In this document: piece by piece, positions 1 to 64,000 of the stretch
Layout of the letters: every line of letters starts with the position of its first letter
Position numbering within the stretch: the first letter of the stretch is position 1
Origin: Streptomyces akebiae
GTDB taxonomy: Bacteria > Actinomycetota > Actinomycetes > Streptomycetales > Streptomycetaceae
Length of the DNA stretch: 64,000 bases
Direction of reading: 5' to 3'
Assembly: GCF_019599145.1 (NCBI RefSeq)
Contig: NZ_CP080647.1
Span: 6,510,001 to 6,574,000, forward strand
Notes under the pieces: model-generated
What the model was told of the DNA's origin: nothing
Seen by the model: the letters and a program-made list of their open reading frames with translations, nothing else
Databases searched by the model: none
Made by a program: the position numbers and the translations under genes

Positions 1-1456
1 CCGCCACGTCCCCGGGGCCGAAGGCCAGGGCCGACGTGGTGGTCGGGCCGGTGGTGGTGCCGGGGAGGACCCAGACGGCTCCGTTGTCGCTGTTCTCGGC
101 GGGGGCGCCCACGGCGAGGTCGGGGTGACCGTTGCCGTTGAGGTCCAGCAGGGCCGTGGTGGTACCGAACTTGTCGTCCGCCTCGGCGACCCCGGGGATC
201 CCGGCGGTGTTCTGGTGGAAGACCTTGGTGCCGGCACCCGTGACACCGGAGGCGGTGCCCGGGACGAGGGCGACCGAGCCGGTGTTCACGATGGCGTCGA
301 CGTCCTCGTACGCGATGCCGAGGGCGATGTCGGCGTAGCCGTCGCCGGTGACGTCGGCGACCGAGACCGCCGAGCCGACCAGGTCGCCCTCCTCCTGCGC
401 GCCGGGGAAGCCGGGCAGGCTCTGGTCGAAGGTCTGGACGTTCCCCTCGGACGTGCCGGTGGGCGAGCCGTAGGCCACGCGGACCTGGTCGGACCAGCCC
501 TCGGCGCCCACGACCACGTCGTCGTAGCCGTCACCGTTCACGTCGCCGATGCCGGTGCCGGCCGGGTCGCGGCTCGTGTCGTCCCCGGGTGCGAAGCCGC
601 GGGTGAAGCCCGAGGCGCCGCCCAGGAGCAGGCGGTTGCCCCAGGTGCCGTCGCCCGTGTAGTGCCACTGGACGATGTCGTCCCGGCCGTCGCCGTTGAC
701 GTCGCCGACCTGGCCGGAGACGACCGGGCCGGTGATGGAGGACGGGCCGTTCTCGCAGCCGCCGCCGGTGTCGCACGACGCGTCGTCCTCGTACCAGCCC
801 CACCAAAGGGACTTGTCGAGGAGGGGGAGGACCGCGGCGGGCTTGCCCGCGCGGGAGATCGGGCCCTTCCACAGGGCCGCGGGCGCGCCCTCGGGGTCGT
901 CGCCGCCGACGGACTGCGCGGAGAACAGCGCGAGGTCGGTCTTGCCGTCGCCGTCGAAGTCGCCCGCCTGCGGGGCCGCACCGTACTGGGCGATGCTCGT
1001 ACCGCCGGTCAGCCCGGACGACGAGCCCCAGACGATCACCGACCCCGCCGTGCCGCCGGCGATCACCAGGTCGCCGTAGCCGTCACGGTCCAGGTCGCCC
1101 TTGGTGAACGTCGAGCCGAAGCGCTGGTTGGCGGTGGCGGAGCCGGGCACGCCGCTCGTCGACCGGCTGATCAGCTTCTTCTTCGTGGGGGAGACCCCGC
1201 TCTTCGAGCCGTACAGGACGGCCACATAGCCCGCCTTGGCCTTCGAGGACACCGTGGCGTTCGGGGCGCCCACGACCAGGTCGGCGTACCCGTCGCCGTT
1301 GAAGTCGTCCGCCACGCCCACCGTCGCGGGGGCCGCCGAGGCCGGGCCGAGCGACAGGGCGGTCAGCCCTCCGGCCAGCAGGACCACCGCGGCCAAGGGG
1401 GCGCTCACGCGCGCGGTACGGGTGCTGCGTCGTGCTGCTGCTCGTGCTCGTGACAT
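1..1456 (-). CDS. Secreted FG-GAP/VCBS repeat protein, 3' end outside window
   Basis: The reading frame is open from an ATG at 1456 to the window edge, so about 485 codons are visible and the C-terminus is missing. The N-terminus is a Sec signal peptide: an arginine-rich start (MSRARAAARRST), a hydrophobic AAVVLLAGGLTALSLG stretch and an ASA-A cleavage site near residue 40. Seven calcium-loop repeats follow, for example DFNGDGYADLVVGAP, DLDRDGYGDLVIAG, DFDGDGKTDLALFS and DVNGDGYDDVVVGAEG, the signature of an integrin-like beta-propeller. An AAAGGGA ribosome site lies just upstream of the ATG. Such proteins are extracellular, and many have adhesive or cell-surface roles in the family; the ligand here is unknown. 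No catalytic domain is visible in the part present. Confidence 0.9.
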   Translation of the reverse strand, partial: MSRARAAARRSTRTARVSAPLAAVVLLAGGLTALSLGPASAAPATVGVADDFNGDGYADLVVGAPNATVSSKAKAGYVAVLYGSKSGVSPTKKKLISRSTSGVPGSATANQRFGSTFTKGDLDRDGYGDLVIAGGTAGSVIVWGSSSGLTGGTSIAQYGAAPQAGDFDGDGKTDLALFSAQSVGGDDPEGAPAALWKGPISRAGKPAAVLPLLDKSLWWGWYEDDASCDTGGGCENGPSSITGPVVSGQVGDVNGDGRDDIVQWHYTGDGTWGNRLLLGGASGFTRGFAPGDDTSRDPAGTGIGDVNGDGYDDVVVGAEGWSDQVRVAYGSPTGTSEGNVQTFDQSLPGFPGAQEEGDLVGSAVSVADVTGDGYADIALGIAYEDVDAIVNTGSVALVPGTASGVTGAGTKVFHQNTAGIPGVAEADDKFGTTTALLDLNGNGHPDLAVGAPAENSDNGAVWVLPGTTTGPTTTSALAFGPGDVA

Positions 1457-1891
1457 GCACGTCCCTTTCGGGTCGGGGGGTTTCGGCGGGGCGGAAGCGC
1501 CGCGTCCATGTAGTCCGACTCGATTGGGGGTTCGCCGGTTGTACGTCCGAATGTCATGGGTGCGTAACTGCCGGGCCCCTGGACGCGGGGGGCGTCCAAG
1601 AGGGCTCCAGGCGGGTGCCGCCGGGTGGGTTCCCGGGTGGGGTACGGCCTCCGTGTCTACGTCACGTCCGACGGGTCCAGGCGGTACACGCTCGCCGACT
1701 GGCCGGCGCCGGCGCCACCGGCACTGTCCGACGACGTCCCGCTTCCGCCGTACTCGCTCGCCTTCCGGCGCGCACTGTGGTGTGGCCGGCAGTCGGCTGT
1801 GCATTCACGCAGGCGGAAGTAAAGGTGCGGCTGTGGGAACGGCGGACCCCCGACCCGTACGGGTCGGGGGCTCACCGTGCTCGGGGTGGGG
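1457..1891. other. Intergenic region without a recognisable gene
   Basis: This holds the upstream region of the FG-GAP gene and the downstream region of the endonuclease gene, both on the minus strand. Apart from the hairpin at 1847-1870 I see no structured element. Short open frames here show no family resemblance or usable ribosome site. Confidence 0.5.
1847..1870 (-). terminator. Hairpin terminator after the endonuclease gene
   Basis: A perfect 24-bp palindrome, CCCCCGACCCGT/ACGGGTCGGGGG, lies 21 bp beyond the stop codon of the minus-strand endonuclease gene. Actinobacterial terminators often lack a U-tract, so its position and perfection are the evidence. Confidence 0.65.
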
Positions 1892-2695
1892 CTACCAGAT
1901 CGCCTCGACCCACTCCGGGTGGTCGATGAACGGGTTCCGGTTGCCCTGGTAGTTGCTGTAGATGAGGTCGTTGCGGCGCTCCTCGAAGGAGTCCGGCGGG
2001 TCCTCGTCGTTCCAGGCCTTCAGTACGGACAGGCGGCCGTGGTAGCGGGTGCCGCCGTTGTTGACGGAGTCGTTGGGCTCCAGGTTGGGCCAGCCGTCGT
2101 CGCCCTCGTACCGGACGGCCATGTAGAGGATCATGCGGGCCACGTCGCCCTTGACCGCGTCCCGGGGCTCGAAGGAGTTCGAGTCGTAGAGGCTGCCGCC
2201 GCTGTTGGTGAAGCTGCTGCCGCCGTTGTCGAAGTCGAGGTTGCCGCGGATGGCGTTGACCGTGACGTCCTCGGGGCGGAGGTGGTGCAGGTCGGTGCCG
2301 GGGCCGGCGGAGGTGCCGAAGTCGCCGTGCGACTGGGCCCACACGTGCTCGCGGTTCCAGTTGCCGGAGTTGCCGCCGTTGAGGGACTTGCTGCGGGAGA
2401 TGCCGCTGTAGAGCAGCTTCACGTTGTTGGTGTTGTTGGGGTCCTGGTCGGTGACCTTCAGCGCGTTCCAGACCGCCGAGTACGAGATGGTCGTGTGACC
2501 GTCGATGATCGAGTGCAGCGAGGACTTCAGGGCCGTACCGGTCTTGCCGATCGCGCTCGCGTAGTACGTGTCGTCGTACGCGGTCGTCGTCGCCGAGGCG
2601 GGGGTGGCGGTGGCCGCCGGGAGGACGATACCGACGAGCACGGCCGACGTCGCGAGAGCGACCGACTTCCAACTGCGTATCCGCGCAGCAGGCAT
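1892..2695 (-). CDS. Secreted endonuclease I family nuclease
   Basis: A 267-aa protein of the EndA/NucM family (Endonuclease_1), non-specific nucleases with a beta-beta-alpha-metal fold. The diagnostic motif NREHVWAQSHG is at residues 114-124 (catalytic His118), followed by DLHHLRP at 135-141 and by R-G-N-x-D-F-D. A Sec signal peptide covers about residues 1-36 (SVALATSAVLVGIVLPAA, then ASA-T), so the enzyme is exported. Its length is normal for the family. The likely role is extracellular DNA/RNA degradation for nutrient recovery. The gene is monocistronic, with a hairpin behind it. Confidence 0.92.
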   Translation of the reverse strand: MPAARIRSWKSVALATSAVLVGIVLPAATATPASATTTAYDDTYYASAIGKTGTALKSSLHSIIDGHTTISYSAVWNALKVTDQDPNNTNNVKLLYSGISRSKSLNGGNSGNWNREHVWAQSHGDFGTSAGPGTDLHHLRPEDVTVNAIRGNLDFDNGGSSFTNSGGSLYDSNSFEPRDAVKGDVARMILYMAVRYEGDDGWPNLEPNDSVNNGGTRYHGRLSVLKAWNDEDPPDSFEERRNDLIYSNYQGNRNPFIDHPEWVEAIW

Positions 2696-3184
2696 GAGGG
2701 GTGTCCCTTCCCAGAGGGCCGCGCAGGACGAGGAGTTGCTTCGGGGAGCCTCGTTCTACGCGGGTTGACTGTGTGGGTAACCGAGAGATTGGCATGGACG
2801 GGTCAGTCCAGGTGTTACGGCCGGAAGGCGATCTGGTGACGATTCGGCCAACGGGGCAACCCTCGTGCCTCAATCCCCCTTCACCTGCCCCTATTTAAGG
2901 GGAGACCCCCATTGACGTGCGGATTCAGCCGTGCTGGGCCGGTTGGAGGTCTTGCGTAGTTGTCGGGTGCAGAGCAACCTCGACGGGGGATGAGCCGTCT
3001 TCCTTACAGCGATCACGCCTGGCGTGGTCCGGTCCGTCGGTCTGTCCGCTCGCCCGTGGCACCCGCCTGTCCGTCCGTCTGCCCGTCCACCCGCCGTCCG
3101 TCCACCCGTTCACCCCCACACCGGAAAGCCATGTTGCCCACCAAGAAGAGACCCGGCCGATCGAACGAGACGACGGCCGGATAA
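2696..3184. other. Intergenic region between divergent genes
   Basis: This separates the divergent endonuclease and PAP2 genes and should hold both promoters. An AT-rich island with a small inverted repeat (CCCCT-ATTTA-AGGGG, 2888-2902) is unusual for this sequence and could mark a -10 region. Positions 3031-3118 are a low-complexity tract rich in CCGTC and CCACC words. I see no gene. Confidence 0.45.
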
Positions 3185-4561
3185 TTGATATCCCTGATCT
3201 CGCGGGCGCTCCCGCGAATACGAAGCACGTTCGCGTCCGTCAAGTGGCGTCGACCGAGGACGATTCTGTGGGCCGGGGCGAGTGTCGCGGCCGTCGGATT
3301 CTTTGTCGCGCTGGAGATCGCCGCGAGGGGATACGGCCTGCCGGGGCCGATCACCAACCAGGCGAGCGAGGTGATACTCGCCCCGAAATCGGGGCCGTTG
3401 CTCTATGCCAGCATGGCGTTGACGATGGTGGTGCTCACCTGGCGAGAACGGTTCATCGCGGCCGGTGCCGCCATCGGAATCGATATCGTCTTCTTCCTGG
3501 TCCGATGGTTTCTCGACGCCAGAATGATGTTCGGCAACGGTGCGCTGTGGGTGATCCTCGGCTGCGCGGTCATCGCCGTCACCCGTCGCACCGGCCGCGA
3601 ACGAGTGCTCCTGCTGAAAGGCGTCGGGCTCGGCCTGCTGCTGGTGGCCGGCCGCAAGACGGGTGACGCCTGGCTGCTGATCACGTCCAAGACCCGGCCC
3701 ACGGTGCTCGACCCGTACCTCGCGACCGCCGACCACGCCCTGGGCAACCCCTCGTGGCTGGTGGGCCGGATGGTCAGGGCCACCGGCCCCGTCGGCACCC
3801 ATCTGCTCGACTGGGTCTACATCCAGCTCGCGGTGGCGGCGGTCGTCGTGACGCTCTACCAACTGCGGCACGTGGCGGCCGAACGCCGCTTCCCGCGCCA
3901 CCACCTGGTGCGCACCTTCCTGGTGATCGGCCTGCTCGGGCCGAGCATCTACATGATCTTCCCCGTGGTCGGACCGGTCTTCGCCTACGGCACGGGCGCG
4001 TTCGGCACCGGCGGGGAGCACTGGGCACTGGCCAACATCTGGCCCGACACGCCACCGCCGCTCACCGCCCCGCACCCGATGGTGTACGACGAGATCACCC
4101 CGCGCAATTGCATGCCCAGCCTCCATACGGCGTGGGCCACCGCGATTTTCATCCACTCCCGCCGTGGGCCGCGCCTTCTGCGGTACGCGGGAACCTTCTG
4201 GCTGGTCGCCACGCTCACCGCGACACTGGGATTCGGATATCACTACGGCGTGGATCTCATCGCCGGTGTCGTGTTCACCATCACGATCGAGGCGGCGCTG
4301 CGGACGTTCGACCGTGGCTGGGACAGGGCGGGAACCGCGCTGGTCGTCCATGGCGCGACGGTGTTCGTGGGGCTTCTGCTGGCGTATCGCTTTCTGCCGG
4401 TGGAAATGGCCCGACACCCGTGGGTGTACGGGCCGCTTCTCCTCCTGGTCATGGCCTCGGTCGTATACGGCTATGTACGGGTCGACAGACGCTGGGCGCC
4501 GAAGGCCGCGTCGACGCGCCAGCCGGAGCGGCGGGCTGAACGCCACCCCGAGCTGGTGTGA
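3185..4561 (+). CDS. Membrane PAP2-family phosphatase (Aur1/Ipt1-like)
   Basis: A 458-aa polytopic membrane protein with a C-terminal PAP2_3-type domain. The two phosphatase signature blocks are CMPSLHTAW (309-317, His314) and GFGYHYGVD (349-357, His353, Asp357). Several hydrophobic segments surround them (for example 30-47, 92-108, 120-132, 210-225, 243-262, 335-350, 362-372, 395-415). Family members dephosphorylate or exchange lipid head groups such as phosphatidate, isoprenoid diphosphates or inositol phospholipids; the substrate here cannot be told. The start is a TTG directly after an in-frame stop with no good ribosome site, so the N-terminus is uncertain. A short DNA tandem repeat follows the gene. 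Confidence 0.85.
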   Translation: MISLISRALPRIRSTFASVKWRRPRTILWAGASVAAVGFFVALEIAARGYGLPGPITNQASEVILAPKSGPLLYASMALTMVVLTWRERFIAAGAAIGIDIVFFLVRWFLDARMMFGNGALWVILGCAVIAVTRRTGRERVLLLKGVGLGLLLVAGRKTGDAWLLITSKTRPTVLDPYLATADHALGNPSWLVGRMVRATGPVGTHLLDWVYIQLAVAAVVVTLYQLRHVAAERRFPRHHLVRTFLVIGLLGPSIYMIFPVVGPVFAYGTGAFGTGGEHWALANIWPDTPPPLTAPHPMVYDEITPRNCMPSLHTAWATAIFIHSRRGPRLLRYAGTFWLVATLTATLGFGYHYGVDLIAGVVFTITIEAALRTFDRGWDRAGTALVVHGATVFVGLLLAYRFLPVEMARHPWVYGPLLLLVMASVVYGYVRVDRRWAPKAASTRQPERRAERHPELV

Positions 4562-4580
4562 GCCGGGTGCGGGGGCGGCT

Positions 4581-4640
4581 CACAGCCCCTGAGCGGGTGG
4601 CTCAGCCTCTGAGCGGGTGGCTCGGTCCCTGAGTGGGCGG
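4581..4640. repeat. 20-bp tandem repeat, three copies
   Basis: Three consecutive 20-bp units with core CCCTGAGCGGGTGGCTCAG occupy 4581-4600, 4601-4620 and 4621-4640. A partial fourth runs into the last codons of the minus-strand DUF4180 gene. The TGAGC/GCTCA words allow alternative small hairpins, so the array may double as a terminator between the two convergent genes. Confidence 0.75.
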
Positions 4641-4642
4641 GC

Positions 4643-5008
4643 TCAGCCCCTGAGCCGCTCCCGCAGTTCCTCGACATCGGCCAGGAACCACGTCTGACGG
4701 TTGCGGTTGCACTCCCGGACGAAGTCGCGCAGGGCCGAACTGTCGGCCGTGTACGGGGAGATGTCACCGACGACGGCGAGACCGACGCGGTACTGCACGA
4801 ACTTCTGGATGATGTCGCCCGCGACGCGGGTGCTCAGCCGGAAGAACCGCTCGTCGAACCGCTCGACGGGAACGGCGACCCACGCGGCGCCCTGGTACCC
4901 GGCATCCCCGATGAGGTCCAGGGCGTCGCTCTCACCCCCGATCACCCCGCCCTCGGCGGCACACATCAGCACGGGCACGTCGTGGATCGTCTGCAGGGTG
5001 GCGGTCAT
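4643..5008 (-). CDS. DUF4180 domain protein
   Basis: A 121-aa cytoplasmic protein matching the DUF4180 family over its whole length: an MTATLQTIHDVPVLMCAAEG-type start, then GESDALDLIGDAGYQGAAWVAVP, the RFDERFFRLSTRVAGDIIQKF block, and a C-terminal RDFVRECNRNRQTWF segment. The family is widespread in bacteria; its biochemical function is not known to me. It lies 28 bp downstream of the 123-aa gene at 5037-5408 on the same strand, probably in one transcription unit. No transmembrane segment or metal-binding motif is visible. Confidence 0.85.
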   Translation of the reverse strand: MTATLQTIHDVPVLMCAAEGGVIGGESDALDLIGDAGYQGAAWVAVPVERFDERFFRLSTRVAGDIIQKFVQYRVGLAVVGDISPYTADSSALRDFVRECNRNRQTWFLADVEELRERLRG

Positions 5009-5036
5009 GAGGGGAGGCTACTGCCTCGCCCGCCGG

Positions 5037-5408
5037 TCACTTCATCAATGCGTCGTGCGCGACGGCGTACTTGCCGAACTGGCTGTGGAAGCCCGACGCG
5101 AAATCGCCTTGCGCCTTCGTGTCCAGGTAGTCGGGGAACCTGCCGCTGGGCGGGACGAAGTCCGCGATCGCGCGGAACATCTCGCTGGCGGCCTGCCAGT
5201 GCCTGGGGCCCCGGGTGCGCGCGGCGAGCAACTGCTCGCCCGCCTTCTTGAGCTGCTCACGCAACTGCGGGCCCGGATGCCGCTTGGCCCGGCTCAGGGA
5301 GCTGTCGTTCCCCAGCCGCCGGTCGCGTTTGCCGATGGCCTGGAGCGCGTGCAGCGTCGCGTAGAGCTGACCGCACAGATACGCGGGGGAGGGCTGTGTG
5401 TCAGCCAA
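5037..5408 (-). CDS. Small protein resembling the C-terminal part of Cas8c/Csd1
   Basis: A 123-aa protein. Residues 9-23 (AYLCGQLYATLHALQ) resemble the A-Y-x-C-G-x-L-x-A-x-L-x-x-x-Q block near the C-terminus of type I-C Cascade large subunits (Cas8c/Csd1). Residues 96-110 (DTKAQGDFASGFHSQ) resemble the following LxxQGxFALGYYHQ block. Only about 120 residues are present instead of roughly 600, and no cas gene or CRISPR array occurs in the window. It precedes the DUF4180 gene in an apparent two-gene operon. It may be a stand-alone relative of that helical domain, or the resemblance may be superficial; I rate the homology as moderate and the function as unknown. Confidence 0.5.
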   Translation of the reverse strand: MADTQPSPAYLCGQLYATLHALQAIGKRDRRLGNDSSLSRAKRHPGPQLREQLKKAGEQLLAARTRGPRHWQAASEMFRAIADFVPPSGRFPDYLDTKAQGDFASGFHSQFGKYAVAHDALMK

Positions 5409-5569
5409 TCCGGCACTCCTTCTCCGTCGGCCCGGCGGGCCTCTGCGTCCTCCCTACCCCGTGCCGTGACGAAGGGAACTCACGTACAACTATCGATCGT
5501 CCTTACGAGTCGACTGTGGTGAACCCGTCAGAGGCGGGTTCCAGTCGCTCAAGGAATGGGACAGGTTTG

Positions 5570-6577
5570 ATGACTCACCGGATATCGGGGGTATCCCGGG
5601 TGTCGCCGGCGTCCAGACGGGCGCGTGTGGTCGCTGCGGGGATCGGGGCCGGAATGGTCCTCACGTCGGCGGCCGCGGCGTTCGCGCCGGCCGCGGTCGC
5701 CGCGCCGCAGGTCAGCTGTACGTCCCAGCAGGCGGGGCTGGCCGAGAAGCTGCAGAAGGACATCACGACGGCGCTGGCGAAGCGGAAGGGGACGGTGGCG
5801 GTCGGCCTGCACGACCGGGCGACCGGCACCACCTGCACGCTGCGCGGGGACACCGCCTTCGACTCGGCCAGCGTCGTGAAGGTGACCGTGCTCGCCGCGC
5901 TGCTGTACGACGCCAAGAAGACGAACAGGTATCTCACCGACCGTGAGACCAAGCTCGCCACCGCCATGATCACCAAGTCGGACAACGCCTCCACCAGCAC
6001 CCTGTGGAAGCAGCTCGGCGTCAAGAAGATCAAGGCGTTCCTCACGGCCGCCAAGATGACGCAGACCAAGCCGGGCGCGAACAACTACTGGGGCCTCACC
6101 CAGATCACCGTCCGGGACGAGCAGCGGCTGCTCGCGCTGCTCACCGCGAAGAACACCGTCCTGAGCGACAACGCGCGGGCGTACATCCTCAAGCTCATGA
6201 ACAAGGTCGTCTCCTCGCAGCGCTGGGGCACCCCGGCAGGGGCGCCGTCCACCGTGAAGGTGCACGTCAAGAACGGGTGGCTGTCCCGCGCCACGCACGG
6301 CTGGCGGGTGCACAGCGTCGGCACGTTCAAGGGCGGCGGACGGGACTACACGATCACCGTCCTCACCCACGGCAACCCCGACATGCAGTACGGGGTGAAC
6401 ACCATCCAGGGTGTCGCCAAGGCCATCCACAAGGATCTCGTGCCCGCTCCGAAGAGCTCCTCGGGCGCGGCGGGCGTGCAGCGGTACGTGCCCACCGACC
6501 GGCCGCAGGAGGCCACCGTGCCGGTACCGGAGACCGGTGCCGCCGACGGCACGGGGGCCGGGGTTGGCACCGGCTGA
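5570..6577 (+). CDS. Secreted beta-lactamase-fold serine hydrolase
   Basis: A 335-aa exported protein of the class A beta-lactamase-like (Beta-lactamase2) superfamily. The catalytic signatures are visible: Ser101-Val-Val-Lys104 (SxxK), Ser137-Asp-Asn139 (SDN) and Lys234-Asn-Gly236 in the place of KTG. A signal peptide with hydrophobic core (residues 20-45) ends near AAVAAPQ. The start chosen is the ATG at 5570, which puts the basic n-region directly before the core; a longer frame exists upstream but gives a poor leader. The tail from about residue 300 is rich in Pro, Gly and Thr and looks disordered. A true beta-lactamase is possible, but the altered KTG motif and tail fit better a peptidoglycan- or ester-directed hydrolase of unknown substrate. 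Confidence 0.8.
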   Translation: MTHRISGVSRVSPASRRARVVAAGIGAGMVLTSAAAAFAPAAVAAPQVSCTSQQAGLAEKLQKDITTALAKRKGTVAVGLHDRATGTTCTLRGDTAFDSASVVKVTVLAALLYDAKKTNRYLTDRETKLATAMITKSDNASTSTLWKQLGVKKIKAFLTAAKMTQTKPGANNYWGLTQITVRDEQRLLALLTAKNTVLSDNARAYILKLMNKVVSSQRWGTPAGAPSTVKVHVKNGWLSRATHGWRVHSVGTFKGGGRDYTITVLTHGNPDMQYGVNTIQGVAKAIHKDLVPAPKSSSGAAGVQRYVPTDRPQEATVPVPETGAADGTGAGVGTG

Positions 6578-6636
6578 TATCGGACGTTCACGGCGAGGCC
6601 GTCCGCGGCTCACCGGCGTCGTCCTACCGTGACGCC

Positions 6637-7755
6637 ATGCCTCTCAGAAGCCTCGTCGCGACCCTCTCCGCAGGCCTGGCGGCGGCCGCCACCACTCTCG
6701 CCGCCGCCGGGCCCGTCCAGGCCGACCCGCCGCGCGACCACGCCTGTTCGTCGTCCGTGTCGATCGAGGGCTACTCCGACGCCCTCGACAAGACGACCTA
6801 CGCGGACACCTTCGTCGGGAACCTCTCCGGCCTCGCCGTCGACCGTGACGGCTCACTCCTCGCCGTCTCCGACCGGTCCGCACTCTTCACCCTGGACCGC
6901 CGCACACGGGCGCCCGAGGGCGTCCTCCCACTCGCCACGGAGACGGGTGCCGCGCTCGACTCCGAGGCGCTCGCCGTCGACCGGGACGGCACCCGGCTCA
7001 TCACCTCCGAGACCGAGCCGACCGTACGGCGTCACGACCGGCGGGGGCGGATCCTGGGCAGCCTGCCCGTGCCGGACGCGCTGAAGGTCGCCCCGGCCGG
7101 CCGGGCGGTCGCCAACCAGACCTTCGAAGGGCTCACCCTGCTGCCCGGCGGACGCACCCTGCTCGCCTCGATGGAGGGCACGCTCGCCGGGGACACCGCC
7201 GGGGTGGTGCGCTTCCAGACCTGGCAACGGCACGGCGGCGCGGGGGACTTCAGGCTCTCCGCCCAGTACGGCTACCGCGCGGACACCGGCCTCGGCGTCG
7301 TCGAGGTGGCCGGTCTCCCGGGTGGGCGGCTGCTCGTCCTGGAGCGCGGATTCACCGCCGGGGTCGGCAACACGGTCCGCCTCTACGCCGCCGACACGCG
7401 TCGCGCGACCGACACCGGCGGCGTCGCCGTCCTCACCGGCCAGGACGGCGACCGCGCAGGCAACCGCGCCGACGCCGGTGACGGCACCGGTCATGGCATC
7501 GGTGACGGCACCGGTCATGGCGACGGCGTCCGGCTCGTCCGCAAGACGCTCCTCGCCGACCTCGTGAACTGCCCCTCCCTGGGCGCCACGGCCAAGCAGC
7601 CCCAGCCCAACCCGCTGCTCGACAACATCGAGGGCATGACCGTCACCGGGGCCGGGCGGCCCGGGGGGCGGCTGGAGGTGCTGCTGGTCAGCGACGACAA
7701 CCAGAACGCCGTCCAGACGACCCGCTTCTACTCCCTCCGCGTCCGGGTCGACTGA
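6637..7755 (+). CDS. Secreted esterase-like activity of phytase family protein
   Basis: A 372-aa secreted protein of the Phytase-like family, a beta-propeller fold annotated as having esterase-like activity. A Sec leader (residues 1-29, LVATLSAGLAAAATTLAAAG, then VQA-D) precedes the domain. Family hallmarks are GNLSGLAVDRDGSLLAVSDR near residue 55, the D-S-E-A-L block, NQTFEGLTLLPGGRTLLASMEG, and the C-terminal LDNIEGMTV followed by LLVSDDNQNAVQTTRFYSLRV. A Gly/Asp/His-rich insert made of two near-identical GDGTGHG units lies near residues 285-297. It starts 59 bp after the serine hydrolase gene and may share its transcript. Confidence 0.85.
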   Translation: MPLRSLVATLSAGLAAAATTLAAAGPVQADPPRDHACSSSVSIEGYSDALDKTTYADTFVGNLSGLAVDRDGSLLAVSDRSALFTLDRRTRAPEGVLPLATETGAALDSEALAVDRDGTRLITSETEPTVRRHDRRGRILGSLPVPDALKVAPAGRAVANQTFEGLTLLPGGRTLLASMEGTLAGDTAGVVRFQTWQRHGGAGDFRLSAQYGYRADTGLGVVEVAGLPGGRLLVLERGFTAGVGNTVRLYAADTRRATDTGGVAVLTGQDGDRAGNRADAGDGTGHGIGDGTGHGDGVRLVRKTLLADLVNCPSLGATAKQPQPNPLLDNIEGMTVTGAGRPGGRLEVLLVSDDNQNAVQTTRFYSLRVRVD

Positions 7756-7767
7756 GTCAGGCCCGGA

Positions 7768-7783
7768 CGCGGGTGGGCCCGCG
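7768..7783. terminator. Short GC hairpin between convergent genes
   Basis: CGCGGG-TGGG-CCCGCG forms a 6-bp stem with a 4-nt loop in the 31-bp gap between the convergent phytase-like and LuxR genes. It is small but well placed for bidirectional termination. Confidence 0.35.
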
Positions 7784-7786
7784 CGG

Positions 7787-8803
7787 TCAACTCTGCCTCT
7801 CGCAGCCGCAGTCGGCCGCCGCCACGTCCTCCAGCAAGCCGCTCTTGGCCGTGAGGTAGGCGAGCTGGGCACGGCTGTTGCTGCCGAGCAGGTCGCCCAC
7901 CTTCTTGAGGTGGCTGGCGACGGTACGGGGGCTGATGCCCAGCCGGCTGGCGATGGCGGCGTCCGTGTAGCCGTCGACCATGAGGCGCAGCACATGCAGC
8001 CGCGTCTCGTCGGTCAGGAGAGCGGGGCGTTGCTGGTCGTGCTCGTAGACGACCGGCCGCGCCCGCTCCCAGGCGTACTCGAAGGCGGAGACCAGGAAGT
8101 GCACGACGCCCGGGTCGGTGACCTTGAGGGCGTGGGTGCCGTGGTCCTTGCCCATGTCGGGGATGAACGCGACGGACCGGTCGCAGATGATCATCCGGTC
8201 GAACACCTCGTCCACCGTGCGTACTTCGACGCCCAGGTCGGTGACCTGCTTGATGTAGTCGAGGGTCGGGCCGTGCGCGCGGACGGTGTGCTGGTAGAGC
8301 GTGCGCTGCTTGACGCCCTTGCGGTGCGCCTCCAGCGTCCGCGGCAGGGCCTTGACCAGGACCTCCTCGGGACGCCTGCCGCCCGGGTGCGCGGTCAGCA
8401 GTTCGATCCTCGTGCCGCGGATCGCCTCGTCCAGCGCGGCGGTGATCGCCGGCGCGGGCGTGAGCCGCTGGGACGACTCGCTCTCCTGGCGGCGGGCGGT
8501 GCGGTAGACGCTCTCCGCCTGCGACATCGACGCCCGTACGGCGGCCAGGGCCTGCTGCTGTTCCAGGATCAGCCGCTCCATCGGGTGCGCCAGCGCCGCC
8601 GTCGCCACCGAGGGCGGAATCGGCACCATCGCCTCCGGGTCGTCCACCGCCGGGGCCACGAGCCCGAACGCGCTCACACAGCCCGGCGCGTCCGCGCGCG
8701 GGGCCCTTCCCGCCAGCAGCGCGGTGCGATAGAACTCGATGCCCACCCCACATACCTCCGCAGAGGAGTCGTCGCCCCCGGGTATGTCCGACTCACCGCA
8801 CAT
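7787..8803 (-). CDS. LuxR-type regulator with N-terminal TrmB/PLD-like sensor region
   Basis: A 338-aa regulator. The C-terminus (about 265-325) is a GerE/LuxR helix-turn-helix: RLMVDGYTDAAIASRLGISP then RTVASHLKKVGDLLGSNSRA. The middle (about 115-240) carries IRGTRIELLTAHPGGRRPEE, TLYQHTVRAHGPTLDYIKQV and VDEVFDRMIICDRSVAFIP, the pattern of orphan Streptomyces LuxR proteins with a TrmB- or phospholipase D-like sensor domain. No receiver or ATPase domain is present, so it is not a classical response regulator or LAL. The ATG at 8803 is chosen because GGGGGATGGC precedes it; the frame stays open upstream. It is divergent from a 48-aa secreted peptide gene and adjacent to the AmCP operon, which suggests peptide-linked or pathway-specific control. 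Confidence 0.85.
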   Translation of the reverse strand: MCGESDIPGGDDSSAEVCGVGIEFYRTALLAGRAPRADAPGCVSAFGLVAPAVDDPEAMVPIPPSVATAALAHPMERLILEQQQALAAVRASMSQAESVYRTARRQESESSQRLTPAPAITAALDEAIRGTRIELLTAHPGGRRPEEVLVKALPRTLEAHRKGVKQRTLYQHTVRAHGPTLDYIKQVTDLGVEVRTVDEVFDRMIICDRSVAFIPDMGKDHGTHALKVTDPGVVHFLVSAFEYAWERARPVVYEHDQQRPALLTDETRLHVLRLMVDGYTDAAIASRLGISPRTVASHLKKVGDLLGSNSRAQLAYLTAKSGLLEDVAAADCGCERQS

Positions 8804-8943
8804 GCCATCCCCCTTCAGAATCCTGCAGTGCACGATCATGACCCCTTCAATCGCTTCCGGCAACCGGCCGCCCAGGGCATGCTCTTCGTGTGGACACCGG
8901 CGAAGAGCCGCGAGTCCGATAATTCTTCTGGGGGGTACTGGAA
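8804..8943. promoter_or_regulatory. Divergent promoter region of LuxR gene and peptide gene
   Basis: This 140-bp interval lies between the start codons of the divergent LuxR and peptide genes and must contain both promoters. It includes an AT-rich stretch (GATAATTCTTCTGG, near 8918-8931) before the GGGGGG ribosome site of the peptide gene. I cannot assign -35/-10 boxes with confidence. Confidence 0.5.
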
Positions 8944-9090
8944 ATGAAGTACATGCGCAGAACGGCCGGGGCGCTCGCGTTTGTCGCCGCCGCGGTGCTG
9001 ACCCTTTCCGTCACCGTCGAGACGGCCGAACGCACCACGGTCGCAAGCGCCCAGGCGTCCAACGCGCCGGCCGACCCCGGCTGGCCCTGA
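8944..9090 (+). CDS. 48-residue secreted peptide ending in DPGWP
   Basis: A 48-aa open frame, ATG at 8944, with a strong GGGGGG ribosome site 8-13 nt upstream. It reads as a signal peptide (MKYMRRTAGA, then LAFVAAAVLTLSV) followed by a short hydrophilic part. A signal-peptidase-like VASA-Q site at 36/37 would release a 12-residue peptide, QASNAPADPGWP. No Cys/Ser/Thr-rich core or maturation enzyme for a lanthipeptide or lasso peptide is nearby. Divergent pairing with a LuxR-type regulator suggests an extracellular signal or a partner of that regulator; this is inference. Codon usage is as GC-rich at third positions as the neighbours, supporting that it is translated. Confidence 0.7.
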   Translation: MKYMRRTAGALAFVAAAVLTLSVTVETAERTTVASAQASNAPADPGWP

Positions 9091-9416
9091 GCCGAGCGCA
9101 CCGGTCCGCTCAACGCGCGTAAAGCGCACGCAAACCGCGCCTAAGGCGCGCGTGGCGATCGCACAGCGCTCATCGGTTGCTCACACAGCGTCCGCGCGGT
9201 GTCGCCGCCCTGGTCCGCCACTGACGGGGCGCCAAGTGACCTGCTGACGGTGTGAGTTAGCAAAGAAAACGGTTGACGGCAGAGCCGTCCGGCCGGGTCG
9301 AGGTCCCATTAGAGGTCCATTCGATGTCCGGTGAATTCCGGCTGCCGGTTCACGGGTCCGGTTCATGGGTTCCGGCAGTCGGTTTCACATTGAACGAACG
9401 AGGGAGTCCCAAGGAA
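9091..9416. other. Leader region of the AmCP operon
   Basis: The 326-bp gap ahead of lysW. A small hairpin (CGCGCC-TAA-GGCGCG, 9136-9150) follows the peptide gene and may act as a weak terminator. An A-rich stretch (GCAAAGAAAACGG, about 9260) followed by TTGACG near 9272 is a candidate promoter element, but no convincing -10 box stands at the usual distance. A GGAA ribosome site precedes the lysW ATG. Confidence 0.45.
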
Positions 9417-9608
9417 ATGACCACCGCCATTGCCGCACCGAAGTGCTTGGTGTGCGACACCGAATTCGAGGTCCAGGAGGACTGGGAAAAGGGGGAGATC
9501 ACCGAGTGCACGGCCTGCGGCCAGGAGCACGAGGTGGTCGAGAAGTCCGCCGCCGCCGGCGTACGGCTCGACCTCGCCCCCGAGGTGGAAGAGGACTGGG
9601 GCGAGTGA
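9417..9608 (+). CDS. lysW: LysW-family amino-group carrier protein (AmCP)
   Basis: A 63-aa acidic carrier protein. Two zinc knuckles, C10-x2-C13 and C31-x2-C34, and the C-terminal EVEEDWGE are the family hallmarks. In characterised LysW proteins the gamma-carboxyl of the last Glu forms an isopeptide bond with the alpha-amino group of the substrate, which protects it and gives electrostatic docking for the next enzymes. The ATG at 9417 follows AAGGAA, and the product has normal family length. Its stop overlaps the GTG of lysX (GTGA), so the two are translationally coupled. In the context of transketolase and DegT genes it is likely to carry intermediates of a specialised amino acid, not lysine or arginine. 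Confidence 0.95.
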   Translation: MTTAIAAPKCLVCDTEFEVQEDWEKGEITECTACGQEHEVVEKSAAAGVRLDLAPEVEEDWGE

Positions 9609-10492
9609 CGACCGCCGATCAGGTCCTGCTCTCGGTGACGATGCTGCGGCCCGAGGAGAAGCTGCTCCTCGGGGCGCTGCGGGCCGAGGGGCTGACGGCT
9701 CGGCCGTTGCTGATGGAGGATCTGGCGGAGGTCGTGGCGGGCCGCACCGGCGGTGGCCCGCCCGCTCTCGCCGTGATCCGCAACCTGTCCCACCGGGACG
9801 CGATCAGTGTCTCCCGGCGGCTGGAGTACGCCGGGGTGACCACCCTCAACCGGTCCTCCGTCATCGAGGCCTGCAACGACAAGGGGCTGCAGTCGCTGCT
9901 GTTCGCCCGCCACGGCATTCCGCACCCGGTCACCCGGCACGCCTTCAGCTACGACCAAGTGCGTTCCGCCGTGGACGAGTTGGGGATGCCGGCCGTCGTC
10001 AAACCGGTGAGCGGCTCGTGGGGGCGGGGCGTCACCAAAATGGCCAACGCCGAGTGTGTCGAGGCGTGGGCCGGAGGACGGGAGTCCGCGGACGCGGGCG
10101 GGAAGCTGTTCCCCGTGGTCGTCCAGGAGTACGTCGACAAGCCCGGGCACGATCTGCGGGTCGTGGTGGTGGGGCGGACGCCCGTGGTGGCGATCCAGCG
10201 GGTGTCGGAGGACTGGCGGACCAACACGCATCTGGGGGCGCGGGTTCAGCGGGTCGAGGTGACCGCCGAGATCGACAAGCTGTGTCAGCAGGTGGTCGAT
10301 GTGCTGGGGCCCGGGTTCTACGGGGTGGACCTGGTGGAGGACCGGGTGGCCGGGGAGCTGCTCGTGCTCGAGGTCAACGCCAATCCGGAGTTCGCCAAGT
10401 CGTCGGCGGAGCACGGGGTGGATGTGGCGGGGTTGTACGCGGCGTATGTGGCCGAGCAGGTGGCGTCGCCGGCGGCCGTCGCCGCCGTCTAG
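9605..10492 (+). CDS. lysX: LysX/ArgX-type ATP-grasp ligase charging the AmCP
   Basis: A 295-aa RimK-like ATP-grasp enzyme. It aligns by eye with Thermus LysX: IRNLSHRDAISVSRRLEYAG, NRSSVIEACNDK, the ATP-binding KPVSGSWGRGV, GHDLRVVVVG, the TNTHLGARV motif and the metal-binding GVDLVEDRVAGELLVLEVNA. LysX forms the isopeptide bond between the C-terminal Glu of LysW and the amino group of alpha-aminoadipate; ArgX does so with glutamate. Which substrate is used here cannot be read from sequence, although transketolase-containing AmCP pathways begin from glutamate. The GTG start overlaps the lysW stop. A 333-bp gap containing a large repeat hairpin separates it from the next gene. Confidence 0.93.
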   Translation: MTTADQVLLSVTMLRPEEKLLLGALRAEGLTARPLLMEDLAEVVAGRTGGGPPALAVIRNLSHRDAISVSRRLEYAGVTTLNRSSVIEACNDKGLQSLLFARHGIPHPVTRHAFSYDQVRSAVDELGMPAVVKPVSGSWGRGVTKMANAECVEAWAGGRESADAGGKLFPVVVQEYVDKPGHDLRVVVVGRTPVVAIQRVSEDWRTNTHLGARVQRVEVTAEIDKLCQQVVDVLGPGFYGVDLVEDRVAGELLVLEVNANPEFAKSSAEHGVDVAGLYAAYVAEQVASPAAVAAV

Positions 10493-10542
10493 GGCACCGG
10501 TCCGTTTCCCGCCCCCGCGGTCGGTGGTCGGCCGCGGGTGCG

Positions 10543-10751
10543 TGGGGGCTGGTCGCGCAAGTCCTCGCGCCCTGAAAGCCCAGGCCCCGCGGGCCTGAAA
10601 GGCGACGGCCACGCGGGCCTGAAGGCGACGGCCACGCGGGCCTGAAAAGCACGGGGCGCAGCCCCTGCTTTTCAGGGGCGCGGGGAACTGCGCGAGAAGC
10701 CCCACGGACCCGCACCCGCCGACGACCCGCACCCACCGAGCTCCCAGGCGC
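10543..10751. repeat. Streptomyces-type intergenic hairpin repeat, copy 1
   Basis: An imperfect palindromic element. The left end (GGGGGCTGGTCGCGCAAGTC) mirrors the right end at 10670-10703 (TTTCAGGGGCGCGGGGAACT then GCGCGAGAAGCCCC). Inside are an AAAAGCACGGGG/CCCCTGCTTTT hairpin and two copies of CCTGAAAGGCGACGGCCACG. A close relative is at 31148-31340, and both continue into the same GAGCTCCCAGGCGCCCCCAC flank. It lies between lysX and the degT-like gene, so it may attenuate transcription inside the operon or mark a promoter boundary. Confidence 0.85.
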
Positions 10752-10825
10752 CCCCACACCCCACCCCCTCACCCCTCACTCCCACCCCCACTTCACGCAA
10801 GCGGATCAGAGAGGCCCAACACCTT

Positions 10826-11497
10826 ATGGAACTGTTCGACACCGCCACCGTGCTCACCCGGGTTCTGACCTCGGGCGTGGTGATGAGTATCGAGAAGAGC
10901 GACCGGGAGTTGCCCGGTCTGGAACGGCTGTTGACGAAGAAGACGCGGCGGAGCAAAGCCGTGCTGCTCAACAGCCGGACGGGGGCGATCCACGCCGCGT
11001 TGGCCGGTCAGGGGATCGGCCACGGGGACAGCGTCGCCCTGGCGGAGCCGGACGCGGAGACCGCCGCGTTCCTGGCCTGGCTGGGCGTGCGCGTGACGTC
11101 GTACGACGAGCCCGCCGCGTACGACTACCTGGCGCTGGACCCGGCCAACGCCGACCGGCTCGGCGAGCTGGCCGCGGGGGCCACCGCGCCGGCGCTGGTC
11201 GTCGACCTGACCGGTCTCGGCTTCGGTCCGGCCGCCGCCGTGCTCACCGACGACCCGAAGCTCTGGGCCCGCGCCGAGCGGCTGAAGATCTTCGGCGCCT
11301 ACGACCTGCGCACGATGTGGACGCAGGAGGAGGCGGACGCCGACCTCGTCCCCGGCGTGCAGTTCAACTACCGGCTCAGTCCGCTGGTCGCCGCCTGTGT
11401 GCGGATGGCCCTGACCCAGGCGGCACAACCCCAGACGGCACAGCCCCAGACGGCACAGCCCCGCCTCGCCGCGACTTCCGGAGCGAACCAGTCATGA
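10826..11497 (+). CDS. Shrunken DegT-like protein lacking the PLP lysine
   Basis: A 223-aa protein that resembles pieces of DegT/DnrJ/EryC1 aminotransferases. NSRTGAIHAALAGQGIGHGD (about 49-68) corresponds to the cofactor-binding GTSSLHMALVGAGVRPGD of the downstream enzyme, VLTDDPKLWARAERLKIFG to the strand after the active site, and FNYRLSPLVAACVRMAL (about 183-199) to the dimer-interface segment. The section with the aspartate and the PLP lysine is missing, as is the small C-terminal domain, so it should be catalytically dead. Its stop overlaps the ATG of the full aminotransferase (ATGA), suggesting a 1:1 partner. The tail contains a repeated AQPQTAQPQTAQP linker. The function is inferred from similarity and context only. 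Confidence 0.65.
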   Translation: MELFDTATVLTRVLTSGVVMSIEKSDRELPGLERLLTKKTRRSKAVLLNSRTGAIHAALAGQGIGHGDSVALAEPDAETAAFLAWLGVRVTSYDEPAAYDYLALDPANADRLGELAAGATAPALVVDLTGLGFGPAAAVLTDDPKLWARAERLKIFGAYDLRTMWTQEEADADLVPGVQFNYRLSPLVAACVRMALTQAAQPQTAQPQTAQPRLAATSGANQS

Positions 11498-12813
11498 TCA
11501 CCGACTTCCCCAACTCGCCGCTGCCGCTGCCGAATCCGGCGGACCTCGACGACGAACTCGCCGCCCTGGGCGGCGCCGAGATCATCCCCAAGGCGCTCCG
11601 CCGCACGCTCTTCCCCGTCATCACCAAGGAAGACGTGTTCAACCTGATGCTCGCCCAGCGGCAGGCGCCCGAGAAGGTCGTCGCCGACTTCGCCGAGGCC
11701 TACCGGGCCTATGTGGGCGCCGGGTTCGCGCTGCCCACGGCCAGTGGTACCTCCAGCCTGCACATGGCGCTCGTCGGCGCCGGGGTGCGGCCCGGCGACG
11801 AGGTCATCGTGCCGGCGTTCACCTTCATCGCCACCGCGCAGGCCGTCGTCGCGGCCCACGCCGTGCCCGTGTTCGTCGACATCGACCCGGTCACCTACTG
11901 CATGGACCCGGCCGCCGCGGCCGCCGCGATCACCGAGCGGACCCGGGCGCTCATGCCCGTACACGTCCACGGGCTGCCCGCCGACGTCCCCGCGCTGCGC
12001 GCGCTCGCCGACCGGCACGGCATCGCCCTCGTCGAGGACGCCTCCCACGCCCACTCCGCGAAGATCGGCGACCGGGTCGCCGGCTCCCTCGGGGACGCGG
12101 CCGGGCAGAGCCTGATGGCCGACAAGAACTTCCCGTTGGGCGGGGAGGGGGGTATCGCCTTCTTCGCCGAGGAGGAGTCGTACCGGCGGGCCGTCTCCTA
12201 TCTCGCCCGCCACGGCATCGACTACGGGATGTCCTGGGTCGCCGCCGCCTTCGGCAGCAGCCAGCTCAAGCGGCTGCCGTACTACGACGAGATCCGCGCC
12301 CGCAACGCGGCGCTGCTCGGGGACGCCCTGCGCGAGACGGGACTGTTCACGCCGCCGCACGTGCCGGACGGGCACGTCCACGCCTACAACATGTACCGGC
12401 TCACCCTGCACCCCGGGGCCGTCGGCCTCGACGACCTGCCGGTGCACGCCGTCAAGGAGGCCGTCCACGAGCTGCTGGTCGCGGAGGGCGTGCCGGCGCG
12501 CGAGTGGCAGAACACGCCGATCCCCTGCCACCTGCCCTTCCGGCACCGGGACGGGTTCGGGAACGGCTACCCCTTCAGCCTCAACCCCGGCGCCGTGCGC
12601 GACCACCGGCCGGAGGACTTCCCCGTCACCCTCGGCATGCTCGACTCGACCCTCGTCCTCTGCCGCGAGCTGCGCTCCCCGGTCGAGTACGAGCGGATCC
12701 TGCGCTACGCCGACGCCTTCCGCAAGGTCGCCCGCCGCCCCGACGCCATCCGCAAGCTGGTCCAGGAGCGCGACTACGTGCGGCCGTACGAGAAGGCGGC
12801 CCGCCTTGGCTGA
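11494..12813 (+). CDS. DegT/DnrJ/EryC1 PLP-dependent aminotransferase
   Basis: A 439-aa sugar-aminotransferase-type enzyme. Visible hallmarks are GTSSLHMAL (85-93, phosphate binding), VPAFTFIATAQAV, VEDASHAHSA (Asp182 to the pyridine nitrogen, His185) and DKNFPLGGEGG with the Schiff-base Lys211. The family transfers an amino group, usually from glutamate, to a keto group. In vazabitide-type AmCP pathways an aminotransferase aminates the ketol made by transketolase on the carrier protein, and that is the expected job here. The ATG at 11494 overlaps the preceding stop; its 3' end overlaps the next gene by 8 nt. It could pair with the inactive paralogue encoded just upstream. Confidence 0.9.
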   Translation: MITDFPNSPLPLPNPADLDDELAALGGAEIIPKALRRTLFPVITKEDVFNLMLAQRQAPEKVVADFAEAYRAYVGAGFALPTASGTSSLHMALVGAGVRPGDEVIVPAFTFIATAQAVVAAHAVPVFVDIDPVTYCMDPAAAAAAITERTRALMPVHVHGLPADVPALRALADRHGIALVEDASHAHSAKIGDRVAGSLGDAAGQSLMADKNFPLGGEGGIAFFAEEESYRRAVSYLARHGIDYGMSWVAAAFGSSQLKRLPYYDEIRARNAALLGDALRETGLFTPPHVPDGHVHAYNMYRLTLHPGAVGLDDLPVHAVKEAVHELLVAEGVPAREWQNTPIPCHLPFRHRDGFGNGYPFSLNPGAVRDHRPEDFPVTLGMLDSTLVLCRELRSPVEYERILRYADAFRKVARRPDAIRKLVQERDYVRPYEKAARLG

Positions 12814-13894
12814 CATCGGGAACACCGACCACGGGAACACGAACCAGAAGATCCGCGTCGCCGTCGTCGGCGCCAGCGGATACACCGGGGGCGAGGTCAT
12901 CCGGCTGCTCCTCGAACACCCCCACGTCGAACTCGCCTTCCTGTCCGCCGAGCGGGCCGCCGGTGCCGTCATCGGCAGCGTGCACCCCTGGCTGCGCAAC
13001 CATCCCAAGGCGGGCGCGCTGAGGTTCCGGCCGCTGGCCGAGCTGGCGCGGACCGACCCCGTCGACGTGGCCTTCTGCTGCCTGCCCACCGGAGCGCTGC
13101 CCGAGCGGCTGCCGCTGATCGCGGCGCACGCCAAGCGGGTGCTGAACCTGGGCGGCGACTTCCGACTGCGGGCCGAGGACGAGGTGCGGGCGCACTACCC
13201 GAAGACAGCCGAGCACCCGCCGCTGGAGGACTTCGCCTACTACGTACCGGAGTTGAGCGGCGACGTGCCGGAGGGGCGGTTCGTGAACCTGCCCGGCTGC
13301 ATGGCCGTCACCACGATCTACGCCCTGTACCCGCTCTTCGCCGGCGCCGAGCCGCTGGCCACCGACCGGGTCGTCGTCGACGCGAAGACCGGCTCGACCG
13401 GCGGCGGCCGGGGCAGTAACGAGCCGCCCGCCGAGCGCAGCGGGAACTTCCGGGTGCACAAGCTGTACGGGCACCGGCACGCGCCCGAGGTCCGGCAGGC
13501 CATCGCCGACTTCACCGGTGCGGCCGTGGACCTCCGTTTCTCCACGCACAGCCTGGACGTGGCCCGGGGCATCCTCGTCACCGCCTACGCCGAACTCCGG
13601 GACGGCGTCACCTCGTTGGACGTCAAGCGGGCCTACGCCAAGGCGTACGTCGGCAAGCCGTTCGTCCGGGTCCGCCCGGCGCCGAAGGCCCCGCAGGACT
13701 TCCCGATGCTGAAGGCGGTCGTCGGCTCGAACGTCGCCGAGGTCGCCATCGCCGTCCAGGGCGGGCAAGTCGTCGCCGTCGCCGCCCTGGACAACCTGAT
13801 CAAGGGCGCGGCGGGCCAGGCCGTCCAGGCGATGAACCTGATGCACGGCTTCGACGAGACCTCCGGCCTGCCGACCACGGCGGTGTCCCCATGA
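12806..13894 (+). CDS. ArgC/LysY-type N-acyl-phosphate semialdehyde dehydrogenase
   Basis: A 362-aa NADPH-dependent reductase of the ArgC family. The Rossmann motif [20 protein letters not shown] is near residue 18, the nucleophilic cysteine is Cys165 in NLPGCMAVT, and [16 protein letters not shown] supplies the catalytic His. LysY enzymes reduce the carrier-bound acyl phosphate to the semialdehyde. The start is a TTG at 12806 behind GAGAAGG and inside the last codons of the aminotransferase gene; no ATG or GTG lies in a better place. The Met after the Cys (GCMAVT instead of GCYPT) is unusual for primary arginine ArgC and fits a specialised AmCP pathway. Its stop overlaps the next ATG. Confidence 0.9.
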
Positions 13895-15906
13895 CGACCC
13901 AGCTGGAACGACCGGTGACGACAACAGGAACCACTCCGGCCCCGGCCGCCGCCCCCGACACGCGGTCCGCGACCTTCTCCGTCCCCGCCCGCCCCGTCCT
14001 CCGGCCCACCGGGCCCCTCTACGTCGTCAAGGCAGGCAGCGCCACTCTCGATCGCGGCACCATCCACAAGGAGCTCGCCGATCTGGTGGCCCGGGGTGCC
14101 CGGGTGCTGCTCGTGGCCGGTGGGGCCACCGGGATCGAACGGCACTACGCGGCGATCGACCGGCCGATGCCGCACCTGCGGCTGGCCAACGGGGACGTGG
14201 TGCGGTACTGCCCGCCGGAGGAGATGACGCACCTCGTCGACGCCTACGAGCGGGTGACGCTGCCGGCCGTGGAGCGGGAGCTGCGCGCGCTCGGGCTCAG
14301 CGTGTTCACCTCCGTCGCCGCGCGCGGCGGGCTCGTGAGCGGCAGGGCCAACCGGCCGCTCAAGGCGGTGTCCGGCGCGGGCCGGACCCTGGTCGTGCGC
14401 GACCACCGGGCCGGTGTGCCGACGGCCGTCGACGTCGACGGCCTGACCGCGCTGCTGGAGGCGTACGACGTCGTCTGTCTGTCGCCGCCGGTCGCCGACC
14501 CGGCGGGCGGCGCCCCGCTGAACGTGGACGCCGACGTGCTCGCCGCCGTCCTGACCGGCGCGCTCGGCGCGGACCACCTGCGGCTGGTCACCGGCACCGC
14601 CGGACTGCTGACCGACCCTGCCGTCCCCGACTCCACGCTCTACGACGCCTATCCGGGCGAGGGCGCGAAGTACGCGGGCGGCAGGATGCGGCAGAAGGTG
14701 CGGGCCGCCGAGATCGCCATGACGGACAGCGGCGCCGACGTCGCCATCACCGGTCCGCACACGATGGGCGTACCGTCCGGCTGGACCCGGTTCTGGCGTA
14801 CGAAGGAACCGGCGGCCGACCTCGGGCTGCTCACCCGCGTCGCCTGTGTGCCGTCGGTGTCGCGGGACGAGGCCGAACTCTCCGCCTACCTGGCCGAGTG
14901 GTGCCGGGAGCGCGGCATCGACGCCCGGGTCGACGAGGTCGGCAACCTCGTCGCCACCCGGGGCGACGGCCCCCGGCGGCTGCTGCTCCTCGGCCACCTC
15001 GACACGGTCCCCCACCACTGGCCGGCCGAGTGGCGCGACGGCGAACTGTGGGCGCGGGGCAGTGTCGACGCCAAGGGCAGCCTGGCGAACTTCCTGGAGG
15101 TGCTCGCCCACGCGGACATCCCCGAGGACGCCCAGCTGCGCGTGGTCGGCGCGGTGGAGGAGGAGATCTCCTCCTCCAAGGGCGCCTTCCACGTCCGCGA
15201 CCGGTACCCGGCCGACGCCGTCGTCATCGGCGAGCCCAGCGGCTCGGGGACCCTGACCCTCGGCTACTTCGGGCTGTTCAAGCTCCGGATCACGGCATCC
15301 GTGGCCAGCGGCCACTCCGCCGGGATGGACGCCGTGTCCGCGCCGGACCACCTGATCGACGTCCTCGCCCGGATCCGGGCGTCGGTGCTCGCCGAGGCGC
15401 CGGACGCGCTCAGCGCGGTCATCGACGTCCGCGTGGAGAGCGGGCGCGAGCGCTCCACCGCCATCGGGATCCTCAACTTCCGGGTGCCGCCCAAGGCCGA
15501 TGTGCAGGCGCTCACGGCCGCCGCGCTGAGGCATGCCGCCGACGACGTCCGCGTCGAGGTGCTGCGGGCCACCCCCGGGCACGCCGGAGGCCGCTCCAGC
15601 GCGCTGGTGAAGGTCTTCACCCGGGCCTTCGCACAGGCCGGGATCAGGCCCCGCTTCGTGGTGAAGAAGGGCACGTCCGACATGAACACGCTGGCCACCA
15701 CCTGGCACGACGTCCCGATGGTGGCGTACGGCCCCGGGGACTCCTCCCTGGACCACACCGACGAGGAACGCATCGACCCCATGGAGTACCGCACCGCCCG
15801 CACCCTGCTCGCCGACGCGGTCCACCGGTGGTTCGCCCTGTCCGACGTGCCCGCCCCGCCTGCCCTGCCCGATCTGCCCGACCTGCGCGAGGGGAGCCGG
15901 CGATGA
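13891..15906 (+). CDS. Fusion of LysZ-type carrier-acyl kinase and LysK-type M20 deacylase
   Basis: A 671-aa protein with two complete enzyme halves. Residues about 42-300 are an amino acid kinase of the acetylglutamate-kinase/LysZ type ([26 protein letters not shown], the [10 protein letters not shown] strand, [14 protein letters not shown]). Residues about 310-655 are an M20 metallopeptidase like LysK/ArgE: GHLDTVP (His369, Asp371), GSVDAKGS (Asp393), VEEEIS (Glu423-425), IGEPSG and a final DSSLDH. In known AmCP pathways kinase and deacylase are separate proteins that activate the side-chain carboxylate and, last, cut the product from LysW. A disordered Thr/Pro/Ala leader of 40 residues precedes the kinase. 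The joined frame is continuous, with no stop between halves. ATGA overlaps join it to both neighbours. Confidence 0.9.
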
Positions 15907-17168
15907 GCACGGCGGTACTCGACGGACTCCGGGCCGGGGACGGCGACCCGGCCGATCCGGTGACCCAGGCCGAGCCGGGCGCCGAAGTGGGCCCTGCCGC
16001 GCCGGTCGCCCCGGCGGCCCCTGCCGCCCCGGCGGTCCCTCCCGCCCCGGCGGTCCCGGCGGTCTCTGCCGCCCCGGTGGACGCGGTGGTTTCTGCCGCG
16101 CCGGCGGTCCCGACGGTCCCGGCGGACCTGGCGGTCCCGGCGGACCTGACGGTCCCGACGGTCCCGGCGGCCCTGGCGGTCCCTGCCGCCCCGGCGGACG
16201 CGGTGGTTTCTGCCGCGCCGACGGTCCCGACGGTCCCGACGGTCCCGACGGTCCCGACGGTCCCGACGGTCCCGACGGTCCCGACGGTCCCGACGGTCCC
16301 GACGGTCCCGACGGTCCCGACGGTCCCGGCGGCTCCGGCGGCCCCGGCCGGCCCGGTGGCTCCGGCCGGCCTGGTGGCCCCGGCCGACCTGGTGGCCATC
16401 CTCGCCGAACGAGCCGTCCTGGCCCGCCGGTTGGTGGTCGACATGGCGGCGAGCCCGCGCGGCTGCCACCTCGGCGGCAGCCTCTCCGTCCTCGACATCC
16501 TGATCGCCGCCCTGCACCGGGCCTCCGCCGGCGACGGCACCGAGGTCGTCCTCAGCAAGGGCCACGCGGCCGCCGGGCTCTACGCGGCCCTGCACGTCAG
16601 CGGGGCCCTGCCCGAGAACCCCGCCCCGCTGTACGGCCTCGCCGGCCACCCCTACACCGGCCACCCCGGCCCCAAGGTGCCCGGCGTCCGCTTCCCCACC
16701 GGAAGCCTCGGCCACGGCGTCCCGTACGCCGCCGGCTGGGCGCTCTCGCAGCGGCTGCGGGGGCTCCACGGGCTCGGCATCGCGGTCGCCGGGGACGGCG
16801 AGCTGCAGGAGGGCCTGGTCTGGGAGACCTGCCAGGTCGCCGCCGCACAGGAGCTCGGCAACTTCGTCCTCGTCGTCGACCGCAACGGCGGCCAGAACGA
16901 CGGCATGGTCGCCGACATCTCCCCGCTGCCCCGGCTCGCCGAGCGTTTCGCCGCGTTCGGGTTCGACGTCACCGAGGTGGACGGCCACGACCTGGGCGTC
17001 CTCACCGCCCTGCTGGCCGAGGACCGCACGACCGCCCGGCGCCCCCTCGCCGTCGTCGCCGACACCGTCAAGGGCAAGGGCGTGCGAGCCGTCGAGGGCA
17101 AGGCCGCCTGCCACTACGTGACCATCGACCAGGCGCGCGCCGCCAAGTGGAAGCGAGCGATCCGATGA
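15903..17168 (+). CDS. Transketolase, N-terminal subunit, with long low-complexity leader
   Basis: A 421-aa thiamine-diphosphate enzyme subunit. The transketolase domain starts near residue 163: [41 protein letters not shown] (267-273) and the cofactor-binding GDGELQEG (298-305) followed by RNGGQND. Free-standing N-terminal subunits are usually about 270-300 aa; here some 160 extra residues of Ala, Val and Pro precede the domain, with 12 perfect TVP units at 107-142. The subunit binds the diphosphate of ThDP and works with the C-terminal subunit encoded next (ATGA overlap). In AmCP pathways of the vazabitide type such a pair transfers a two-carbon ketol to the carrier-bound semialdehyde; that role is inferred from context. 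Confidence 0.9.
16221..16328. repeat. 9-bp minisatellite, 12 perfect copies, inside a coding region
   Basis: Twelve head-to-tail copies of ACGGTCCCG run from 16221 to 16328 and encode Thr-Val-Pro repeats. About 200 bp of degenerate relatives (GCGGTCCCG, GCGGACCTG and similar) precede it. As the unit is three codons long, copy-number change keeps the frame and alters only the linker length. Confidence 0.95.
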
Positions 17169-18139
17169 GCCCGACGGCAACCACCGCGCCCGAGCGGCCG
17201 ATGCCCGACACCGACGAGCGGCCGGTGACCCTCTCCGGCCGCGACGCCTACCGGGACGAGCTGACCCGGCTCGCCGCCTTCGACGACACGATCGTCTGCC
17301 TGGAGGCGGATCTGGGCGGCAAGGGACACCCCTTCCAGGCCGCCCACCCGGAGCGTTTCTTCAACCTCGGGATCGCCGAGGGCGCGATGGTCGACATGGC
17401 GGCGGGGCTCGCGGCCGGCGGCCACAAGCCGTTCGTCAGCACCTTCGCCCCGTTCGCCGCCCTGCGCGCCGCCGAGAGCCTGAAGCTGACGCTCGGCTAT
17501 CTGGCCGCCGGTGTCACGGTCGTCGCGCCCTACGCCGGCGTCTCCGGCGCCTGGTTCGGGACCACCCACCACTGCCTGGAGGACCTGGCGATCCTGCGCA
17601 GCGTGCCGGGCGTGACCATCGCGGCGCCCTACGGCGACGCCGAGATGCGCGCGGTGGTCCGGGAGGCGGTCCGCTCCGGACGCCCGCACTACATCCGCAC
17701 GGGACGCAACGCGACGTACGAGTCCCTGCCGATGCACGGTGCCGAACTCCCGCTCGTGAACTGGGAGTTCAGCGCCGCCGACCCCGGCGCCGTCTGCCTC
17801 GTCTCCGTCGGCGAGGAGGGCACCCGCCTCGCCCTCGCCGCCCGGCGGACCGTGCCCGGCACCTCCCACGCGCACCTCGTCTACCTGGACCACGAGAACC
17901 TGACGCCCGCCGCCGCCGAACTCGCCCGCCACCACTCCCGGTTCGTGGTCGTCGAGGAGCACCGGGGCCAGGGCGGCATCGCGGAGGCACTCGCGCTGCT
18001 GCTCCCGGAGTGCCTGGTCACCTCCGTGAGCGCCGGCCGCGGCTGGCCCTCCCAGGGCGGCGACCACGAGGAGGTCATGGCCGCGCTGGGCCTGGACCTG
18101 CCCGCCGTCCTGGACGCGCTGGACCGCGCCGCCGACTGA
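17165..18139 (+). CDS. Transketolase, C-terminal subunit
   Basis: A 324-aa subunit carrying the pyrimidine-binding and C-terminal domains. [20 protein letters not shown] contains the conserved catalytic Glu72 that activates thiamine. [37 protein letters not shown] and [13 protein letters not shown] follow in the family order, and the end ([18 protein letters not shown]) belongs to the C-terminal domain. It starts with ATG at 17165 inside the stop of the N-subunit gene, implying coupled, equimolar synthesis. Together the two should form the ketol-transferring enzyme of the AmCP pathway. A tandem-repeat spacer follows before the ATP-grasp gene. Confidence 0.92.
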
Positions 18140-18155
18140 CCACGCCGAGCCGAAG

Positions 18156-18240
18156 CGATCGCCCCCACGGACCGATCGCTCCCACGGACCGGTCGCCCCC
18201 ACGGACCGGTCGCCCCCACGGACCGATCGCCCCACGGCAG
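18156..18240. repeat. 17-bp tandem repeat, five copies
   Basis: Five consecutive 17-bp units based on CGATCGCCCCCACGGAC start at 18156, 18173, 18190, 18207 and 18224; the last is degenerate. They fill most of the 151-bp gap between the transketolase C-subunit and the ATP-grasp gene, where the stop/start overlaps are interrupted. The array could be neutral expansion or a binding or attenuation site. Confidence 0.85.
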
Positions 18241-18290
18241 CCGTCGCCCCCGAACTGATCACCCCACAAGCCTCTTCAAGGAGTCCTGAC

Positions 18291-19544
18291 ATGCACATCC
18301 TCATGATCGAGTGCAACCCGAACGGCATGGCCGGTATCGCCAACGCCCTGGACCTCGGCCACGACGTCACCCTCGTCTCGGTCGACCCCGACTTCTACCT
18401 CGCCGTCTCGCCGCTCACCGAGGCCGCCTACGCGCACCCCAACTGCCAGGTCATCAAGAGCGAGAAGGCGTTCTCCATCGAGGAGCTGACGGCCCTGGCC
18501 CGCGAGGTCCACGCCGAGCGCCCGGTGCACGGCGTGACCACGTACAGCGAGTACCACACCGTCCACACCGCCGCCGTCGCCGAGGCGCTGGGCCTGCCCG
18601 GGATGAGCGTCGACGGCGCCCGCAACGCCCGCCACAAGCACCTCACCCGCCTCACCCTCGACGGCACGGGCATCCGGCAGCCGCGCTTCGCGCACGTCTC
18701 GGACATGACCAAGGTCGAGGCGGCCGTCCGCGAGGTCGGCTTCCCCTGCGTGGTGAAGCCGTCCGACGGCACCGCCAGCCTGCACGTCCTGCACCTGAAG
18801 GACGAGGACGACCTGACCGCGTACCTCGCCGAGCTGGCGGAGGTCGTCGACTACGGGCGCGGCGTCGTCCGTATCCCGGACATCCTGATCGAGGAGTTCG
18901 TCCCCGGCGAGCTGATCTCGGTCGAGTCGTGCGTGCTCGGCAAGGGCGAGGTCGTCAACCTCGGTCTGACCGACCGCCCGCTGAGCGGCTTCCCGCACTT
19001 CATCGAGATGGGCGCCACCTACTTCACCGGACACCCGCTCCAGGACGAGCTGTTCGAGATGACCACCAAGGTCCTGAACGAACTGGGCGTCGACTTCGGC
19101 TTCATCCACACCGAGTTCCTGCTCGGCCCCGACGGCCCGGTGCTGTGCGAGGTCAACGGCCGGCTCATCGGCGGCATCGTGCCGAGCCTGATGCAGATCA
19201 GCTCCGGCGTCGACGCCTACCTGGAGGTCATCCGCCAGGCCCTCGGCGAGCGCCCCGAACTGCCCTTCCCCGGCGAGACCATCGCGGGCGGCCACTGGTT
19301 CGGCTCCCCGGTCGCCGGCACGGTCGAGTCCATCGGCTTCGACGGCCTGAAGGACCTGCCCGGCTTCCACAGCGCCCTCGCCTACAAGAAGCCCGGCGTC
19401 GAGGTCAGCCGTCTCTCCAAGAGCAACTTCGACTGGATCGGCCACATCATCTTCACCGGCGCCGACCGCGACGAGGTCAACAAGCGCAACGAGGAGGCCC
19501 TGGACGCCATCGACCTGCGCCTGAAGGTCGAGGTGGCCCGATGA
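18291..19544 (+). CDS. ATP-grasp amino-acid ligase
   Basis: A 417-aa ATP-grasp enzyme of the carboxylate-amine ligase type (BacD and carnosine-synthase-like group). Visible elements are the N-terminal ILMIECNPNGMAGIANALDL, the GVTTYSEYHTVHTAAVAEAL region, PCVVKPSDGTASLHVLHL (ATP-binding lysine), ILIEEFVPGELISVESCV and the metal-binding FIHTEFLLG and LCEVNGRLIGG. Such enzymes form an amide bond between two amino acids through an acyl phosphate. In this operon it would join the AmCP-derived amino acid to a second amino acid; the partner is unknown. An AAGGAG ribosome site precedes the ATG, and the stop overlaps the amidohydrolase ATG. Confidence 0.88.
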   Translation: MHILMIECNPNGMAGIANALDLGHDVTLVSVDPDFYLAVSPLTEAAYAHPNCQVIKSEKAFSIEELTALAREVHAERPVHGVTTYSEYHTVHTAAVAEALGLPGMSVDGARNARHKHLTRLTLDGTGIRQPRFAHVSDMTKVEAAVREVGFPCVVKPSDGTASLHVLHLKDEDDLTAYLAELAEVVDYGRGVVRIPDILIEEFVPGELISVESCVLGKGEVVNLGLTDRPLSGFPHFIEMGATYFTGHPLQDELFEMTTKVLNELGVDFGFIHTEFLLGPDGPVLCEVNGRLIGGIVPSLMQISSGVDAYLEVIRQALGERPELPFPGETIAGGHWFGSPVAGTVESIGFDGLKDLPGFHSALAYKKPGVEVSRLSKSNFDWIGHIIFTGADRDEVNKRNEEALDAIDLRLKVEVAR

Positions 19545-20884
19545 GCGAGGCCGCATCCGGCCGCACGGGGACGGTCACCCTGCACGGGGTGGCCGTCCCG
19601 GCCCTCGACCCCGGGGCGCTGTACGACGTCACCACGGAGAACGGCGTCTTCACGGCCTTCACGCCGACCGGCCCCCGGCAGGGCGGCGAGCACGAGCTCT
19701 GGCCCGGCTACACCGAGACCCACGCCCATGTCTCGCTCCCCGCGAACTGGGACGACACGGTCGAGGACCCCCGGATCGTGGCCCTCCAGTACCTGTACCA
19801 CGGTGTCACCCACGTCGTGGACATGTTCGGTTTCCCGCTGGTCGCCGACGCCTGGGCGGCCGGCCGCGAGGCCTCCCCGTGGCCGTACCCGGAGATCGCG
19901 CACTGCGGCTACGCGGTGACGGCCACGACCGACGCGGCGGGCCGCACCGGCCACGGCGTCGAGTTCCCGGCCCCGGTGCACATGCTGGCCGTCGAGTCCG
20001 ACCTCGACCACGCCCTGCGCGCCAACGCCGAACGCGGCGGCACCTTCCTGAAGGTGATGTTCACCGACGGCACCGAACAGCCCGGCAGCCCGGTCCGCTT
20101 CTCCCGCCTGTCCGAGAAGGTCCTGCGCTTCACCGCCCGCATGGCGCGGGAACGCGGTGTCACCGCGGTCATCGACTGCAACACCCTCCAGGAGACCCGC
20201 TGGGCGTACGAGTGCGGCTTCCGCCTCTTCGCCCACACCGTGCGCGACCGCACCCTCGACGACATCGACTGGAAGGAGTTCGAGGGGGCGCGCTTCGTGT
20301 CCACCCTGGCCGGCCTCCGCCCGATGATCATGACGGGCGAGGAGTTCCTGACCGAATACTCCCGCGAGGGCTTCGCCGAGACCCAGGACGTCCGCAACCT
20401 CGACTTCGTCAAGGGCATCGAGAAGCCGTACGGCATCGAGTACGGCGTCCAGGAGACCCGCACCGCCGCCCTCGCCGACATGCGCCGCAACGCCCTCGCG
20501 GCCCTGGGCCGGGGCGACCTGCTGGTCGGCACCGACTCCGGCAACACCGGCGCGTACCACGGCTACTCCCTGCTCAGCGAGCTGGACCTGCTGCGCGGCG
20601 ACGACACCGCACTGGACGGGATGCTGCGCCACCAGGCCACGGTCGGCGGCCGCCGTTACTTCGAGGAACTCAGCGGCGACACCACGGGCGCGCACCCCCT
20701 GCGGGCCGGCGCCCCCGCCACGTACAACCTCCTCCACCCCTGCGCCCCCGACCGCCCGCTGTCGGCCCTGCCCGTCCGCACGGTCGTCCGGGGCACGGAG
20801 ATCGACCGCCCGGCGCTGGCCCGCGAGATAGCGGATCTCCGCGCGCGCATCGCCACCACCGACCTGAAGGGAACGGCCGCGTGA
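19541..20884 (+). CDS. Amidohydrolase-superfamily metalloenzyme
   Basis: A 447-aa TIM-barrel amidohydrolase. The N-terminal beta-sandwich is followed by WPGYTETHAHVS with the metal pair His61/His63. GGTFLKVMFTD carries Lys171, a good candidate for the carboxylated lysine, and VGTDSGNTGAYHGYS gives the terminal metal-binding Asp. Related enzymes hydrolyse imidazolone, dipeptides or cyclic amides. It is coupled on both sides (ATGA with the ligase, GTGA with the MFS gene), so it probably trims or unmasks the ligase product, or protects the producer. The substrate cannot be predicted from sequence. There is no signal peptide, so it is cytoplasmic. Confidence 0.85.
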   Translation: MSEAASGRTGTVTLHGVAVPALDPGALYDVTTENGVFTAFTPTGPRQGGEHELWPGYTETHAHVSLPANWDDTVEDPRIVALQYLYHGVTHVVDMFGFPLVADAWAAGREASPWPYPEIAHCGYAVTATTDAAGRTGHGVEFPAPVHMLAVESDLDHALRANAERGGTFLKVMFTDGTEQPGSPVRFSRLSEKVLRFTARMARERGVTAVIDCNTLQETRWAYECGFRLFAHTVRDRTLDDIDWKEFEGARFVSTLAGLRPMIMTGEEFLTEYSREGFAETQDVRNLDFVKGIEKPYGIEYGVQETRTAALADMRRNALAALGRGDLLVGTDSGNTGAYHGYSLLSELDLLRGDDTALDGMLRHQATVGGRRYFEELSGDTTGAHPLRAGAPATYNLLHPCAPDRPLSALPVRTVVRGTEIDRPALAREIADLRARIATTDLKGTAA

Positions 20885-22107
20885 CCATCGAACGCAGGCG
20901 GGCACTGATCGGCGTGAACGCCGGCATCTTCCTCGCCCACATCGGGAACTTCATCTGGTTCCCCGTACTCGTCGCCTCCCTCGGCGGCACCGACAGCGGC
21001 TTCTGGGCCGGGGTCGTGATGTGCATGACCTACGTGGGCCGCCTCGCCGCGACCTTCTTCTACGAGGGGGTCGCGGCCCGGATCGGCATCCGGGGCGCGG
21101 TGTTCGCGGGCACCGCGACGGAGGCGGTGGCGCTGGGCCTGATGGGCTTCGGCAGCGGTGTCGTCGTGTACAGCGTGCTGGCCCTCTTCATCGGCCTCGG
21201 CTCGGGCACGGCCTTCCCCGGGCTGAAGAACATCCTCGTCTCGTACCCCGACGACGAGCGCCCGAAGGCCTTCTCGACCTTCCAGATGTCGGCGCAGGTG
21301 GGTCTCTTCGGCGGTGCGCTGGCCGGCGGCCTCCTCGCGGACGTGGACCTCCGTACTCTCTTCTCCGTCGTCTTCGCGATCTTCATCGGCTTCTGCCTGG
21401 CCGCGTCGGCGTTCATCCCGAGGGACGGCTTCGGGAGCGTGGACAAGCCGGTGGACCGGGTCCCCCTGCTGAGCACGGCGGTCTTCAAGGGCATCGAGGT
21501 CCGCGGCGCCACCCGCTACTTCCTGCTCTCCGCCGTCTTCTGGTTCCTCTCCATCGGCTTCATGGTCGGCATCCCGCTGCACATGGAGGAGTACGCGTCC
21601 GGATGGGCCCCCTCGGCACCCTTCTGGATCACCGGCCTGACGGTGCTGGTGCTGCAGTACCCCCTGTTCAAGTTCCTGATCAAGCACCTGCGCCCGGGGG
21701 CCGTGATGGCGCTGGGTCTGGCGGGCATGGTCGTGGCGTTCACGGCGTTCGGCGCGGGCCGCACCGCTCCCTGGGTGGTCGTGGGCTGCCTCACCGTGGT
21801 GCTGGGCGAGATCCTCTTCGTCCCCTCCTTCGACATCTGGATCGCCCGCAAGGTCCCGGCGGACCGCCTCGCCAAGGCCATGGGCGCGATGCACTTCTTC
21901 CGCAGCGCCGGCAACATGATCGGCTCCCTGCTGGCCGGCCTCCTCTTCGACCTGGCCCTGTCCTGGGACGTCCCCGGCGCGAACTGGTACATCGCCGCGC
22001 TGATCGCCGCCGGGTGCGCCGCGATCTGCCTGTTCAGCGGGGACGAGGAGACGGCGGAGGAGGCCGTCGAGACGGCCGAGGAGGAGCGGGCGGAGGCGTC
22101 GGCTTAG
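20881..22107 (+). CDS. Major facilitator superfamily transporter, last gene of the AmCP operon
   Basis: A 408-aa MFS protein with about 12 hydrophobic segments, for example INAGIFLAHIGNFIWFP-like helix 1, GFWAGVVMCMTYVGRLAATF and VVVGCLTVVLGEILFVP. The loop after helix 2 (FYEGVAARIGIRGAV) resembles the MFS motif-A position. The C-terminal tail is very acidic (EETAEEAVETAEEERAEA). The GTG start at 20881 overlaps the amidohydrolase stop, so it belongs to the operon and most likely exports the final product. A hairpin directly behind the stop marks the operon end. Confidence 0.88.
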   Translation: MTIERRRALIGVNAGIFLAHIGNFIWFPVLVASLGGTDSGFWAGVVMCMTYVGRLAATFFYEGVAARIGIRGAVFAGTATEAVALGLMGFGSGVVVYSVLALFIGLGSGTAFPGLKNILVSYPDDERPKAFSTFQMSAQVGLFGGALAGGLLADVDLRTLFSVVFAIFIGFCLAASAFIPRDGFGSVDKPVDRVPLLSTAVFKGIEVRGATRYFLLSAVFWFLSIGFMVGIPLHMEEYASGWAPSAPFWITGLTVLVLQYPLFKFLIKHLRPGAVMALGLAGMVVAFTAFGAGRTAPWVVVGCLTVVLGEILFVPSFDIWIARKVPADRLAKAMGAMHFFRSAGNMIGSLLAGLLFDLALSWDVPGANWYIAALIAAGCAAICLFSGDEETAEEAVETAEEERAEASA

Positions 22108-22147
22108 GTGGGGGTTGTGGGCCCGACCCCGCCGACGAACCCCCACC
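22107..22147 (+). terminator. Hairpin terminator closing the AmCP operon
   Basis: The 10-bp arms GGTGGGGGTT (22107-22116) and AACCCCCACC (22138-22147) pair perfectly around a 21-nt loop, beginning at the last base of the MFS stop codon. Confidence 0.65.
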
Positions 22148-22247
22148 CCCGAGCCACTGGGCGCCGCCCGATTGTTGCGGCGGGATGAAATCCGCAGCCC
22201 CCCGCGTTGGTGTCTTGCGGAGACCAGGACGAACGGAGGGCACCGGC

Positions 22248-25200
22248 GTGGCAGCGCAGCAGGGGGGCGACCGAGGTTGGGCGCGCAGACTGGCCGGATA
22301 CGCCTGGCGGTACCCCAAGGACGTGATCCTCGCCCTCGGCTCGTCACTGGCCGGTATGGCCGTGATGGCACTGGTCCCCCTGATCACCAAGGTGATCATC
22401 GATGACGTGATCGGGGACAAGACCCGGGACATGGGCCCGTGGGCGGCGGCCCTGATCGGCGCCGCCCTCCTCGTGTACGTGTCCACCTACATCCGCCGCT
22501 ACTACGGCGGCCGCCTCGCCCTCGACGTCCAGCACGACCTGCGGACGGAGATGTACGGCACGATCACCGGGCTCGACGGCCGCCGGCAGGACCAGCTGTC
22601 CACCGGCCAGGTCGTCGGCCGCGCCACCAGTGACCTCCAGCTGATCCAGGGCCTGCTCTTCATGCTGCCGATGACCATCGGCAACATCCTGCTGTTCCTG
22701 ATCTCCCTCGTGATCATGGCGTGGCTGTCCCTCCCGCTCACCCTGGTCGCGATCGCCGTCGCCCCCGCCCTGTGGTGGATCGCCCAGCGCAGCCGCACCA
22801 AGCTGCACCCCGCCACCTGGTACGCCCAGGCCCAGGCCGCCGCCGTCGCGGGCGTCGTCGACGGCGCCGTCAGCGGCGTACGCGTGGTGAAGGGGTTCGG
22901 GCAGGAGGAACAGGAGACCGGGAAGCTCCGGGAGGTCGGGCGGCGGCTCTTCGCCGGGCGGCTGCGGACCATCCGGTTCAACTCCCGGTACACCCCCGCC
23001 CTCCAGGCCGTCCCCGCCCTCGGCCAGGTCGCCATGCTGGCGCTCGGCGGCTGGCTGGCCGTGCGGGGCCACATCACGCTCGGCACGTTCGTCGCCTTCT
23101 CCACCTACCTCGCCCAGCTGGTCGGCCCGGTCCGCATGCTCGCCCTGGTCCTCACCGTCGGGCAGCAGGCCCGAGCCGGTACGGAACGCGTCCTGGAGCT
23201 GATCGACACCGAGCCGACGCTCACCGACGGCACGAAGGCCCTCCCCGCCGACGCGCCCGCGACCGTCGAGTTCGACGACGTGTCCTTCGGGTACGAGGGT
23301 GCCGACGGCAAGATCAGGCCCGTCCTCGACGGCCTCAGCTTCGAGATCCGCCCCGGCGAGACCCTCGCCGTCGTCGGCTCCTCCGGCTCCGGCAAGTCCA
23401 CCGTCTCGCTCCTCCTGCCACGCTTCTACGACGTGACGCACGGCGCCGTCCTCATCGGCGGCCACGACGTCCGCGAACTCACCCTCGACTCGCTGCGCGC
23501 CGCGATCGGCCTGGTCCCCGAGGACTCCTTCCTCTTCTCCGACACGGTCCGCGCCAACATCGCGTACGGCCGCCCGGACGCGACCGACGAGCAGATCGAG
23601 ACCGCCGCCCGCGCCGCCCAGGCGGACCGTTTCATCGCCGAGCTGCCCGACGGCTACGCCACCAAGGTCGGTGAGCACGGGCTCACCCTCTCCGGCGGCC
23701 AGCGCCAGCGGATCGCCCTCGCCCGCGCCCTCCTCACCGATCCGCGCCTGCTCGTCCTCGACGACGCGACCTCGGCCGTGGACGCCCGCGTGGAGCACGA
23801 GATCCACGAGGCCCTGTCCCACGTCATGGAGGGACGCACCACCCTCCTCATCGCCCACCGCCGCTCCACCCTCGGCCTCGCCGACCGCATCGCCGTCCTC
23901 GACGAGGGCCGCCTCGCCGACCTGGGCACCCACGAGGAGCTGGAGCGCCGCTCGGCCCTCTACCGCCGGCTGCTCACCGACCCGGACGAGCTGGGCGGTG
24001 TCTCACCCGGCCACCTCCCGCCGACCTCGCTCGCCAAGGCCGAGGACACCTCCGCACGCGACTCGATACGGGACGAGCTGGACGCCGAGTTCGACGCCGA
24101 GCGCGGCATCACCCCCCGGCTGTGGACGGGCGACCGGGAGCCCCGGGACACCGCCTTCGACGGCACCCCCGCCACCCCCGAACTCCTCGCCCAGGTCGAG
24201 GCGCTGCCCCCGGCGACCGACACCCCCGGCGTCGACGAGGCCCGCGCGGTCGCGCCGGAGGAGTCGTACGGTCTGAAACGGCTGCTGCGCGGCTTCGGTC
24301 TGCCCCTGCTGTTCAGCCTGGCCCTGGTCGCCGTCGACGCGGGCATGGGCCTGCTGCTGCCGGTGCTGATCCGGCACGGCATCGACGACGGGGTCTCCCA
24401 GGCGGCCCTCGGCGCGGTCTGGGCCGCGTCCCTGCTCGGGCTGCTCGCGGTCGGCGCCCAGTGGGCGGCGCAGATCGGCGAGATGCGGATGACCGGCCGT
24501 ACCGGCGAACGCGTCCTCTACTCCCTGCGCCTGAAGATCTTCGCCCAGCTCCAGCGCCTCGGACTCGACTACTACGAGCGGGAGTTGACCGGCCGGATCA
24601 TGACGCGGATGACGACGGACGTCGACGCCCTCTCGACCTTCCTGCAGACCGGACTGGTCACCGCGTTCGTCTCCGTCGTCACCTTCTTCGGCATCATGGG
24701 CGCCCTGCTCGTGATCGACGTCCAGCTCGCCCTCGTCGTCTTCGCCACGCTCCCGCCGCTGATCGTCTGCACGGTCTTCTTCCGCCGGGCGAGCGTGAAG
24801 GCGTACGAGCTGGCCCGCGAGCGGGTGTCCGTGGTCAACGCGGACCTCCAGGAGTCGGTGGCCGGGCTGCGGATCGTGCAGGCGTTCCGCGGCGAGCGCG
24901 CGGGCGGCGAGCGCTTCACGGCCGGCAGCGACAGCTACCGCCGGGCCCGCGTCCACGGCCAGTGGCTGATCTCGATCTACTTCCCGTTCGTGCAGTTCCT
25001 GTCCTCGGCCGCGGCGGCGGCCGTCCTGATCGTCGGCGCCCACCGCGTCGACGCGGGCACCCTCACCACCGGCGCCCTGGTCGCCTACCTCCTCTACATC
25101 GACCTCTTCTTCGCCCCCGTCCAGCAGCTCTCCCAGGTCTTCGACGGCTACCAGCAGGCCACCGTCTCCCTGGGCCGCATCCAGGAACTCCTCCAGGAGC

Positions 25201-26000
25201 CGACGTCGACGAAGGCGGCCCCCGAACCCCTGGAGGTGCGGTCCCTGCGCGGCGACATCGCCTTCGAGGACGTGGACTTCGCCTACGGTTCCGGCGACGG
25301 GGCCGAGGAGGCCCTCAGCGGCGTCGCGCTGTCCATCCCCGCCGGGCAGACCGTCGCCTTCGTCGGTGAGACCGGCGCCGGCAAGTCGACGCTGGTCAAG
25401 CTGGTCGCCCGCTTCTACGACCCCACCGGCGGCCGGGTCACGGTCGACGGCACCGACCTGCGCGACCTCGACCTCACCTCCTACCGGCACCGGCTCGGTG
25501 TCGTCCCCCAGGAGGCGTACCTCTTCCAGGGCACGATCCGGGACGCCATCGCCTACGGCCGCCCCGAGGCCACCGACGCCGAGGTGGAGGCCGCCGCCCG
25601 TGCCGTCGGCGCCCACGACATGATCGCCACGCTCGACGGCGGCTACCTCCACGAGGTCGCCGAACGCGGCCGGAACCTTTCCGCCGGACAGCGTCAGCTG
25701 ATCGCGCTGGCCCGCGCGGAGCTGGTCGACCCCGACATCCTGCTGCTCGACGAGGCGACGGCGGCCCTGGACCTCGCCACCGAGGCCCAGGTCAACCACG
25801 CCACCGACCGCCTCGCCGGCCGCCGCACGACCCTGGTCGTCGCCCACCGCCTCACCACGGCCGCCCGCGCGGACCGCGTCGTCGTGATGGACCACGGCCG
25901 GGTCGCCGAGGACGGCACCCACGACGAACTGCTGGCCCGCGACGGCCGGTACGCCGCCCTCTGGCGCACCTTCGTGGGCGAGCCGGCGCTGCGGTCATAG
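22248..26000 (+). CDS. Fused (TMD-NBD)x2 ABC exporter with asymmetric ATP sites
   Basis: A 1250-aa protein made of two complete exporter halves. The first has Walker A GSSGSGKST (377-385), LSGGQ (481-485) and Walker B LLVLDD. The second, starting near residue 680, has GETGAGKST, LSAGQ and ILLLDEATAALD. In half 1 the catalytic Glu after Walker B is Asp506 and the Q-loop reads VPEDSF instead of VPQ; half 2 has both residues. This resembles heterodimeric exporters with one degenerate ATP site, here in a single chain. The GTG at 22248 is preferred (GGAGGG 8 nt upstream) over the ATG at 22185. An acidic linker of about 100 residues joins the halves. It exports lipids, peptides or drugs; a link to the AmCP product is possible but unproven because a terminator lies between them. 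Confidence 0.92.
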   Translation: MAAQQGGDRGWARRLAGYAWRYPKDVILALGSSLAGMAVMALVPLITKVIIDDVIGDKTRDMGPWAAALIGAALLVYVSTYIRRYYGGRLALDVQHDLRTEMYGTITGLDGRRQDQLSTGQVVGRATSDLQLIQGLLFMLPMTIGNILLFLISLVIMAWLSLPLTLVAIAVAPALWWIAQRSRTKLHPATWYAQAQAAAVAGVVDGAVSGVRVVKGFGQEEQETGKLREVGRRLFAGRLRTIRFNSRYTPALQAVPALGQVAMLALGGWLAVRGHITLGTFVAFSTYLAQLVGPVRMLALVLTVGQQARAGTERVLELIDTEPTLTDGTKALPADAPATVEFDDVSFGYEGADGKIRPVLDGLSFEIRPGETLAVVGSSGSGKSTVSLLLPRFYDVTHGAVLIGGHDVRELTLDSLRAAIGLVPEDSFLFSDTVRANIAYGRPDATDEQIETAARAAQADRFIAELPDGYATKVGEHGLTLSGGQRQRIALARALLTDPRLLVLDDATSAVDARVEHEIHEALSHVMEGRTTLLIAHRRSTLGLADRIAVLDEGRLADLGTHEELERRSALYRRLLTDPDELGGVSPGHLPPTSLAKAEDTSARDSIRDELDAEFDAERGITPRLWTGDREPRDTAFDGTPATPELLAQVEALPPATDTPGVDEARAVAPEESYGLKRLLRGFGLPLLFSLALVAVDAGMGLLLPVLIRHGIDDGVSQAALGAVWAASLLGLLAVGAQWAAQIGEMRMTGRTGERVLYSLRLKIFAQLQRLGLDYYERELTGRIMTRMTTDVDALSTFLQTGLVTAFVSVVTFFGIMGALLVIDVQLALVVFATLPPLIVCTVFFRRASVKAYELARERVSVVNADLQESVAGLRIVQAFRGERAGGERFTAGSDSYRRARVHGQWLISIYFPFVQFLSSAAAAAVLIVGAHRVDAGTLTTGALVAYLLYIDLFFAPVQQLSQVFDGYQQATVSLGRIQELLQEPTSTKAAPEPLEVRSLRGDIAFEDVDFAYGSGDGAEEALSGVALSIPAGQTVAFVGETGAGKSTLVKLVARFYDPTGGRVTVDGTDLRDLDLTSYRHRLGVVPQEAYLFQGTIRDAIAYGRPEATDAEVEAAARAVGAHDMIATLDGGYLHEVAERGRNLSAGQRQLIALARAELVDPDILLLDEATAALDLATEAQVNHATDRLAGRRTTLVVAHRLTTAARADRVVVMDHGRVAEDGTHDELLARDGRYAALWRTFVGEPALRS

Positions 26001-26095
26001 GGGACCTTCGGAGCGTTTCGCCCCGCGCGCGCAACCGTTCGAGGGGGGTCGTGCGTCCGTACATCAGTACGGTCGTGTGACGGGAGGGGCAGCGG

Positions 26096-26476
26096 GTGAG
26101 CAGGCGGGGGACGCGTCGGCCGACGGCGCTCGTGCTGGCCGTACTGACGATCGCAGGTCTGCTGACCCTGGCGGGCCCGGTGGCGAGCGCCGAGGCCGCC
26201 GCCGCGTCGTGCCCCGGACGCAAGGTGCGGACGCTGACCTTCGACACCGGCACCGTGCGGGTCTACCGCAAGGGCAGCCGCTATGTCTGCGCCGTCCTCG
26301 TGCCCAGGAAGCAGGCCCGCAAGGGCACCATCCGCATCCGGGCCTGGGGCGGCCAGTGGGTCCTCAACAAGAAACGCCCCGCGGGTCCGGTGACGGTACA
26401 CGCCGGCCGCCGCGCCGTGTGGATCAAGGCCCGCGCCGGCGGCGAGACCTTCGACTCGGGCTGGATCCTTCGCTGA
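26096..26476 (+). CDS. Small secreted protein of unknown function
   Basis: A 126-aa protein with GTG start behind GGGAGGGGCAGCGG. A signal peptide (residues 1-35, LVLAVLTIAGLLTLAGPVAS, cleavage near AEAAAA) precedes a basic mature part of about 90 residues. Two cysteines (CPGRKV and YVCAVL) could form one disulfide. The repeated beta-strand pattern (VRTLTFDTGTVRVYRKG, GTIRIRAWGGQWV, AVWIKARAGG) suggests a small beta domain. Arg and Lys are abundant, so it may bind an anionic cell-wall or extracellular partner. I do not recognise the family. It is 95 bp from the ABC gene and 140 bp from the peptidase gene. Confidence 0.7.
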   Translation: MSRRGTRRPTALVLAVLTIAGLLTLAGPVASAEAAAASCPGRKVRTLTFDTGTVRVYRKGSRYVCAVLVPRKQARKGTIRIRAWGGQWVLNKKRPAGPVTVHAGRRAVWIKARAGGETFDSGWILR

Positions 26477-26616
26477 ACCTCCCCCGCCGCACAGGGTTTT
26501 CCCTATCGCTCCCATCTGCGGCCGAAAGCAGTCCAGTTGGCCCCTTTCTTCCCTGGTGCCCCGGCACTCGCTCCGATAGCTTCCGGCGCACAGCAGCTGC
26601 ATAGGGGAGAGAACGC

Positions 26617-28047
26617 ATGCGCAAAGCACTCGGATGGGTGCTGTCGCTCGTGGTGCTCATAGGCACGTTGAGCACGGCGGGGACGGCCCACGCCGCGGGG
26701 TCGGACGCCGGTGACATCAAGGACCGACTGCTCGCGATACCGGGGGTGAGCCTGATCGAGGAGAAGCCGTACCCGGGTTACCGCTTCTTCGTCCTCAACT
26801 TCACCCAGCCGGTGGACCACAGGAACCCGAAGAAGGGCACGTTCCAGCAGCGGATCACCATGCTGCACAAGGACACGGCCCGTCCGACGGTCTTCTACAC
26901 CGGCGGCTACAACGTCTCCACCAACCCCGGCCGCCGTGAGCCCACGCAGATCGTGGACGGCAACCAGGTCTCCATGGAGTACCGCTTCTTCAACCCGTCC
27001 CGGCCCGACCCGGCCGACTGGTCCAAGCTCGACATCTGGCAGGCGGCCAGCGACCAGCACCGGATCTTCAAGGCGCTGAAGAAGATCTACGGCAAGAAGT
27101 GGATCTCCACCGGCGGCTCCAAGGGCGGCATGACGGCCACCTACTACGAGCGCTTCTACCCGAAGGACATGGACGGCGTCGTCGCGTACGTCGCCCCCAA
27201 CGACGTCGTCAACAAGGAGGACTCGGCGTACGACCGGTTCTTCGCCAAGGTCGGCACCAAGGAGTGCCGCGACCGGCTGAACGCCGTGCAGCGCGAGGCC
27301 CTCGTCCGTCGTGAGCCGCTGGAGAAGAAGTACGCGGAGGTCGCCGCCGCCGAGGGCTTCACCTTCAAGACGGTCGGCAGCCTCGACAAGGCGTACGAGG
27401 CGGTCGTCCTCGACTACGTCTGGGGCTTCTGGCAGTACAGCAAGCTCGCCGACTGTGACAGCGACGTCATCCCGAAGGACGCCAAGAAGGCCACGGACGA
27501 CGAGATCTGGACGTCCGTCGACACGATCTCCGGCTTCTCCTTCTACACCGACCAGGGCCTGGAGCCGTACACGCCGTACTTCTACCAGGCCGGTACGCAG
27601 CTGGGCGCGCCCACGATCCACTTCCCGCACATCGAGAAGAAGTACATCCGCTACGGCTACCAGCCGCCCCGGAACTTCGTGCCCCGGGACATCAAGATGA
27701 AGTTCCAGCCGTACGCCATGCGGGACGTCGACACCTGGGTCCGCAACAACGCCAAGCAGATGCTCTTCGTCTACGGGCAGAACGACCCGTGGGGCGCCGA
27801 GCCGTTCCACCTGGGCAAGAAGGCCCGCGACTCGTACGTGTTCACGGCCCCCGGCGCCAACCACGGTGCCAACGTCGCCGGTCTCGTCGAGGCACAGAAG
27901 GACCTGGCCACCGCCCGGATCCTGCAGTGGGCGGGCGTCGCCCCGGCCACGGTCCAGCAGGACCCGAGCAAGGCGAAGCCGCTGGCGAAGTTCGACTCCA
28001 AGCTCGACAAGCGTGACGTCGAGCGGGAGCCCGCGCTGCGGCCGTAG
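26617..28047 (+). CDS. Secreted S37-family (PS-10) tripeptidyl aminopeptidase
   Basis: A 476-aa serine peptidase of family S37, known from Streptomyces secreted prolyl-tripeptidyl enzymes. Residues 1-27 are a Sec signal (WVLSLVVLIGTLSTAG, THA-A). The catalytic serine is Ser168 in STGGSKGGM; the triad is completed by Asp390 (YGQNDPWG) and His416 (GANHG). The family motif NFTQPVDHRNP (61-71) is clear. It removes tripeptides from the N-terminus of substrates outside the cell, in Streptomyces often during processing of secreted precursors or protein nutrition. GGGGAGAG precedes the ATG, and a strong hairpin follows. Confidence 0.93.
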   Translation: MRKALGWVLSLVVLIGTLSTAGTAHAAGSDAGDIKDRLLAIPGVSLIEEKPYPGYRFFVLNFTQPVDHRNPKKGTFQQRITMLHKDTARPTVFYTGGYNVSTNPGRREPTQIVDGNQVSMEYRFFNPSRPDPADWSKLDIWQAASDQHRIFKALKKIYGKKWISTGGSKGGMTATYYERFYPKDMDGVVAYVAPNDVVNKEDSAYDRFFAKVGTKECRDRLNAVQREALVRREPLEKKYAEVAAAEGFTFKTVGSLDKAYEAVVLDYVWGFWQYSKLADCDSDVIPKDAKKATDDEIWTSVDTISGFSFYTDQGLEPYTPYFYQAGTQLGAPTIHFPHIEKKYIRYGYQPPRNFVPRDIKMKFQPYAMRDVDTWVRNNAKQMLFVYGQNDPWGAEPFHLGKKARDSYVFTAPGANHGANVAGLVEAQKDLATARILQWAGVAPATVQQDPSKAKPLAKFDSKLDKRDVEREPALRP

Positions 28048-28075
28048 GACGCCTGAGCGTCACAGCAGCACAGAA

Positions 28076-28116
28076 GTCGAGCCCCGGGACCGCCGAACAG
28101 CGGCCCGGGGCTCGAC
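28076..28116. terminator. Bidirectional hairpin terminator
   Basis: GTCGAGCCCCGGG and CCCGGGGCTCGAC (13 bp, perfect) flank a 15-nt loop between the convergent peptidase and lipoprotein genes. This is among the strongest hairpins in the window. Confidence 0.85.
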
Positions 28117-28121
28117 CCCTG

Positions 28122-28808
28122 TCATACGGGTACCGCGCACCCCACCGGTCGGCTGCCGCCCAACCGCACGTACAGGCCGGTCGTGGCCGGGCACTGCGCC
28201 TCGGTGTCGACGGCCGTCGTCACCTCGTACTCGGGAGCGTGCTTGCCCCCGCCGTCGCAGGCGGTCTCACGGACCTCGCCCCGGCCGGCGCCGTAGACGC
28301 AGTCGCCGACGATGGTGCGGGGGCCGCCACCGCCGCCGGGATCGCCCGGGTGCGGCGGCTGGAGCCCCCGCATACAGGCGTAGCCCTGCGGTACGGAACC
28401 GTCGCCGTCCTCGTCGTAGCCGTCCTGTTCCCCGGTGGACTCGCTGATGTGCAGGACGAAGTCGGTCGTCGGCGGGCACAGCGGCCCCTGTCCCACCCGG
28501 CCGTCGTGCCGGGCCACGACCCGGGCGGCGGCCCGCTCGCTCGCGCAGGGCACCTCGGTGAAGCTGGTCGTCCCGAACGAACTGCACTCGTCGACCCCGA
28601 GGAACACCGTCCCGTACCCGGCCGGCCGGGTCGGCGGGTCCGTCGTGGTCGCGGCCGCCCGCTCCCCGGGCTGCTCCTCGCCGACCCCGCCCGACCAGGC
28701 CTGACAGCCGGAGAGTGCCGCGACGGCGAGTATCACGGCAGCCACGAGCACCTCCGTGCACACCTGTCGAACGAGACACACCTGTCGAACGAGACACACC
28801 CTTCGCAT
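28122..28808 (-). CDS. Putative lipoprotein, cysteine-containing
   Basis: A 228-aa protein with ATG at 28808 behind GGGGGGTGGCC. The leader (VLVAAVILAVAALSGC) ends in a lipobox with Cys35, so the mature protein should be a membrane-anchored lipoprotein. Two halves of the mature part each carry similar C-x-n-C elements (DECSSFGTTSFTEVPCASER, GDCVYGAGRGEVRETACDGG), which suggests an internal duplication with paired disulfides. The n-region contains VCLVRQ twice, encoded by an 18-bp tandem duplication. I do not recognise the family. The function is unknown. Confidence 0.7.
   Translation of the reverse strand: MRRVCLVRQVCLVRQVCTEVLVAAVILAVAALSGCQAWSGGVGEEQPGERAAATTTDPPTRPAGYGTVFLGVDECSSFGTTSFTEVPCASERAAARVVARHDGRVGQGPLCPPTTDFVLHISESTGEQDGYDEDGDGSVPQGYACMRGLQPPHPGDPGGGGGPRTIVGDCVYGAGRGEVRETACDGGGKHAPEYEVTTAVDTEAQCPATTGLYVRLGGSRPVGCAVPV
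28760..28795. repeat. 18-bp tandem duplication in the lipoprotein leader
   Basis: ACACCTGTCGAACGAGAC occurs twice in a row (28760-28777, 28778-28795) and duplicates the VCLVRQ coding unit in the signal-peptide n-region. A third, partial copy follows. Confidence 0.85.
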
Positions 28809-28982
28809 GGCCACCCCCCGACGAACCCCTGTCCAGCGTGACCCCGTGGCGAGGGCCACGCCAGACATACCGTGTGCTTTGCGCCACTTGGGGGTGGTGC
28901 GCGAGGAGTGCGGCGTAGGCCCCGTACGTCAGGGGCCTTACGCCGGGGTCCGCAGGTCAGGGCCGTACATCAGTTCCTGACG

Positions 28983-30785
28983 TCAGGGTTCGTACGTCAG
29001 GCCGTGCCCGAGGGGGAACAGCACCCGCGCCGGGTCGTCGGCCCGCTGCACCGGCACCGGCAGCCTCCCGTGCGGCGCCACCCGCCCGGCCAGCACCCGC
29101 GCCGCCGCCCGCACCTCGACGTCCGTCCAGGAGTACGCCGCCAAGTAGCCCTTCACCTCCGGTAGTTGCGCCACGTCGTACGGGTTGCGGATCGCGACGG
29201 CCACCACCGGCACCCCGGTGGCCAGCAACCGCGCGACCAGGGTCCGCTGGGTGCTGCCCGCCGTCACGTTGTACGTCCCCACGACCACCGCGTCCTTGCC
29301 CCGGGCCGCCGCCACGGCCTGGTCGATGAGGGCCTGCGTGGGTGCCGTACCGGTCGACAGGCTGGTCGCCGTGAAGCCCAGGGAGGCGAGTTCGGCGGCG
29401 AGGACGGCCGTCGGCGGTCCCGTGGTGCCGGACGGCGAGGTCGGGTCGGCGCCCACCACCAGCACGTTCCGGTGCGTACGCCGGGACAGCGGCAGCAGCG
29501 AACCCTCGTTGACCAGGAGGGTGGTGGTCCGTTCGGCGATCCGGTCGGCGGTGTCGAGATGCCGCCGGATCCCCACCACCCGCTCGACGCCGGCGTCACT
29601 CACATACGGCCGCTCGAACAGCCCGAGCTTCGCCTTGAGCCGCAGGATCCGCAGGATCGACTCGTCGAGCCGCGCCTCGGTCAGTTCGCCGGCGCGTACG
29701 GCGGCGAGGACCGCGTTCCACGCCACGTCGATCGAGGGCGGATTGAGGAGCTGGTCCACGCCCGCCTTCAGCGCCAGCACCGGCACCCGGGCGTCCCCGT
29801 ACTTCTCCCGCACGCCCCGCATGTCGAGCGAGTCGGTGACGACGACCCCGTCGTAACCCAGCTCGCCGCGCAGGATGCCGGTGAGGATCGGCCGGGAGAG
29901 GGTGGCCGGGTCGCCGGAGGGGTCCAGGGCGGGGACCATGATGTGCGCGGTCATGATCGAGTCGATGCCGGCGCGGATCGCGGCGCGGAACGGCGGGGCG
30001 TCCAGAGCCGTCCACTGCTCCCGGGTGTGCTCGATGACAGGAAAGCCGTAGTGACTGTCGACGGCCGTGTCCCCGTGGCCCGGGAAGTGCTTGGCGGTCG
30101 CCGCGACCCCGGCGCCCTGATACCCCTTCACCTGCGCGGCGACCAGCCCCGCGACCGCCTCCGGGGCGGCGCCGAAGGAGCGTACGCCGATGACGGGGTT
30201 GGCCGGGTTGACGTTCACGTCGGCGACGGGGGCGTAGTCCTGCCGGATGCCGATCGCCCGCAGCTCGGCTCCGCCGACGCGTCCGGCCTCGCGGGCGTCC
30301 GCACGGGACCCGCCCGCGCCGAGGGCCATCGCACCCGGCAGCAGGGTGGCGGGCTCGCCGACCCGGGCCACGATGCCGTGTTCCTGGTCGGTGGAGACGA
30401 GGACGGGCAGGCCCCGGGGAAGGCCGAGGGAGGCCCGCTGGATGCCGTTCGACAGGGCGGCGATCTGGTGCGGGTCGCGGGTGTTGTGCGCCCAGGAGAA
30501 GTAGATGATCCCGCCGACCCGGTACTTCTCCAGCAACTCGGCGGCCGTGCGCACGCCCAGCTGCTGGAGGTTGGCGTCGACGTCGGCCTGGTCCGGCGCG
30601 GTCGCCGAGTGCCCGTAGACCCGCATCACGAAGAGCTGGCCGACCTTCTCTTCGAGGCTCATGCGGGCGACCAGGGCACGGAGCTTCGTGTCGTGAGGGC
30701 GGGCGCCGGCCTGTGCGTCGGTGCCGAGGGCCAGGGCCGAGGTGACGCCTGCCGTGGCGGCGAGAACGGTACGTCTGGAGGGCAC
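28983..30785 (-). CDS. Tat-exported GH3 beta-N-acetylhexosaminidase-type glycosidase
   Basis: A 600-aa GH3 enzyme. The GTG at 30785 follows AAGGAG, and the leader SRRTVLAATAGVTSALALG has the twin arginines of a Tat signal. The catalytic domain shows the NagZ-type motif KHFPGHGDTAVDSH (232-245), whose His-Asp pair acts as acid/base, and the nucleophile Asp318 in VVVTDSLDM. A C-terminal Rossmann-like domain (from about 400) with LLVNEGSLLPL and a final GHGLTYEP is present, which E. coli NagZ lacks. The likely substrates are GlcNAc-containing oligosaccharides from chitin or peptidoglycan, acted on outside the membrane. A pair of inverted GGAAACTTCC-like sequences lies in its leader. Confidence 0.9.
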   Translation of the reverse strand: MPSRRTVLAATAGVTSALALGTDAQAGARPHDTKLRALVARMSLEEKVGQLFVMRVYGHSATAPDQADVDANLQQLGVRTAAELLEKYRVGGIIYFSWAHNTRDPHQIAALSNGIQRASLGLPRGLPVLVSTDQEHGIVARVGEPATLLPGAMALGAGGSRADAREAGRVGGAELRAIGIRQDYAPVADVNVNPANPVIGVRSFGAAPEAVAGLVAAQVKGYQGAGVAATAKHFPGHGDTAVDSHYGFPVIEHTREQWTALDAPPFRAAIRAGIDSIMTAHIMVPALDPSGDPATLSRPILTGILRGELGYDGVVVTDSLDMRGVREKYGDARVPVLALKAGVDQLLNPPSIDVAWNAVLAAVRAGELTEARLDESILRILRLKAKLGLFERPYVSDAGVERVVGIRRHLDTADRIAERTTTLLVNEGSLLPLSRRTHRNVLVVGADPTSPSGTTGPPTAVLAAELASLGFTATSLSTGTAPTQALIDQAVAAARGKDAVVVGTYNVTAGSTQRTLVARLLATGVPVVAVAIRNPYDVAQLPEVKGYLAAYSWTDVEVRAAARVLAGRVAPHGRLPVPVQRADDPARVLFPLGHGLTYEP

Positions 30786-30812
30786 GTGCGTCGCTCCTTC
30801 CGGAGGACTGAA

Positions 30813-30850
30813 GGAAACTTCCAAGGTGTCACGATTATCCGGGAAGTTTC
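30813..30850 (-). promoter_or_regulatory. Inverted repeat upstream of the GH3 gene, candidate operator
   Basis: GAAACTTCC (30814-30822) and GGAAGTTTC (30842-30850) form a 9-bp inverted repeat with a 19-bp spacer, 28-65 bp before the GTG start. GAAANTTTC-type words are common in operators of LacI-family glycosidase regulators in Streptomyces. A hairpin in the mRNA leader is the alternative. Confidence 0.5.
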
Positions 30851-31147
30851 TTCCGGTCAAGGGAACGCACGCACGGGGACTGAGGGGCCGTCACCGGCGC
30901 AGTGGAGGGGGGCGCGCCGGTGACGGCGTGCGGCCGGCCGCAGGCGGCGGAGAGGGTTGGTCAGCGATCGCAGCCAGTAGCGAGGCCGACACCGCACTGC
31001 GGAGACTCATCCGGCGGCATGGGGGTTGGACGGGGTGGGGTGGGTTCGGGTTCCCGGGGAGGGGGCGTTTTCGGAAGTTGGTGCGGGTGGGGTGGGTGTT
31101 GCGCCTTGGGGCTCGGGGGGTGCGGTTCGTCGGCGGGTGCGGCTGAG

Positions 31148-31340
31148 TGGGGGCTGGTCGCGCAGTTCCCCGCGCCCCTGAAAAGCAGGGGCTGCGCCCC
31201 GTGCTTTTCGGGCCCGCAGGGCCGTGGTCGTTCAGGCCCGCAGGGCCTGGGCTTTCAGGGGCGCGGGGAACTGCGCGAGAAGCCCCACCGGGCCCGCGGC
31301 CGCCGACGCACCAGCACCCCCCGAGCTCCCAGGCGCCCCC
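31148..31340. repeat. Streptomyces-type intergenic hairpin repeat, copy 2
   Basis: The arms at 31150-31183 and 31253-31286 pair almost perfectly (GGGGCTGGTCGCGCAGTTCC against GGAACTGCGCGAGAAGCCCC). Within are an AAAAGCAGGGG/CCCCGTGCTTTT hairpin and GGCCCGCAGGGCC palindromes. The element and its GAGCTCCCAGGCGCCCCCAC flank match copy 1 at 10543-10751. It occupies much of the 613-bp gap between the divergent GH3 and aroA-like genes; the rest (30861-31147) is GC-rich with no recognisable gene. Confidence 0.88.
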
Positions 31341-31398
31341 ACCCCACCCCGGTCCACTCCCCGGACACATCCACACCCACCCCACCCCACGGTTCACC

Positions 31399-32643
31399 AT
31401 GACCCGCATGCCCCCCGTCGACATCCCCGGTTCCAAGTCCCTCACCGCCCGCGCCCTCTTCCTCGCGGCGGCCGCCGACGGCGTCACCACCCTCGTACGC
31501 CCCCTCAGGTCCGACGACACGGAGGGCTTCGCGGAGGGCCTGGTCCGCCTCGGTTACCGCGTCGGCCGCACCCCGGACGCCTGGCAGGTCGACGGCCGCC
31601 CGCAGGGCCCCCCGCTCCCGGAGGCGGACGTGTACTGCAGGGACGGCGCCACCACCGCCCGCTTCCTGCCGACCCTCGCCGCCGCCGGCCACGGCACCTA
31701 CCGTTTCGACGCCTCCGCCCAGATGCGCCGCCGCCCCCTGCTGCCGCTCACCCGCGCCCTGCACGACCTCGGCGTGGACCTGCGGCACGAGGAGGCGGAG
31801 GGCCACCACCCGCTCACGGTCACCGCGAACGGCGTCGACGGCGGCGAGGTGGTGCTGGACGCCGGCCAGTCCTCCCAGTACCTGACCGCGTTGCTCCTGC
31901 TCGGCCCGCTCACCCGCACCGGCCTCCGCGTCACCGTCACCGACCTGGTCTCCGTGCCGTACGTGGAGATCACGATCGCGATGATGCGGGCGTTCGGCGT
32001 GGAGGTCGGCCGGGAGGGGGACACGTACGTCGTCCCGCCGGGCGGGTACCGGGCGACCACCTACCCGATCGAACCCGACGCCTCCACCGCCAGTTACTTC
32101 TTCGCGGCCGCCGCCCTCACCGGCGGCGAGGTGACCGTGCCGGGTCTCGGTGCGGGCGCGCTCCAGGGCGACCTGGGCTTCGTCGAGGTGCTGCGGCGGA
32201 TGGGCGCGCGGGTGGAGGTGGGCGACGACCGTACGACGGTGACCGGCACCGGCCGACTCGACGGTGTCACCGTCAATATGCGGGACATCTCCGACACCAT
32301 GCCGACCCTCGCCGCGATCGCCCCCTTCGCCTCGGGGCCGGTGCGGATCGAGGACGTGGCCAACACCCGGGTGAAGGAGTGCGACCGCCTGGAGGCCTGC
32401 GCGGAGAACCTCCGCCGCCTGGGCGTGGACGTGACGACCGGCGCCGACTGGATCGAGATCCGCCCCGGCACCCCCCGGGGCACGGAGATCAGGACCCACG
32501 GGGACCACCGCGTCGTCATGTCCTTCGCCGTGACCGGGCTGCGCACCCCCGGCATCACCTTCGACGACCCGGGGTGCGTACGCAAGACGTTCCCGGCCTT
32601 CCATGAGGCGTTCGAGGCGCTCCCGCTACCCTCCGGAGCATGA
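31399..32643 (+). CDS. aroA: 3-phosphoshikimate 1-carboxyvinyltransferase (EPSP synthase), second-type
   Basis: A 414-aa EPSP synthase, which joins shikimate-3-phosphate and PEP in the shikimate pathway. Signature residues are present: DIPGSKSLTARAL (10-20s), DGATTARFLP, DAGQSSQYLTALLLLGP, DISDTMPTLAAIAPFA with the catalytic Asp, RVKECDRLEA and THGDHRVVM. The ATG at 31399 lacks a clear ribosome site, but the protein begins exactly where the family does. Streptomycetes commonly carry more than one aroA-like gene; no other shikimate gene is in the window, so this may be the accessory copy. Its stop overlaps the start of the S51 peptidase gene (ATGA). Confidence 0.9.
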   Translation: MTRMPPVDIPGSKSLTARALFLAAAADGVTTLVRPLRSDDTEGFAEGLVRLGYRVGRTPDAWQVDGRPQGPPLPEADVYCRDGATTARFLPTLAAAGHGTYRFDASAQMRRRPLLPLTRALHDLGVDLRHEEAEGHHPLTVTANGVDGGEVVLDAGQSSQYLTALLLLGPLTRTGLRVTVTDLVSVPYVEITIAMMRAFGVEVGREGDTYVVPPGGYRATTYPIEPDASTASYFFAAAALTGGEVTVPGLGAGALQGDLGFVEVLRRMGARVEVGDDRTTVTGTGRLDGVTVNMRDISDTMPTLAAIAPFASGPVRIEDVANTRVKECDRLEACAENLRRLGVDVTTGADWIEIRPGTPRGTEIRTHGDHRVVMSFAVTGLRTPGITFDDPGCVRKTFPAFHEAFEALPLPSGA

Positions 32644-33380
32644 CCGCCTCGGAGCCCACCATCGTCGCGACCTCGGGCGGCCACCGCATCGGTGACCGCA
32701 CCCGGGTGACCTTCCATTCGCTCGTGCACCACGCCGTGGAGCTGTCGGGGGTGAACGGGCGGCGGCCGAAGGTCATGTACGTCGGTACGGCGATCGGCGA
32801 CTCCGAGCACATGACCGCGCGCATGAGCGAGGCCGCGCGGGTCGCGGGCTTCGATCTGACCCCGCTCGCGCTCTTCCCGATGCCCAACATCGAGGACATC
32901 GAGTCGGCCGTCCTCGCACAGGACGTCGTCTGGGTCATGGGCGGCTCGGTCGCCAACCTGCTGGCCGTCTGGCGCCTCCACGGCCTCGACCGGATACTCC
33001 GCCGCGCCTGGCGGTCCGGCGTCGTCCTGAGCGGTGTCAGCGCGGGCTCCATCTGCTGGTTCCGGGGCGGGACCACGGACTCCTTCGGTCCCCGACTCCG
33101 CCCGGTGACGGACGCGTTGGCGTACCTCCCGTACGGCAACGGCGTCCACTACGACAGCGACGCGGGCCGCCGCCCCCTCGTCCACAGCCTCGTCGCCGAC
33201 GGCACGCTCCCGGAGACCCACTGCACGGACGACGGCGTCGGGCTCGTCTACCGGGGCACGCGCCTGGTGGAGGCGGTCGCCGAACTCCCGGACAAGGGGG
33301 CGTACATAGTCCGGCGCGAGGGCGACGCGGCCGTGGAGGAACGAGTGACCCCCCGCCTCCTGCCCGAGCCGCGTCACTAG
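32640..33380 (+). CDS. Peptidase E-like (S51) / class I glutamine amidotransferase-like protein
   Basis: A 246-aa protein of the S51 dipeptidase family. VVWVMGGSVANLLAVWRLHG and the nucleophile elbow GVSAGSICWF (catalytic Ser in GxSAG) are diagnostic. The conserved region VHYDSDAGRRPLVHSLV and HCTDDGVGLVYRG follow. Peptidase E cleaves Asp-Xaa dipeptides; cyanophycinases share the fold. Translational coupling to the AroA-like gene is unusual and may be fortuitous or reflect a shared stress or nitrogen-recycling role. It has no signal peptide and is cytoplasmic. Confidence 0.87.
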   Translation: MTASEPTIVATSGGHRIGDRTRVTFHSLVHHAVELSGVNGRRPKVMYVGTAIGDSEHMTARMSEAARVAGFDLTPLALFPMPNIEDIESAVLAQDVVWVMGGSVANLLAVWRLHGLDRILRRAWRSGVVLSGVSAGSICWFRGGTTDSFGPRLRPVTDALAYLPYGNGVHYDSDAGRRPLVHSLVADGTLPETHCTDDGVGLVYRGTRLVEAVAELPDKGAYIVRREGDAAVEERVTPRLLPEPRH

Positions 33381-33447
33381 CAGCACTACGCGTCACCGGC
33401 TGCACTTCGCGTCACTGGCCGTACTACGAGGAAGGGAGACTCCCGCG

Positions 33448-34053
33448 GTGTCGGGTTCTCGTGAGGAAGACGTTCTGGCCCGGATCGCCGAGGGGCTCGT
33501 CTACACCGAGTCCGAAGCGGCCTTTCTGGCGCCCCGGCGGCGTACGGATCAGATCTTCGAGTACAACCGAACTCCACCGGGCGAGACGGAGAGGCGTCGC
33601 GCGCTGCTCGTCGAGATCTTCGCGTCGATCGGTCGACGCACGGTGCTGCTGCCGCCGTTCCACGCGGGCTTCGGCAGCAACGTCCACATCGGTGACGACT
33701 TCTTCGGGAACGTGAACCTGACGTTCGTCGACGACGTGGACATCCACATAGGCAACGATGTCATGATCGCTCCCAGCGTGACGCTGACGACGACGGGGCA
33801 CCCGGTGCACCCCTCGCGCCGAACGGACTTCGGGCGGTTCTCCGAGCCGATCGTGATCGAGGACAAGGTGTGGATCGGCAGCAACGCGGTGGTCCTGCCC
33901 GGCGTCCGGATCGGCTACGGCTCGGTCATCGGCGCCGGCAGCGTCGTCAGTCGCGACATTCCGCCGATGACCGTCGCGCTCGGCACTCCCTGCCGGGTGG
34001 TGCGCGCCATCACGGACGAGGACCTCACCACCCGCACCGCTCCCGGGTGTTAG
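33448..34053 (+). CDS. Maltose/galactoside O-acetyltransferase-like hexapeptide protein
   Basis: A 201-aa acyltransferase of the LacA/Maa/NodL group. The N-terminal helical cap (LARIAEGLVYTESEAAFLAP, RRRALLVEIFASIG) is followed by left-handed beta-helix repeats: HIGDDFFGNVNLTFVDDVDI, HIGNDVMIAPSVTLTTTGHP (catalytic His) and VWIGSNAVVLPGVRIGYGSV then IGAGSVVSRDIPPMTVALG. It transfers acetyl from acetyl-CoA to a sugar hydroxyl. The GTG at 33448 has GGAAGGGAGA upstream. It stands alone, 67 bp after the S51 gene; that gap contains a short imperfect direct repeat of CACTACGCGTCAC. Confidence 0.88.
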   Translation: MSGSREEDVLARIAEGLVYTESEAAFLAPRRRTDQIFEYNRTPPGETERRRALLVEIFASIGRRTVLLPPFHAGFGSNVHIGDDFFGNVNLTFVDDVDIHIGNDVMIAPSVTLTTTGHPVHPSRRTDFGRFSEPIVIEDKVWIGSNAVVLPGVRIGYGSVIGAGSVVSRDIPPMTVALGTPCRVVRAITDEDLTTRTAPGC

Positions 34054-34074
34054 GGCTCGGCCGGCCGGCCCGCC

Positions 34075-35016
34075 TCACCACTCCTGGACGCGCCGCCCCG
34101 CGCCCTGCGGCTGCTCCCGGGGGCGGCGGGGCCGGGGTTCGAAGAGGGACGCGGGGGAGGAGTCGTCGGGGTGCTGGAGCGGCACGTCGGGGCGGTCGGC
34201 TCCCCAGGGCCGGCGGGGTTCCGGCCGCTCCCGCTCCCGCTCCTGGTCCCGCTGCCGGCCGGCCGTGCGGTCCCATTCGCCCTCGCCCAGGACGAGCATC
34301 GGGTCGAACATCACGACGACGCCCGCGAGGAGCAGGAAGATGACCGGGCCGATCAGCATGGGCAGGAGGATCGTCGTGGGTGATTCGCCGGTGATCGGGC
34401 CGCCGGTCGTGCCGTGGAGGTGCACCCCCACCGCGGCCATCCCGGTGTAGTGCATGCCGGACACGGCGACCCCCATCACCAGGCTGGCCCCGAGACTGGT
34501 CAGGAAGCCCCGGATCGACACGGCCGCCCAGAGCGCGGCGGTCGCGGCGACGATGGCGATGCCGACGGAGAGGGCGACGACGAAGATGTCGTACTGGATG
34601 TAGCCGTTCAACTGGATGGCGGCCATGCCCAGATAGTGCATGGCGGCCACCCCGAGGCCCGTGACGGATCCCGCCGTGCAGAGGGTGGACGTGCTGACAC
34701 CGCGGTAGCCCACGGCGAAGACCCCGATGCCGACGACGGTGATGGCGACGGCGAGGCTGAGCACCGTCAGCCCGACGTCGTAGTGGAGGGGACTCTCCTT
34801 CACCCGGAAGCCGACCATCGCGATGAAGTGCATCGTCCAGATGCCGCAGCCGATGCTCGCGGCCCCCAGGGCCAGCCAACCGGGCTTCCAGGACCGCTCG
34901 TTGTAGACCGACCTGACCACGCAGCGCAGTCCTAACGCGGCGCCCAGGCAGGCCATGACATAGGCGGCCACCGGCGTGACCGCACCGTAGCTGAAACCGT
35001 CGACCGTGCCTTGCAT
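34075..35016 (-). CDS. MHYT-domain integral membrane sensor-type protein
   Basis: A 313-aa protein with seven predicted membrane helices and three MHYT motifs: MHFIAM, MHYLGM and MHYTGM. The family is thought to bind metal, possibly copper, and to sense oxygen, NO or CO. No GGDEF, EAL or kinase output domain follows; instead there is a hydrophilic tail of about 70 residues rich in Arg, Glu and Pro. The ATG at 35016 is chosen because GGGGGGATTTG precedes it and the first helix begins right after it. The gene is convergent with the acetyltransferase gene, 21 bp apart. Confidence 0.88.
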   Translation of the reverse strand: MQGTVDGFSYGAVTPVAAYVMACLGAALGLRCVVRSVYNERSWKPGWLALGAASIGCGIWTMHFIAMVGFRVKESPLHYDVGLTVLSLAVAITVVGIGVFAVGYRGVSTSTLCTAGSVTGLGVAAMHYLGMAAIQLNGYIQYDIFVVALSVGIAIVAATAALWAAVSIRGFLTSLGASLVMGVAVSGMHYTGMAAVGVHLHGTTGGPITGESPTTILLPMLIGPVIFLLLAGVVVMFDPMLVLGEGEWDRTAGRQRDQERERERPEPRRPWGADRPDVPLQHPDDSSPASLFEPRPRRPREQPQGAGRRVQEW

Positions 35017-35193
35017 ATGCCAAATCCCCCCGATACATGGCCAGTTGCGCATGGCTGGTTGAGGGAGGCAAGTCTGCTGCAAGCGCGTACCGCAGCGCTC
35101 CGTTTTCCAAGAGTTACTGTCGGTATCTGCTCAGGGGGTGATCGGCTTTGGGTGACTCGATACTGATTCGTGGTCAAAGTCCATGACACACAA

Positions 35194-35223
35194 GGCCTGA
35201 GCTTGATCTCTCAAGCTCAGGCC
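35194..35223 (-). terminator. Strong hairpin terminator
   Basis: GGCCTGAGCTTGA and TCAAGCTCAGGCC (13 bp, perfect) enclose a TCTC loop. It lies 25 bp behind the stop of the minus-strand isomerase gene, with T-rich bases on either side. Confidence 0.9.
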
Positions 35224-35248
35224 ATTGTTTTACTGCGAGTGGTCGCTG

Positions 35249-36055
35249 TTACGCCGCGTCGTTGAGGAGCCGCCCGAGGTGCTCCCGTCCCGCCGCCAGC
35301 AGCTCCGGAAGCGGCGCGGCCTTCTCGTACCACCGCTTCTCGTACTCCCAGCACAGCCACCCGTCCCAGTCCCTGCGGGAGAGGAGTTCGACGCACTCGC
35401 CGAGCGGGAGGACGCCTGCGCCGAGCGCGAGCGGGGTGGTGTCCTCGGCGGAGGCGATGTCCTTGACCTGGACGTAGCCGAGGAAGGGGGAGAGGGCGGC
35501 GTAGGACTCGGCGGGCTGTTCGCCGCCGAGCCAGGTGTGCATCACGTCCCAGAGCGCGCCGACGCTGCCGTGGCCGACCGGACCGAGCACCCGGATCGCG
35601 TCGGCGCCGGTGCGGTGCGAGTCGTGCGTCTCCAGCAGGACGCGTACGCCCCGGTCGGCCGCGTCCTCCGCCGCCGTGCCCAGCCGCCGGGCCGCGATCG
35701 CGTCGGCCTCCTCCGTGCTCTGGCCGCCGGCCAGGTCGGCGCCGGGGAAGACCCGGACGAAGGGGGCGCCCAGGTCCCGGGCCAGGTCGAGGAGGGCGCG
35801 GATCTCGTCCAGCACGGGACCGTCCTCGCCCGGCGCGGCGACCCGCGCGTACCCGGCGACCCCCAGGATCTCCACGCCGGCCCCCTTGAACTCGGCCGCG
35901 ACCTCGGCCCGTTCGTCGGCCCCGATGCCCGGATGCACCGGCTCCTCGGGGTGGGCGCGCAGTTCGACGCCGTGGTAGCCGTGCGTCGCGGCGAGTCGTA
36001 CGACGTCGGCGATGGGGAGACCGGGGACACCGAGGGTGGAGAACGCGAGTTTCAT
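35249..36055 (-). CDS. Sugar phosphate isomerase/epimerase-like TIM-barrel protein
   Basis: A 268-aa AP_endonuc_2-type TIM-barrel protein. MKLAFSTLGVPGLPIADVVR is the typical first strand. Metal-ligand segments can be seen: GVELRAHPEE (Glu), LLETHDSHRT (Glu and His), ALWDVMHTW (Asp, His) and YVQVKDI; LCWEYEKRW gives the last Glu. Members isomerise or epimerise ketoses and inosose-type sugars. It is probably monocistronic, with a strong hairpin behind it. A further family member is encoded at 44143-44982. The substrate is unknown. Confidence 0.87.
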   Translation of the reverse strand: MKLAFSTLGVPGLPIADVVRLAATHGYHGVELRAHPEEPVHPGIGADERAEVAAEFKGAGVEILGVAGYARVAAPGEDGPVLDEIRALLDLARDLGAPFVRVFPGADLAGGQSTEEADAIAARRLGTAAEDAADRGVRVLLETHDSHRTGADAIRVLGPVGHGSVGALWDVMHTWLGGEQPAESYAALSPFLGYVQVKDIASAEDTTPLALGAGVLPLGECVELLSRRDWDGWLCWEYEKRWYEKAAPLPELLAAGREHLGRLLNDAA

Positions 36056-36246
36056 GTCTTCGGACCGTACACGTTGGCCGGGCCGGTGTGGGACCCCGCG
36101 GGGGCTGGCCGCGCGGTCGAGCCCGGGGCCCGCCCCGCTCCCACAGCTGCCACAGCTGCCACAGTTCCGACCGCCGGTCCCGGCCGGTCAGGTCCACAGG
36201 CGCCCGCCTCCCCGGAGTTCCCCGCCTCCCCGGAGTCCCCGTCACC

Positions 36247-37773
36247 TCAGATGTCCCGCCGCTCCAGCGGCTTCGTCGCCGGGCCCTGGACGATGCGGCC
36301 CTCGGTGTCGAAGCGGGAGCCGTGGCAGGGGCACTCCCAGGTGCGTTCGGCGCGGTTGAAGCCGACCAGGCAGCCCATGTGGGTGCAGCGGGCGGAGACG
36401 GCGTGGAGCGAGCCGGCCTCGTCGCGATGGACCGCGCACGGATGGCCGCCGAGCCGGACGACCGCGCCGTCCCCGGGGGCGATGGCCTCCACGGAGCCGC
36501 CCCCGGCCGCGCCGATCCGGTCGCCGACGAAGTGCCGGGCCACCTGCGCCTGGTGCTTGAGGAAACTCGGCGCCTCCCGCATCGCGCTGAGCACCCGGCG
36601 CGGGTCGTACAGATCGCTCCACGGCGACTTGTGCCCGGTGATCTGCTCGGCCAGCAGCCGCCCGGCCATGATGCCGCCGCTCATGCCCCAGCCGCCGAAC
36701 CCGGTCGCCACCCAGGTGTGCCGACTGCCCGCGTGGAAGGGCCCGACGAGGGGGACGGAGTCGGTGGAGTCGTTGTCCTGGGTGGCCCAGCGATGGCTGA
36801 AATCGAGAGGGCCGAAGCGTTCGGTGGCCCAGTCCGCCAGCAGCCCGAACCGTTCGTCGACCTCGGCGGTGCCCGGGGTGAAGTGCTCCCCGGTGACGAT
36901 CAGCAGCCGCCGCCCCTCGTCGTACGGGGCGGTGCGCACCGAACGGGTCCGCTGCTCCTGCGTGATGTACATGCCGTGCGGGTCGGCCTCGGCCGGGATC
37001 GGCGCGGCGAGGACGAGTTCGCGGCGCGCGGACAGCCGGGTGAAGAGCAGCGCCCGGTCGAACACGGGGTAGTGCGTGGCGACCACGACGTCCCCGGCGG
37101 TCACCGTGGACCCCGCGTCGGTCGTCAGCCGGCACGGCGCCCCCTCCTTGAGCCGCACCACCCGCGTCCCCTCGTGCACCGCCGCGCCCATCCGCACCAG
37201 ATCGCCGACCAGGGCGAGCAGATACCTACGGGGGTGGAACTGCGCCTGCTCCGCCACGCGCACCGCCCCCGCGACCGGGAACGGCAGCCCCGTCTCCGTC
37301 ACGAACTCGGCGGGCAGCCCGGCCTCGCGCGCCGCTTCCGCCTCGGCCCGCAGCTCCGCCACACCGCCCTCGTCCTCGGCGTACGTGAAGGACGCCGCGT
37401 CCTCCCAGTCGCAGGCGATCCCCAGCTCCTCCACCACCTCGGCGGCATGCCGGATCGCCTCGGTCTGCGACCGCGCGTACAGCGCGGCGGCCTCGGCGCC
37501 CCGGGTCCGCCGCAGCCGGTCGTAGATCAGCGTGTGCAACGCGGTCACCTTGGCGGTCGTGTGCCCGGTGACGCCGGCGGCGACGCGGTCCGCCTCCAGC
37601 AGGGCCACCCGCCGCCCCCGCCGCGCCAGCTCCCACGCCGTACTGATCCCCGCGATCCCCGCCCCCACCACCGCCACGTCGACGACCAGCTCCCCGTCCG
37701 GTGCCGGGTACACGCCCTCCTGCGGCGCGCTCTCGATCCAGTACGACTTCTGCTCCGGCTGCTTCTGCTGCAT
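36247..37773 (-). CDS. FAD-dependent oxidoreductase with C-terminal Rieske [2Fe-2S] domain
   Basis: A 508-aa protein. A DAO-type FAD domain begins with VAVVGAGIAGISTAWELARR (33-52) and ends with GFGGWGMSGGIMAG. The last 100 residues form a Rieske domain with C463-T-H465 and C481-x2-H484 as cluster ligands, plus Cys468 and Cys483 for the stabilising disulfide. Related proteins are annotated as amino-acid or glycine/betaine oxidases with a Rieske tail; the substrate is unknown. It follows a CDGSH protein by 15 bp and a haem-oxygenase-like protein on the same strand, so the three probably form an iron-sulfur redox operon. Confidence 0.9.
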   Translation of the reverse strand: MQQKQPEQKSYWIESAPQEGVYPAPDGELVVDVAVVGAGIAGISTAWELARRGRRVALLEADRVAAGVTGHTTAKVTALHTLIYDRLRRTRGAEAAALYARSQTEAIRHAAEVVEELGIACDWEDAASFTYAEDEGGVAELRAEAEAAREAGLPAEFVTETGLPFPVAGAVRVAEQAQFHPRRYLLALVGDLVRMGAAVHEGTRVVRLKEGAPCRLTTDAGSTVTAGDVVVATHYPVFDRALLFTRLSARRELVLAAPIPAEADPHGMYITQEQRTRSVRTAPYDEGRRLLIVTGEHFTPGTAEVDERFGLLADWATERFGPLDFSHRWATQDNDSTDSVPLVGPFHAGSRHTWVATGFGGWGMSGGIMAGRLLAEQITGHKSPWSDLYDPRRVLSAMREAPSFLKHQAQVARHFVGDRIGAAGGGSVEAIAPGDGAVVRLGGHPCAVHRDEAGSLHAVSARCTHMGCLVGFNRAERTWECPCHGSRFDTEGRIVQGPATKPLERRDI

Positions 37774-37788
37774 GACTCGGGGGTCCCT

Positions 37789-38073
37789 TCAGGCGGACGG
37801 CGGCTGGGTGCGGCGGGGTTCCTCGGCCGGGGCCGTGGCGGGGGTGCCGGGCCCGGTGGTGGGCCTGCGGTCACCGGAGGCGGCCCGGCGCCGGTGGCTG
37901 GTGTCGCACCACGGGGGGATGCGGCTGCGGCGGCAGGTGCACAGGGCCACGCAGAAGCGGTCCGACGACACGGTCGTACCGTCCTCCAAGGTGACCTCGA
38001 CCGGTCCCTCGACCAGCAGGGGGCCGGGGCGTTGCAGTGCGACGCGGCGGCGTTCGGCAGGAACGTTCGGCAC
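37789..38073 (-). CDS. CDGSH-type iron-sulfur protein
   Basis: A 94-aa protein with one CDGSH-type cluster motif: Cys45-T-Cys47-RR-Ser50-RIP-Pro54-W-Cys56-DTS-His60, matching C-x-C-x2-S-x3-P-x-C-D-x-S-H. Such proteins bind a redox-active, labile [2Fe-2S] cluster with three Cys and one His. The N-terminal 40 residues form a small beta domain, and the last 30 are a disordered Pro/Thr/Arg tail. It is encoded 15 bp upstream of the Rieske-FAD gene and may pass electrons or clusters to it. Confidence 0.9.
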   Translation of the reverse strand: MPNVPAERRRVALQRPGPLLVEGPVEVTLEDGTTVSSDRFCVALCTCRRSRIPPWCDTSHRRRAASGDRRPTTGPGTPATAPAEEPRRTQPPSA

Positions 38074-38130
38074 GGATGATCACCCGCTCTTCCCTCTCGT
38101 CGACGACCTTTCGGACCGGCGTGCCACCCC

Positions 38131-38190
38131 TCCTCGGGCTCCTCCGCGGATCCTCGGGCTCCTCGTCGGATCCTCGGGCTCCTCCGCGGA
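38131..38190. repeat. 20-bp tandem repeat, three copies
   Basis: TCCTCGGGCTCCTCCGCGGA occurs at 38131-38150 and 38171-38190, with a one-region variant (CGTCGGA end) at 38151-38170. It lies in the 124-bp gap between the haem-oxygenase-like gene and the CDGSH gene. It contains GGATCC-like CCGCGGA words that can pair weakly. Confidence 0.9.
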
Positions 38191-38197
38191 CTCGTCC

Positions 38198-39193
38198 TCA
38201 GACCGGCGTGCGGAGCGACGACCGACCCGCTCGCCACGCGCCGAGGAGGCGGTCGGCGAGGGCGTCCTCCAGGTGGTTGGTGGCGTCGACACCGAAGGCG
38301 ACGTCGGCGTCCAGCTGTGGCTCCTCCTCCAGCAGCCCGGCGACGACCTCCCGTCGTACGACCTGCTCGTGCACGGCGTCGGCCTCGACGTGCTCGTCGT
38401 AGAAGTGCTCGGCGGCCGGGCCGGCCCCGGTCCGCCGCATGGCGCGGGCGAGCCGGCGGGAGCCGGGGGAGGAGGTGATCTCGACCGTCGCGAAGTGCCC
38501 GACCAGGGCGCCGCGCAGGGACCGGTGCAGGCCGAAGAGGGACATCAGGTTCACCAGGGCGATCGCCTCGGCACCGGCGGCGTCCACGTACCGGCCGTAC
38601 GCCGGGTCGAGCCCCATATCGGTCATGAGGTCGGCGAAGAGACGCGCGTGCACCCGTTCGGCGCGCCCCCCGCCGAACTCGTCGAACTCGACGGCGGCCA
38701 TCCCCGCCTTGGCCCGCCCCCACAGGCGGGGCAGCACCCAGGCGTGCGGGTCGGCCTCCTTCAGGTGGTAGAGGGAACGCTGTGCCGCGTACTCGCGCAC
38801 CTGCCACAGCTCGCCCTCCTCCTGGAGGAAGTCGCCGACTCCGCCCCCGTCGCCGTCCGGCGGCTCCACGAGCAGTTCGTCCAACGCCTCCCGGGCACTC
38901 ACGTGCCGGGTCGCCCGGTCGCGCAGGCTTTCGAGGAACGGCCACTCCATGGCCGCCCGGCAGCGCAGCAGCTCGGGATCCCATTCGAGGTCGGCGTCGA
39001 CGTCGGCGAAGCCCCGGTAGTGCAGTTCGTAGCAGAGGTAGAGGGCGAGCTGGAGATCGTCGCCGAAGGGGTCCGCCCCGGCGATCTCCCGGCTCCGGGG
39101 CGGCGGCCCCGCCCCCCGCAGAAACCGCGTGACGGCATCGGAAAGCGTCCCCCTGCTCTCCGGCAACACCGGCCCTGCCACCTGGGTCTCCAT
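38198..39193 (-). CDS. Haem-oxygenase-like iron-containing redox protein
   Basis: A 331-aa (from ATG 39193) helical protein of the iron-containing redox enzyme family (Haem_oxygenas_2 fold). The pattern of metal-ligand residues is seen in ALYLCYELHYRGF (Glu, His), EFDEFGGGRAERVHARLFAD (Glu, Glu, His) and HFYDEHVEADAVHE (Glu, His, Asp, His). Characterised relatives are non-haem di-iron oxidases. A GTG at 39217 is an alternative start; neither has a good ribosome site. The gene heads a three-gene minus-strand set with CDGSH and Rieske-FAD proteins, which suits an iron-dependent oxidation system. The reaction is unknown. Confidence 0.8.
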   Translation of the reverse strand: METQVAGPVLPESRGTLSDAVTRFLRGAGPPPRSREIAGADPFGDDLQLALYLCYELHYRGFADVDADLEWDPELLRCRAAMEWPFLESLRDRATRHVSAREALDELLVEPPDGDGGGVGDFLQEEGELWQVREYAAQRSLYHLKEADPHAWVLPRLWGRAKAGMAAVEFDEFGGGRAERVHARLFADLMTDMGLDPAYGRYVDAAGAEAIALVNLMSLFGLHRSLRGALVGHFATVEITSSPGSRRLARAMRRTGAGPAAEHFYDEHVEADAVHEQVVRREVVAGLLEEEPQLDADVAFGVDATNHLEDALADRLLGAWRAGRSSLRTPV

Positions 39194-39240
39194 GCGCGCC
39201 GAGTACCCGTGAACCACGAGCTACTCACCGCCCGACAAGC

Positions 39241-39273
39241 GAAGGGGGCTCCCCGCACAGGGGAGCCCCCTTC
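39241..39273 (-). terminator. Hairpin terminator behind csbD
   Basis: GAAGGGGGCTCCCC and GGGGAGCCCCCTTC (14 bp, perfect) with a GCACA loop, between the csbD stop and the start of the next minus-strand gene. Confidence 0.85.
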
Positions 39274-39362
39274 CACTCCGCTACGTGGAGACGACGGGCG
39301 GCGGACCGCCGGGCACCGCCCAGCGGCGGACCCCGGTCGTCAGCCGCGCTCGTGCGTCGGCG

Positions 39363-39575
39363 TCACATGCCGGTGCGTCGCGCCGACCGCTGCGGCTCGC
39401 GTGTGGTGCGCTCCTGCGTGCGGTCCTGCACCTTGCCCTTCATCTTCTTGGCCTCGCCGCGCGCCTGCTGCATCTTGCCCTCGGCCTGCTGGCTGCGATC
39501 GCCGGTGACCTTCCCGGTCATCTCCTTGGCCTTGCCCTTGATCTTGTCCATGTTGCCCTTGTCCTTGGCAGCCAT
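39363..39575 (-). CDS. csbD: CsbD-family general stress protein
   Basis: A 70-aa, highly charged protein rich in Lys, Gly, Gln and Arg without hydrophobic core. NMDKIKGKAKEMTGKVTGDR then SQQAEGKMQQARGEAKK is the CsbD repeat pattern. The family is induced by general stress in many bacteria; its molecular role is unclear. A strong AAGGAGGA ribosome site precedes the ATG, suggesting high expression. It is a single gene ended by its own hairpin. The C-terminal extension (RTQERTTREPQRSARR) is not part of the usual motif. Confidence 0.9.
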   Translation of the reverse strand: MAAKDKGNMDKIKGKAKEMTGKVTGDRSQQAEGKMQQARGEAKKMKGKVQDRTQERTTREPQRSARRTGM

Positions 39576-39671
39576 GGTTTCCTCCTTGGTGGGGGGTGAC
39601 TTTCACGCCCAACGTACGGCGGACCGGTAACCCTCGCGCGTCGAAGCATCACGCTCCGTGAAAGCCCGTGC

Positions 39672-40364
39672 TCAGCCGAACGAGATCCGCTCGATCTCCC
39701 TCAGCCGGGCGGCACCGATACGGCCGTCCTCCAGGGACAGGAGCCAGGGCAGCAGCTCCGGCGTGGCGTGCACCTCGCCGTAGAAGCCGAGGCCGAGCTC
39801 GGCGAGCCCGTCCTCGACGAGCCAACGGTCGAGCGCGTCGCCGAGGTGCAGGTCCGCCGCCTCGGTGCGGGTCTCGGCCCAGACGGCGAGCCACGGCGCG
39901 AGGGTTCCCGTCGAGGCGGAGAGCGTCTCCAGCACGTCGGTGACGTGTCCGACGCTCGGACGGGTGTGGAGGACCGCCCGCCACCAGGTGTGCCAGACCT
40001 CCTCCAGCGCCCTCCTCTCCGCCACGGGCCAGTCGCGCCACCGGGCGGCGAGCAGCCGGGAGGCGACCAGGCCGTGGTCGAGTCCGTCGGCGACGAGGAG
40101 GCGGACGATACGGGGCGTCAACCGGCGGTACAGGCCAGGGAAGTCGTCCCAGTGGTCGGGCCCCTTGTGGGCGACGGAGTACATCAGCTCGCCCGGCACC
40201 TCGCCCACGGGACCGGCCAGGACTTCGAGTTCGGCCTCGGTGTAGCAGTGGGTGCAACCGCCCACGGGGGCCGAGGACTCGGCGAGCGGGCCGAAGGTCG
40301 CGTCCAGGGCGTCGAGCGCGTCCTGGAGCCGCTGGTGCGGGAGGTCGGTCGGGAGGTGGGTCAT
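39672..40364 (-). CDS. Conserved-looking protein with CxxC-type motif, unknown function
   Basis: A 230-aa soluble protein. A possible metal or redox site, CTHCYTEAELEVLAGPVG, is at residues 37-54. The remainder is helical with many Trp (KGPDHWDDF, RWRDWPVAERRALEEVWHTW, APWLAVWAE), arranged like an HEAT-type or tetratrico helical bundle. I recall similar proteins in other streptomycetes but no assigned function. There is no signal peptide or membrane segment. It is divergent from none and stands between csbD and the LacI-type regulator; 186 bp separate it from the latter. Confidence 0.7.
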   Translation of the reverse strand: MTHLPTDLPHQRLQDALDALDATFGPLAESSAPVGGCTHCYTEAELEVLAGPVGEVPGELMYSVAHKGPDHWDDFPGLYRRLTPRIVRLLVADGLDHGLVASRLLAARWRDWPVAERRALEEVWHTWWRAVLHTRPSVGHVTDVLETLSASTGTLAPWLAVWAETRTEAADLHLGDALDRWLVEDGLAELGLGFYGEVHATPELLPWLLSLEDGRIGAARLREIERISFG

Positions 40365-40521
40365 GACGTACCTGACGGGACTCCGTCCGGCCGCGCCGGA
40401 GAAGAGAGCGACGCTACCAGGGCCGTGCCACCACCGAACACCCCTGGCCGCCGAGCCCCGCCTCCTCCTCGACCTCCACCCGGAAATCCGAACCCCGACC
40501 CCCGAGTCACACCGAAGAACC

Positions 40522-40549
40522 CTCAGACCTCAGACCTCAGACCTCAGAC
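40522..40549. repeat. 7-bp tandem repeat, four copies
   Basis: CTCAGAC is repeated four times (40522-40549) directly beyond the stop codon of the LacI-type regulator gene; a broken fifth copy runs into that stop. Confidence 0.9.
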
Positions 40550-40550
40550 C

Positions 40551-41594
40551 TCACGCCTCCCGAGGCACCCCACTCGACCCCCGCACCATCAACTCCCCCC
40601 GCACGGTGGCGATCCCGCCCGGCGGCGGCTCCTCGCGCCCCATGGCGATCCGGCCGGCCCGGGCCCCCGCGTCCGACAGCGGCAACCGCACCGTCGTCAG
40701 CGCCGGCACCGCGTCGATGCTGAAGGGCAGGTCGTCGAACCCGGCCACGGACACGTCGTCCGGGATGCGCAGCCCGGAGTCCCGGAGCGCCGCGCAAGCC
40801 CCCAGCGCCACCGTGTCGTTGGCGGCGACCACGGCCGTCAGCGAGGGATCCCGGCGCAACAGCTCCAGCGTCGCCTCGTACCCGGAGAGCCGGTCGTAGC
40901 GGCCGTACACGGTCCATCGGGGATCGTCCTCGATCCCGGCCGCCGCCAACGCCGCCCGGTGCCCCTCCAGCCGGTGGCGGGTCGTCGTCCGCTCCTCCGG
41001 CCCGGCGATGTACCCGAGGCGCCGGTGGCCCAGCCCGATCAGATGCTCGGTCAGCAGCTGACCGCCGCCCCGGTTGTCGAACGTGATCGCGATGGCCTCC
41101 GGCGTGGGCGGTCTCCCGCACAGCACCACACGCGTCCCGGCCTCCGCCAGCTTCCGCAGCTTGTTGCCGACGGCGGCCAGGTGTGCCGGGTCCTCGATGG
41201 CCCCACCGGTCAGCACCACGGCGGCGGCCCGCTGCCGCTGCAGCAGCGTGAGGTACGTCAGCTCGCGCTCCGGGGAGCCGCCCGTGTTGCACACCACGCC
41301 CAGCCGCTCCCCGCCCGCGCGCCCGCCCGGCCCGCCGATCTCGGACTGGATGGCCGCGGCCATGATCCCGAAGAAGGGGTCGGCGATGTCGTTCACCAGG
41401 ATGCCGACCAGGTCGGAGGTGGCGGCGGCGAGCGCGCTCGCGGGACCGTTGAGGACGTAGTCCAGCTCGTCGACGGCCTTCAGTACCCGCTCGCGCGTGG
41501 ACGCCGCCACCGGATAGTTCCCGTTGAGCACCCGGGAGACGGTCGCCGGCGACACCTGCGCACGGGCCGCCACGTCCGCCAGGGTCACAGTCAT
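40551..41594 (-). CDS. LacI-family transcriptional regulator
   Basis: A 347-aa regulator. The N-terminal LacI helix-turn-helix and hinge are typical: TLADVAARAQVSPATVSRVL then VLNGPASALA. The periplasmic-binding-protein core has LVGILVNDIADPFFGIMAAA, VLTGGAIEDP, RLGYIAGPEERTTTRHRLEG and VVAANDTVALGACAAL. The ATG at 41594 follows GAGGACGAGAAAACG. It is divergent from the Gfo/Idh/MocA-DUF993-isomerase operon, and an AAGCGCTT-centred palindrome lies between them, so it probably represses that operon until a sugar-type ligand binds. Confidence 0.93.
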   Translation of the reverse strand: MTVTLADVAARAQVSPATVSRVLNGNYPVAASTRERVLKAVDELDYVLNGPASALAAATSDLVGILVNDIADPFFGIMAAAIQSEIGGPGGRAGGERLGVVCNTGGSPERELTYLTLLQRQRAAAVVLTGGAIEDPAHLAAVGNKLRKLAEAGTRVVLCGRPPTPEAIAITFDNRGGGQLLTEHLIGLGHRRLGYIAGPEERTTTRHRLEGHRAALAAAGIEDDPRWTVYGRYDRLSGYEATLELLRRDPSLTAVVAANDTVALGACAALRDSGLRIPDDVSVAGFDDLPFSIDAVPALTTVRLPLSDAGARAGRIAMGREEPPPGGIATVRGELMVRGSSGVPREA

Positions 41595-41737
41595 CGTTTT
41601 CTCGTCCTCCGGGTGCGCGTCTCGTTCGGGCTGTCGGGGAACCATACGACCGCGATCGCCGTTCGCCCCCTCGAACAACTCGACCCCCTCGCGGTCTTGT
41701 CCAGACCGCTGCTCAGAGGCTAGCTTCTCATTGGATA

Positions 41738-41751
41738 GAAAGCGCTTGCTG
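41738..41751. promoter_or_regulatory. LacI/GalR-type operator
   Basis: AGAAAGCGCTTGCT centres on AAGCGCTT (41741-41748), close to the GAAAGCGCTTTC operator class recognised by LacI/GalR regulators. It lies between the divergent LacI gene and the operon it faces, about 80 bp from the operon start codon. ATTGGATA directly before it may be part of the promoter. Confidence 0.7.
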
Positions 41752-41831
41752 TGACGCTCACCCTTTCGTCGGGCGTACGCGGCGCCCGACGCGTACGCAC
41801 AAACGAACGCACACCAACGAAAGGACCGGCC

Positions 41832-42989
41832 GTGACACGCAAAACCGTACGGATCGCCATGAACGGCGTGACGGGACGCATGGGCTACCGCCAGCACCTC
41901 GTCCGCTCGATCCTCGCCATCCGCGAGCAGGGCGGTCTCGACCTCGGTGACGGCACCGTGCTGTGGCCGGAGCCGATCCTCGTCGGCCGCCGCGAGCACG
42001 CGCTCAAGGCGCTCGCCGAACAGCACGGTCTGGACCCGGCGAACGTCTCCACCGACGTCGACGCGGTCCTCGCGGACCCGACCGTCGAGATCTACTTCGA
42101 CGCCCAGGTCACCTCGGCCCGCGAAGAGGCGATCAAGAAGGCGATCGCGGCGGGCAAGCACATCTACACCGAGAAGCCGACCGCCACCGGTCTCGACGGC
42201 GCCCTGGAGCTGGCCCGGCTCGCGAACGCCGCCGGCATCAAGCACGGCGTCGTCCAGGACAAGCTGTTCCTCCCGGGTCTGCTGAAGCTCAAGCGCCTCA
42301 TCGACGGCGGCTTCTTCGGCCGCATCCTCTCCATCCGGGGCGAGTTCGGCTACTGGGTCTTCGAGGGCGACTGGCAGGAGGCCCAGCGCCCCTCCTGGAA
42401 CTACCGCGCGGAGGACGGCGGCGGCATCGTCGTCGACATGTTCCCGCACTGGGAGTACGTCCTGCACGAGCTGTTCGGCCGCGTGAAGTCCGTCCAGGCG
42501 CTCACCGCCACGCACATCCCGCAGCGCTGGGACGAGCAGGACAAGCCCTACGACGCCACGGCCGACGACGCCGCGTACGGCATCTTCGAGCTGGACGGCG
42601 GGGCGATCGCCCAGATCAACTCCTCCTGGGCCGTCCGCGTCAACCGCGACGAGCTGGTGGAGTTCCAGGTCGACGGCACCGAGGGCTCGGCCGTCGCGGG
42701 CCTGCGCAACTGCCGGGTCCAGCACCGCTCCGCCACCCCCAAGCCGGTGTGGAACCCCGACATCCCCGCCACCTACTCCTTCCGCGACCAGTGGCAGGAG
42801 GTGCCCGACAACGCCGAGTTCGACAACGGCTTCAAGGCGCAGTGGGAGCTGTTCTTCAAGCACGTCTACGCCGACGCGCCCTACCACTGGGACCTGCTGG
42901 CCGGCGCCCGTGGCGTCCAGCTCGCCGAACTGGGCCTGAAGTCCTCCGCCGAGGGCGTCCGTCTCGACGTACCGGAGATCCAGCTGTGA
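41832..42989 (+). CDS. Gfo/Idh/MocA-family NAD(P)-dependent sugar dehydrogenase
   Basis: A 385-aa oxidoreductase. The Rossmann start VRIAMNGVTGRMGYRQHLVR, the IYTEKPTATGLDGALEL segment with the conserved EKP lysine, and the C-terminal sheet residues WNYRAEDGGGIVVDMFPHWE (catalytic Asp/His region) fit the family. It would oxidise or reduce a sugar or cyclitol hydroxyl. The GTG at 41832 has AAAGGA upstream. It is the first gene of a tightly coupled operon (GTGA overlaps). The substrate is unknown; context suggests carbohydrate catabolism under the LacI regulator. Confidence 0.9.
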   Translation: MTRKTVRIAMNGVTGRMGYRQHLVRSILAIREQGGLDLGDGTVLWPEPILVGRREHALKALAEQHGLDPANVSTDVDAVLADPTVEIYFDAQVTSAREEAIKKAIAAGKHIYTEKPTATGLDGALELARLANAAGIKHGVVQDKLFLPGLLKLKRLIDGGFFGRILSIRGEFGYWVFEGDWQEAQRPSWNYRAEDGGGIVVDMFPHWEYVLHELFGRVKSVQALTATHIPQRWDEQDKPYDATADDAAYGIFELDGGAIAQINSSWAVRVNRDELVEFQVDGTEGSAVAGLRNCRVQHRSATPKPVWNPDIPATYSFRDQWQEVPDNAEFDNGFKAQWELFFKHVYADAPYHWDLLAGARGVQLAELGLKSSAEGVRLDVPEIQL

Positions 42990-44146
42990 CGATCCGACTC
43001 CCCGACGGAAACGGCGGGTTCAAGGCCTACACGCCCCGTACCGAACCCCTGGCGGTGTCCCCGGGCACCCCCCTCACCTCCCGTACGGTCTTCTCGGCGG
43101 CGCACGTAGTGGCGGACCCCTTCGCCGATGTCTCCCCGGACTCCCCGGCCGCCGTCGACTGGGACGCCACCCTCGCCTTCCGCCGTCACCTGTGGTCGCA
43201 CGGCCTGGGTGTCGCGGAGGCGATGGACACCGCGCAGCGCGGCATGGGCCTCGACTGGGCGGGCGCGGCGGAGCTGATCCGCCGCAGCGCCGCCGAGGCG
43301 AAGGCGGTCGGCGGCCGGATCGCCTGCGGCGTGGGCACCGACCAGCTCACCGCCCCGGCGACGGCCTCCCTGGCGGAGATCCGCAAGGCGTACGAGGAGC
43401 AGCTGGCACTCGTCGAGGAGTCGGGCGCCCAGGCGATCCTGATGGCCTCGCGCGCGCTGGCCGCCGCGGCGCGCGGTCCCGAGGACTACCTGGAGGTCTA
43501 CGGCCACCTGCTCCGGCAGGCCGCCGAGCCGGTCGTCCTGCACTGGCTCGGCCCCATGTTCGACCCGGCGCTGGAGGGCTACTGGGGCTCGTCGGACCTC
43601 GACACGGCCACGGAGACCTTCCTCGCGGTGATCGCGGCGCACCCCGACAAGGTCGACGGCATCAAGGTCTCGCTGCTGGACGCGCAGCGCGAGATCGACA
43701 TCCGCCGCCGGCTCCCGCAGGGCGTCCGCTGCTACACGGGCGACGACTTCAACTACCCCGAGCTGATCGCGGGCGACGAGAAGGGCTTCAGCCACGCGCT
43801 GCTCGGCATCTTCGACCCGCTGGGCCCGCTGGCGGCGGAGGCGGTGCGGGTCCTGGACACGGGTGACGTGAAGGGCTTCCGGGAGCTGCTGGACCCGACG
43901 GTCGAGCTGTCCCGTCACCTCTTCCAGACCCCCACCCGCTTCTACAAGACGGGTGTCGTCTTCCTGGCGTGGCTGGCCGGCCACCAGTCGCACTTCACGA
44001 TGGTCGGCGGCCTCCAGTCGGCCCGCTCCCTCCCGCACTTCGCCCGCGCCTACGAACTGGCCGACGGCCTGGGCCTGTTCCCGGACCCGGCGCTGGCGGA
44101 GACCCGGATGAAGAACCTGCTCTCCCTGTACGGAGTGACCCAGTGA
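42986..44146 (+). CDS. DUF993 (dihydrodipicolinate-synthase-like) protein
   Basis: A 386-aa protein of DUF993, a TIM-barrel family related to DHDPS aldolases. The middle of the barrel shows VVLHWLGPMFDPALEGYWGS, a possible Schiff-base lysine in KVDGIKVSLLD, and CYTGDDFNYPELIAGDEKGF. If DHDPS-like, it cleaves or condenses a keto acid, the step expected after a dehydrogenase and isomerase. The GTG overlaps the previous stop and the next gene overlaps its own. The reaction has not been established to my knowledge. Confidence 0.87.
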   Translation: MTIRLPDGNGGFKAYTPRTEPLAVSPGTPLTSRTVFSAAHVVADPFADVSPDSPAAVDWDATLAFRRHLWSHGLGVAEAMDTAQRGMGLDWAGAAELIRRSAAEAKAVGGRIACGVGTDQLTAPATASLAEIRKAYEEQLALVEESGAQAILMASRALAAAARGPEDYLEVYGHLLRQAAEPVVLHWLGPMFDPALEGYWGSSDLDTATETFLAVIAAHPDKVDGIKVSLLDAQREIDIRRRLPQGVRCYTGDDFNYPELIAGDEKGFSHALLGIFDPLGPLAAEAVRVLDTGDVKGFRELLDPTVELSRHLFQTPTRFYKTGVVFLAWLAGHQSHFTMVGGLQSARSLPHFARAYELADGLGLFPDPALAETRMKNLLSLYGVTQ

Positions 44147-44982
44147 GCGCCATCGGAGATCTGTCCCGCTTCTCCATCAACCAGATGACGGTCAAGCAGC
44201 TGTCGATGCCCGAACTGGTCGCCGGTTGCGTGGAGTTGGGCATCACGGGCGTCGGTCTGTGGCGCGAGCCGGTGGCGGCGCACGGCCTGGACGCCACCGC
44301 CAAGCTGGTCCGCGACGCGGGCCTCGCGGTCACGACCCTCTGCCGGGGCGGGTTCTTCACGGCCATCGACCCGACCGAGCGGGCGGCGGCCCTGGCCGAC
44401 AACCGCAAGGCGATCGACGAGGCGGCGACGCTCGGCACGGACACACTGGTCCTGGTCTCGGGCGGCCTCCCGGCGGGTTCGAAGGACCTGTACGGAGCGC
44501 GGGAGCGCATCGCGGACGCCCTGGCGGAGCTGGGCCCGTACGCGGCGTCGAACGGCGTCCGTCTGGCCATCGAACCCCTCCACCCCATGTTCGCCTCGGA
44601 CCGCTGCGTGGTGTCGACGCTGTCGCAGGCCCTGGACATCGCGGAGCGCTTCCCGGCGGAGCAGGTGGGCGTGACCGTGGACACCTACCACATCTGGTGG
44701 GACGACACGGCCCCGGCGGCGATCGCCCGCGCGGGCGCCTCGGGCCGCATCCACACCTTCCAGCTCGCCGACTGGATCACCCCGCTGCCCCAGGGCGTCC
44801 TGACCGGCCGGGGCCAGATCGGCGACGGCGCGATCGACATGCGCGAGTGGAAGTCCTACGTCGAGGCGGCCGGCTACACAGGCCCCATCGAGGTCGAACT
44901 CTTCAACGACGACCTGTGGGCGGGCGACGGCCGCGAACTGCTCGCGCAGACGGCACGGCGGTTCGTGGAGCACGCGGCGTGA
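44143..44982 (+). CDS. Sugar phosphate isomerase/epimerase family protein
   Basis: A 279-aa TIM-barrel protein (AP_endonuc_2). FSINQMTVKQLSMPELVAGC, the metal ligands in LAIEPLHPMF (Glu, His), VTVDTYHIWWDD (Asp, His) and IHTFQLADW (His), and IEVELFNDDLW (Glu) follow the family order. It closes the LacI-controlled operon; the GTG overlaps the DUF993 stop. Combined with a Gfo/Idh/MocA dehydrogenase and a DHDPS-like protein it suggests stepwise oxidation, isomerisation and cleavage of an unusual sugar or cyclitol. A perfect 18-bp hairpin follows its stop. Confidence 0.88.
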   Translation: MSAIGDLSRFSINQMTVKQLSMPELVAGCVELGITGVGLWREPVAAHGLDATAKLVRDAGLAVTTLCRGGFFTAIDPTERAAALADNRKAIDEAATLGTDTLVLVSGGLPAGSKDLYGARERIADALAELGPYAASNGVRLAIEPLHPMFASDRCVVSTLSQALDIAERFPAEQVGVTVDTYHIWWDDTAPAAIARAGASGRIHTFQLADWITPLPQGVLTGRGQIGDGAIDMREWKSYVEAAGYTGPIEVELFNDDLWAGDGRELLAQTARRFVEHAA

Positions 44983-44984
44983 CG

Positions 44985-45029
44985 CCCGGGCGGCGGGCCG
45001 GGGGAGTGACGCCCGGCCCGCCGCCCGGG
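44985..45029. terminator. Perfect 18-bp hairpin between convergent genes
   Basis: CCCGGGCGGCGGGCCGGG (44985-45002) pairs with CCCGGCCCGCCGCCCGGG (45012-45029) around a 9-nt loop, filling the whole gap between the isomerase gene and the PIN-domain gene. Confidence 0.9.
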
Positions 45030-45425
45030 TCAGACCTGCCGGACCTCGACCTGCTTGCCGCAGAGCGGCTTGAGATCGTCGAGGTCGGAGGTCAGGACGG
45101 TCACAGGGGGCTGTGCCGCGCGGGCGGTGGCGGCGACGATCGCGTCCAGGGCGTACTTGTGTCCGCCGGTCCTGCCGCTGTCCTTCATTCGTGCGAGAGC
45201 CTCTTTGGCGGTGTCCTTGGTGACCGGCTCCACCACGAGCCGGGAGACGGCCCAGGCCAGGCGGGCGGTGTGTGCGCCTTGTGGGTCGGCTTCGACGATG
45301 GTCGCCGCGCTGGTGACCACCCGGACGTCCCGCTTACGGGCGGCGGCGAGCCGTGCGGTCATCGTCCGGTCGGCTCGCAAATACAGGGACAGGGCCTCAC
45401 TGTCGAGAACCCAGGTGCCGCTCAC
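45030..45425 (-). CDS. PIN-domain toxin (VapC-like ribonuclease)
   Basis: A 131-aa PIN-domain protein. The acidic active-site residues can be placed: Asp8 in WVLDSEALS, Glu in TIVEAD, Asp in YALDAIVAATA and the final VLTSDLDDLK, the pattern of VapC RNases. It starts with GTG at 45425, overlapping the stop of the antitoxin-like gene, as usual in VapBC pairs. The partner is a ribbon-helix-helix-like protein. The target RNA cannot be deduced. Confidence 0.88.
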   Translation of the reverse strand: MSGTWVLDSEALSLYLRADRTMTARLAAARKRDVRVVTSAATIVEADPQGAHTARLAWAVSRLVVEPVTKDTAKEALARMKDSGRTGGHKYALDAIVAATARAAQPPVTVLTSDLDDLKPLCGKQVEVRQV

Positions 45426-45697
45426 GCCACCGCCCGGTCGTCCTGGCCTCCGCCGAACATCTCGCGCTCGGCAGCGTTGATCTCCTCCTGGGTGAGGGGG
45501 CCGTGCATCTCCTCGTTCGCGGCGATGAGTTCGTCGAGCTGGTCCCGCTCGATCTGCCGCTGGATCGCGGCCTCCACGTAGGCGGAGATGCCGCGCTTGC
45601 CGACGCGGGAGCGGAGGGCGGCGATGGTGCCCTCGTGCACGGAGACCGAGACGGACCTGGTCGGGCCCTCGCCGGGCCCGTAGATGTGGTCACTCAC
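45422..45697 (-). CDS. Antitoxin-like partner of the PIN toxin
   Basis: A 91-aa protein. TRSVSVSVHEGTIAALRSRV then GKRGISAYVEAAIQRQIERD is a ribbon-helix-helix-type DNA-binding N-terminal half. The acidic second half (DELIAANEEMHGPLTQEEIN) fits a toxin-neutralising tail. It lies directly upstream of the PIN gene with GTGA overlap. Such antitoxins repress their own promoter; the 60 bp upstream contain a short AT-rich AATCTAGCAAAACTTCTATG stretch, which is rare here and probably includes that promoter. Confidence 0.85.
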   Translation of the reverse strand: MSDHIYGPGEGPTRSVSVSVHEGTIAALRSRVGKRGISAYVEAAIQRQIERDQLDELIAANEEMHGPLTQEEINAAEREMFGGGQDDRAVA

Positions 45698-45759
45698 ACA
45701 CCCAATCTAGCAAAACTTCTATGAGAGCTTCCGTCGCGGAGGCGGGAGGGCGCGGCGGC

Positions 45760-46125
45760 TCACCGCAGAGGGATCACGACGGCCATGCTCACCGCGAGGC
45801 CGAGGATGAAAAACGCGTAGTGCCTGGCCTTCAGCTTCTCGACGGGGCGGCCCAGACGGACCAGCTCCTCCTGGCGCTTGAACCATCCGATGAAGCTGAC
45901 GCGCATGAGGGTGAAGTAGATCGCGACGGCGATGAACACCAGCAGGGCCATGCGGGACTCCCCGTTCTCGTCCTCGGGCAGCGCCCGCAGGGCCGCGTAG
46001 GCGGCCACGGCCAGGACTAGCAGCACCGCCTCCCACTTGCCCCTGCGCGTACTGGGAAACAGGGACGCGAACACCACCGCGAGGGCGACGACGGCCACGG
46101 CGGCGGTGATCCACAGAGTGCCCAA
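45760..46125 (-). CDS. Small membrane protein, paralogue A
   Basis: A 121-aa protein with four predicted membrane helices (TLWITAAVAVVALAVVFASL, AVLLVLAVAAYAALRAL, MALLVFIAVAIYFTLMRVSF, YAFFILGLAVSMAVVIPL). Between helices 3 and 4 is a conserved-looking basic loop, KRQEELVRLGRPVEKLKARH. The next gene upstream encodes a protein with the same layout, so they are tandem paralogues. The function is unknown, and I do not recognise the family. Confidence 0.75.
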   Translation of the reverse strand: MGTLWITAAVAVVALAVVFASLFPSTRRGKWEAVLLVLAVAAYAALRALPEDENGESRMALLVFIAVAIYFTLMRVSFIGWFKRQEELVRLGRPVEKLKARHYAFFILGLAVSMAVVIPLR

Positions 46126-46160
46126 GGTGTGCGTCTCCTATCGATCTCTGACCCGATCTC

Positions 46161-46541
46161 TCACAGAAAGCGGGCCATGAGTGCCACGACCGCGGTGAAG
46201 GTGAGGAAGAAGACCACTTTCTGCCTGGTGGTCAGTCTCTCCCACGGTTGGCCCGAACGCGCCCGCTCCTGCTGGCGCTTGATGTGACCGGCGAAGACGA
46301 CCCGCATGAGCGCCAGGCCCAGCGCGGTGGCGGTGAACAGCGGCAGGGCTATGGGGTCCCCGTCGGCCTCCTCGGACGGAGCGCTCAGCCCCACGATGAC
46401 GGCCACCCCCAGGACGGGCAGGACGGCCTTCCACCAGTCCTTCCTCGCGGGGACCAGCGACGCGATCGCCACGGCCAGGGCGACCCCGGCCACGGCGGCG
46501 GCGATCCACCACTCGGTACGGGAGAAATGAGAGGTGAGCAT
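46161..46541 (-). CDS. Small membrane protein, paralogue B
   Basis: A 126-aa protein with four predicted helices and the same plan as the protein at 45760-46125: WWIAAAVAGVALAVAIASLV, AVLPVLGVAVIVGLSAP, LFTATALGLALMRVVFAGHI, and KVVFFLTFTAVVALMARFL. The loop IKRQQERARSGQPWERLTTR aligns with KRQEELVRLGRPVEKLKARH of paralogue A. The ATG at 46541 has AGGAGCCC in front. The two genes are 35 bp apart and probably co-transcribed after a tandem duplication. Confidence 0.78.
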   Translation of the reverse strand: MLTSHFSRTEWWIAAAVAGVALAVAIASLVPARKDWWKAVLPVLGVAVIVGLSAPSEEADGDPIALPLFTATALGLALMRVVFAGHIKRQQERARSGQPWERLTTRQKVVFFLTFTAVVALMARFL

Positions 46542-46715
46542 GGGCTCCTCGCTGATGACGATCAAGGCCGTCGCAGGCCGGGACGGACGTTGCGGGGCCA
46601 AGGGACCGCGCCGGCCCGACTGGATCACGGCCGTTCCGCCGCCGTCATCAGCCACGCGTCCACGGGCGCGTTGCTGCCGCTGGTCAAACGGCTCTTGACG
46701 CGGGAACGCGGCTGA

Positions 46716-47201
46716 TCAGAGCCAACGCTGGTCGTGGTTCAAGCTGCAGGGCCACATGATCACCTCGACTCCGTTGGCGGTGCTGGAGTTGGGGACGGCG
46801 AGGCAGTTGTCCTCGTCGTTGGCGTAGCTGCGCAGCCGGTTGATGCTGTCGCGCTTCCAGAGGTGCCACGGGGATTCGGTACAGGTGTACTGAGTGGGCT
46901 GGGTGCCGGCGGCAGTGCCGATGAGGCACTCACCGGTGGCCCGGTTGGCGAGCTGGTACCACTCGTCCCGCACGTGACGCAGCTCCCACTGCTGTTCGGT
47001 GTCGCCACTGCAGGTCCATTGGATCGGATGGGCGGTGCTGCTGCCACTGCCGTGGGGAATCGCCAGACACTTCCGGGAATGGTCGTTCTTCAGCTCCTCC
47101 CACCCCGCGGCCTGAGCCGGAGACGGGGACAGGAGCAGGACGGAACCGAGTGCGAGAACCGCCGCGGCGATTCTTCGCGCTGCCTTCGGAGCACGGGACA
47201 T
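46716..47201 (-). CDS. Secreted ricin-type beta-trefoil lectin
   Basis: A 161-aa exported protein. The leader (AAVLALGSVLLLSPSPAQA) is followed by a beta-trefoil with three subdomains: HSRKCLAIPHGSGSSTAHPI then QWTCSGDTEQQWEL, GECLIGTAAGTQPTQYTCTE then SPWHLWKR, and DNCLAVPNSSTANGVEVIMW then PCSLNHDQRW. The Q-x-W (or H-x-W) signatures are present. It presumably binds sugars; no catalytic domain is attached. The ATG at 47201 is chosen for its CAGGAG site. Confidence 0.9.
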   Translation of the reverse strand: MSRAPKAARRIAAAVLALGSVLLLSPSPAQAAGWEELKNDHSRKCLAIPHGSGSSTAHPIQWTCSGDTEQQWELRHVRDEWYQLANRATGECLIGTAAGTQPTQYTCTESPWHLWKRDSINRLRSYANDEDNCLAVPNSSTANGVEVIMWPCSLNHDQRWL

Positions 47202-47560
47202 GAGCATCTCCTGGATCACTGGATCAAGGGGCGGACGGAGAAAGGACGAGTCCGCTCGGGGTACGAGAATGACCAGAATGCGGGGCGAGGGCCGAAGTTG
47301 TCGTTATCGCTGAGTCCTGCGGCTGCTTGTCACTGCGTCCACTCCGGTACCGGCACGGTCTGTTGAGCGGCACGCGGCCTCCCCGGCCCGCGAGGTGTCC
47401 GGTCAGGGCACGGCTCATGTGAGCAGGAGTGGACGTAGAGGCAAGACGTCTGTGGACCCTCCACCAACGACATCGCCGTCACTCACGGCGCATGCTGCTT
47501 CCGTGCGCGGTGATCCACCCCACCGTGCTCCCTGTCCACGGAACTCATGGAGACGCGCCC
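47202..47560. other. Divergent intergenic region, lectin and S1 protease
   Basis: This 359-bp region lies between divergent secreted lectin and protease genes and should carry both promoters. A less GC-rich stretch (GAGAATGACCAGAATG and GTTGTCGTTATCGCTGA, about 47264-47313) stands out. No gene or strong repeat is visible. Confidence 0.45.
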
Positions 47561-48685
47561 ATGCGAAGACTGCCGACGACCCCCCGAACGTCGATGACGG
47601 TGGCGATCTTCAGCCTGTTCGCGGTGCTGGCCGCGCCGACCGCGCACGCGGCTCCGTCCCCGGACCCGGCCCCGACGGCCGGACCGGCCCGGGTGAGAGC
47701 GCTGGTCGCGTCGATAGGTGCCGACCGTACCGGCGGCACCTTCTACGACGGCGACGGGCGGCTCGTCGTAGCCGTCACGGACGAGGCCGCTGCGCGGACC
47801 GTCCGTGCCCAGGGCGGTACCGCCGAGGTCGTCGAGCACAGCACCGACGAGCTGAACTCCGTCCGCACCGCCCTCGACCGGCGGATCGCCGACACCGATC
47901 CGATCCCCAACACGGCCTGGGGCGTCGACCCGAGCACGAACCAGGTGACCGTGTCGGTCTTCGACGGTGTCTCCGCCGCCGACCGGAAGCGCCTCACCGA
48001 CCTCGTCGCGGACTACGGCGACAAGGTGCGTGTCGAGGAGCTGCCCGGCGGGATCAAGGAGACCGCCTACGAGTCCCTCGGCGGCATCGGCATCGTGGCG
48101 CCGTACGGCCCCACTTACTGCACCCTTGGGTTCAACGTCCGTGACTCCTCGGGGAAGAGGTACTTCGTCACCGCCGGGCACTGCGCGAGCAGCGACGAGG
48201 AGGAGTTCTGGCACCGGGAGGCCGGCGGCATCTACTTCGGTGAGCGCACGGAATGGTGGGACTTCGGCGAGGTCGAGAAGGACTACGCCGTCATCGAGTA
48301 CGTCAACGACGACGTCGCCGCCTACGGGGCGGTCCGGGCGGCCGGCGCCACGTACGAGATCACCGACTCCCGGTACCCCGATGACGGTGAGTCCGTCAAG
48401 CGCGCCGGCGCCGTCAGCAGCGACCTGGTGGGCCAGGTGATCAACCCGAGCGTGACCTTCACTTTCCCCAGCGGCAAGGTCATGAAGAACATGATCGAGA
48501 CCTCGCACTGCGCCAAACCCGGAGACAGCGGCGGTCCCCTGTGGGCGGGAACCGACGCGCTCGGCATAGCCTCCGCGACCAACACTCCGAAGGACGCGTC
48601 CTGCAACAGCGCGCAGAGCCAGTACCGGACGTTCTTCCAGCCGGTGCACTGGGTGCTGGCCCGCTACGGGCTGAGCGCGTTCTAG
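47561..48685 (+). CDS. Secreted S1-family (streptogrisin-like) serine protease with propeptide
   Basis: A 374-aa preproprotein. A signal peptide (1-30, MTVAIFSLFAVLAAPTAHA) and a pro-region of about 145 residues (Ser/Thr/Asp-rich, with VDPSTNQVTVSVFDG, the alpha-lytic protease prodomain pattern) precede the protease. The catalytic triad is His207 (FVTAGHC), Asp241 (EKDYAVIEY) and Ser323 (KPGDSGGPL). CTLGFNVRD and CNSAQSQYRTFFQPVHWVL match the ends of the streptogrisin fold. The ATG at 47561 has GGAGA upstream; the frame runs further but no leader fits. It would be secreted and self-activated. Confidence 0.92.
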   Translation: MRRLPTTPRTSMTVAIFSLFAVLAAPTAHAAPSPDPAPTAGPARVRALVASIGADRTGGTFYDGDGRLVVAVTDEAAARTVRAQGGTAEVVEHSTDELNSVRTALDRRIADTDPIPNTAWGVDPSTNQVTVSVFDGVSAADRKRLTDLVADYGDKVRVEELPGGIKETAYESLGGIGIVAPYGPTYCTLGFNVRDSSGKRYFVTAGHCASSDEEEFWHREAGGIYFGERTEWWDFGEVEKDYAVIEYVNDDVAAYGAVRAAGATYEITDSRYPDDGESVKRAGAVSSDLVGQVINPSVTFTFPSGKVMKNMIETSHCAKPGDSGGPLWAGTDALGIASATNTPKDASCNSAQSQYRTFFQPVHWVLARYGLSAF

Positions 48686-48735
48686 CAGGAGTTGACGGAG
48701 AGGGCACGCGGGGCGGCGCTTCGGCGGCCAGGGCT

Positions 48736-48752
48736 GTATACGTCACGTATAC
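48736..48752. promoter_or_regulatory. Palindromic operator, GTATACGT-C-ACGTATAC
   Basis: A perfect 17-bp palindrome lies 7 bp before the GTG of the broken antitoxin gene. Antitoxin autoregulatory operators of the VapB/RHH class are often GTATAC-type palindromes overlapping the promoter. Its AT content is high for this sequence. Confidence 0.7.
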
Positions 48753-48759
48753 CCTCCGC

Positions 48760-48852
48760 GTGTCCGATGTCATGATCCGCGTGCCCGCCGCAGTCCGTGA
48801 CCAGCTCGCCGCCGTGGCCGCGGCCCGGGGGACGAGCCTTCGTGCCCTCATG
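48760..48852 (+). pseudogene. Truncated RHH antitoxin gene
   Basis: The frame from GTG 48760 reads SDVMIRVPAAVRDQLAAVAA then ARGTSLRALM, the N-terminal DNA-binding part of a VapB/RHH antitoxin. After residue 31 the similarity ends within 4 bp of the stop of the convergent AraC gene, and the frame continues only as antisense of that gene (about 190 further codons without family features). The acidic tail and the toxin gene are missing. Its operator is intact. This looks like the remnant of a toxin-antitoxin locus cut by the arrival of the AraC gene or by deletion. A still-active DNA-binding peptide is possible. Confidence 0.6.
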
Positions 48853-48855
48853 CCC

Positions 48856-49869
48856 TCATCCGGTTCGCTGTGGCTCTTTCGGCTCGCCCGCGGAGAATGC
48901 CTGTGCGCGGTAGTCCGTCGGCGACACCCCGTACACGCTCCGGAACGCCCGCGTGAAGTCGGACGCGCGGACCAGGCCCCAGCGGGTGGCGATGGTGTGG
49001 ACGGGTGTGGAGCTGAGGGCGGGGTCCGCCAGGTCGCGGCGGGCGCCTTCGAGGCGCTGGGCGCGGATCCAGGCCGCGACCGTCTCGCCCGGAGTGTCCT
49101 CCTGGAAGATCCGGTGCAGATAGCTCAGCGAGATGTGATGCGCCGCCGCTATCACCGGCGGTGTCAGCTCCGGGTCGTGCAGGTTCTGCCGGATGAACGC
49201 CCGTACACGCGTCGTCAGCGCCCGCTGCCGCGTCTCCGGTGGCAGCGCGTCCTCCGCCTCCAGCGCCTGGGCGAACCAGGCGGACAGCAGGTCCACCAGG
49301 ACGGTGCCCAGGCGTGGCGCGTCGGACGGCTGGAGGGCGTCGGCCTGCTGCTCCAGACCGCTGAGGAACCCGGTCAGCAGCGCGCCCACCCCTTCCCTCG
49401 CCGCCAGTCGTCGCCCCAGTAACTGCTGGATGCGGGCCGGCGGCAGGGGCAGCAGTGCCTTGGGGAAGTCCAGTCCCACCCCCCAGATCACCTGACGGCC
49501 CAGCCCGGCCGGCGCGTGCACCTCGTACGGCCGTGACGAGTCGCTCAGCCACAGGTCGCTCGGGCCGTACGCCTCGGTCCGGCCCACATGTTCGAACCCC
49601 AGCCCGCCGCCGAGCACCAGCGACAGGTGGTACATCTCCGGGTCGGACTGCCGCACCAGTTTCTCGGTACGCCGGAACCCGGTCACCAGATGCGCCGTCG
49701 GCCACACCATCACCGGACCCAGCTCCATCAGCCGCTGCCGCGCCCAGAAGTCGTCGGCGAACTCGCAGCGCATCTCGCTGGGCGCGATCGCCCGGTGCAT
49801 CAACTCCCGCCAGTAGTCGAACCGATGCTCCGCGGGCACGTCATCGCTCCGGAACACGGTTCCGATCAT
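48856..49869 (-). CDS. AraC-family regulator with AraC-binding-like N-domain
   Basis: A 337-aa regulator. The C-terminal AraC/XylS domain (about 225-325) shows LTPPVIAAAHHISLSYLHRI then FQEDTPGETVAAWIRAQRLE and DFTRAFRSVYGVSPTDYRA. The N-terminal part (VPAEHRFDYWRELMHRAIAP, HLSLVLGGGLGFEHVGRTEA, WLSDSSRPYEVHAPAG) is the AraC_binding_2-like ligand domain common in streptomycetes. Target genes are not clear; it is divergent from the gene at 49984. The 114-bp gap between them would contain both promoters. Confidence 0.93.
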   Translation of the reverse strand: MIGTVFRSDDVPAEHRFDYWRELMHRAIAPSEMRCEFADDFWARQRLMELGPVMVWPTAHLVTGFRRTEKLVRQSDPEMYHLSLVLGGGLGFEHVGRTEAYGPSDLWLSDSSRPYEVHAPAGLGRQVIWGVGLDFPKALLPLPPARIQQLLGRRLAAREGVGALLTGFLSGLEQQADALQPSDAPRLGTVLVDLLSAWFAQALEAEDALPPETRQRALTTRVRAFIRQNLHDPELTPPVIAAAHHISLSYLHRIFQEDTPGETVAAWIRAQRLEGARRDLADPALSSTPVHTIATRWGLVRASDFTRAFRSVYGVSPTDYRAQAFSAGEPKEPQRTG

Positions 49870-49983
49870 GCCGGGTCACCCCTGGGTTCGACGGTCCACT
49901 CGGTGAGCTTGTCGGTGCTCATTCACCGCATCCTGGCACAGCACCCCCGAAGCACCCCCGTCACACCCTCTACGGTGGCCCGC

Positions 49984-50703
49984 ATGACCGACGACAGCTT
50001 CTGGACCCTCCCGCCCGACCGTGTGGTGCGCGGCTCCATGGGCCACTGCAACCTCACCGTCCTCCTCCCGCCGTTCGACGTGGACGCGGGCACGCTCCCG
50101 GCCAACGACCCCGCCCGGGCAGCCGAGTTCGCCGCCTCCTTCGGCACCGTCGACGAGGTCCTGGAGGACCTCGGCCCCCGGCCCGTCCTGGACGTGCCCT
50201 ACCCGTACGTGCGGACCGACCTGGACGTCGTACAGGCCGCCGTGTGGGGCCACGTCCTCGGCTTCAGCGACCCGGCGCTGGCCGACGCCGGCGACGACAA
50301 TCCGCTGCTGTCCGAGGCGCGTTCGCTGCGTGAGTGGTACCCGGACGCACGCATCGTCGGCCGTGTCGACTTCCACGGCGGGGCCTCCCACACCGAGGAC
50401 CTCGTCTGGCTGCCCGACGGAACCATGTTCCACGCAGCGGGCTGGGCCGGGGACGAGCCGTTCGAGGTGACCGGCGATCCGGCCGCCGTCGCCTCCGCCC
50501 TCGGCATCCCCGCCGAGAAGCTGGCGGACCTCGGCCTCGACGAGGAGGACCCGGCCGACATCCCCTGGGCCGACCTCGCCGCCTTGGCCCTGGCCGAGTC
50601 CGACCCCTGGGGGCGCCGGCAGCTCCACACCACGGCCTTCCGCGTACGGCACACCGAGTTCGCCACGTCGACGATGGAGGAGCTGTACTTCGTCGAAGGC
50701 TGA
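49984..50703 (+). CDS. Soluble protein, DUF6333-like, unknown function
   Basis: A 239-aa acidic cytoplasmic protein. FWTLPPDRVVRGSMGHCNLT then VLLPPFDVD at the N-terminus, WGHVLGFSDPALADAGDDNP, AGDEPFEVTGDPAAVASALG and the final FRVRHTEFATSTMEELYF recall the DUF6333 family of streptomycetes; I give this from memory, with limited certainty. Function is unknown. It is divergent from the AraC gene and may be its target. A perfect 10-bp hairpin follows the stop. Confidence 0.6.
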   Translation: MTDDSFWTLPPDRVVRGSMGHCNLTVLLPPFDVDAGTLPANDPARAAEFAASFGTVDEVLEDLGPRPVLDVPYPYVRTDLDVVQAAVWGHVLGFSDPALADAGDDNPLLSEARSLREWYPDARIVGRVDFHGGASHTEDLVWLPDGTMFHAAGWAGDEPFEVTGDPAAVASALGIPAEKLADLGLDEEDPADIPWADLAALALAESDPWGRRQLHTTAFRVRHTEFATSTMEELYFVEG

Positions 50704-50705
50704 CG

Positions 50706-50728
50706 GGTCGCCCACACGGTGGGCGACC
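50706..50728 (+). terminator. Hairpin terminator
   Basis: GGTCGCCCAC and GTGGGCGACC (10 bp, perfect) with a 3-nt ACG loop, two bases after the stop codon at 50701-50703. Confidence 0.8.
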
Positions 50729-50825
50729 GTGCTCCCGGTGCGGCCGACCGCGGATGTCAGTGGGCCGTCCTAGGGTGGCGGATCATTCGCCACTCACGGG
50801 GCAACACGAGGCAAGGGGCCGGGGC

Positions 50826-51395
50826 ATGACAGCGGTCATACTGTTCCATCACTCGCAGGGGCTGACCTCCGGAGTCGTCGCCTTCGCCGACGAACTCCGC
50901 GTGGCGGGCCACACCGTCCACACACCCGACCTCTTCGAGGGGCGGACGTTCGGCTCCATCGAGGAGGGCATGGGCTACGTGGGGCAGGTCGGGTTCGGCG
51001 AGATCACCGAGCGCGGTGTCCGCGCGGCCGAACCGCTGCCGCGGGACGCCGTGTACGCCGGCTTCTCGCTCGGCGTGGTGCCCGCGCAGAAGCTGGCGCA
51101 GACGCGGGCGGGCGCGCGGGGCGCGCTCCTGTTCGATGCCTGCATCCCCGTCTCGGAGTTCGGCGCCGCATGGCCCGACGGTGTGCCGGTGCAGGTGCAC
51201 GCCAAGGAGTCCGACCCGTTCTTCGTCGAGGACATCGACGCCGCCCGCGACCTCGTCTCCGCTCGCGCCGACGCGGAGCTGTTCCTCTACCCCGGCGACC
51301 AGCACCTGTTCGCGGACGCCTCGCTGCCGTCCTATGACGCCGACGCCGCCGCGCTCCTGACCCGCCGGGCGATCGAGTTCCTCGGCTCGCTCTAG
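50826..51395 (+). CDS. Dienelactone-hydrolase-family alpha/beta hydrolase
   Basis: A 189-aa alpha/beta hydrolase of the DLH family. VILFHHSQGLTSGVVAFADE is the first strand and oxyanion region. The nucleophile elbow is YAGFSLGVVPAQ with Ser81, where classical dienelactone hydrolases have Cys. PVQVHAKESDPFF carries the acid and LYPGDQHLFAD the catalytic His160. The substrate is unknown; Ser variants act as esterases. It is a single gene. Confidence 0.87.
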   Translation: MTAVILFHHSQGLTSGVVAFADELRVAGHTVHTPDLFEGRTFGSIEEGMGYVGQVGFGEITERGVRAAEPLPRDAVYAGFSLGVVPAQKLAQTRAGARGALLFDACIPVSEFGAAWPDGVPVQVHAKESDPFFVEDIDAARDLVSARADAELFLYPGDQHLFADASLPSYDADAAALLTRRAIEFLGSL

Positions 51396-51686
51396 GCCCT
51401 GTCGTCCATCGGCCGCCGGGTCGTGTGAGAGTCCTGTGAGGCCCCTGTGGTGCCCGGTGCAGCCGCTCGATGGGCGGGGGGAACGCCCCTGACAAGGCGC
51501 CCTTCGAGTGGCGGTGTCGTGGGCGACATCAACTACCCACTCTTCGCTCACAATTGATGCTCCGTTGACAACACCACCAACGCCGTTTAACGCCAACAAT
51601 CCCCTGATGACGCCGACTTACGGCTCTAGGGTGAGCCGCGGCGCGTACACGTCACGGGGGCCTCGCGCGCCACCCACACCCCCTCA
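51396..51686. other. Upstream region of the LAxTG surface protein gene
   Basis: A 291-bp gap with a clear drop in GC content around 51520-51610. TTGACA at 51565-51570 matches a -35 box; TTTAAC or TAACGC 15-17 nt later is a weak -10. An ACTACCCACTCTTCGCTCAC stretch precedes it. This is the best promoter candidate in the window, but the assignment remains tentative. Confidence 0.45.
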
Positions 51687-54170
51687 GTGCCCCCCACAAC
51701 GAGGGAAGACGTCATCTTTAATCGAGCTCTCCAGATACCCGGACGGTGGCGGCTCACAGCACGCTTCACGGCCGCCGCGGGTCTGGCCGCCGCCGTCACC
51801 CTGACCGGCCTGCCCGGCCTACCCGTCGACGACACCGCCGCCGCCGGACCGGCCGTCTCCGCCAAACTCAAGCCCGGCTACGACAAGCGCCGCTGCGACG
51901 TCCGCAACGGCCTGCCGGCCGCCACCAGGACCCCGGCGAACTCCGGGCTCCCCAACAGCCCGCTCGGCAACTTCCACAAGGCCGACAACCTGCCGACGAA
52001 CTTCGAGTTCGACCTCCCCGGCCAGGCGTACGACGGGCTCACGACCCCCACGCCGGAGGAGGAGGCGAAGGCCCGTTCCCAGGTGCCGGGCGACACGGAG
52101 AAGAACTACAAGGCCTGGCGGAAGATCGCCGACGCCTCCGGCAAGCCCGCCGACCGCGCCATGGAGATCTACGCCCGCTGGCTGAACACCGGCAAGAAGA
52201 AGCCGTTCAAGCAGTGGTTCGACAAGATCTACATCCGTAACCAGACCAACCTGCGGAAGGGCGCCGGCTTCGAGGCGAAACTCGTACGGGACTACAAGCT
52301 CATCGGCCCCGACTGGCTGTGCGAGGTCTACGTCGAGCTCTTCGACGCCGAGGGCAACAAGGTCGGCGAACGCCGCTACGACGCCTACAACCGGCGCACC
52401 AAGGAGTTCAACGAGTTCAAGTCGGACTCCAAGCCGAGGGCCGACCAGCTCGCCAAGGACCGGGTCGTCGCCCGCTCGCTGAAGGACCACACCTTCCGCT
52501 ACACCGGCGCGAAGAAGTTCACCGCCGGCCAGCAGGCGTCGATCGACGACTTCAACCGCGAACTCGAACGCGAGCGCGGCAAGCCCAACCAGGTTCGCGG
52601 CAACCAGCGCCTCTACAACCCGGTCGCGCGCACCACCCCCATCCCGGGCTACTCCGACCACCAGCGCTGGTTCGCCCCCGGCTGCCAGACCGGCGGCACA
52701 CAGACCATGGCCGCCTCCGCCAACAGCTGCGGCACCCGGGGCCCGGCCAACCAGCGCGCCCTCGGCTCCGGCCGCACCCTGGAGGAGGCCAAGCAGATCC
52801 AGGCCGAGGCCCGCCGCCTCGACACCCGGGGCACCCTCCCCAGGGGAGGCCCGGGCGGCATCGACTTCACCAGCCTCGAACTGCGGTACGTCGGCGGCCT
52901 CGGCAAGGGCAAGGGCATGCAGTACAGCATGCGCGCCGACCAGATGCCCGACCCGGACACCAACCCCGGCTGGGGCGGCGAGGCCAAGATGCAGCTCGCC
53001 TCCGACGCGATGTTCACCTGGCTCGCGCTGACGCCGGACAAGTTCTGGGTCAACCTCAACCCGGACGAGCCCGACCGTGTCATGGACTCCAAGTTCGCCT
53101 CCACCGACGCCGGTCGCATCCTGCTCGAAGCCGACCTCCGGATGAAGCACGACTTCTACAAGGCCATGGACCCCAAGACCGACCTCGGCAGGCGGTACTG
53201 GGCGGCCCTGCCCAAGCAGAACGGCAACCCGTGCATGCCGGGCCTGCGGAACTGGATCGAGCCCAAGCCCGCGCAGGTGCGCGAGCAGGACGGCGGCATC
53301 TACATCCTCGACGCCCCGCTGGCCCTGAAGTCGACCGCGCAGGAGACCGTCACCGAGGGTCCGGGCGAGCCGATCTGCGACCCGAACGACGCCGAGATCG
53401 CCGCCGCCCAGGCGGTCATCGACTCGATGATCGTCCCCGAGGTCGAGAAGCAGATCAACACGGCCCCGCACTACGCCGACCTGCGCCGCGTCTACACCTC
53501 GCGGGTCGCCGCCGAGTACATCCGCCAGCAGGACGCGAAGAACCCGACCGACTTCCGGTCGATCATCAACAGCGACGACGTCGAGGCGTGGCCGCTGCGC
53601 GCCCCGAACCAGAACTGGGACAAGGACGAGCTGTTCCGCAAGTACCGGAAGATCTACACCGAGGGCGAGTTCACGTACGACGTGGACACCGCGCAGGGCG
53701 TCCGGGTCTACATCGTCGGCGGCGTGGACTTCTCCAAGCAGCCCAAGCGGAACATCACCCGCACACAGTTCAACGTCGAGAACCGGGACCTCGACCACAC
53801 CACCGTCAACTCCCGGAAGTCCGACGACACGTCGTACCGGGACACCGACACGCTCTATCTCGGCGGCGGCAAGGTGACCGGCTCCGGTGGTGGTGACACC
53901 CCCGAGCCGCCGCCGACCCAGGACCCCGACCCGACCCCGACCGACAAGCCCACCGACCCGGGCAAGCCGGACCCGACGCCGTCACAGGACCCGGGCCCCG
54001 GCGACACCGGCGACAAGCCGAAGCCCCCGGGCGGAGACCTCGCCGACACCGGCTCGAACACCCCGGTCGGCCTCTTCGCCGCACTCGCGGCAGCACTGGC
54101 CGCCGTGGGCGGCGGGCTGGTGTGGTGGATGCGCCGGCGCGGGATCAGCCCCGGGAGGCGTACGGGATGA
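51687..54170 (+). CDS. Large LAxTG-anchored surface protein, unknown function
   Basis: An 827-aa exported protein. After a weak-looking leader (RFTAAAGLAAAVTLTGLPGL, residues 26-45) lies a 670-residue hydrophilic domain rich in Lys, Asp and Arg with conserved-looking blocks such as YNPVARTTPIPGYSDHQRWF, CGTRGPANQRALGSGRTLEE and MPDPDTNPGWGGEAKMQLAS. It ends with a Pro/Asp/Thr wall-spanning linker, LADTG (785-789), a hydrophobic segment (LFAALAAALAAVGGGLVWW) and a basic tail, the signal for class E sortases. The GTG at 51687 lacks a ribosome site, but no better start exists downstream. No sortase gene is nearby. I do not recognise the main domain. Its 3' end overlaps the convergent DUF397 gene by 26 bp. 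Confidence 0.85.
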   Translation: MPPTTREDVIFNRALQIPGRWRLTARFTAAAGLAAAVTLTGLPGLPVDDTAAAGPAVSAKLKPGYDKRRCDVRNGLPAATRTPANSGLPNSPLGNFHKADNLPTNFEFDLPGQAYDGLTTPTPEEEAKARSQVPGDTEKNYKAWRKIADASGKPADRAMEIYARWLNTGKKKPFKQWFDKIYIRNQTNLRKGAGFEAKLVRDYKLIGPDWLCEVYVELFDAEGNKVGERRYDAYNRRTKEFNEFKSDSKPRADQLAKDRVVARSLKDHTFRYTGAKKFTAGQQASIDDFNRELERERGKPNQVRGNQRLYNPVARTTPIPGYSDHQRWFAPGCQTGGTQTMAASANSCGTRGPANQRALGSGRTLEEAKQIQAEARRLDTRGTLPRGGPGGIDFTSLELRYVGGLGKGKGMQYSMRADQMPDPDTNPGWGGEAKMQLASDAMFTWLALTPDKFWVNLNPDEPDRVMDSKFASTDAGRILLEADLRMKHDFYKAMDPKTDLGRRYWAALPKQNGNPCMPGLRNWIEPKPAQVREQDGGIYILDAPLALKSTAQETVTEGPGEPICDPNDAEIAAAQAVIDSMIVPEVEKQINTAPHYADLRRVYTSRVAAEYIRQQDAKNPTDFRSIINSDDVEAWPLRAPNQNWDKDELFRKYRKIYTEGEFTYDVDTAQGVRVYIVGGVDFSKQPKRNITRTQFNVENRDLDHTTVNSRKSDDTSYRDTDTLYLGGGKVTGSGGGDTPEPPPTQDPDPTPTDKPTDPGKPDPTPSQDPGPGDTGDKPKPPGGDLADTGSNTPVGLFAALAAALAAVGGGLVWWMRRRGISPGRRTG

Positions 54171-54330
54171 AGTCGGCCCAGGCCCCGGGGGAGAGGGTGA
54201 GCTGAGGGCCGGCCGCGTTCTTCGAATCGCGGACGTGGACGGCAGAGGGGGCGGCGGCTACTTCTACACAGTCGCCGTCCCCGCTGCTGCTGTAGCTGGA
54301 CTTGAACCAAGCCAGGTCGTCGGCGCTCAT
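54145..54330 (-). CDS. DUF397 domain protein
   Basis: A 61-aa protein with the DUF397 signature: DLAWFKSSYSSSGDGDCVEV and AVHVRDSKN, LSPGAWADFI. These small proteins occur next to WhiJ-like XRE regulators in streptomycetes, and are thought to act with them. It is translated from an ATGA overlap with the stop of the upstream regulator gene. Confidence 0.93.
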   Translation of the reverse strand: MSADDLAWFKSSYSSSGDGDCVEVAAAPSAVHVRDSKNAAGPQLTLSPGAWADFIPYASRG

Positions 54331-55187
54331 AGATCCCCTCGCATCCGCTGCAACAGGCTCACAGAGTCCGGGATGGTGAGAGCCTGTGAACGCATCCTGG
54401 CATATCGGCTCTGGAGGACGCTGATCTCTTTCGCGTCGGAAACAAGCAGGCCACCGCGCTGTCCCTCGCAGTAGGCGAACCAGCGGTTTTCCGGGGTTTC
54501 GAGCAGTTGGACGGGCCCCGCCAGCCCGGCGTGCGACTCCTGCACCAGGGGCATGATCTGGATTTCGACGTTGCGCAACTGGACGATGTCCAGCAGGTGG
54601 TCGAGGAGTTCACGCGTGACCCCTGCGCCGCCCGTGTGCCGGAGGAACAGTTGCTCCTCCAGGATGAAGCTGTACGCCGTATTGGGCCGTTCCCGCAGCA
54701 GGCGTTGGCGATCTGCCCGAGCGGCCCAGTGCTCCTCGATCTGGGCGTCGTCCAGCAGCGGCAGCCGATCGCTGAACAGCGCCCTTGCGTATGCCTCCGT
54801 CTGCAACAGGCCCGGCACCATCCGGCACTCGTACGTGTACAGGGCGATAGCCGTGGCCTCCAACCGCGCCCACTTCCGGAACCAAGCCGCCAACCCAGGC
54901 TGGCGCCCCAGATGCTGAGCCGCCGCAAGCAGCGCACCCGTACCGCCCAGTGCCCGATCCACCCCCTCCACGAACGCCGCGTCCGGCATCCTCCTCCCCA
55001 GTTCCACCGACGCCACCATGTGCTTGGAGTAACCGATGACCTCGGCCAACTCCTCCCGGCTCAGCCCCGCGTGTTCCCGCAACGCCTGGACCATCGCCCC
55101 GAACGTCCGCAGACTGTCGGACGACTCCGGCTCGCCACCCCCGCCGATCCCGCCCATCCCCACCACGCCGTCGCTGTCGGCCACCAT
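54327..55187 (-). CDS. WhiJ-like XRE regulator with DUF5753 (Scr1-type) domain
   Basis: A 286-aa regulator. The XRE helix-turn-helix (about 35-85: MVQALREHAGLSREELAEVI, GYSKHMVASVELGRRMPDAA) is followed by a DUF5753 domain (WFRKWARLEATAIALYTYEC, MVPGLLQTEAYARALFSDRL, NTAYSFILEEQLFLRHTGGA). Members with a DUF397 partner and an ATP-binding anti-sigma-like protein form the WhiJ/AbaA-type modules that control development and antibiotic production in Streptomyces. The ATG at 55187 follows GGGAGGTGGCCG. The ATP-binding partner is encoded divergently 158 bp away. Confidence 0.92.
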   Translation of the reverse strand: MVADSDGVVGMGGIGGGGEPESSDSLRTFGAMVQALREHAGLSREELAEVIGYSKHMVASVELGRRMPDAAFVEGVDRALGGTGALLAAAQHLGRQPGLAAWFRKWARLEATAIALYTYECRMVPGLLQTEAYARALFSDRLPLLDDAQIEEHWAARADRQRLLRERPNTAYSFILEEQLFLRHTGGAGVTRELLDHLLDIVQLRNVEIQIMPLVQESHAGLAGPVQLLETPENRWFAYCEGQRGGLLVSDAKEISVLQSRYARMRSQALTIPDSVSLLQRMRGDL

Positions 55188-55345
55188 CGGCCACCTCCCG
55201 CGCACCCGCCCACCGAACCACACCGTTCAACGCCCATGGTCACGGCACGTCACCAGTACCGTCCAGTGCGTAACCGCGTACGCTCACGCGGCGTACGCGG
55301 CGTGGAGCTGGCGAACGGGCTTCCTCGCAGGTCACATTGGCGAAC

Positions 55346-55876
55346 ATGACCGCACCGCCCGCCGCGCGACACACGCTCACGGCACCGACGTTCACGCGAC
55401 GCTTCAGCTCGACCCCGCTGGGCGCCCGCTCGGCGAGACACGTGGCCCTGAAACAGCTGCACGCCTGGGGCATCCGCTACGGTTCGGAGGCGTCGGAGCG
55501 GGCGGCGGTGGTCGTGGCGGAGCTGGCGGCCAACGCGGTGACGCACGGCCGCGTCCCGGGCCGGGACTTCGAACTCCGCCTCTCCCTGCCCACCGGCTCC
55601 CTCCGCATCGAGGTCACCGACACCCGCGCCGAACGCCTGCCACCGACCCCCGGCGCCGTACCGCCGCCCCGGCCCCTGGCCGAATCGGGCCGGGGTCTGA
55701 TCCTCGTCGACGCCGTCGCCGACCGCTGGGAGGTCCAGGACCGCGTCCCGCCCGGCAAGACGGTGCTGGTGGAGATCGACCTGCCGCGCTGGCCGGCGCT
55801 GGTCAAGCGCCTCCCGGAGCGCCGACCGCCGAAGCGACGCGGTGCCGGTGGAGCTGCCAGGACGTGTACACCATGA
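55346..55876 (+). CDS. RsbW/SpoIIAB-like ATP-binding regulator (AbaA-type)
   Basis: A 176-aa HATPase_c protein. The N-box ELAANAVTHG, the hydrophobic EVTDTRAERL strand with the ATP-contacting Asp, and the lid ESGRGLILVDAVADRWEV give the Bergerat fold of anti-sigma/serine kinases. These act by sequestering sigma factors or phosphorylating their antagonists. The ATG at 55346 is preferred to a TTG nine bases earlier. Together with the divergent XRE and DUF397 genes it makes a WhiJ-type module. Its 3' end overlaps the convergent membrane-protein gene by 74 bp. Confidence 0.9.
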   Translation: MTAPPAARHTLTAPTFTRRFSSTPLGARSARHVALKQLHAWGIRYGSEASERAAVVVAELAANAVTHGRVPGRDFELRLSLPTGSLRIEVTDTRAERLPPTPGAVPPPRPLAESGRGLILVDAVADRWEVQDRVPPGKTVLVEIDLPRWPALVKRLPERRPPKRRGAGGAARTCTP

Positions 55877-56507
55877 CGGGGACGACGACGGCGGGCACCA
55901 GCCACCACGGGAGGCCGAGCCACACGGACGGCAGCCCCAGGCCGAAGCACGCGACGAGCAGTGCGATGAGCAGGGGCTTGCCGTACTCGGCCCAGGTGCG
56001 GTGCTCGCGGTCGCGGGGGCCGGTCAGCCGCATCGCGCCGAGCCAGATCCCCAGGGCCCCCAGCAGACCCGCGAACGTGCCGATCGCGGCCGTCATCTGA
56101 CGTTCGTCGCGCGGTTCCTCGGAGGTGCTCTGCGACACGTCTCCTTGGCTGAGCACGGTGACATCCCCGCGCCAGACGGTCCCGGTGATCCGGTCCCCCG
56201 GCCGCAGGCGCTCCAGCAGTGGGTCCGGGTCGCCGAACGACACGGTCCCGTTCCAGAAGGGCGAACCGGAGAGGGTCGCCAGGTAACTGCTGGTTCTGCC
56301 CGCTTTGTTCCGCGTGCTGTCGACGGTGAAGGAGACCGTCCGTAGACAGTCCTCCCACGCCGCCGCCGGGACCTCGGCGGCGCAGGGCACGGCCGCCCAG
56401 TACGCCTCGTAGCGATCCCTGTCCCGGGGCAGCCAGACAGCGAACACCAGGACGCAGGCCAGCAACGGGGCGAGGGACAACGTGAGCAGTGTCGCGCCGA
56501 TTCTCAT
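55803..56507 (-). CDS. Membrane protein of unknown function
   Basis: A 234-aa protein with one N-terminal helix (LLTLSLAPLLACVLVFAVWL), an extracytoplasmic domain of about 110 residues including two cysteines (PCAAEVPAAAWEDCL) and three C-terminal helices (MTAAIGTFAGLLGALGIWLG, LLIALLVACFGLGL, WWLVPAVVVPVMVYTSW). The external part has a beta-rich sequence (GRTSSYLATLSGSPFWNGTV, GDRITGTVWRGDVTVLSQGD). Similar proteins are frequent in streptomycetes, but I know no function. Its stop lies within the 3' end of the convergent ATP-binding gene. Confidence 0.72.
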   Translation of the reverse strand: MRIGATLLTLSLAPLLACVLVFAVWLPRDRDRYEAYWAAVPCAAEVPAAAWEDCLRTVSFTVDSTRNKAGRTSSYLATLSGSPFWNGTVSFGDPDPLLERLRPGDRITGTVWRGDVTVLSQGDVSQSTSEEPRDERQMTAAIGTFAGLLGALGIWLGAMRLTGPRDREHRTWAEYGKPLLIALLVACFGLGLPSVWLGLPWWLVPAVVVPVMVYTSWQLHRHRVASAVGAPGGA

Positions 56508-56563
56508 GGCCACAGCTTCACGCGGCGACGACCGGGCAGGCAACGGAGGCGTCGGGCAGCCTC

Positions 56564-56606
56564 GCTCCGTGCTTCGCTGCGGGGGTCCGGCAGCGAAGCA
56601 CGGAGC
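56564..56606 (-). terminator. 17-bp hairpin terminator of the ABC importer operon
   Basis: GCTCCGTGCTTCGCTGC (56564-56580) and GCAGCGAAGCACGGAGC (56590-56606) pair without mismatch around a 9-nt loop, 6 bp beyond the stop of the ATPase gene. Confidence 0.92.
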
Positions 56607-56612
56607 AGGCGG

Positions 56613-57740
56613 CTACGACGTCACCGTCAGCAAGTCCCGCTGGTCCTCCGGCAGTTCGACCTTGTCCGCGTACAGGAGCGCGTGCCCCGGGTCGAAGACC
56701 AGGGCCACCTCGCCCGCCAGGCCGCCGTTGGAGCTGAGCACCTGCACCACCTGGTCGCCGAGGCGGACGTCGTACTCGTAGCGGGAGCCGACGTAGGAGC
56801 TGGTGATGACCTGGGTGTCGAGGCGGTTCATGCCCGCAGGCGTCTCGGCCGAGGCCACGACCTCCAGGCGCTCGGGGCGGACCGCGACCGTGACGGAGTC
56901 GCCGGTCGGGACGCGTGCGTCGCTGTCGACCCGTACGATCTCGCCGCTCGCGTCGAGGAGCACGGTGTGCCGGGTGCCGTCCACGCTCACCACCTTGCCG
57001 GTGAGGAAGTTGCAGCGGCCGACGAAGGCCGCCACCGCCGGCGCGGCCGGCTTCTCGTAGATCTCGTGCGGCGTGCCGATCTGGATCATGTTGCCGCCCT
57101 CCATCACGGCGATCCGGTCGCTGAGCGCGAGGGCCTCGTCCTGGTCGTGGGTGACGTAGACGGTGGTGATGCCCAGCTCCACCTGGAGCCGCTTGAGCCA
57201 GGCGCGGGCCTGCTCGCGGAGCTTGGCGTCCAGGTTGGAGAGGGGCTCGTCGAGGAGCAGGACCGTCGGCGAGTAGACCAACGCCCGTGCCAGGGCGACG
57301 CGTTGCTGCTGGCCCCCGGAGAGCTGGTGGGGATAGCGGCCGCTGAGCGCGGCCAGGCCGACCTTGTCCAGGGCGTCGTGGATCAGCGTCTTCTGCTTGT
57401 CCTTGGGAACCTTGCGGATGTTGAGGGGAAGCGCCAGGTTCTTCGCGATGGTCATGTGCGGCCACAGCGCGTACGACTGGAAGACCATGCCGAGGTTGCG
57501 CTCCTCGGGAGGAAGGAAGACCCCCGCGCCCGCGTCCACGAACGTCCGGCCGCCGACCGCGATCGAGCCCTCCGTCGGCTGTTCCAGACCCGCGATGCAG
57601 TTCAGCGTCGTCGACTTGCCGCAGCCGCTCGCGCCCAGCAGCGTGAAGAACTCGCCGTCCTTGATGGTGAAGGTGACGTCCCGGAGGACGGAGTTGTCGC
57701 CGAACGTCTTGGCGAGGTTCTTGACGGTCACCTCAGGCAT
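56613..57740 (-). CDS. ABC importer ATPase, ferric/putrescine (FbpC/PotA) type
   Basis: A 375-aa ATPase. Walker A is LLGASGCGKSTTLNCIAG (residues 34-51), followed by a Q-loop (NLGMVFQSYALWPHM), the signature LSGGQQQRVALARAL, Walker B VLLLDEPLSNLD and the H-loop VYVTHDQDEAL. The C-terminal third (VTVAVRPERLEVV) is a TOBE domain as in iron and polyamine importers. It energises the permease encoded upstream; the genes overlap by 8 bp. The terminator directly follows the stop. Confidence 0.93.
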   Translation of the reverse strand: MPEVTVKNLAKTFGDNSVLRDVTFTIKDGEFFTLLGASGCGKSTTLNCIAGLEQPTEGSIAVGGRTFVDAGAGVFLPPEERNLGMVFQSYALWPHMTIAKNLALPLNIRKVPKDKQKTLIHDALDKVGLAALSGRYPHQLSGGQQQRVALARALVYSPTVLLLDEPLSNLDAKLREQARAWLKRLQVELGITTVYVTHDQDEALALSDRIAVMEGGNMIQIGTPHEIYEKPAAPAVAAFVGRCNFLTGKVVSVDGTRHTVLLDASGEIVRVDSDARVPTGDSVTVAVRPERLEVVASAETPAGMNRLDTQVITSSYVGSRYEYDVRLGDQVVQVLSSNGGLAGEVALVFDPGHALLYADKVELPEDQRDLLTVTS

Positions 57741-59505
57741 GGTGCTTTCCCTTCATGAGCAGTCCAGCGAGTGCGACGAAGACCGCGGTGATGCCGATCT
57801 GGAGGGTGGCCAGCGCGGCGACGGATCCGGCCCTGCCCTGCGTCCAGAGACTGAGCATGGTGGTGCCGAGGATGTTGTTGTCGGCCGAGGAGAGGAAGAC
57901 GGCCGGGGAGTACTCCTTGAGCATGATCACGAAGGTGAGGATCAGCGCTCCCGCGAACGCCGGTGTGATCAGGGCCCGCAGGACGCGGAAGAACGTCATC
58001 AGCCAGTCGGCGCCGGAGACCCGGGCCGCGTTGTCCAGCTCACCGCCGATCTGCATGATCGCCGGGGCGACCGAGCCGAACGCGCTGGGCAGGGCCCGCA
58101 TGCCGAAGGCGATGATGACGGCGTAGATCGTGCCCTGGAGGACGGAGCCCATCCCGAACGGGGCGAGCGCGAAGGCCCAGAAGAAGCCGATACCGATGAT
58201 GATGCCGGGGAGGGACTGCGGGATCAGGGCCAGGTACTCCACCGCCCGGCCGAAGCGGAACGTCGACCGCCGGGCCACCATCACCGCGAACACGGCGAGG
58301 GCGGACACGACCACCGAGCCGACCCCGGCCACGATCATGCTGTTGTACAGCGACTGCACGTAGTTGTCGGAGTCGAAGACGATCTCGTAGTTCTTCGTCG
58401 TGACCGTCCTGAACGGCGACTGCAGCGGCGTGAAGACGAGCGTGAAGGACCGCATCACCAGGCCGGCGATCGGGACGAGGGCGCCCACGATCACGTAGAA
58501 CCAGATGCACGCGATGCTGACCCACTTCAGCCAGCCCAGGTCGAGCTTGCGCGGCCGGGTGACCTTGCCGCGCACGGACACGAACCGCGCCGCGTCCTTG
58601 AGCAGCTTCGCCTGTACGGCGACCAGGCTCAGCGTGACCACGAGGATGACCGTGGAGGCCGCGCCCAGCATCGTGTAGTCGGGGTCCACCGACTGAAGTC
58701 CGTTGTGGTAGAGGAAGGTCGAGAAGACGTCGATGCTGACCGGCTGGCCGTACAGCAGCGGCACGCTCAGCGTCTCGATGGAGACGGAGAAGACGAGGAT
58801 CGCCGAGTACACGATCGGCGGGCGCAGCAGCGGCACGACCACCTGGGCGAGGATCCGGAAGGGGCCGGCCCCGCAGACCTGCGCGGCGGACTCCAGCGAG
58901 GCGTCCGACTGCCGCAGGGCGTTGGCGCAGAAGACGTACGCGATCGGGGCGAGCGCCACGGCCTCGGTGAGCGCCATGCCGGGGATCGAGTACAGGTTCC
59001 ACGGCACCGAGCCGAAGAGCTGCTGCACCTTGACGCTGACGAAACCGGCCGGGCCGTACATGATGATCCAGCCGAAGCCCAGGATCAGCGACGAGATGAA
59101 GAACGGCCACTGCATCGCGAGGGCGATCAGCCGCCCGCCCGGCAGCTTCGTGCGGACCACCACGATCGCCATCGGGATGGCGATCGCCAGGCTGAGGACC
59201 GTCGTCAGCGAGGCGAACAGCAATGTGTTCAGGGCGACTTCACCGAAGCCCGCCTTGGTGAAGAGGTCGGTGTAGCCGCTGAGGGTGAACGCCCCGCCCG
59301 CCTCGTAGAGCGGGCGGTTGCGGATGCTCTGGTAGAGCGTCGGGACGATCGGGGCCAGCACCAGCACGGCGAGGAACGCCAGGACCGCGTACTGGACGAC
59401 CGTGTCCCGTCCGATGCCCAAGAAGCGGCGGTAGCGCGGTGGTTGGAACGTCTCCGCGGGTGACTCGTCCGCCGGTGTGCGCGGCGGCTGGGTGAGGGTT
59501 GACAT
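57733..59505 (-). CDS. Fused ABC permease of iron-type importer
   Basis: A 590-aa permease, about 12 membrane helices, made of two BPD_transp_1 domains as in FbpB/SfuB. The EAA loops that contact the ATPase are ESAAQVCGAGPFRILAQVVV and ELDNAARVSGADWLMTFFRV. A hydrophilic N-terminus of 35 residues precedes the first helix. It lies between the binding-protein and ATPase genes, forming a complete importer with them. The sequence alone does not settle whether the cargo is Fe(III), a phosphonate or a polyamine. Confidence 0.93.
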   Translation of the reverse strand: MSTLTQPPRTPADESPAETFQPPRYRRFLGIGRDTVVQYAVLAFLAVLVLAPIVPTLYQSIRNRPLYEAGGAFTLSGYTDLFTKAGFGEVALNTLLFASLTTVLSLAIAIPMAIVVVRTKLPGGRLIALAMQWPFFISSLILGFGWIIMYGPAGFVSVKVQQLFGSVPWNLYSIPGMALTEAVALAPIAYVFCANALRQSDASLESAAQVCGAGPFRILAQVVVPLLRPPIVYSAILVFSVSIETLSVPLLYGQPVSIDVFSTFLYHNGLQSVDPDYTMLGAASTVILVVTLSLVAVQAKLLKDAARFVSVRGKVTRPRKLDLGWLKWVSIACIWFYVIVGALVPIAGLVMRSFTLVFTPLQSPFRTVTTKNYEIVFDSDNYVQSLYNSMIVAGVGSVVVSALAVFAVMVARRSTFRFGRAVEYLALIPQSLPGIIIGIGFFWAFALAPFGMGSVLQGTIYAVIIAFGMRALPSAFGSVAPAIMQIGGELDNAARVSGADWLMTFFRVLRALITPAFAGALILTFVIMLKEYSPAVFLSSADNNILGTTMLSLWTQGRAGSVAALATLQIGITAVFVALAGLLMKGKHHA

Positions 59506-59561
59506 CTGTTCTGACTCCGATCGTCCCTGGACGCTGTCTGCTCGCGGGTGTGCTCGCGTGC

Positions 59562-60770
59562 CTACTTGCGCAGTCCGTCGAAGCGCTCCAGCCAGGCCTC
59601 GGAGTCGTCCTTGGAGACCGCCTCGTACTCGACGTGGATGATGTTCTCCTCGCCGACGGCGTCCACGACCTCCTGGTAGGTGTGCAGGCCCTCGCCCTTC
59701 ACCCCGTCGCGGTACGAGGCCAGACCGCCTTCGGCGACCGCGCGCTGACCCTCCTCGGAGAGGGCGAAGTCCATGAAGAGCTTCGAGGTCGCCGGGTGCG
59801 GCGCCTCGGCGGCGATGCCCATGCCGCGCGGCAGGACGACCGTGCCGTCCTTCGGGAAGACGATCTTCACCAGGCCCGCGCTGTCCTCGACGACCGGGTA
59901 GGCGGGGGAGGCGCTGATCAGGAAGCCGGCCGTGTACTCACCGGCGACGATCTTCTCCAGCTGGGTGCCGGAGGAGGTCTCCGGGCGGGTCAGCGGAAGG
60001 ATCTTCTCCAGGTCCTCCCACGCCTCCGGGTTGCCCTCGGTGAGCGCGCGCGTGACGGTGAAGCCGAACGAGCCCTCCGGGTCGCGGACCGTCACCTTGT
60101 TCTTGTACTTGGCCTCGTCCTCCGTGACGATCTTGGCGAAGTCGGTCAGGGTGGTCGGCGGGGTCTCCATCAGCGACGTGTTGTACGCGATCGTCATCGG
60201 GTCCTGCGACAGCGAGTACACGCTCGGCAGCAGCTCGGCGCTCTCGCCCAGCTCCTTCAGCTCCGGCGACTTGTACTCCAGGACCGTGTCCTCGCGGGCC
60301 GAGAAGTCCGACCACGCGGTCGCCGCGCTGGAGATCAGCACATCCGCCGGGGAGGAACCGGCGGCGTTCTCCGACAGGGTCTTCTGGAACAGCTCGTCGC
60401 TGTCCAGCTCGTTGACGGAGACGGTCTTGATGAAGTCGTACTTCTTCTTGAAGTCCCGGACGATCGGCGCCATGTTCTCGTCGCCGAGGTTGGAGTAGAC
60501 GGTGAGCTTGCCGCCCTCCTTCTGCGCCGCCTCGATCAGGTCCGCGTAGTCCGCCGGGTAGTAGTCCGGCACCTGACCCGCCGAGATCTTGTTCTCCGCG
60601 ACCTTCGGCGCGTCGGTGTCACCACCGCCGCAGGCGGCCAGGGTGCCGAGCGCGAGGGTCGCGGCGAACGCCGCCGTGAGGGGACGGCGGACGGGACGCC
60701 GGTACGCGGGTGCCGCTCCGATGACGGGGCCGACGGTGTACCCGGTGCCGATGTGGCTGGATCTGGCCAT
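59562..60770 (-). CDS. Solute-binding lipoprotein of the iron-type importer
   Basis: A 402-aa extracellular solute-binding protein of family 1/6. The lipobox LAAC with Cys47 anchors it in the membrane. KLTVYSNLGDENMAPIVRDF, VDADV-like SPADVLISSAATAWSDFS, SQDPMTIAYNTSLM and PRGMGIAAEAPHPATSKLFM fit ferric/thiamine/2-aminoethylphosphonate receptors. The ATG at 60770 follows AGGAGGAGAACC, the strongest ribosome site of the operon, as expected for the most abundant subunit. The first 30 residues before the lipoprotein signal are longer than usual. A palindrome (GTGACGCGAGTCAC, 60889-60902) lies upstream and could be an operator. Confidence 0.92.
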   Translation of the reverse strand: MARSSHIGTGYTVGPVIGAAPAYRRPVRRPLTAAFAATLALGTLAACGGGDTDAPKVAENKISAGQVPDYYPADYADLIEAAQKEGGKLTVYSNLGDENMAPIVRDFKKKYDFIKTVSVNELDSDELFQKTLSENAAGSSPADVLISSAATAWSDFSAREDTVLEYKSPELKELGESAELLPSVYSLSQDPMTIAYNTSLMETPPTTLTDFAKIVTEDEAKYKNKVTVRDPEGSFGFTVTRALTEGNPEAWEDLEKILPLTRPETSSGTQLEKIVAGEYTAGFLISASPAYPVVEDSAGLVKIVFPKDGTVVLPRGMGIAAEAPHPATSKLFMDFALSEEGQRAVAEGGLASYRDGVKGEGLHTYQEVVDAVGEENIIHVEYEAVSKDDSEAWLERFDGLRK

Positions 60771-60898
60771 GGTTCTCCTCCTGGCGCGTGCCTGCTGGCA
60801 GCTGTTGCCGGGAGGTTAGGGATCCAGGTCAGGCCGGTAAATCCTTCACCCGTCAGAGCTCGTACTGCTCGTATTGGTCGTTGTGTTAGTGACGCGAG

Positions 60899-62395
60899 TC
60901 ACCCCTGTCGGGCGGGGGCGGATGGCCGGGAATGATCGCCCTTGAGATGTGCCGTGAGCTGCTGGAGTCGTCCCCAGGCCTCGGGGTCCGTGCCGTCCCC
61001 GAGGGGGTAGTGGAGCGCGGGGCGGGGCGTCGGGCCGAGGTGCTTCGGGCGGACCTCGACCGGTGGCCGGCGCGCGCGGTCCAGGCCGATGGTGTGCACG
61101 TCGTCCGGGCCGAGCGTGAAGGCCACGGGCAGCGGCGGTCCCTCCAGCCGGGGCGCGGTCGTCAGGTCGGCGCGGGCCGCGCGCACCGAGGTCAGCATGG
61201 TCCGCAGGCCGTGCTCCCGGACCAGGGTGTCGGCCAGCGCCTCGATCCGGTCCAGCGGCGGGTGCTCGTCGGCGGCGTACCCGATCGTGAGGACCGTGTC
61301 CTCCTCCACGCCCTTCGCCGTCCGGGTCACCCGGACCGTCGCCATCGCCGGCCGGTCCGGTGAGCCGACCACGAGCAGCTGGGTGGGCTCGGGCGCCCGT
61401 TCCCGGGCCAGGTCGGTCAACTGCCGTGGCGACCAAGGGAGGTTGACCGGCTCGGCCGTGCCCCAGCCCGCGGGCGCCGTGCCCGTCAGCGCCTTCCAGG
61501 CCGCCTCCGGGCCGCCGCCCAGCAGCAGGTGCTCGTCGGCCCGGTGCACCGTACGGAGAGCGACGATCAACTGCCGGCCGGGCACCTCGCCGGCCTCGCC
61601 CTCCGACGTGCCCTCCGACACGGCGTCCGACGTGCCTTCCCGTGCTGCTTCCGACGTGCCGGACGCCGGGCGCGTGAACGCGGGGGCCACCGCCGCCGTC
61701 CCGTCCTCCGCGAACGCGGGCGAGAACGCGCCGTCCCGCCAGCGCAGCACCGCCCCCGACAACCCGTCGTAGTACCCGCACTCCGGGTCCTGGACGACCC
61801 AGCGGTTGGGGACGCGCGCCAGCGTCGTACGGGCGGCCGGGGTCAGGCGCACGCCACGTGGCGTGACGATCTGCAGGGACCGCCGGGACGCCACCGCCGT
61901 CCGCATGATCTCCGCGAGCCAGCTGGTCAGCGCCACCACCGGCCGGTCGATGAGGACGACGGCCGCGTTCTCGGTCACCACGTCCACGGCGGGCTGCCCC
62001 GACCCCGCCGACGGCACGGCGGACACATCGACCACCTTCGTGCTCGCCGCCGCCTCGGGAGGCCAGGTCGAGCCGCCCAGCAGGGCGTTGAGCCGCCCGC
62101 ACACCACCCCCGCGAGCCGCTCCGCCTCCGGGACGGCCGTGGACGCCCGCGCCTCCGTCCACCAGTACGGCGTCGCGGCGCTCTGCCCGAGCAGCCGCTC
62201 CGCCTCACCGGGCACCTGCACCAGCACCGGCGACTCCACGGACACCAGCGGGCGGCCACCGGGGCCGTGCAACTGGACGACCGCGCCCTCGGCCGCCGCC
62301 GACAGGTCCAGGTCGGAGCCGCCGGCGTACAGACTCGTCATGAGCGCCCACACGTCGGGCATCCTCGGGGTGAGGGCGATGACGTCCTTGGTCAC
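60899..62395 (-). CDS. DUF6177-like type VII secretion-associated protein
   Basis: A 498-aa soluble protein encoded directly after eccC, with GTG at 62395 overlapping the eccC stop (GTGA). It begins TKDVIALTPRMPDVWALMTS and contains VVDVVTENAAVVLIDRPVVA-like segments, SLQIVTPRGVRLTPAARTTL, PNRWVVQDPECGYYDGLSGA and RPALHYPLGDGTDPEAWGRL, the pattern I associate with DUF6177 proteins in Streptomyces ESX-like loci. A Ser/Glu/Gly-rich repeat (EGTSDAVSEGTSEGEAGE) separates two halves. It is probably cytoplasmic and part of, or a helper for, the secretion apparatus. Its role is unknown. Confidence 0.78.
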   Translation of the reverse strand: MTKDVIALTPRMPDVWALMTSLYAGGSDLDLSAAAEGAVVQLHGPGGRPLVSVESPVLVQVPGEAERLLGQSAATPYWWTEARASTAVPEAERLAGVVCGRLNALLGGSTWPPEAAASTKVVDVSAVPSAGSGQPAVDVVTENAAVVLIDRPVVALTSWLAEIMRTAVASRRSLQIVTPRGVRLTPAARTTLARVPNRWVVQDPECGYYDGLSGAVLRWRDGAFSPAFAEDGTAAVAPAFTRPASGTSEAAREGTSDAVSEGTSEGEAGEVPGRQLIVALRTVHRADEHLLLGGGPEAAWKALTGTAPAGWGTAEPVNLPWSPRQLTDLARERAPEPTQLLVVGSPDRPAMATVRVTRTAKGVEEDTVLTIGYAADEHPPLDRIEALADTLVREHGLRTMLTSVRAARADLTTAPRLEGPPLPVAFTLGPDDVHTIGLDRARRPPVEVRPKHLGPTPRPALHYPLGDGTDPEAWGRLQQLTAHLKGDHSRPSAPARQG

Positions 62396-64000
62396 GGGCG
62401 GTCGCCCTCCTCGCTGTCGGGTGCGGTGCTGTCGAGTGCGGTCTGGATCAGCTGGTGGGGCCGGCCCCGGCGGACCAGCGTGCCCCGCCCGGCCGGCTGC
62501 GCCGAGGCGTACAGGCCGGGGAAGAGCTGGCCCTCGCTCCGCTCGCCGGTCATCAGCAGCGCGGCCGTGCCGGTTTCGCGGAGGGTCTGCAGCAGCGGCT
62601 CGTACATCGCCCGGGAGGCGCCCGCCACCCGGCGGGTGATCACGAAGTGCAGCCCGATGTCCTGCGCCGACGACACGTACGGCAGGAACGGGGCCAGCGG
62701 CTGCTGCCCGGCGGTGGTGAGGATGTCGTAGTCGTCGACCAGGATCACGATCCGGGGGCCTTTGAACGCGGGCTCGTCCGTCAGCGCGTCCGGGTCGGCG
62801 CTCTCCGGCATCCGCTTCTCCAGCTCGCTCGCGATCCCGCTCGACAGCCCCGCCGCGAGCTTCGCGTTGTGCGCGTACCCGCCCCGGTACGGCTCCGGGA
62901 TCACCCCCCGCAGCCCGCGCCTCGGGTCGAACACGCCGAAGACCAGCTCCTCGTCCGAGTACCGCTCGACGAGTCGTGCCGCGACCAGTTTCAGCAGGTT
63001 CGTCTTGCCGCACTCGTTGTCGCCCAGGATCAGCAGGTGCTGGTCCGAGCCGAACAGGTCCAGCAGCGCGGGCGCGAGGGCGTCCTGGTCCACCCCGATC
63101 GGCACCCGGTGCGGCTCGGCGACCACCGACGGCAGCCGGTCCGATGGCAGCCGGGTCGGCAACACCCTGACAGGGGCGGCGAGTTCACCGTGCCAGGTGG
63201 AGCGGATCGTGCGGGCCGCGTCCTCCAGCGCCGGGGCGAGATCACCGGTCGACGGCCGTCCGTCGAGGCGGGGGAGGGCCGCCTGCGCGAACAGCTTGCC
63301 GTCGGTCAGGACGCGCCCCGGGGTGTCCGGCGACAGCGTCTCGGAGAGCTTGCGGTCCACGCTCGAATCGCTCGGGTCGTTGAGCCGCAGCTCCACCCGT
63401 GTCCCGAACATCGACTGCGTCGCGATCCGCACGTCGTTCCAGCGCAGCATGCCCCCGACGACATGGATGCCGTACCCGCCGCCGCGCTTGAGCAGCTCCA
63501 CGACCGTGTCGTCCAGTTCGGCGAACTCGTCGCGCAGGGCGCCGAACCCGTCGATGAGGAGGACGATGTCCGTCGACCCCAGCTCCCGCAGCCGGCCCTG
63601 CCTGCGCAGTTGCCGCAGCTGGTCGACGGAGTCGATGCCGTGCTCGCGGAACAGTTCCTCCCGCTCGATCAGCATCGTCCGCACCTCGGCGACCGTCCGC
63701 GCGGCCCGCTCCCGGTCGGCCCGCCCCGCGATCCCGCCGACGTGCGGCAGCCCGGTGAGCGCGGACAGCCCGCCACCCACCAGGTCCAGTCCGTAGATGC
63801 CGACCTCGGCCGGTGTGTGGGTCGTGGCCAGCGACAGCGCGAGCGTCCGCAGCAGGGTCGTCTTGCCGGACTGCGGGCCGCCGATCACCGCCGCGTGACC
63901 GCCCGCGACCGTCAGATCGAGCACCCAGTGCCCCTGCCACTGCTTCGCCGGGTCGTCCAGCACGCCGAGCGGCACCCGCAACGGGCCGGTGGTGGGGGCC
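62392..64000 (-). CDS. eccC: Type VII secretion ATPase EccC, C-terminal part
   Basis: The last 536 codons of an FtsK/SpoIIIE-type ATPase; the 5' part is beyond the window edge and the frame is open to base 64000. Two ATPase domains are present: GGPQSGKTTLLRTLAL with IVLLIDGFGAL, and GDNECGKTNLLKLVAARLVE with IVILVDDYDIL. The second P-loop, GDNECGKTN, is variant in the way usual for the distal EccC domains. EccC drives export of WXG100 substrates and recognises their C-terminal signals. DUF6177 follows in the same operon. Confidence 0.93.
   Translation of the reverse strand, partial: APTTGPLRVPLGVLDDPAKQWQGHWVLDLTVAGGHAAVIGGPQSGKTTLLRTLALSLATTHTPAEVGIYGLDLVGGGLSALTGLPHVGGIAGRADRERAARTVAEVRTMLIEREELFREHGIDSVDQLRQLRRQGRLRELGSTDIVLLIDGFGALRDEFAELDDTVVELLKRGGGYGIHVVGGMLRWNDVRIATQSMFGTRVELRLNDPSDSSVDRKLSETLSPDTPGRVLTDGKLFAQAALPRLDGRPSTGDLAPALEDAARTIRSTWHGELAAPVRVLPTRLPSDRLPSVVAEPHRVPIGVDQDALAPALLDLFGSDQHLLILGDNECGKTNLLKLVAARLVERYSDEELVFGVFDPRRGLRGVIPEPYRGGYAHNAKLAAGLSSGIASELEKRMPESADPDALTDEPAFKGPRIVILVDDYDILTTAGQQPLAPFLPYVSSAQDIGLHFVITRRVAGASRAMYEPLLQTLRETGTAALLMTGERSEGQLFPGLYASAQPAGRGTLVRRGRPHQLIQTALDSTAPDSEEGDRP

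Follow-up and report, generated by a model that had tools for sequence, protein, structure and literature searches.

A compact gene cluster of Streptomyces akebiae for the probable NRPS-free assembly of a small peptide from an amino acid built on a carrier protein

Published descriptions report that 2,6-diamino-5,7-dihydroxyheptanoate (DADH) is built on an amino-group carrier protein (AmCP) for vazabitide A, and that it is derived from glutamate by means of a transketolase and an aminotransferase (PMC9570651, PMC9303977). The carrier-protein route to DADH in vazabitide A and s56-p1 biosynthesis (pathway described in PMC9303977 and PMC9570651) resembles the locus analyzed here in its LysW with an acidic tail, LysX, kinase, ArgC, M20 hydrolase, transketolase and DegT aminotransferase. 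Vazabitide A and s56-p1 are described in PMC9303977 as non-ribosomal peptides, whereas the genes described here continue into a stand-alone ligase, an amidohydrolase and an MFS protein. Two types of solved aminotransferase are related to this locus: Fic25 of S. ficellus (PDB: 8gyh-8gyj), which is a single chain and is tied to the DADH skeleton by a PDB entry title naming a PLP-(5S,6S)-N2-acetyl-DADH adduct, and the heterooligomeric aminotransferase of Serratia sp. ATCC 39006 (PDB: 8y96, 8y97 and 8y98), both chains of which have counterparts here. In openly licensed papers, we found no article on the Serratia structure 8y96, nothing useful on two-chain DegT enzymes or on Fic25/Vzb9, and none that describes an L-amino acid ligase making peptides from carrier-built precursors.

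The window, a stretch of 64,000 nucleotides of the S. akebiae chromosome (NZ_CP080647.1), shows 11 genes transcribed in the same direction between positions 9417 and 22107, from LysW through the MFS transporter; the original prediction had the gene set, coordinates and direction right. These genes and two neighboring features are:

9417..9608, + strand, LysW-like amino-group carrier protein of 63 aa with C-terminal EDWGE (PF21344, 40.9 bits, cut-off 27)
9605..10492, + strand, LysX-like ATP-grasp ligase, putative LysW loader (PF08443 and PF22626 above cut-off)
10826..11497, + strand, short DegT-like partner chain, PLP lysine absent, FNYR motif kept
11494..12813, + strand, DegT aminotransferase catalytic chain, PLP lysine kept, Asn of the NYR motif lost (PF01041, 221.8 bits)
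12806..13894, + strand, ArgC-like acyl-phosphate reductase (TIGR01850, 289.8 bits, cut-off 233.6)
13891..15906, + strand, fused amino-acid kinase (N-terminal) and M20 LysK-like hydrolase (C-terminal) (PF00696 and PF01546 above cut-off; TIGR01902, 286.7 bits, cut-off 163.1)
15903..17168, + strand, transketolase N-terminal subunit (PF00456, 77.4 bits, residues 175-417)
17165..18139, + strand, transketolase pyrimidine-binding subunit (PF02779, 94.4 bits)
18291..19544, + strand, L-amino-acid-ligase-type ATP-grasp enzyme, proposed to form the peptide bond (PF13535, PF18130 and PF18603 (LAL_C2) above cut-off)
19541..20884, + strand, divergent amidohydrolase-fold protein, prolidase/carboxypeptidase-like (predicted fold)
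20881..22107, + strand, MFS transporter, proposed exporter (PF07690, 98.6 bits)
7787..8863, - strand, divergent LuxR-type protein, possible regulator (PF00196, 37.7 bits)
8944..9090, + strand, 48-aa peptide, hydrophobic in its N-terminal part and ending in DPGWP

With the chosen starts, eight of the 10 junctions overlap by 4-8 bases, where overlap had been predicted for nearly all of them; the other two are gaps of 333 bases (LysX/short DegT) and 151 bases (transketolase pyrimidine-binding subunit/ligase). Across the 23 loci in which the first gap was measurable, it is at most 41 bases in 16, 92-109 bases in three and 178-365 bases in four, with gene ends of the relatives set by a simple script and some of the starts used for these lengths being rough. 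The long LysX/short DegT gap of S. akebiae therefore looks like a local insertion; it holds a 21-base repeat which has 177 copies in the genome.

The elements of an AmCP-mediated DADH-type route are present in the cluster: a carrier with a C-terminal glutamate, LysX, a kinase, an ArgC-like reductase and a LysK-like hydrolase, together with a transketolase bearing the ThDP motif and a DegT aminotransferase, which is two-chain. The carrier-protein route proposed from the families LysW, LysX, kinase, ArgC and M20 is thus supported; the expected kinase and deacylase are both there, in one fused gene. EDWGE is present in all 24 aligned LysW copies, that of the window among them. Neither LysW nor LysX reaches the cut-offs of the lysine-pathway equivalog models of NCBIfam: LysW scores 57.9 and 33.4 bits against cut-offs of 75 and 53.2, and LysX passes TIGR00768 (207.6 bits, cut-off 143.4) and not TIGR02144 (226.1 bits, cut-off 275.6). 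The nearest solved chains of LysX are 3vpd and 1uc8. The N-terminal transketolase subunit shows about 150 additional low-complexity residues at its N-terminus; GDGELQEG is found in 26 of 26 copies of this subunit and GIAE in 26 of 26 pyrimidine-binding subunits, and we take these to be the transketolase ThDP and catalytic motifs. According to Pfam, none of the 11 cluster genes is of the homocitrate type or makes aminoadipate. A second carrier locus of the S. akebiae genome does have an aminoadipate-making gene. Judged by their sequences, the first eight genes are suited to building an amino acid of the DADH type.

The aminotransferase was expected as a single DegT gene; the family is correct, and the protein is encoded by two genes, 10826..11497 and 11494..12813. 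The catalytic chain matches chain A of 8y96 (E 4.5e-161) and the short chain matches chain C of the Serratia structure (E 2e-48). Both are closer to this heterooligomer (8y96-8y98) than to Fic25, the best single-chain PDB match of the catalytic chain (residues 21-422, E 1.1e-72). Motif comparison shows that the catalytic chain has lost a motif kept by its Lys-less partner (NYR/FNYR); where Fic25 has GWNHK, the window chain has a six-residue deletion and no Asn. Furthermore, the two-chain type forms a discrete group of 16 genomes with at least 81% identity, all other matches ranging between 36 and 46%. The sequences thus assign the aminotransferase to the two-chain Serratia type and not to the single-chain Fic25 type, and its two chains may assemble as one enzyme. 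A reading of the short gene as a broken pseudogene was rejected because the gene is conserved, all 26 copies carrying the invariant motif, and because its product has a solved partner chain as a match. MADKNFP is found in 25 of 26 DegT genes; in the lone exception (locus L015, retained in the counts), about 160 internal residues are missing and only residues 1-141 and 304-439 match, so that the gene either carries an internal deletion or was misassembled.

The discreteness of this group and its motif difference from Fic25-like enzymes would also fit a different stereochemistry. The core might then make another carrier-bound amino acid, using a different acceptor (such as aminoadipate) or ketol donor or giving a DADH stereoisomer, and the LysX score below the lysine-specific cut-off points the same way. 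We consider this rather unlikely, given that the transketolase, ArgC and kinase/deacylase set is complete as described for DADH in PMC9570651 and PMC9303977, and that the cluster, unlike the second carrier locus, has no aminoadipate-making gene.

Downstream of the DADH-type core, the predicted ATP-grasp ligase proved to be of the L-amino-acid-ligase kind, with an ATP-grasp fold, a LAL C-terminal domain and an E-x-N-x-R motif. Its nearest solved protein is the L-amino acid ligase BL00235 (PDB: 3vot, E 1.1e-21), and its other PDB matches include the alanine-anticapsin ligase BacD. The ATP-grasp and LAL_C2 domains are common to BL00235, BacD and the window ligase, but the latter is distant from BacD in sequence (42.2 bits in the NCBIfam BacD model, cut-off 850). 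CEVNGR is present in 26 of 26 ligases and presumably represents the conserved E-x-N-x-R of L-amino acid ligases. In bacilysin biosynthesis the ligase gene lies close to an MFS exporter gene, as in the window cluster, where the MFS protein was confirmed by PF07690; the difference from bacilysin-type ligases is that the unusual amino acid would here come from a carrier protein. A plasmid-borne ligase was considered and rejected, the plasmid collection (E<=1e-40) giving only matches of 31.6-34.0% identity in five records.

Pfam or NCBIfam assigned a family to 10 of the 11 proteins; the exception is the amidohydrolase, with no Pfam match at E<=5 and no NCBIfam match at E<=1. Its structural model folds as an amidohydrolase, with a TIM barrel, HxH and the strand-8 Asp, and the best fold matches of the model are prolidase, arginine carboxypeptidase and ochratoxin hydrolases, at 14-20% identity. 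The strand-5 metal-binding His of the binuclear prolidase/carboxypeptidase subgroup was not found; in a weak profile alignment (E 0.22 for the stretch), the residue opposite the prolidase His is D212, invariant in 36 sequences. In contrast to prolidase/carboxypeptidase-type amidohydrolases and the bottromycin amidohydrolase BotAH, an Asp would thus replace this His, and catalytic competence is uncertain because the usual strand-5 histidine appears to be missing. The family contains at least 75 proteins that are at least 53% identical, none of which has a precomputed Pfam domain, and among 396 genomes of the phylum (E<=1e-10) one, S. akebiae itself, has a member. A defence role was also considered, but three proteins compared with PADLOC matched nothing there. 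It is quite improbable that lactam closure or the attachment of a non-amino acid is the task of the ligase, with the amidohydrolase cyclising or hydrolysing that ring: the predicted fold is closest to peptide- and amide-cleaving enzymes, and the PDB matches of the ligase include BL00235 and BacD.

The cluster as a whole is conserved. An identical 11-gene order was found in 23 of the 25 loci retrieved by the ligase alone, so chance association is excluded; in the remaining two (L006 and L009) the contig starts only within the cluster. The loci extend from Streptomyces to Chromobacterium and Chitinimonas, in two phyla, and some relatives have a second ligase in addition, together with an SDR and an ABM protein. 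The short DegT gene is present in 16 of 392 Streptomyces genomes drawn: 12, S. akebiae included, have all 11 genes, one is cut off inside the transketolase, and three hold the core without the ligase, amidohydrolase and MFS genes, from which the first eight genes appear to be a module. A copy of the LuxR regulator, 57-96% identical, occupies the same position in 12 of 23 loci with an intact upstream region, and two more are 27-30% identical; it is a possible regulator, absent from some loci. Peptides ending in D.GW plus one residue occur at the position of the 48-aa peptide in six of 15 other loci scanned, and the latter is possibly a signal-peptide partner of the LuxR regulator.

The original prediction had also reported no NRPS in the window, and the genome search extended this: no condensation domain comes closer to the window than 350 kb, the nearest one (C1:6932246) being about 358 kb past it, so that the cluster differs from that of vazabitide A in containing no NRPS. 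A close match to ficellomycin-type enzymes, as predicted, was not supported, since the aminotransferase is of the two-chain Serratia type, not the single-chain type of azinomycin and ficellomycin, and no PF00685 sulfotransferase was found. A sulphation step is described for azinomycin in PMC9570651, and this step is without a PF00685 candidate here, as that family has no match in the genome. An aziridine compound of the azinomycin, vazabitide or ficellomycin kind, with tailoring genes elsewhere, would share the carrier, transketolase and DegT logic outlined in the published descriptions; it is nevertheless highly unlikely, given the absence of a nearby condensation domain and of PF00685, the aminotransferase type, and the completeness and compactness of the cluster in relatives. 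Lysine or arginine synthesis, as LysW/LysX/ArgC/kinase/M20 homology might suggest, is scarcely credible and was rejected, in agreement with the original prediction of a separate function, because the genome has its own argC-argJ (8.41 Mb) and lysA (3.33 Mb), the short DegT is restricted to 16 of 392 Streptomyces genomes, and transketolase, ligase and exporter do not suit such a role.

We therefore regard the cluster as probably a self-contained, NRPS-free pathway in which an amino acid built on a carrier becomes part of a small peptide, its reactions and product being inferred from sequence. LysX would load the terminal glutamate of LysW with an acidic amino acid, most probably glutamate, whose side chain would be converted to the semialdehyde by the kinase domain and ArgC; the split transketolase would add a two-carbon ketol unit, and the two-chain DegT would aminate the ketone so formed. 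The seven-carbon, DADH-type acid may then be released from the carrier by the M20 part of the fusion protein. Another amino acid would be linked to it through an amide bond by the ligase, with the MFS protein as exporter of the peptide. The amidohydrolase-fold protein may be a dedicated hydrolase of the peptide or its precursor, acting in trimming or producer protection. The openly licensed literature that we found reports no product for this gene set, and a subscription paper may exist.

More tentatively, and with some doubt, the 11-, 13- and 14-gene clusters of Actinomycetota and Betaproteobacteria could define a family of carrier-built DADH peptides made by one or two stand-alone ligases, possibly antimetabolites disguised for uptake, with the amidohydrolase as a new dedicated metallohydrolase which unmasks or destroys the peptide in the producer. 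The split aminotransferase gives crystal structure 8y96 a concrete, predicted pathway to belong to, and the family with the amidohydrolase fold represents an uncharacterised enzyme whose substrate is open to test. Since S. lydicus carries the cluster (L019), the product can be searched for at once in that species. Products of the carrier-protein DADH route are described in PMC9303977 as non-ribosomal peptides; if the proposed pathway is correct, this widespread and compact soluble-ligase version would make small DADH peptides accessible in a simple way, with easily expressed enzymes.

The cluster in the window (C1:6510001-6574000 of the 10.5-Mb host genome, G000) is a real, conserved cluster of the carrier-protein secondary-metabolite type, and a regulator and a small peptide gene adjoin it.

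7787 to 9090: LuxR-type regulator (7787 to 8863, minus strand), divergent, and a 48-residue peptide
9417 to 22107: eleven genes transcribed in a single direction

According to Pfam and NCBIfam, the first eight genes encode a LysW-like carrier ending in EDWGE, a LysX-like ligase, a short DegT-like protein, a DegT aminotransferase, ArgC, a kinase-M20 hydrolase fusion and two transketolase subunits. They are followed by an ATP-grasp ligase with a LAL_C2 domain (39.2 bits, cut-off 29.4), a predicted amidohydrolase for which neither database gave a family match, and an MFS transporter. With gene starts as chosen, eight of the ten junctions overlap by 4-8 bases and two show gaps, of 333 bases (LysX to short DegT) and 151 bases. 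Of the 23 relatives in which the larger gap (10493-10825) is measurable, 16 have no more than 41 bases there; in the window it contains a 21-base repeat with 177 genome copies (89 forward and 88 reverse; the reversed control gave 0 matches in the genome), as well as a 23-base tandem repeat.

Scanning genome contigs with the ligase recovered 25 cluster loci. Among them are loci from Streptomyces, Kitasatospora, Glycomyces, Microtetraspora, Sphaerimonospora and Actinorhabdospora, as well as from two betaproteobacteria, Chitinimonas prasina and Chromobacterium subtsugae; ligase matches in named Streptomyces are 96-98% identical, which places the host in that genus. All eleven genes are kept in order and strand in 23 loci, and the other two (L006 and L009) are truncated, their contigs beginning within the cluster. 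The 23 include S. roseolus L015, whose DegT gene (L015:4476-5282) misses about 160 internal residues in the available sequence, through either gene disruption or misassembly. Of 392 Streptomyces genomes drawn, 16 carry the short DegT gene: all eleven genes are found in the own genome and 11 others, the contig of L056 ends within the transketolase, and L057-L059 show the core but neither ligase, amidohydrolase nor MFS, L059 being also cut ahead of its LysW and LysX. These counts overlap with the ligase scan, as at least three of the 15 fetched stretches are contigs of its loci (L046/L005, L053/L017 and L054/L014). Since core-only clusters exist, the first eight genes form a module, and the last three have been added to it.

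Two of the three core-only clusters show an amino-acid permease after the core (L057:10674-11978 and L058:10595-12016). Furthermore, a domain scan found a large BTAD-domain regulator after the L057 core, and a similar gene was called in L058. Such neighbours would suggest that the free amino acid is the product in these clusters. Upstream of the cut L056 core, a different ATP-grasp gene and a FemAB/acetyltransferase-like gene are found (L056:105-2906).

A review (PMC9570651) describes, for azinomycin, phosphorylation of N-acetylglutamate, reduction to the semialdehyde, addition of two carbons by transketolase and amination to 2,6-diamino-5,7-dihydroxyheptanoate (DADH), and cites vazabitide A as a known case of a carrier version; according to PMC9303977, DADH is built on the carrier and incorporated into NRP products, among them vazabitide A and s56-p1. 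Compared with the carrier route, each described step has a candidate enzyme in the window. The catalytic motifs GDGELQEG and GIAE of transketolase, HRHxPE of ArgC, and GH[LI]DTVP and AVEEE of the hydrolase are each kept in 26 of 26 sequences. Lysine and arginine synthesis has its own genes elsewhere in the host (argC-argJ at 8.41 Mb and lysA at 3.33 Mb). We infer glutamate as the starter of the carrier route, and likewise the stereochemistry. The transketolase N-subunit opens with some 150 residues of Ala/Pro/Val/Thr repeats (15903-16400), encoded by 38.6 tandem copies of a 9-base unit (16010-16356); all 25 relatives match only 58-63% of this subunit, therefore the repeat start is not conserved.

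The host shows another carrier-protein locus (L071), whose product is perhaps aminoadipate-based. Its LysW-like protein scores 24.6 bits with PF21344, just below the cut-off of 27.

G000:C1:4426001-4446000: HMGL-like (homocitrate-synthase-like) enzyme, LysW-like protein, LysX, ArgC and kinase
Same locus, further genes: Glu/Leu dehydrogenase-like protein, AMP-binding enzyme, class I/II aminotransferase and acyl-CoA dehydrogenase

The 48-residue peptide has a hydrophobic N-terminal stretch and ends in DPGWP. Peptides ending in D.GW plus one residue occupy the equivalent position in six of 15 other loci scanned (L005, L008, L010, L015, L026 and L027), and tblastn found the window's peptide also in L004 and L007. 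Peptide and regulator are a possible signal/regulator pair. At C1:4.62 Mb, four adjacent genes encode relatives of the regulator (35-39%).

The route as far as the free amino acid is better supported than the peptide. The best solved match of the ligase is the L-amino acid ligase BL00235; BacD ranks among the matches that follow, and carbamoyl-phosphate synthase scores alike; its CEVNGR is kept in 26 of 26 sequences. No condensation domain was found within about 350 kb of the window, and the literature searched, in the parts available, reports no product of this cluster. Of the three added genes, the ligase differs least between the window and the two betaproteobacteria (72-75% identity, against 51-56% for amidohydrolase and MFS). 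In the ligase tree, L019 (S. lydicus) and L051 group with L021, L023 and L055, in conflict with the core and amidohydrolase trees; the ligase gene was therefore probably exchanged between clusters, these two loci pointing to replacement of that one gene.

Larger forms also occur. In seven of the 25 loci, the cluster continues into an NAD-epimerase-family SDR (PF01370) and an ABM protein (PF03992), a further six add a second LAL-like ATP-grasp gene, and L028 has an SDR on its upstream side, with a different second ATP-grasp gene following the cluster. Ten loci, like the window, show none of these extra genes in the available flank, and one more (L023) has too short a flank to judge. The midpoint-rooted core tree scatters the 11-gene forms among longer ones, L048 (with extra genes) adjoining L047 (without), and no close SDR copy was found in the own genome (best matches 29-38% identical); the window cluster is therefore likely a reduced form. 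The longer forms may yield an oxidised dipeptide or a tripeptide.
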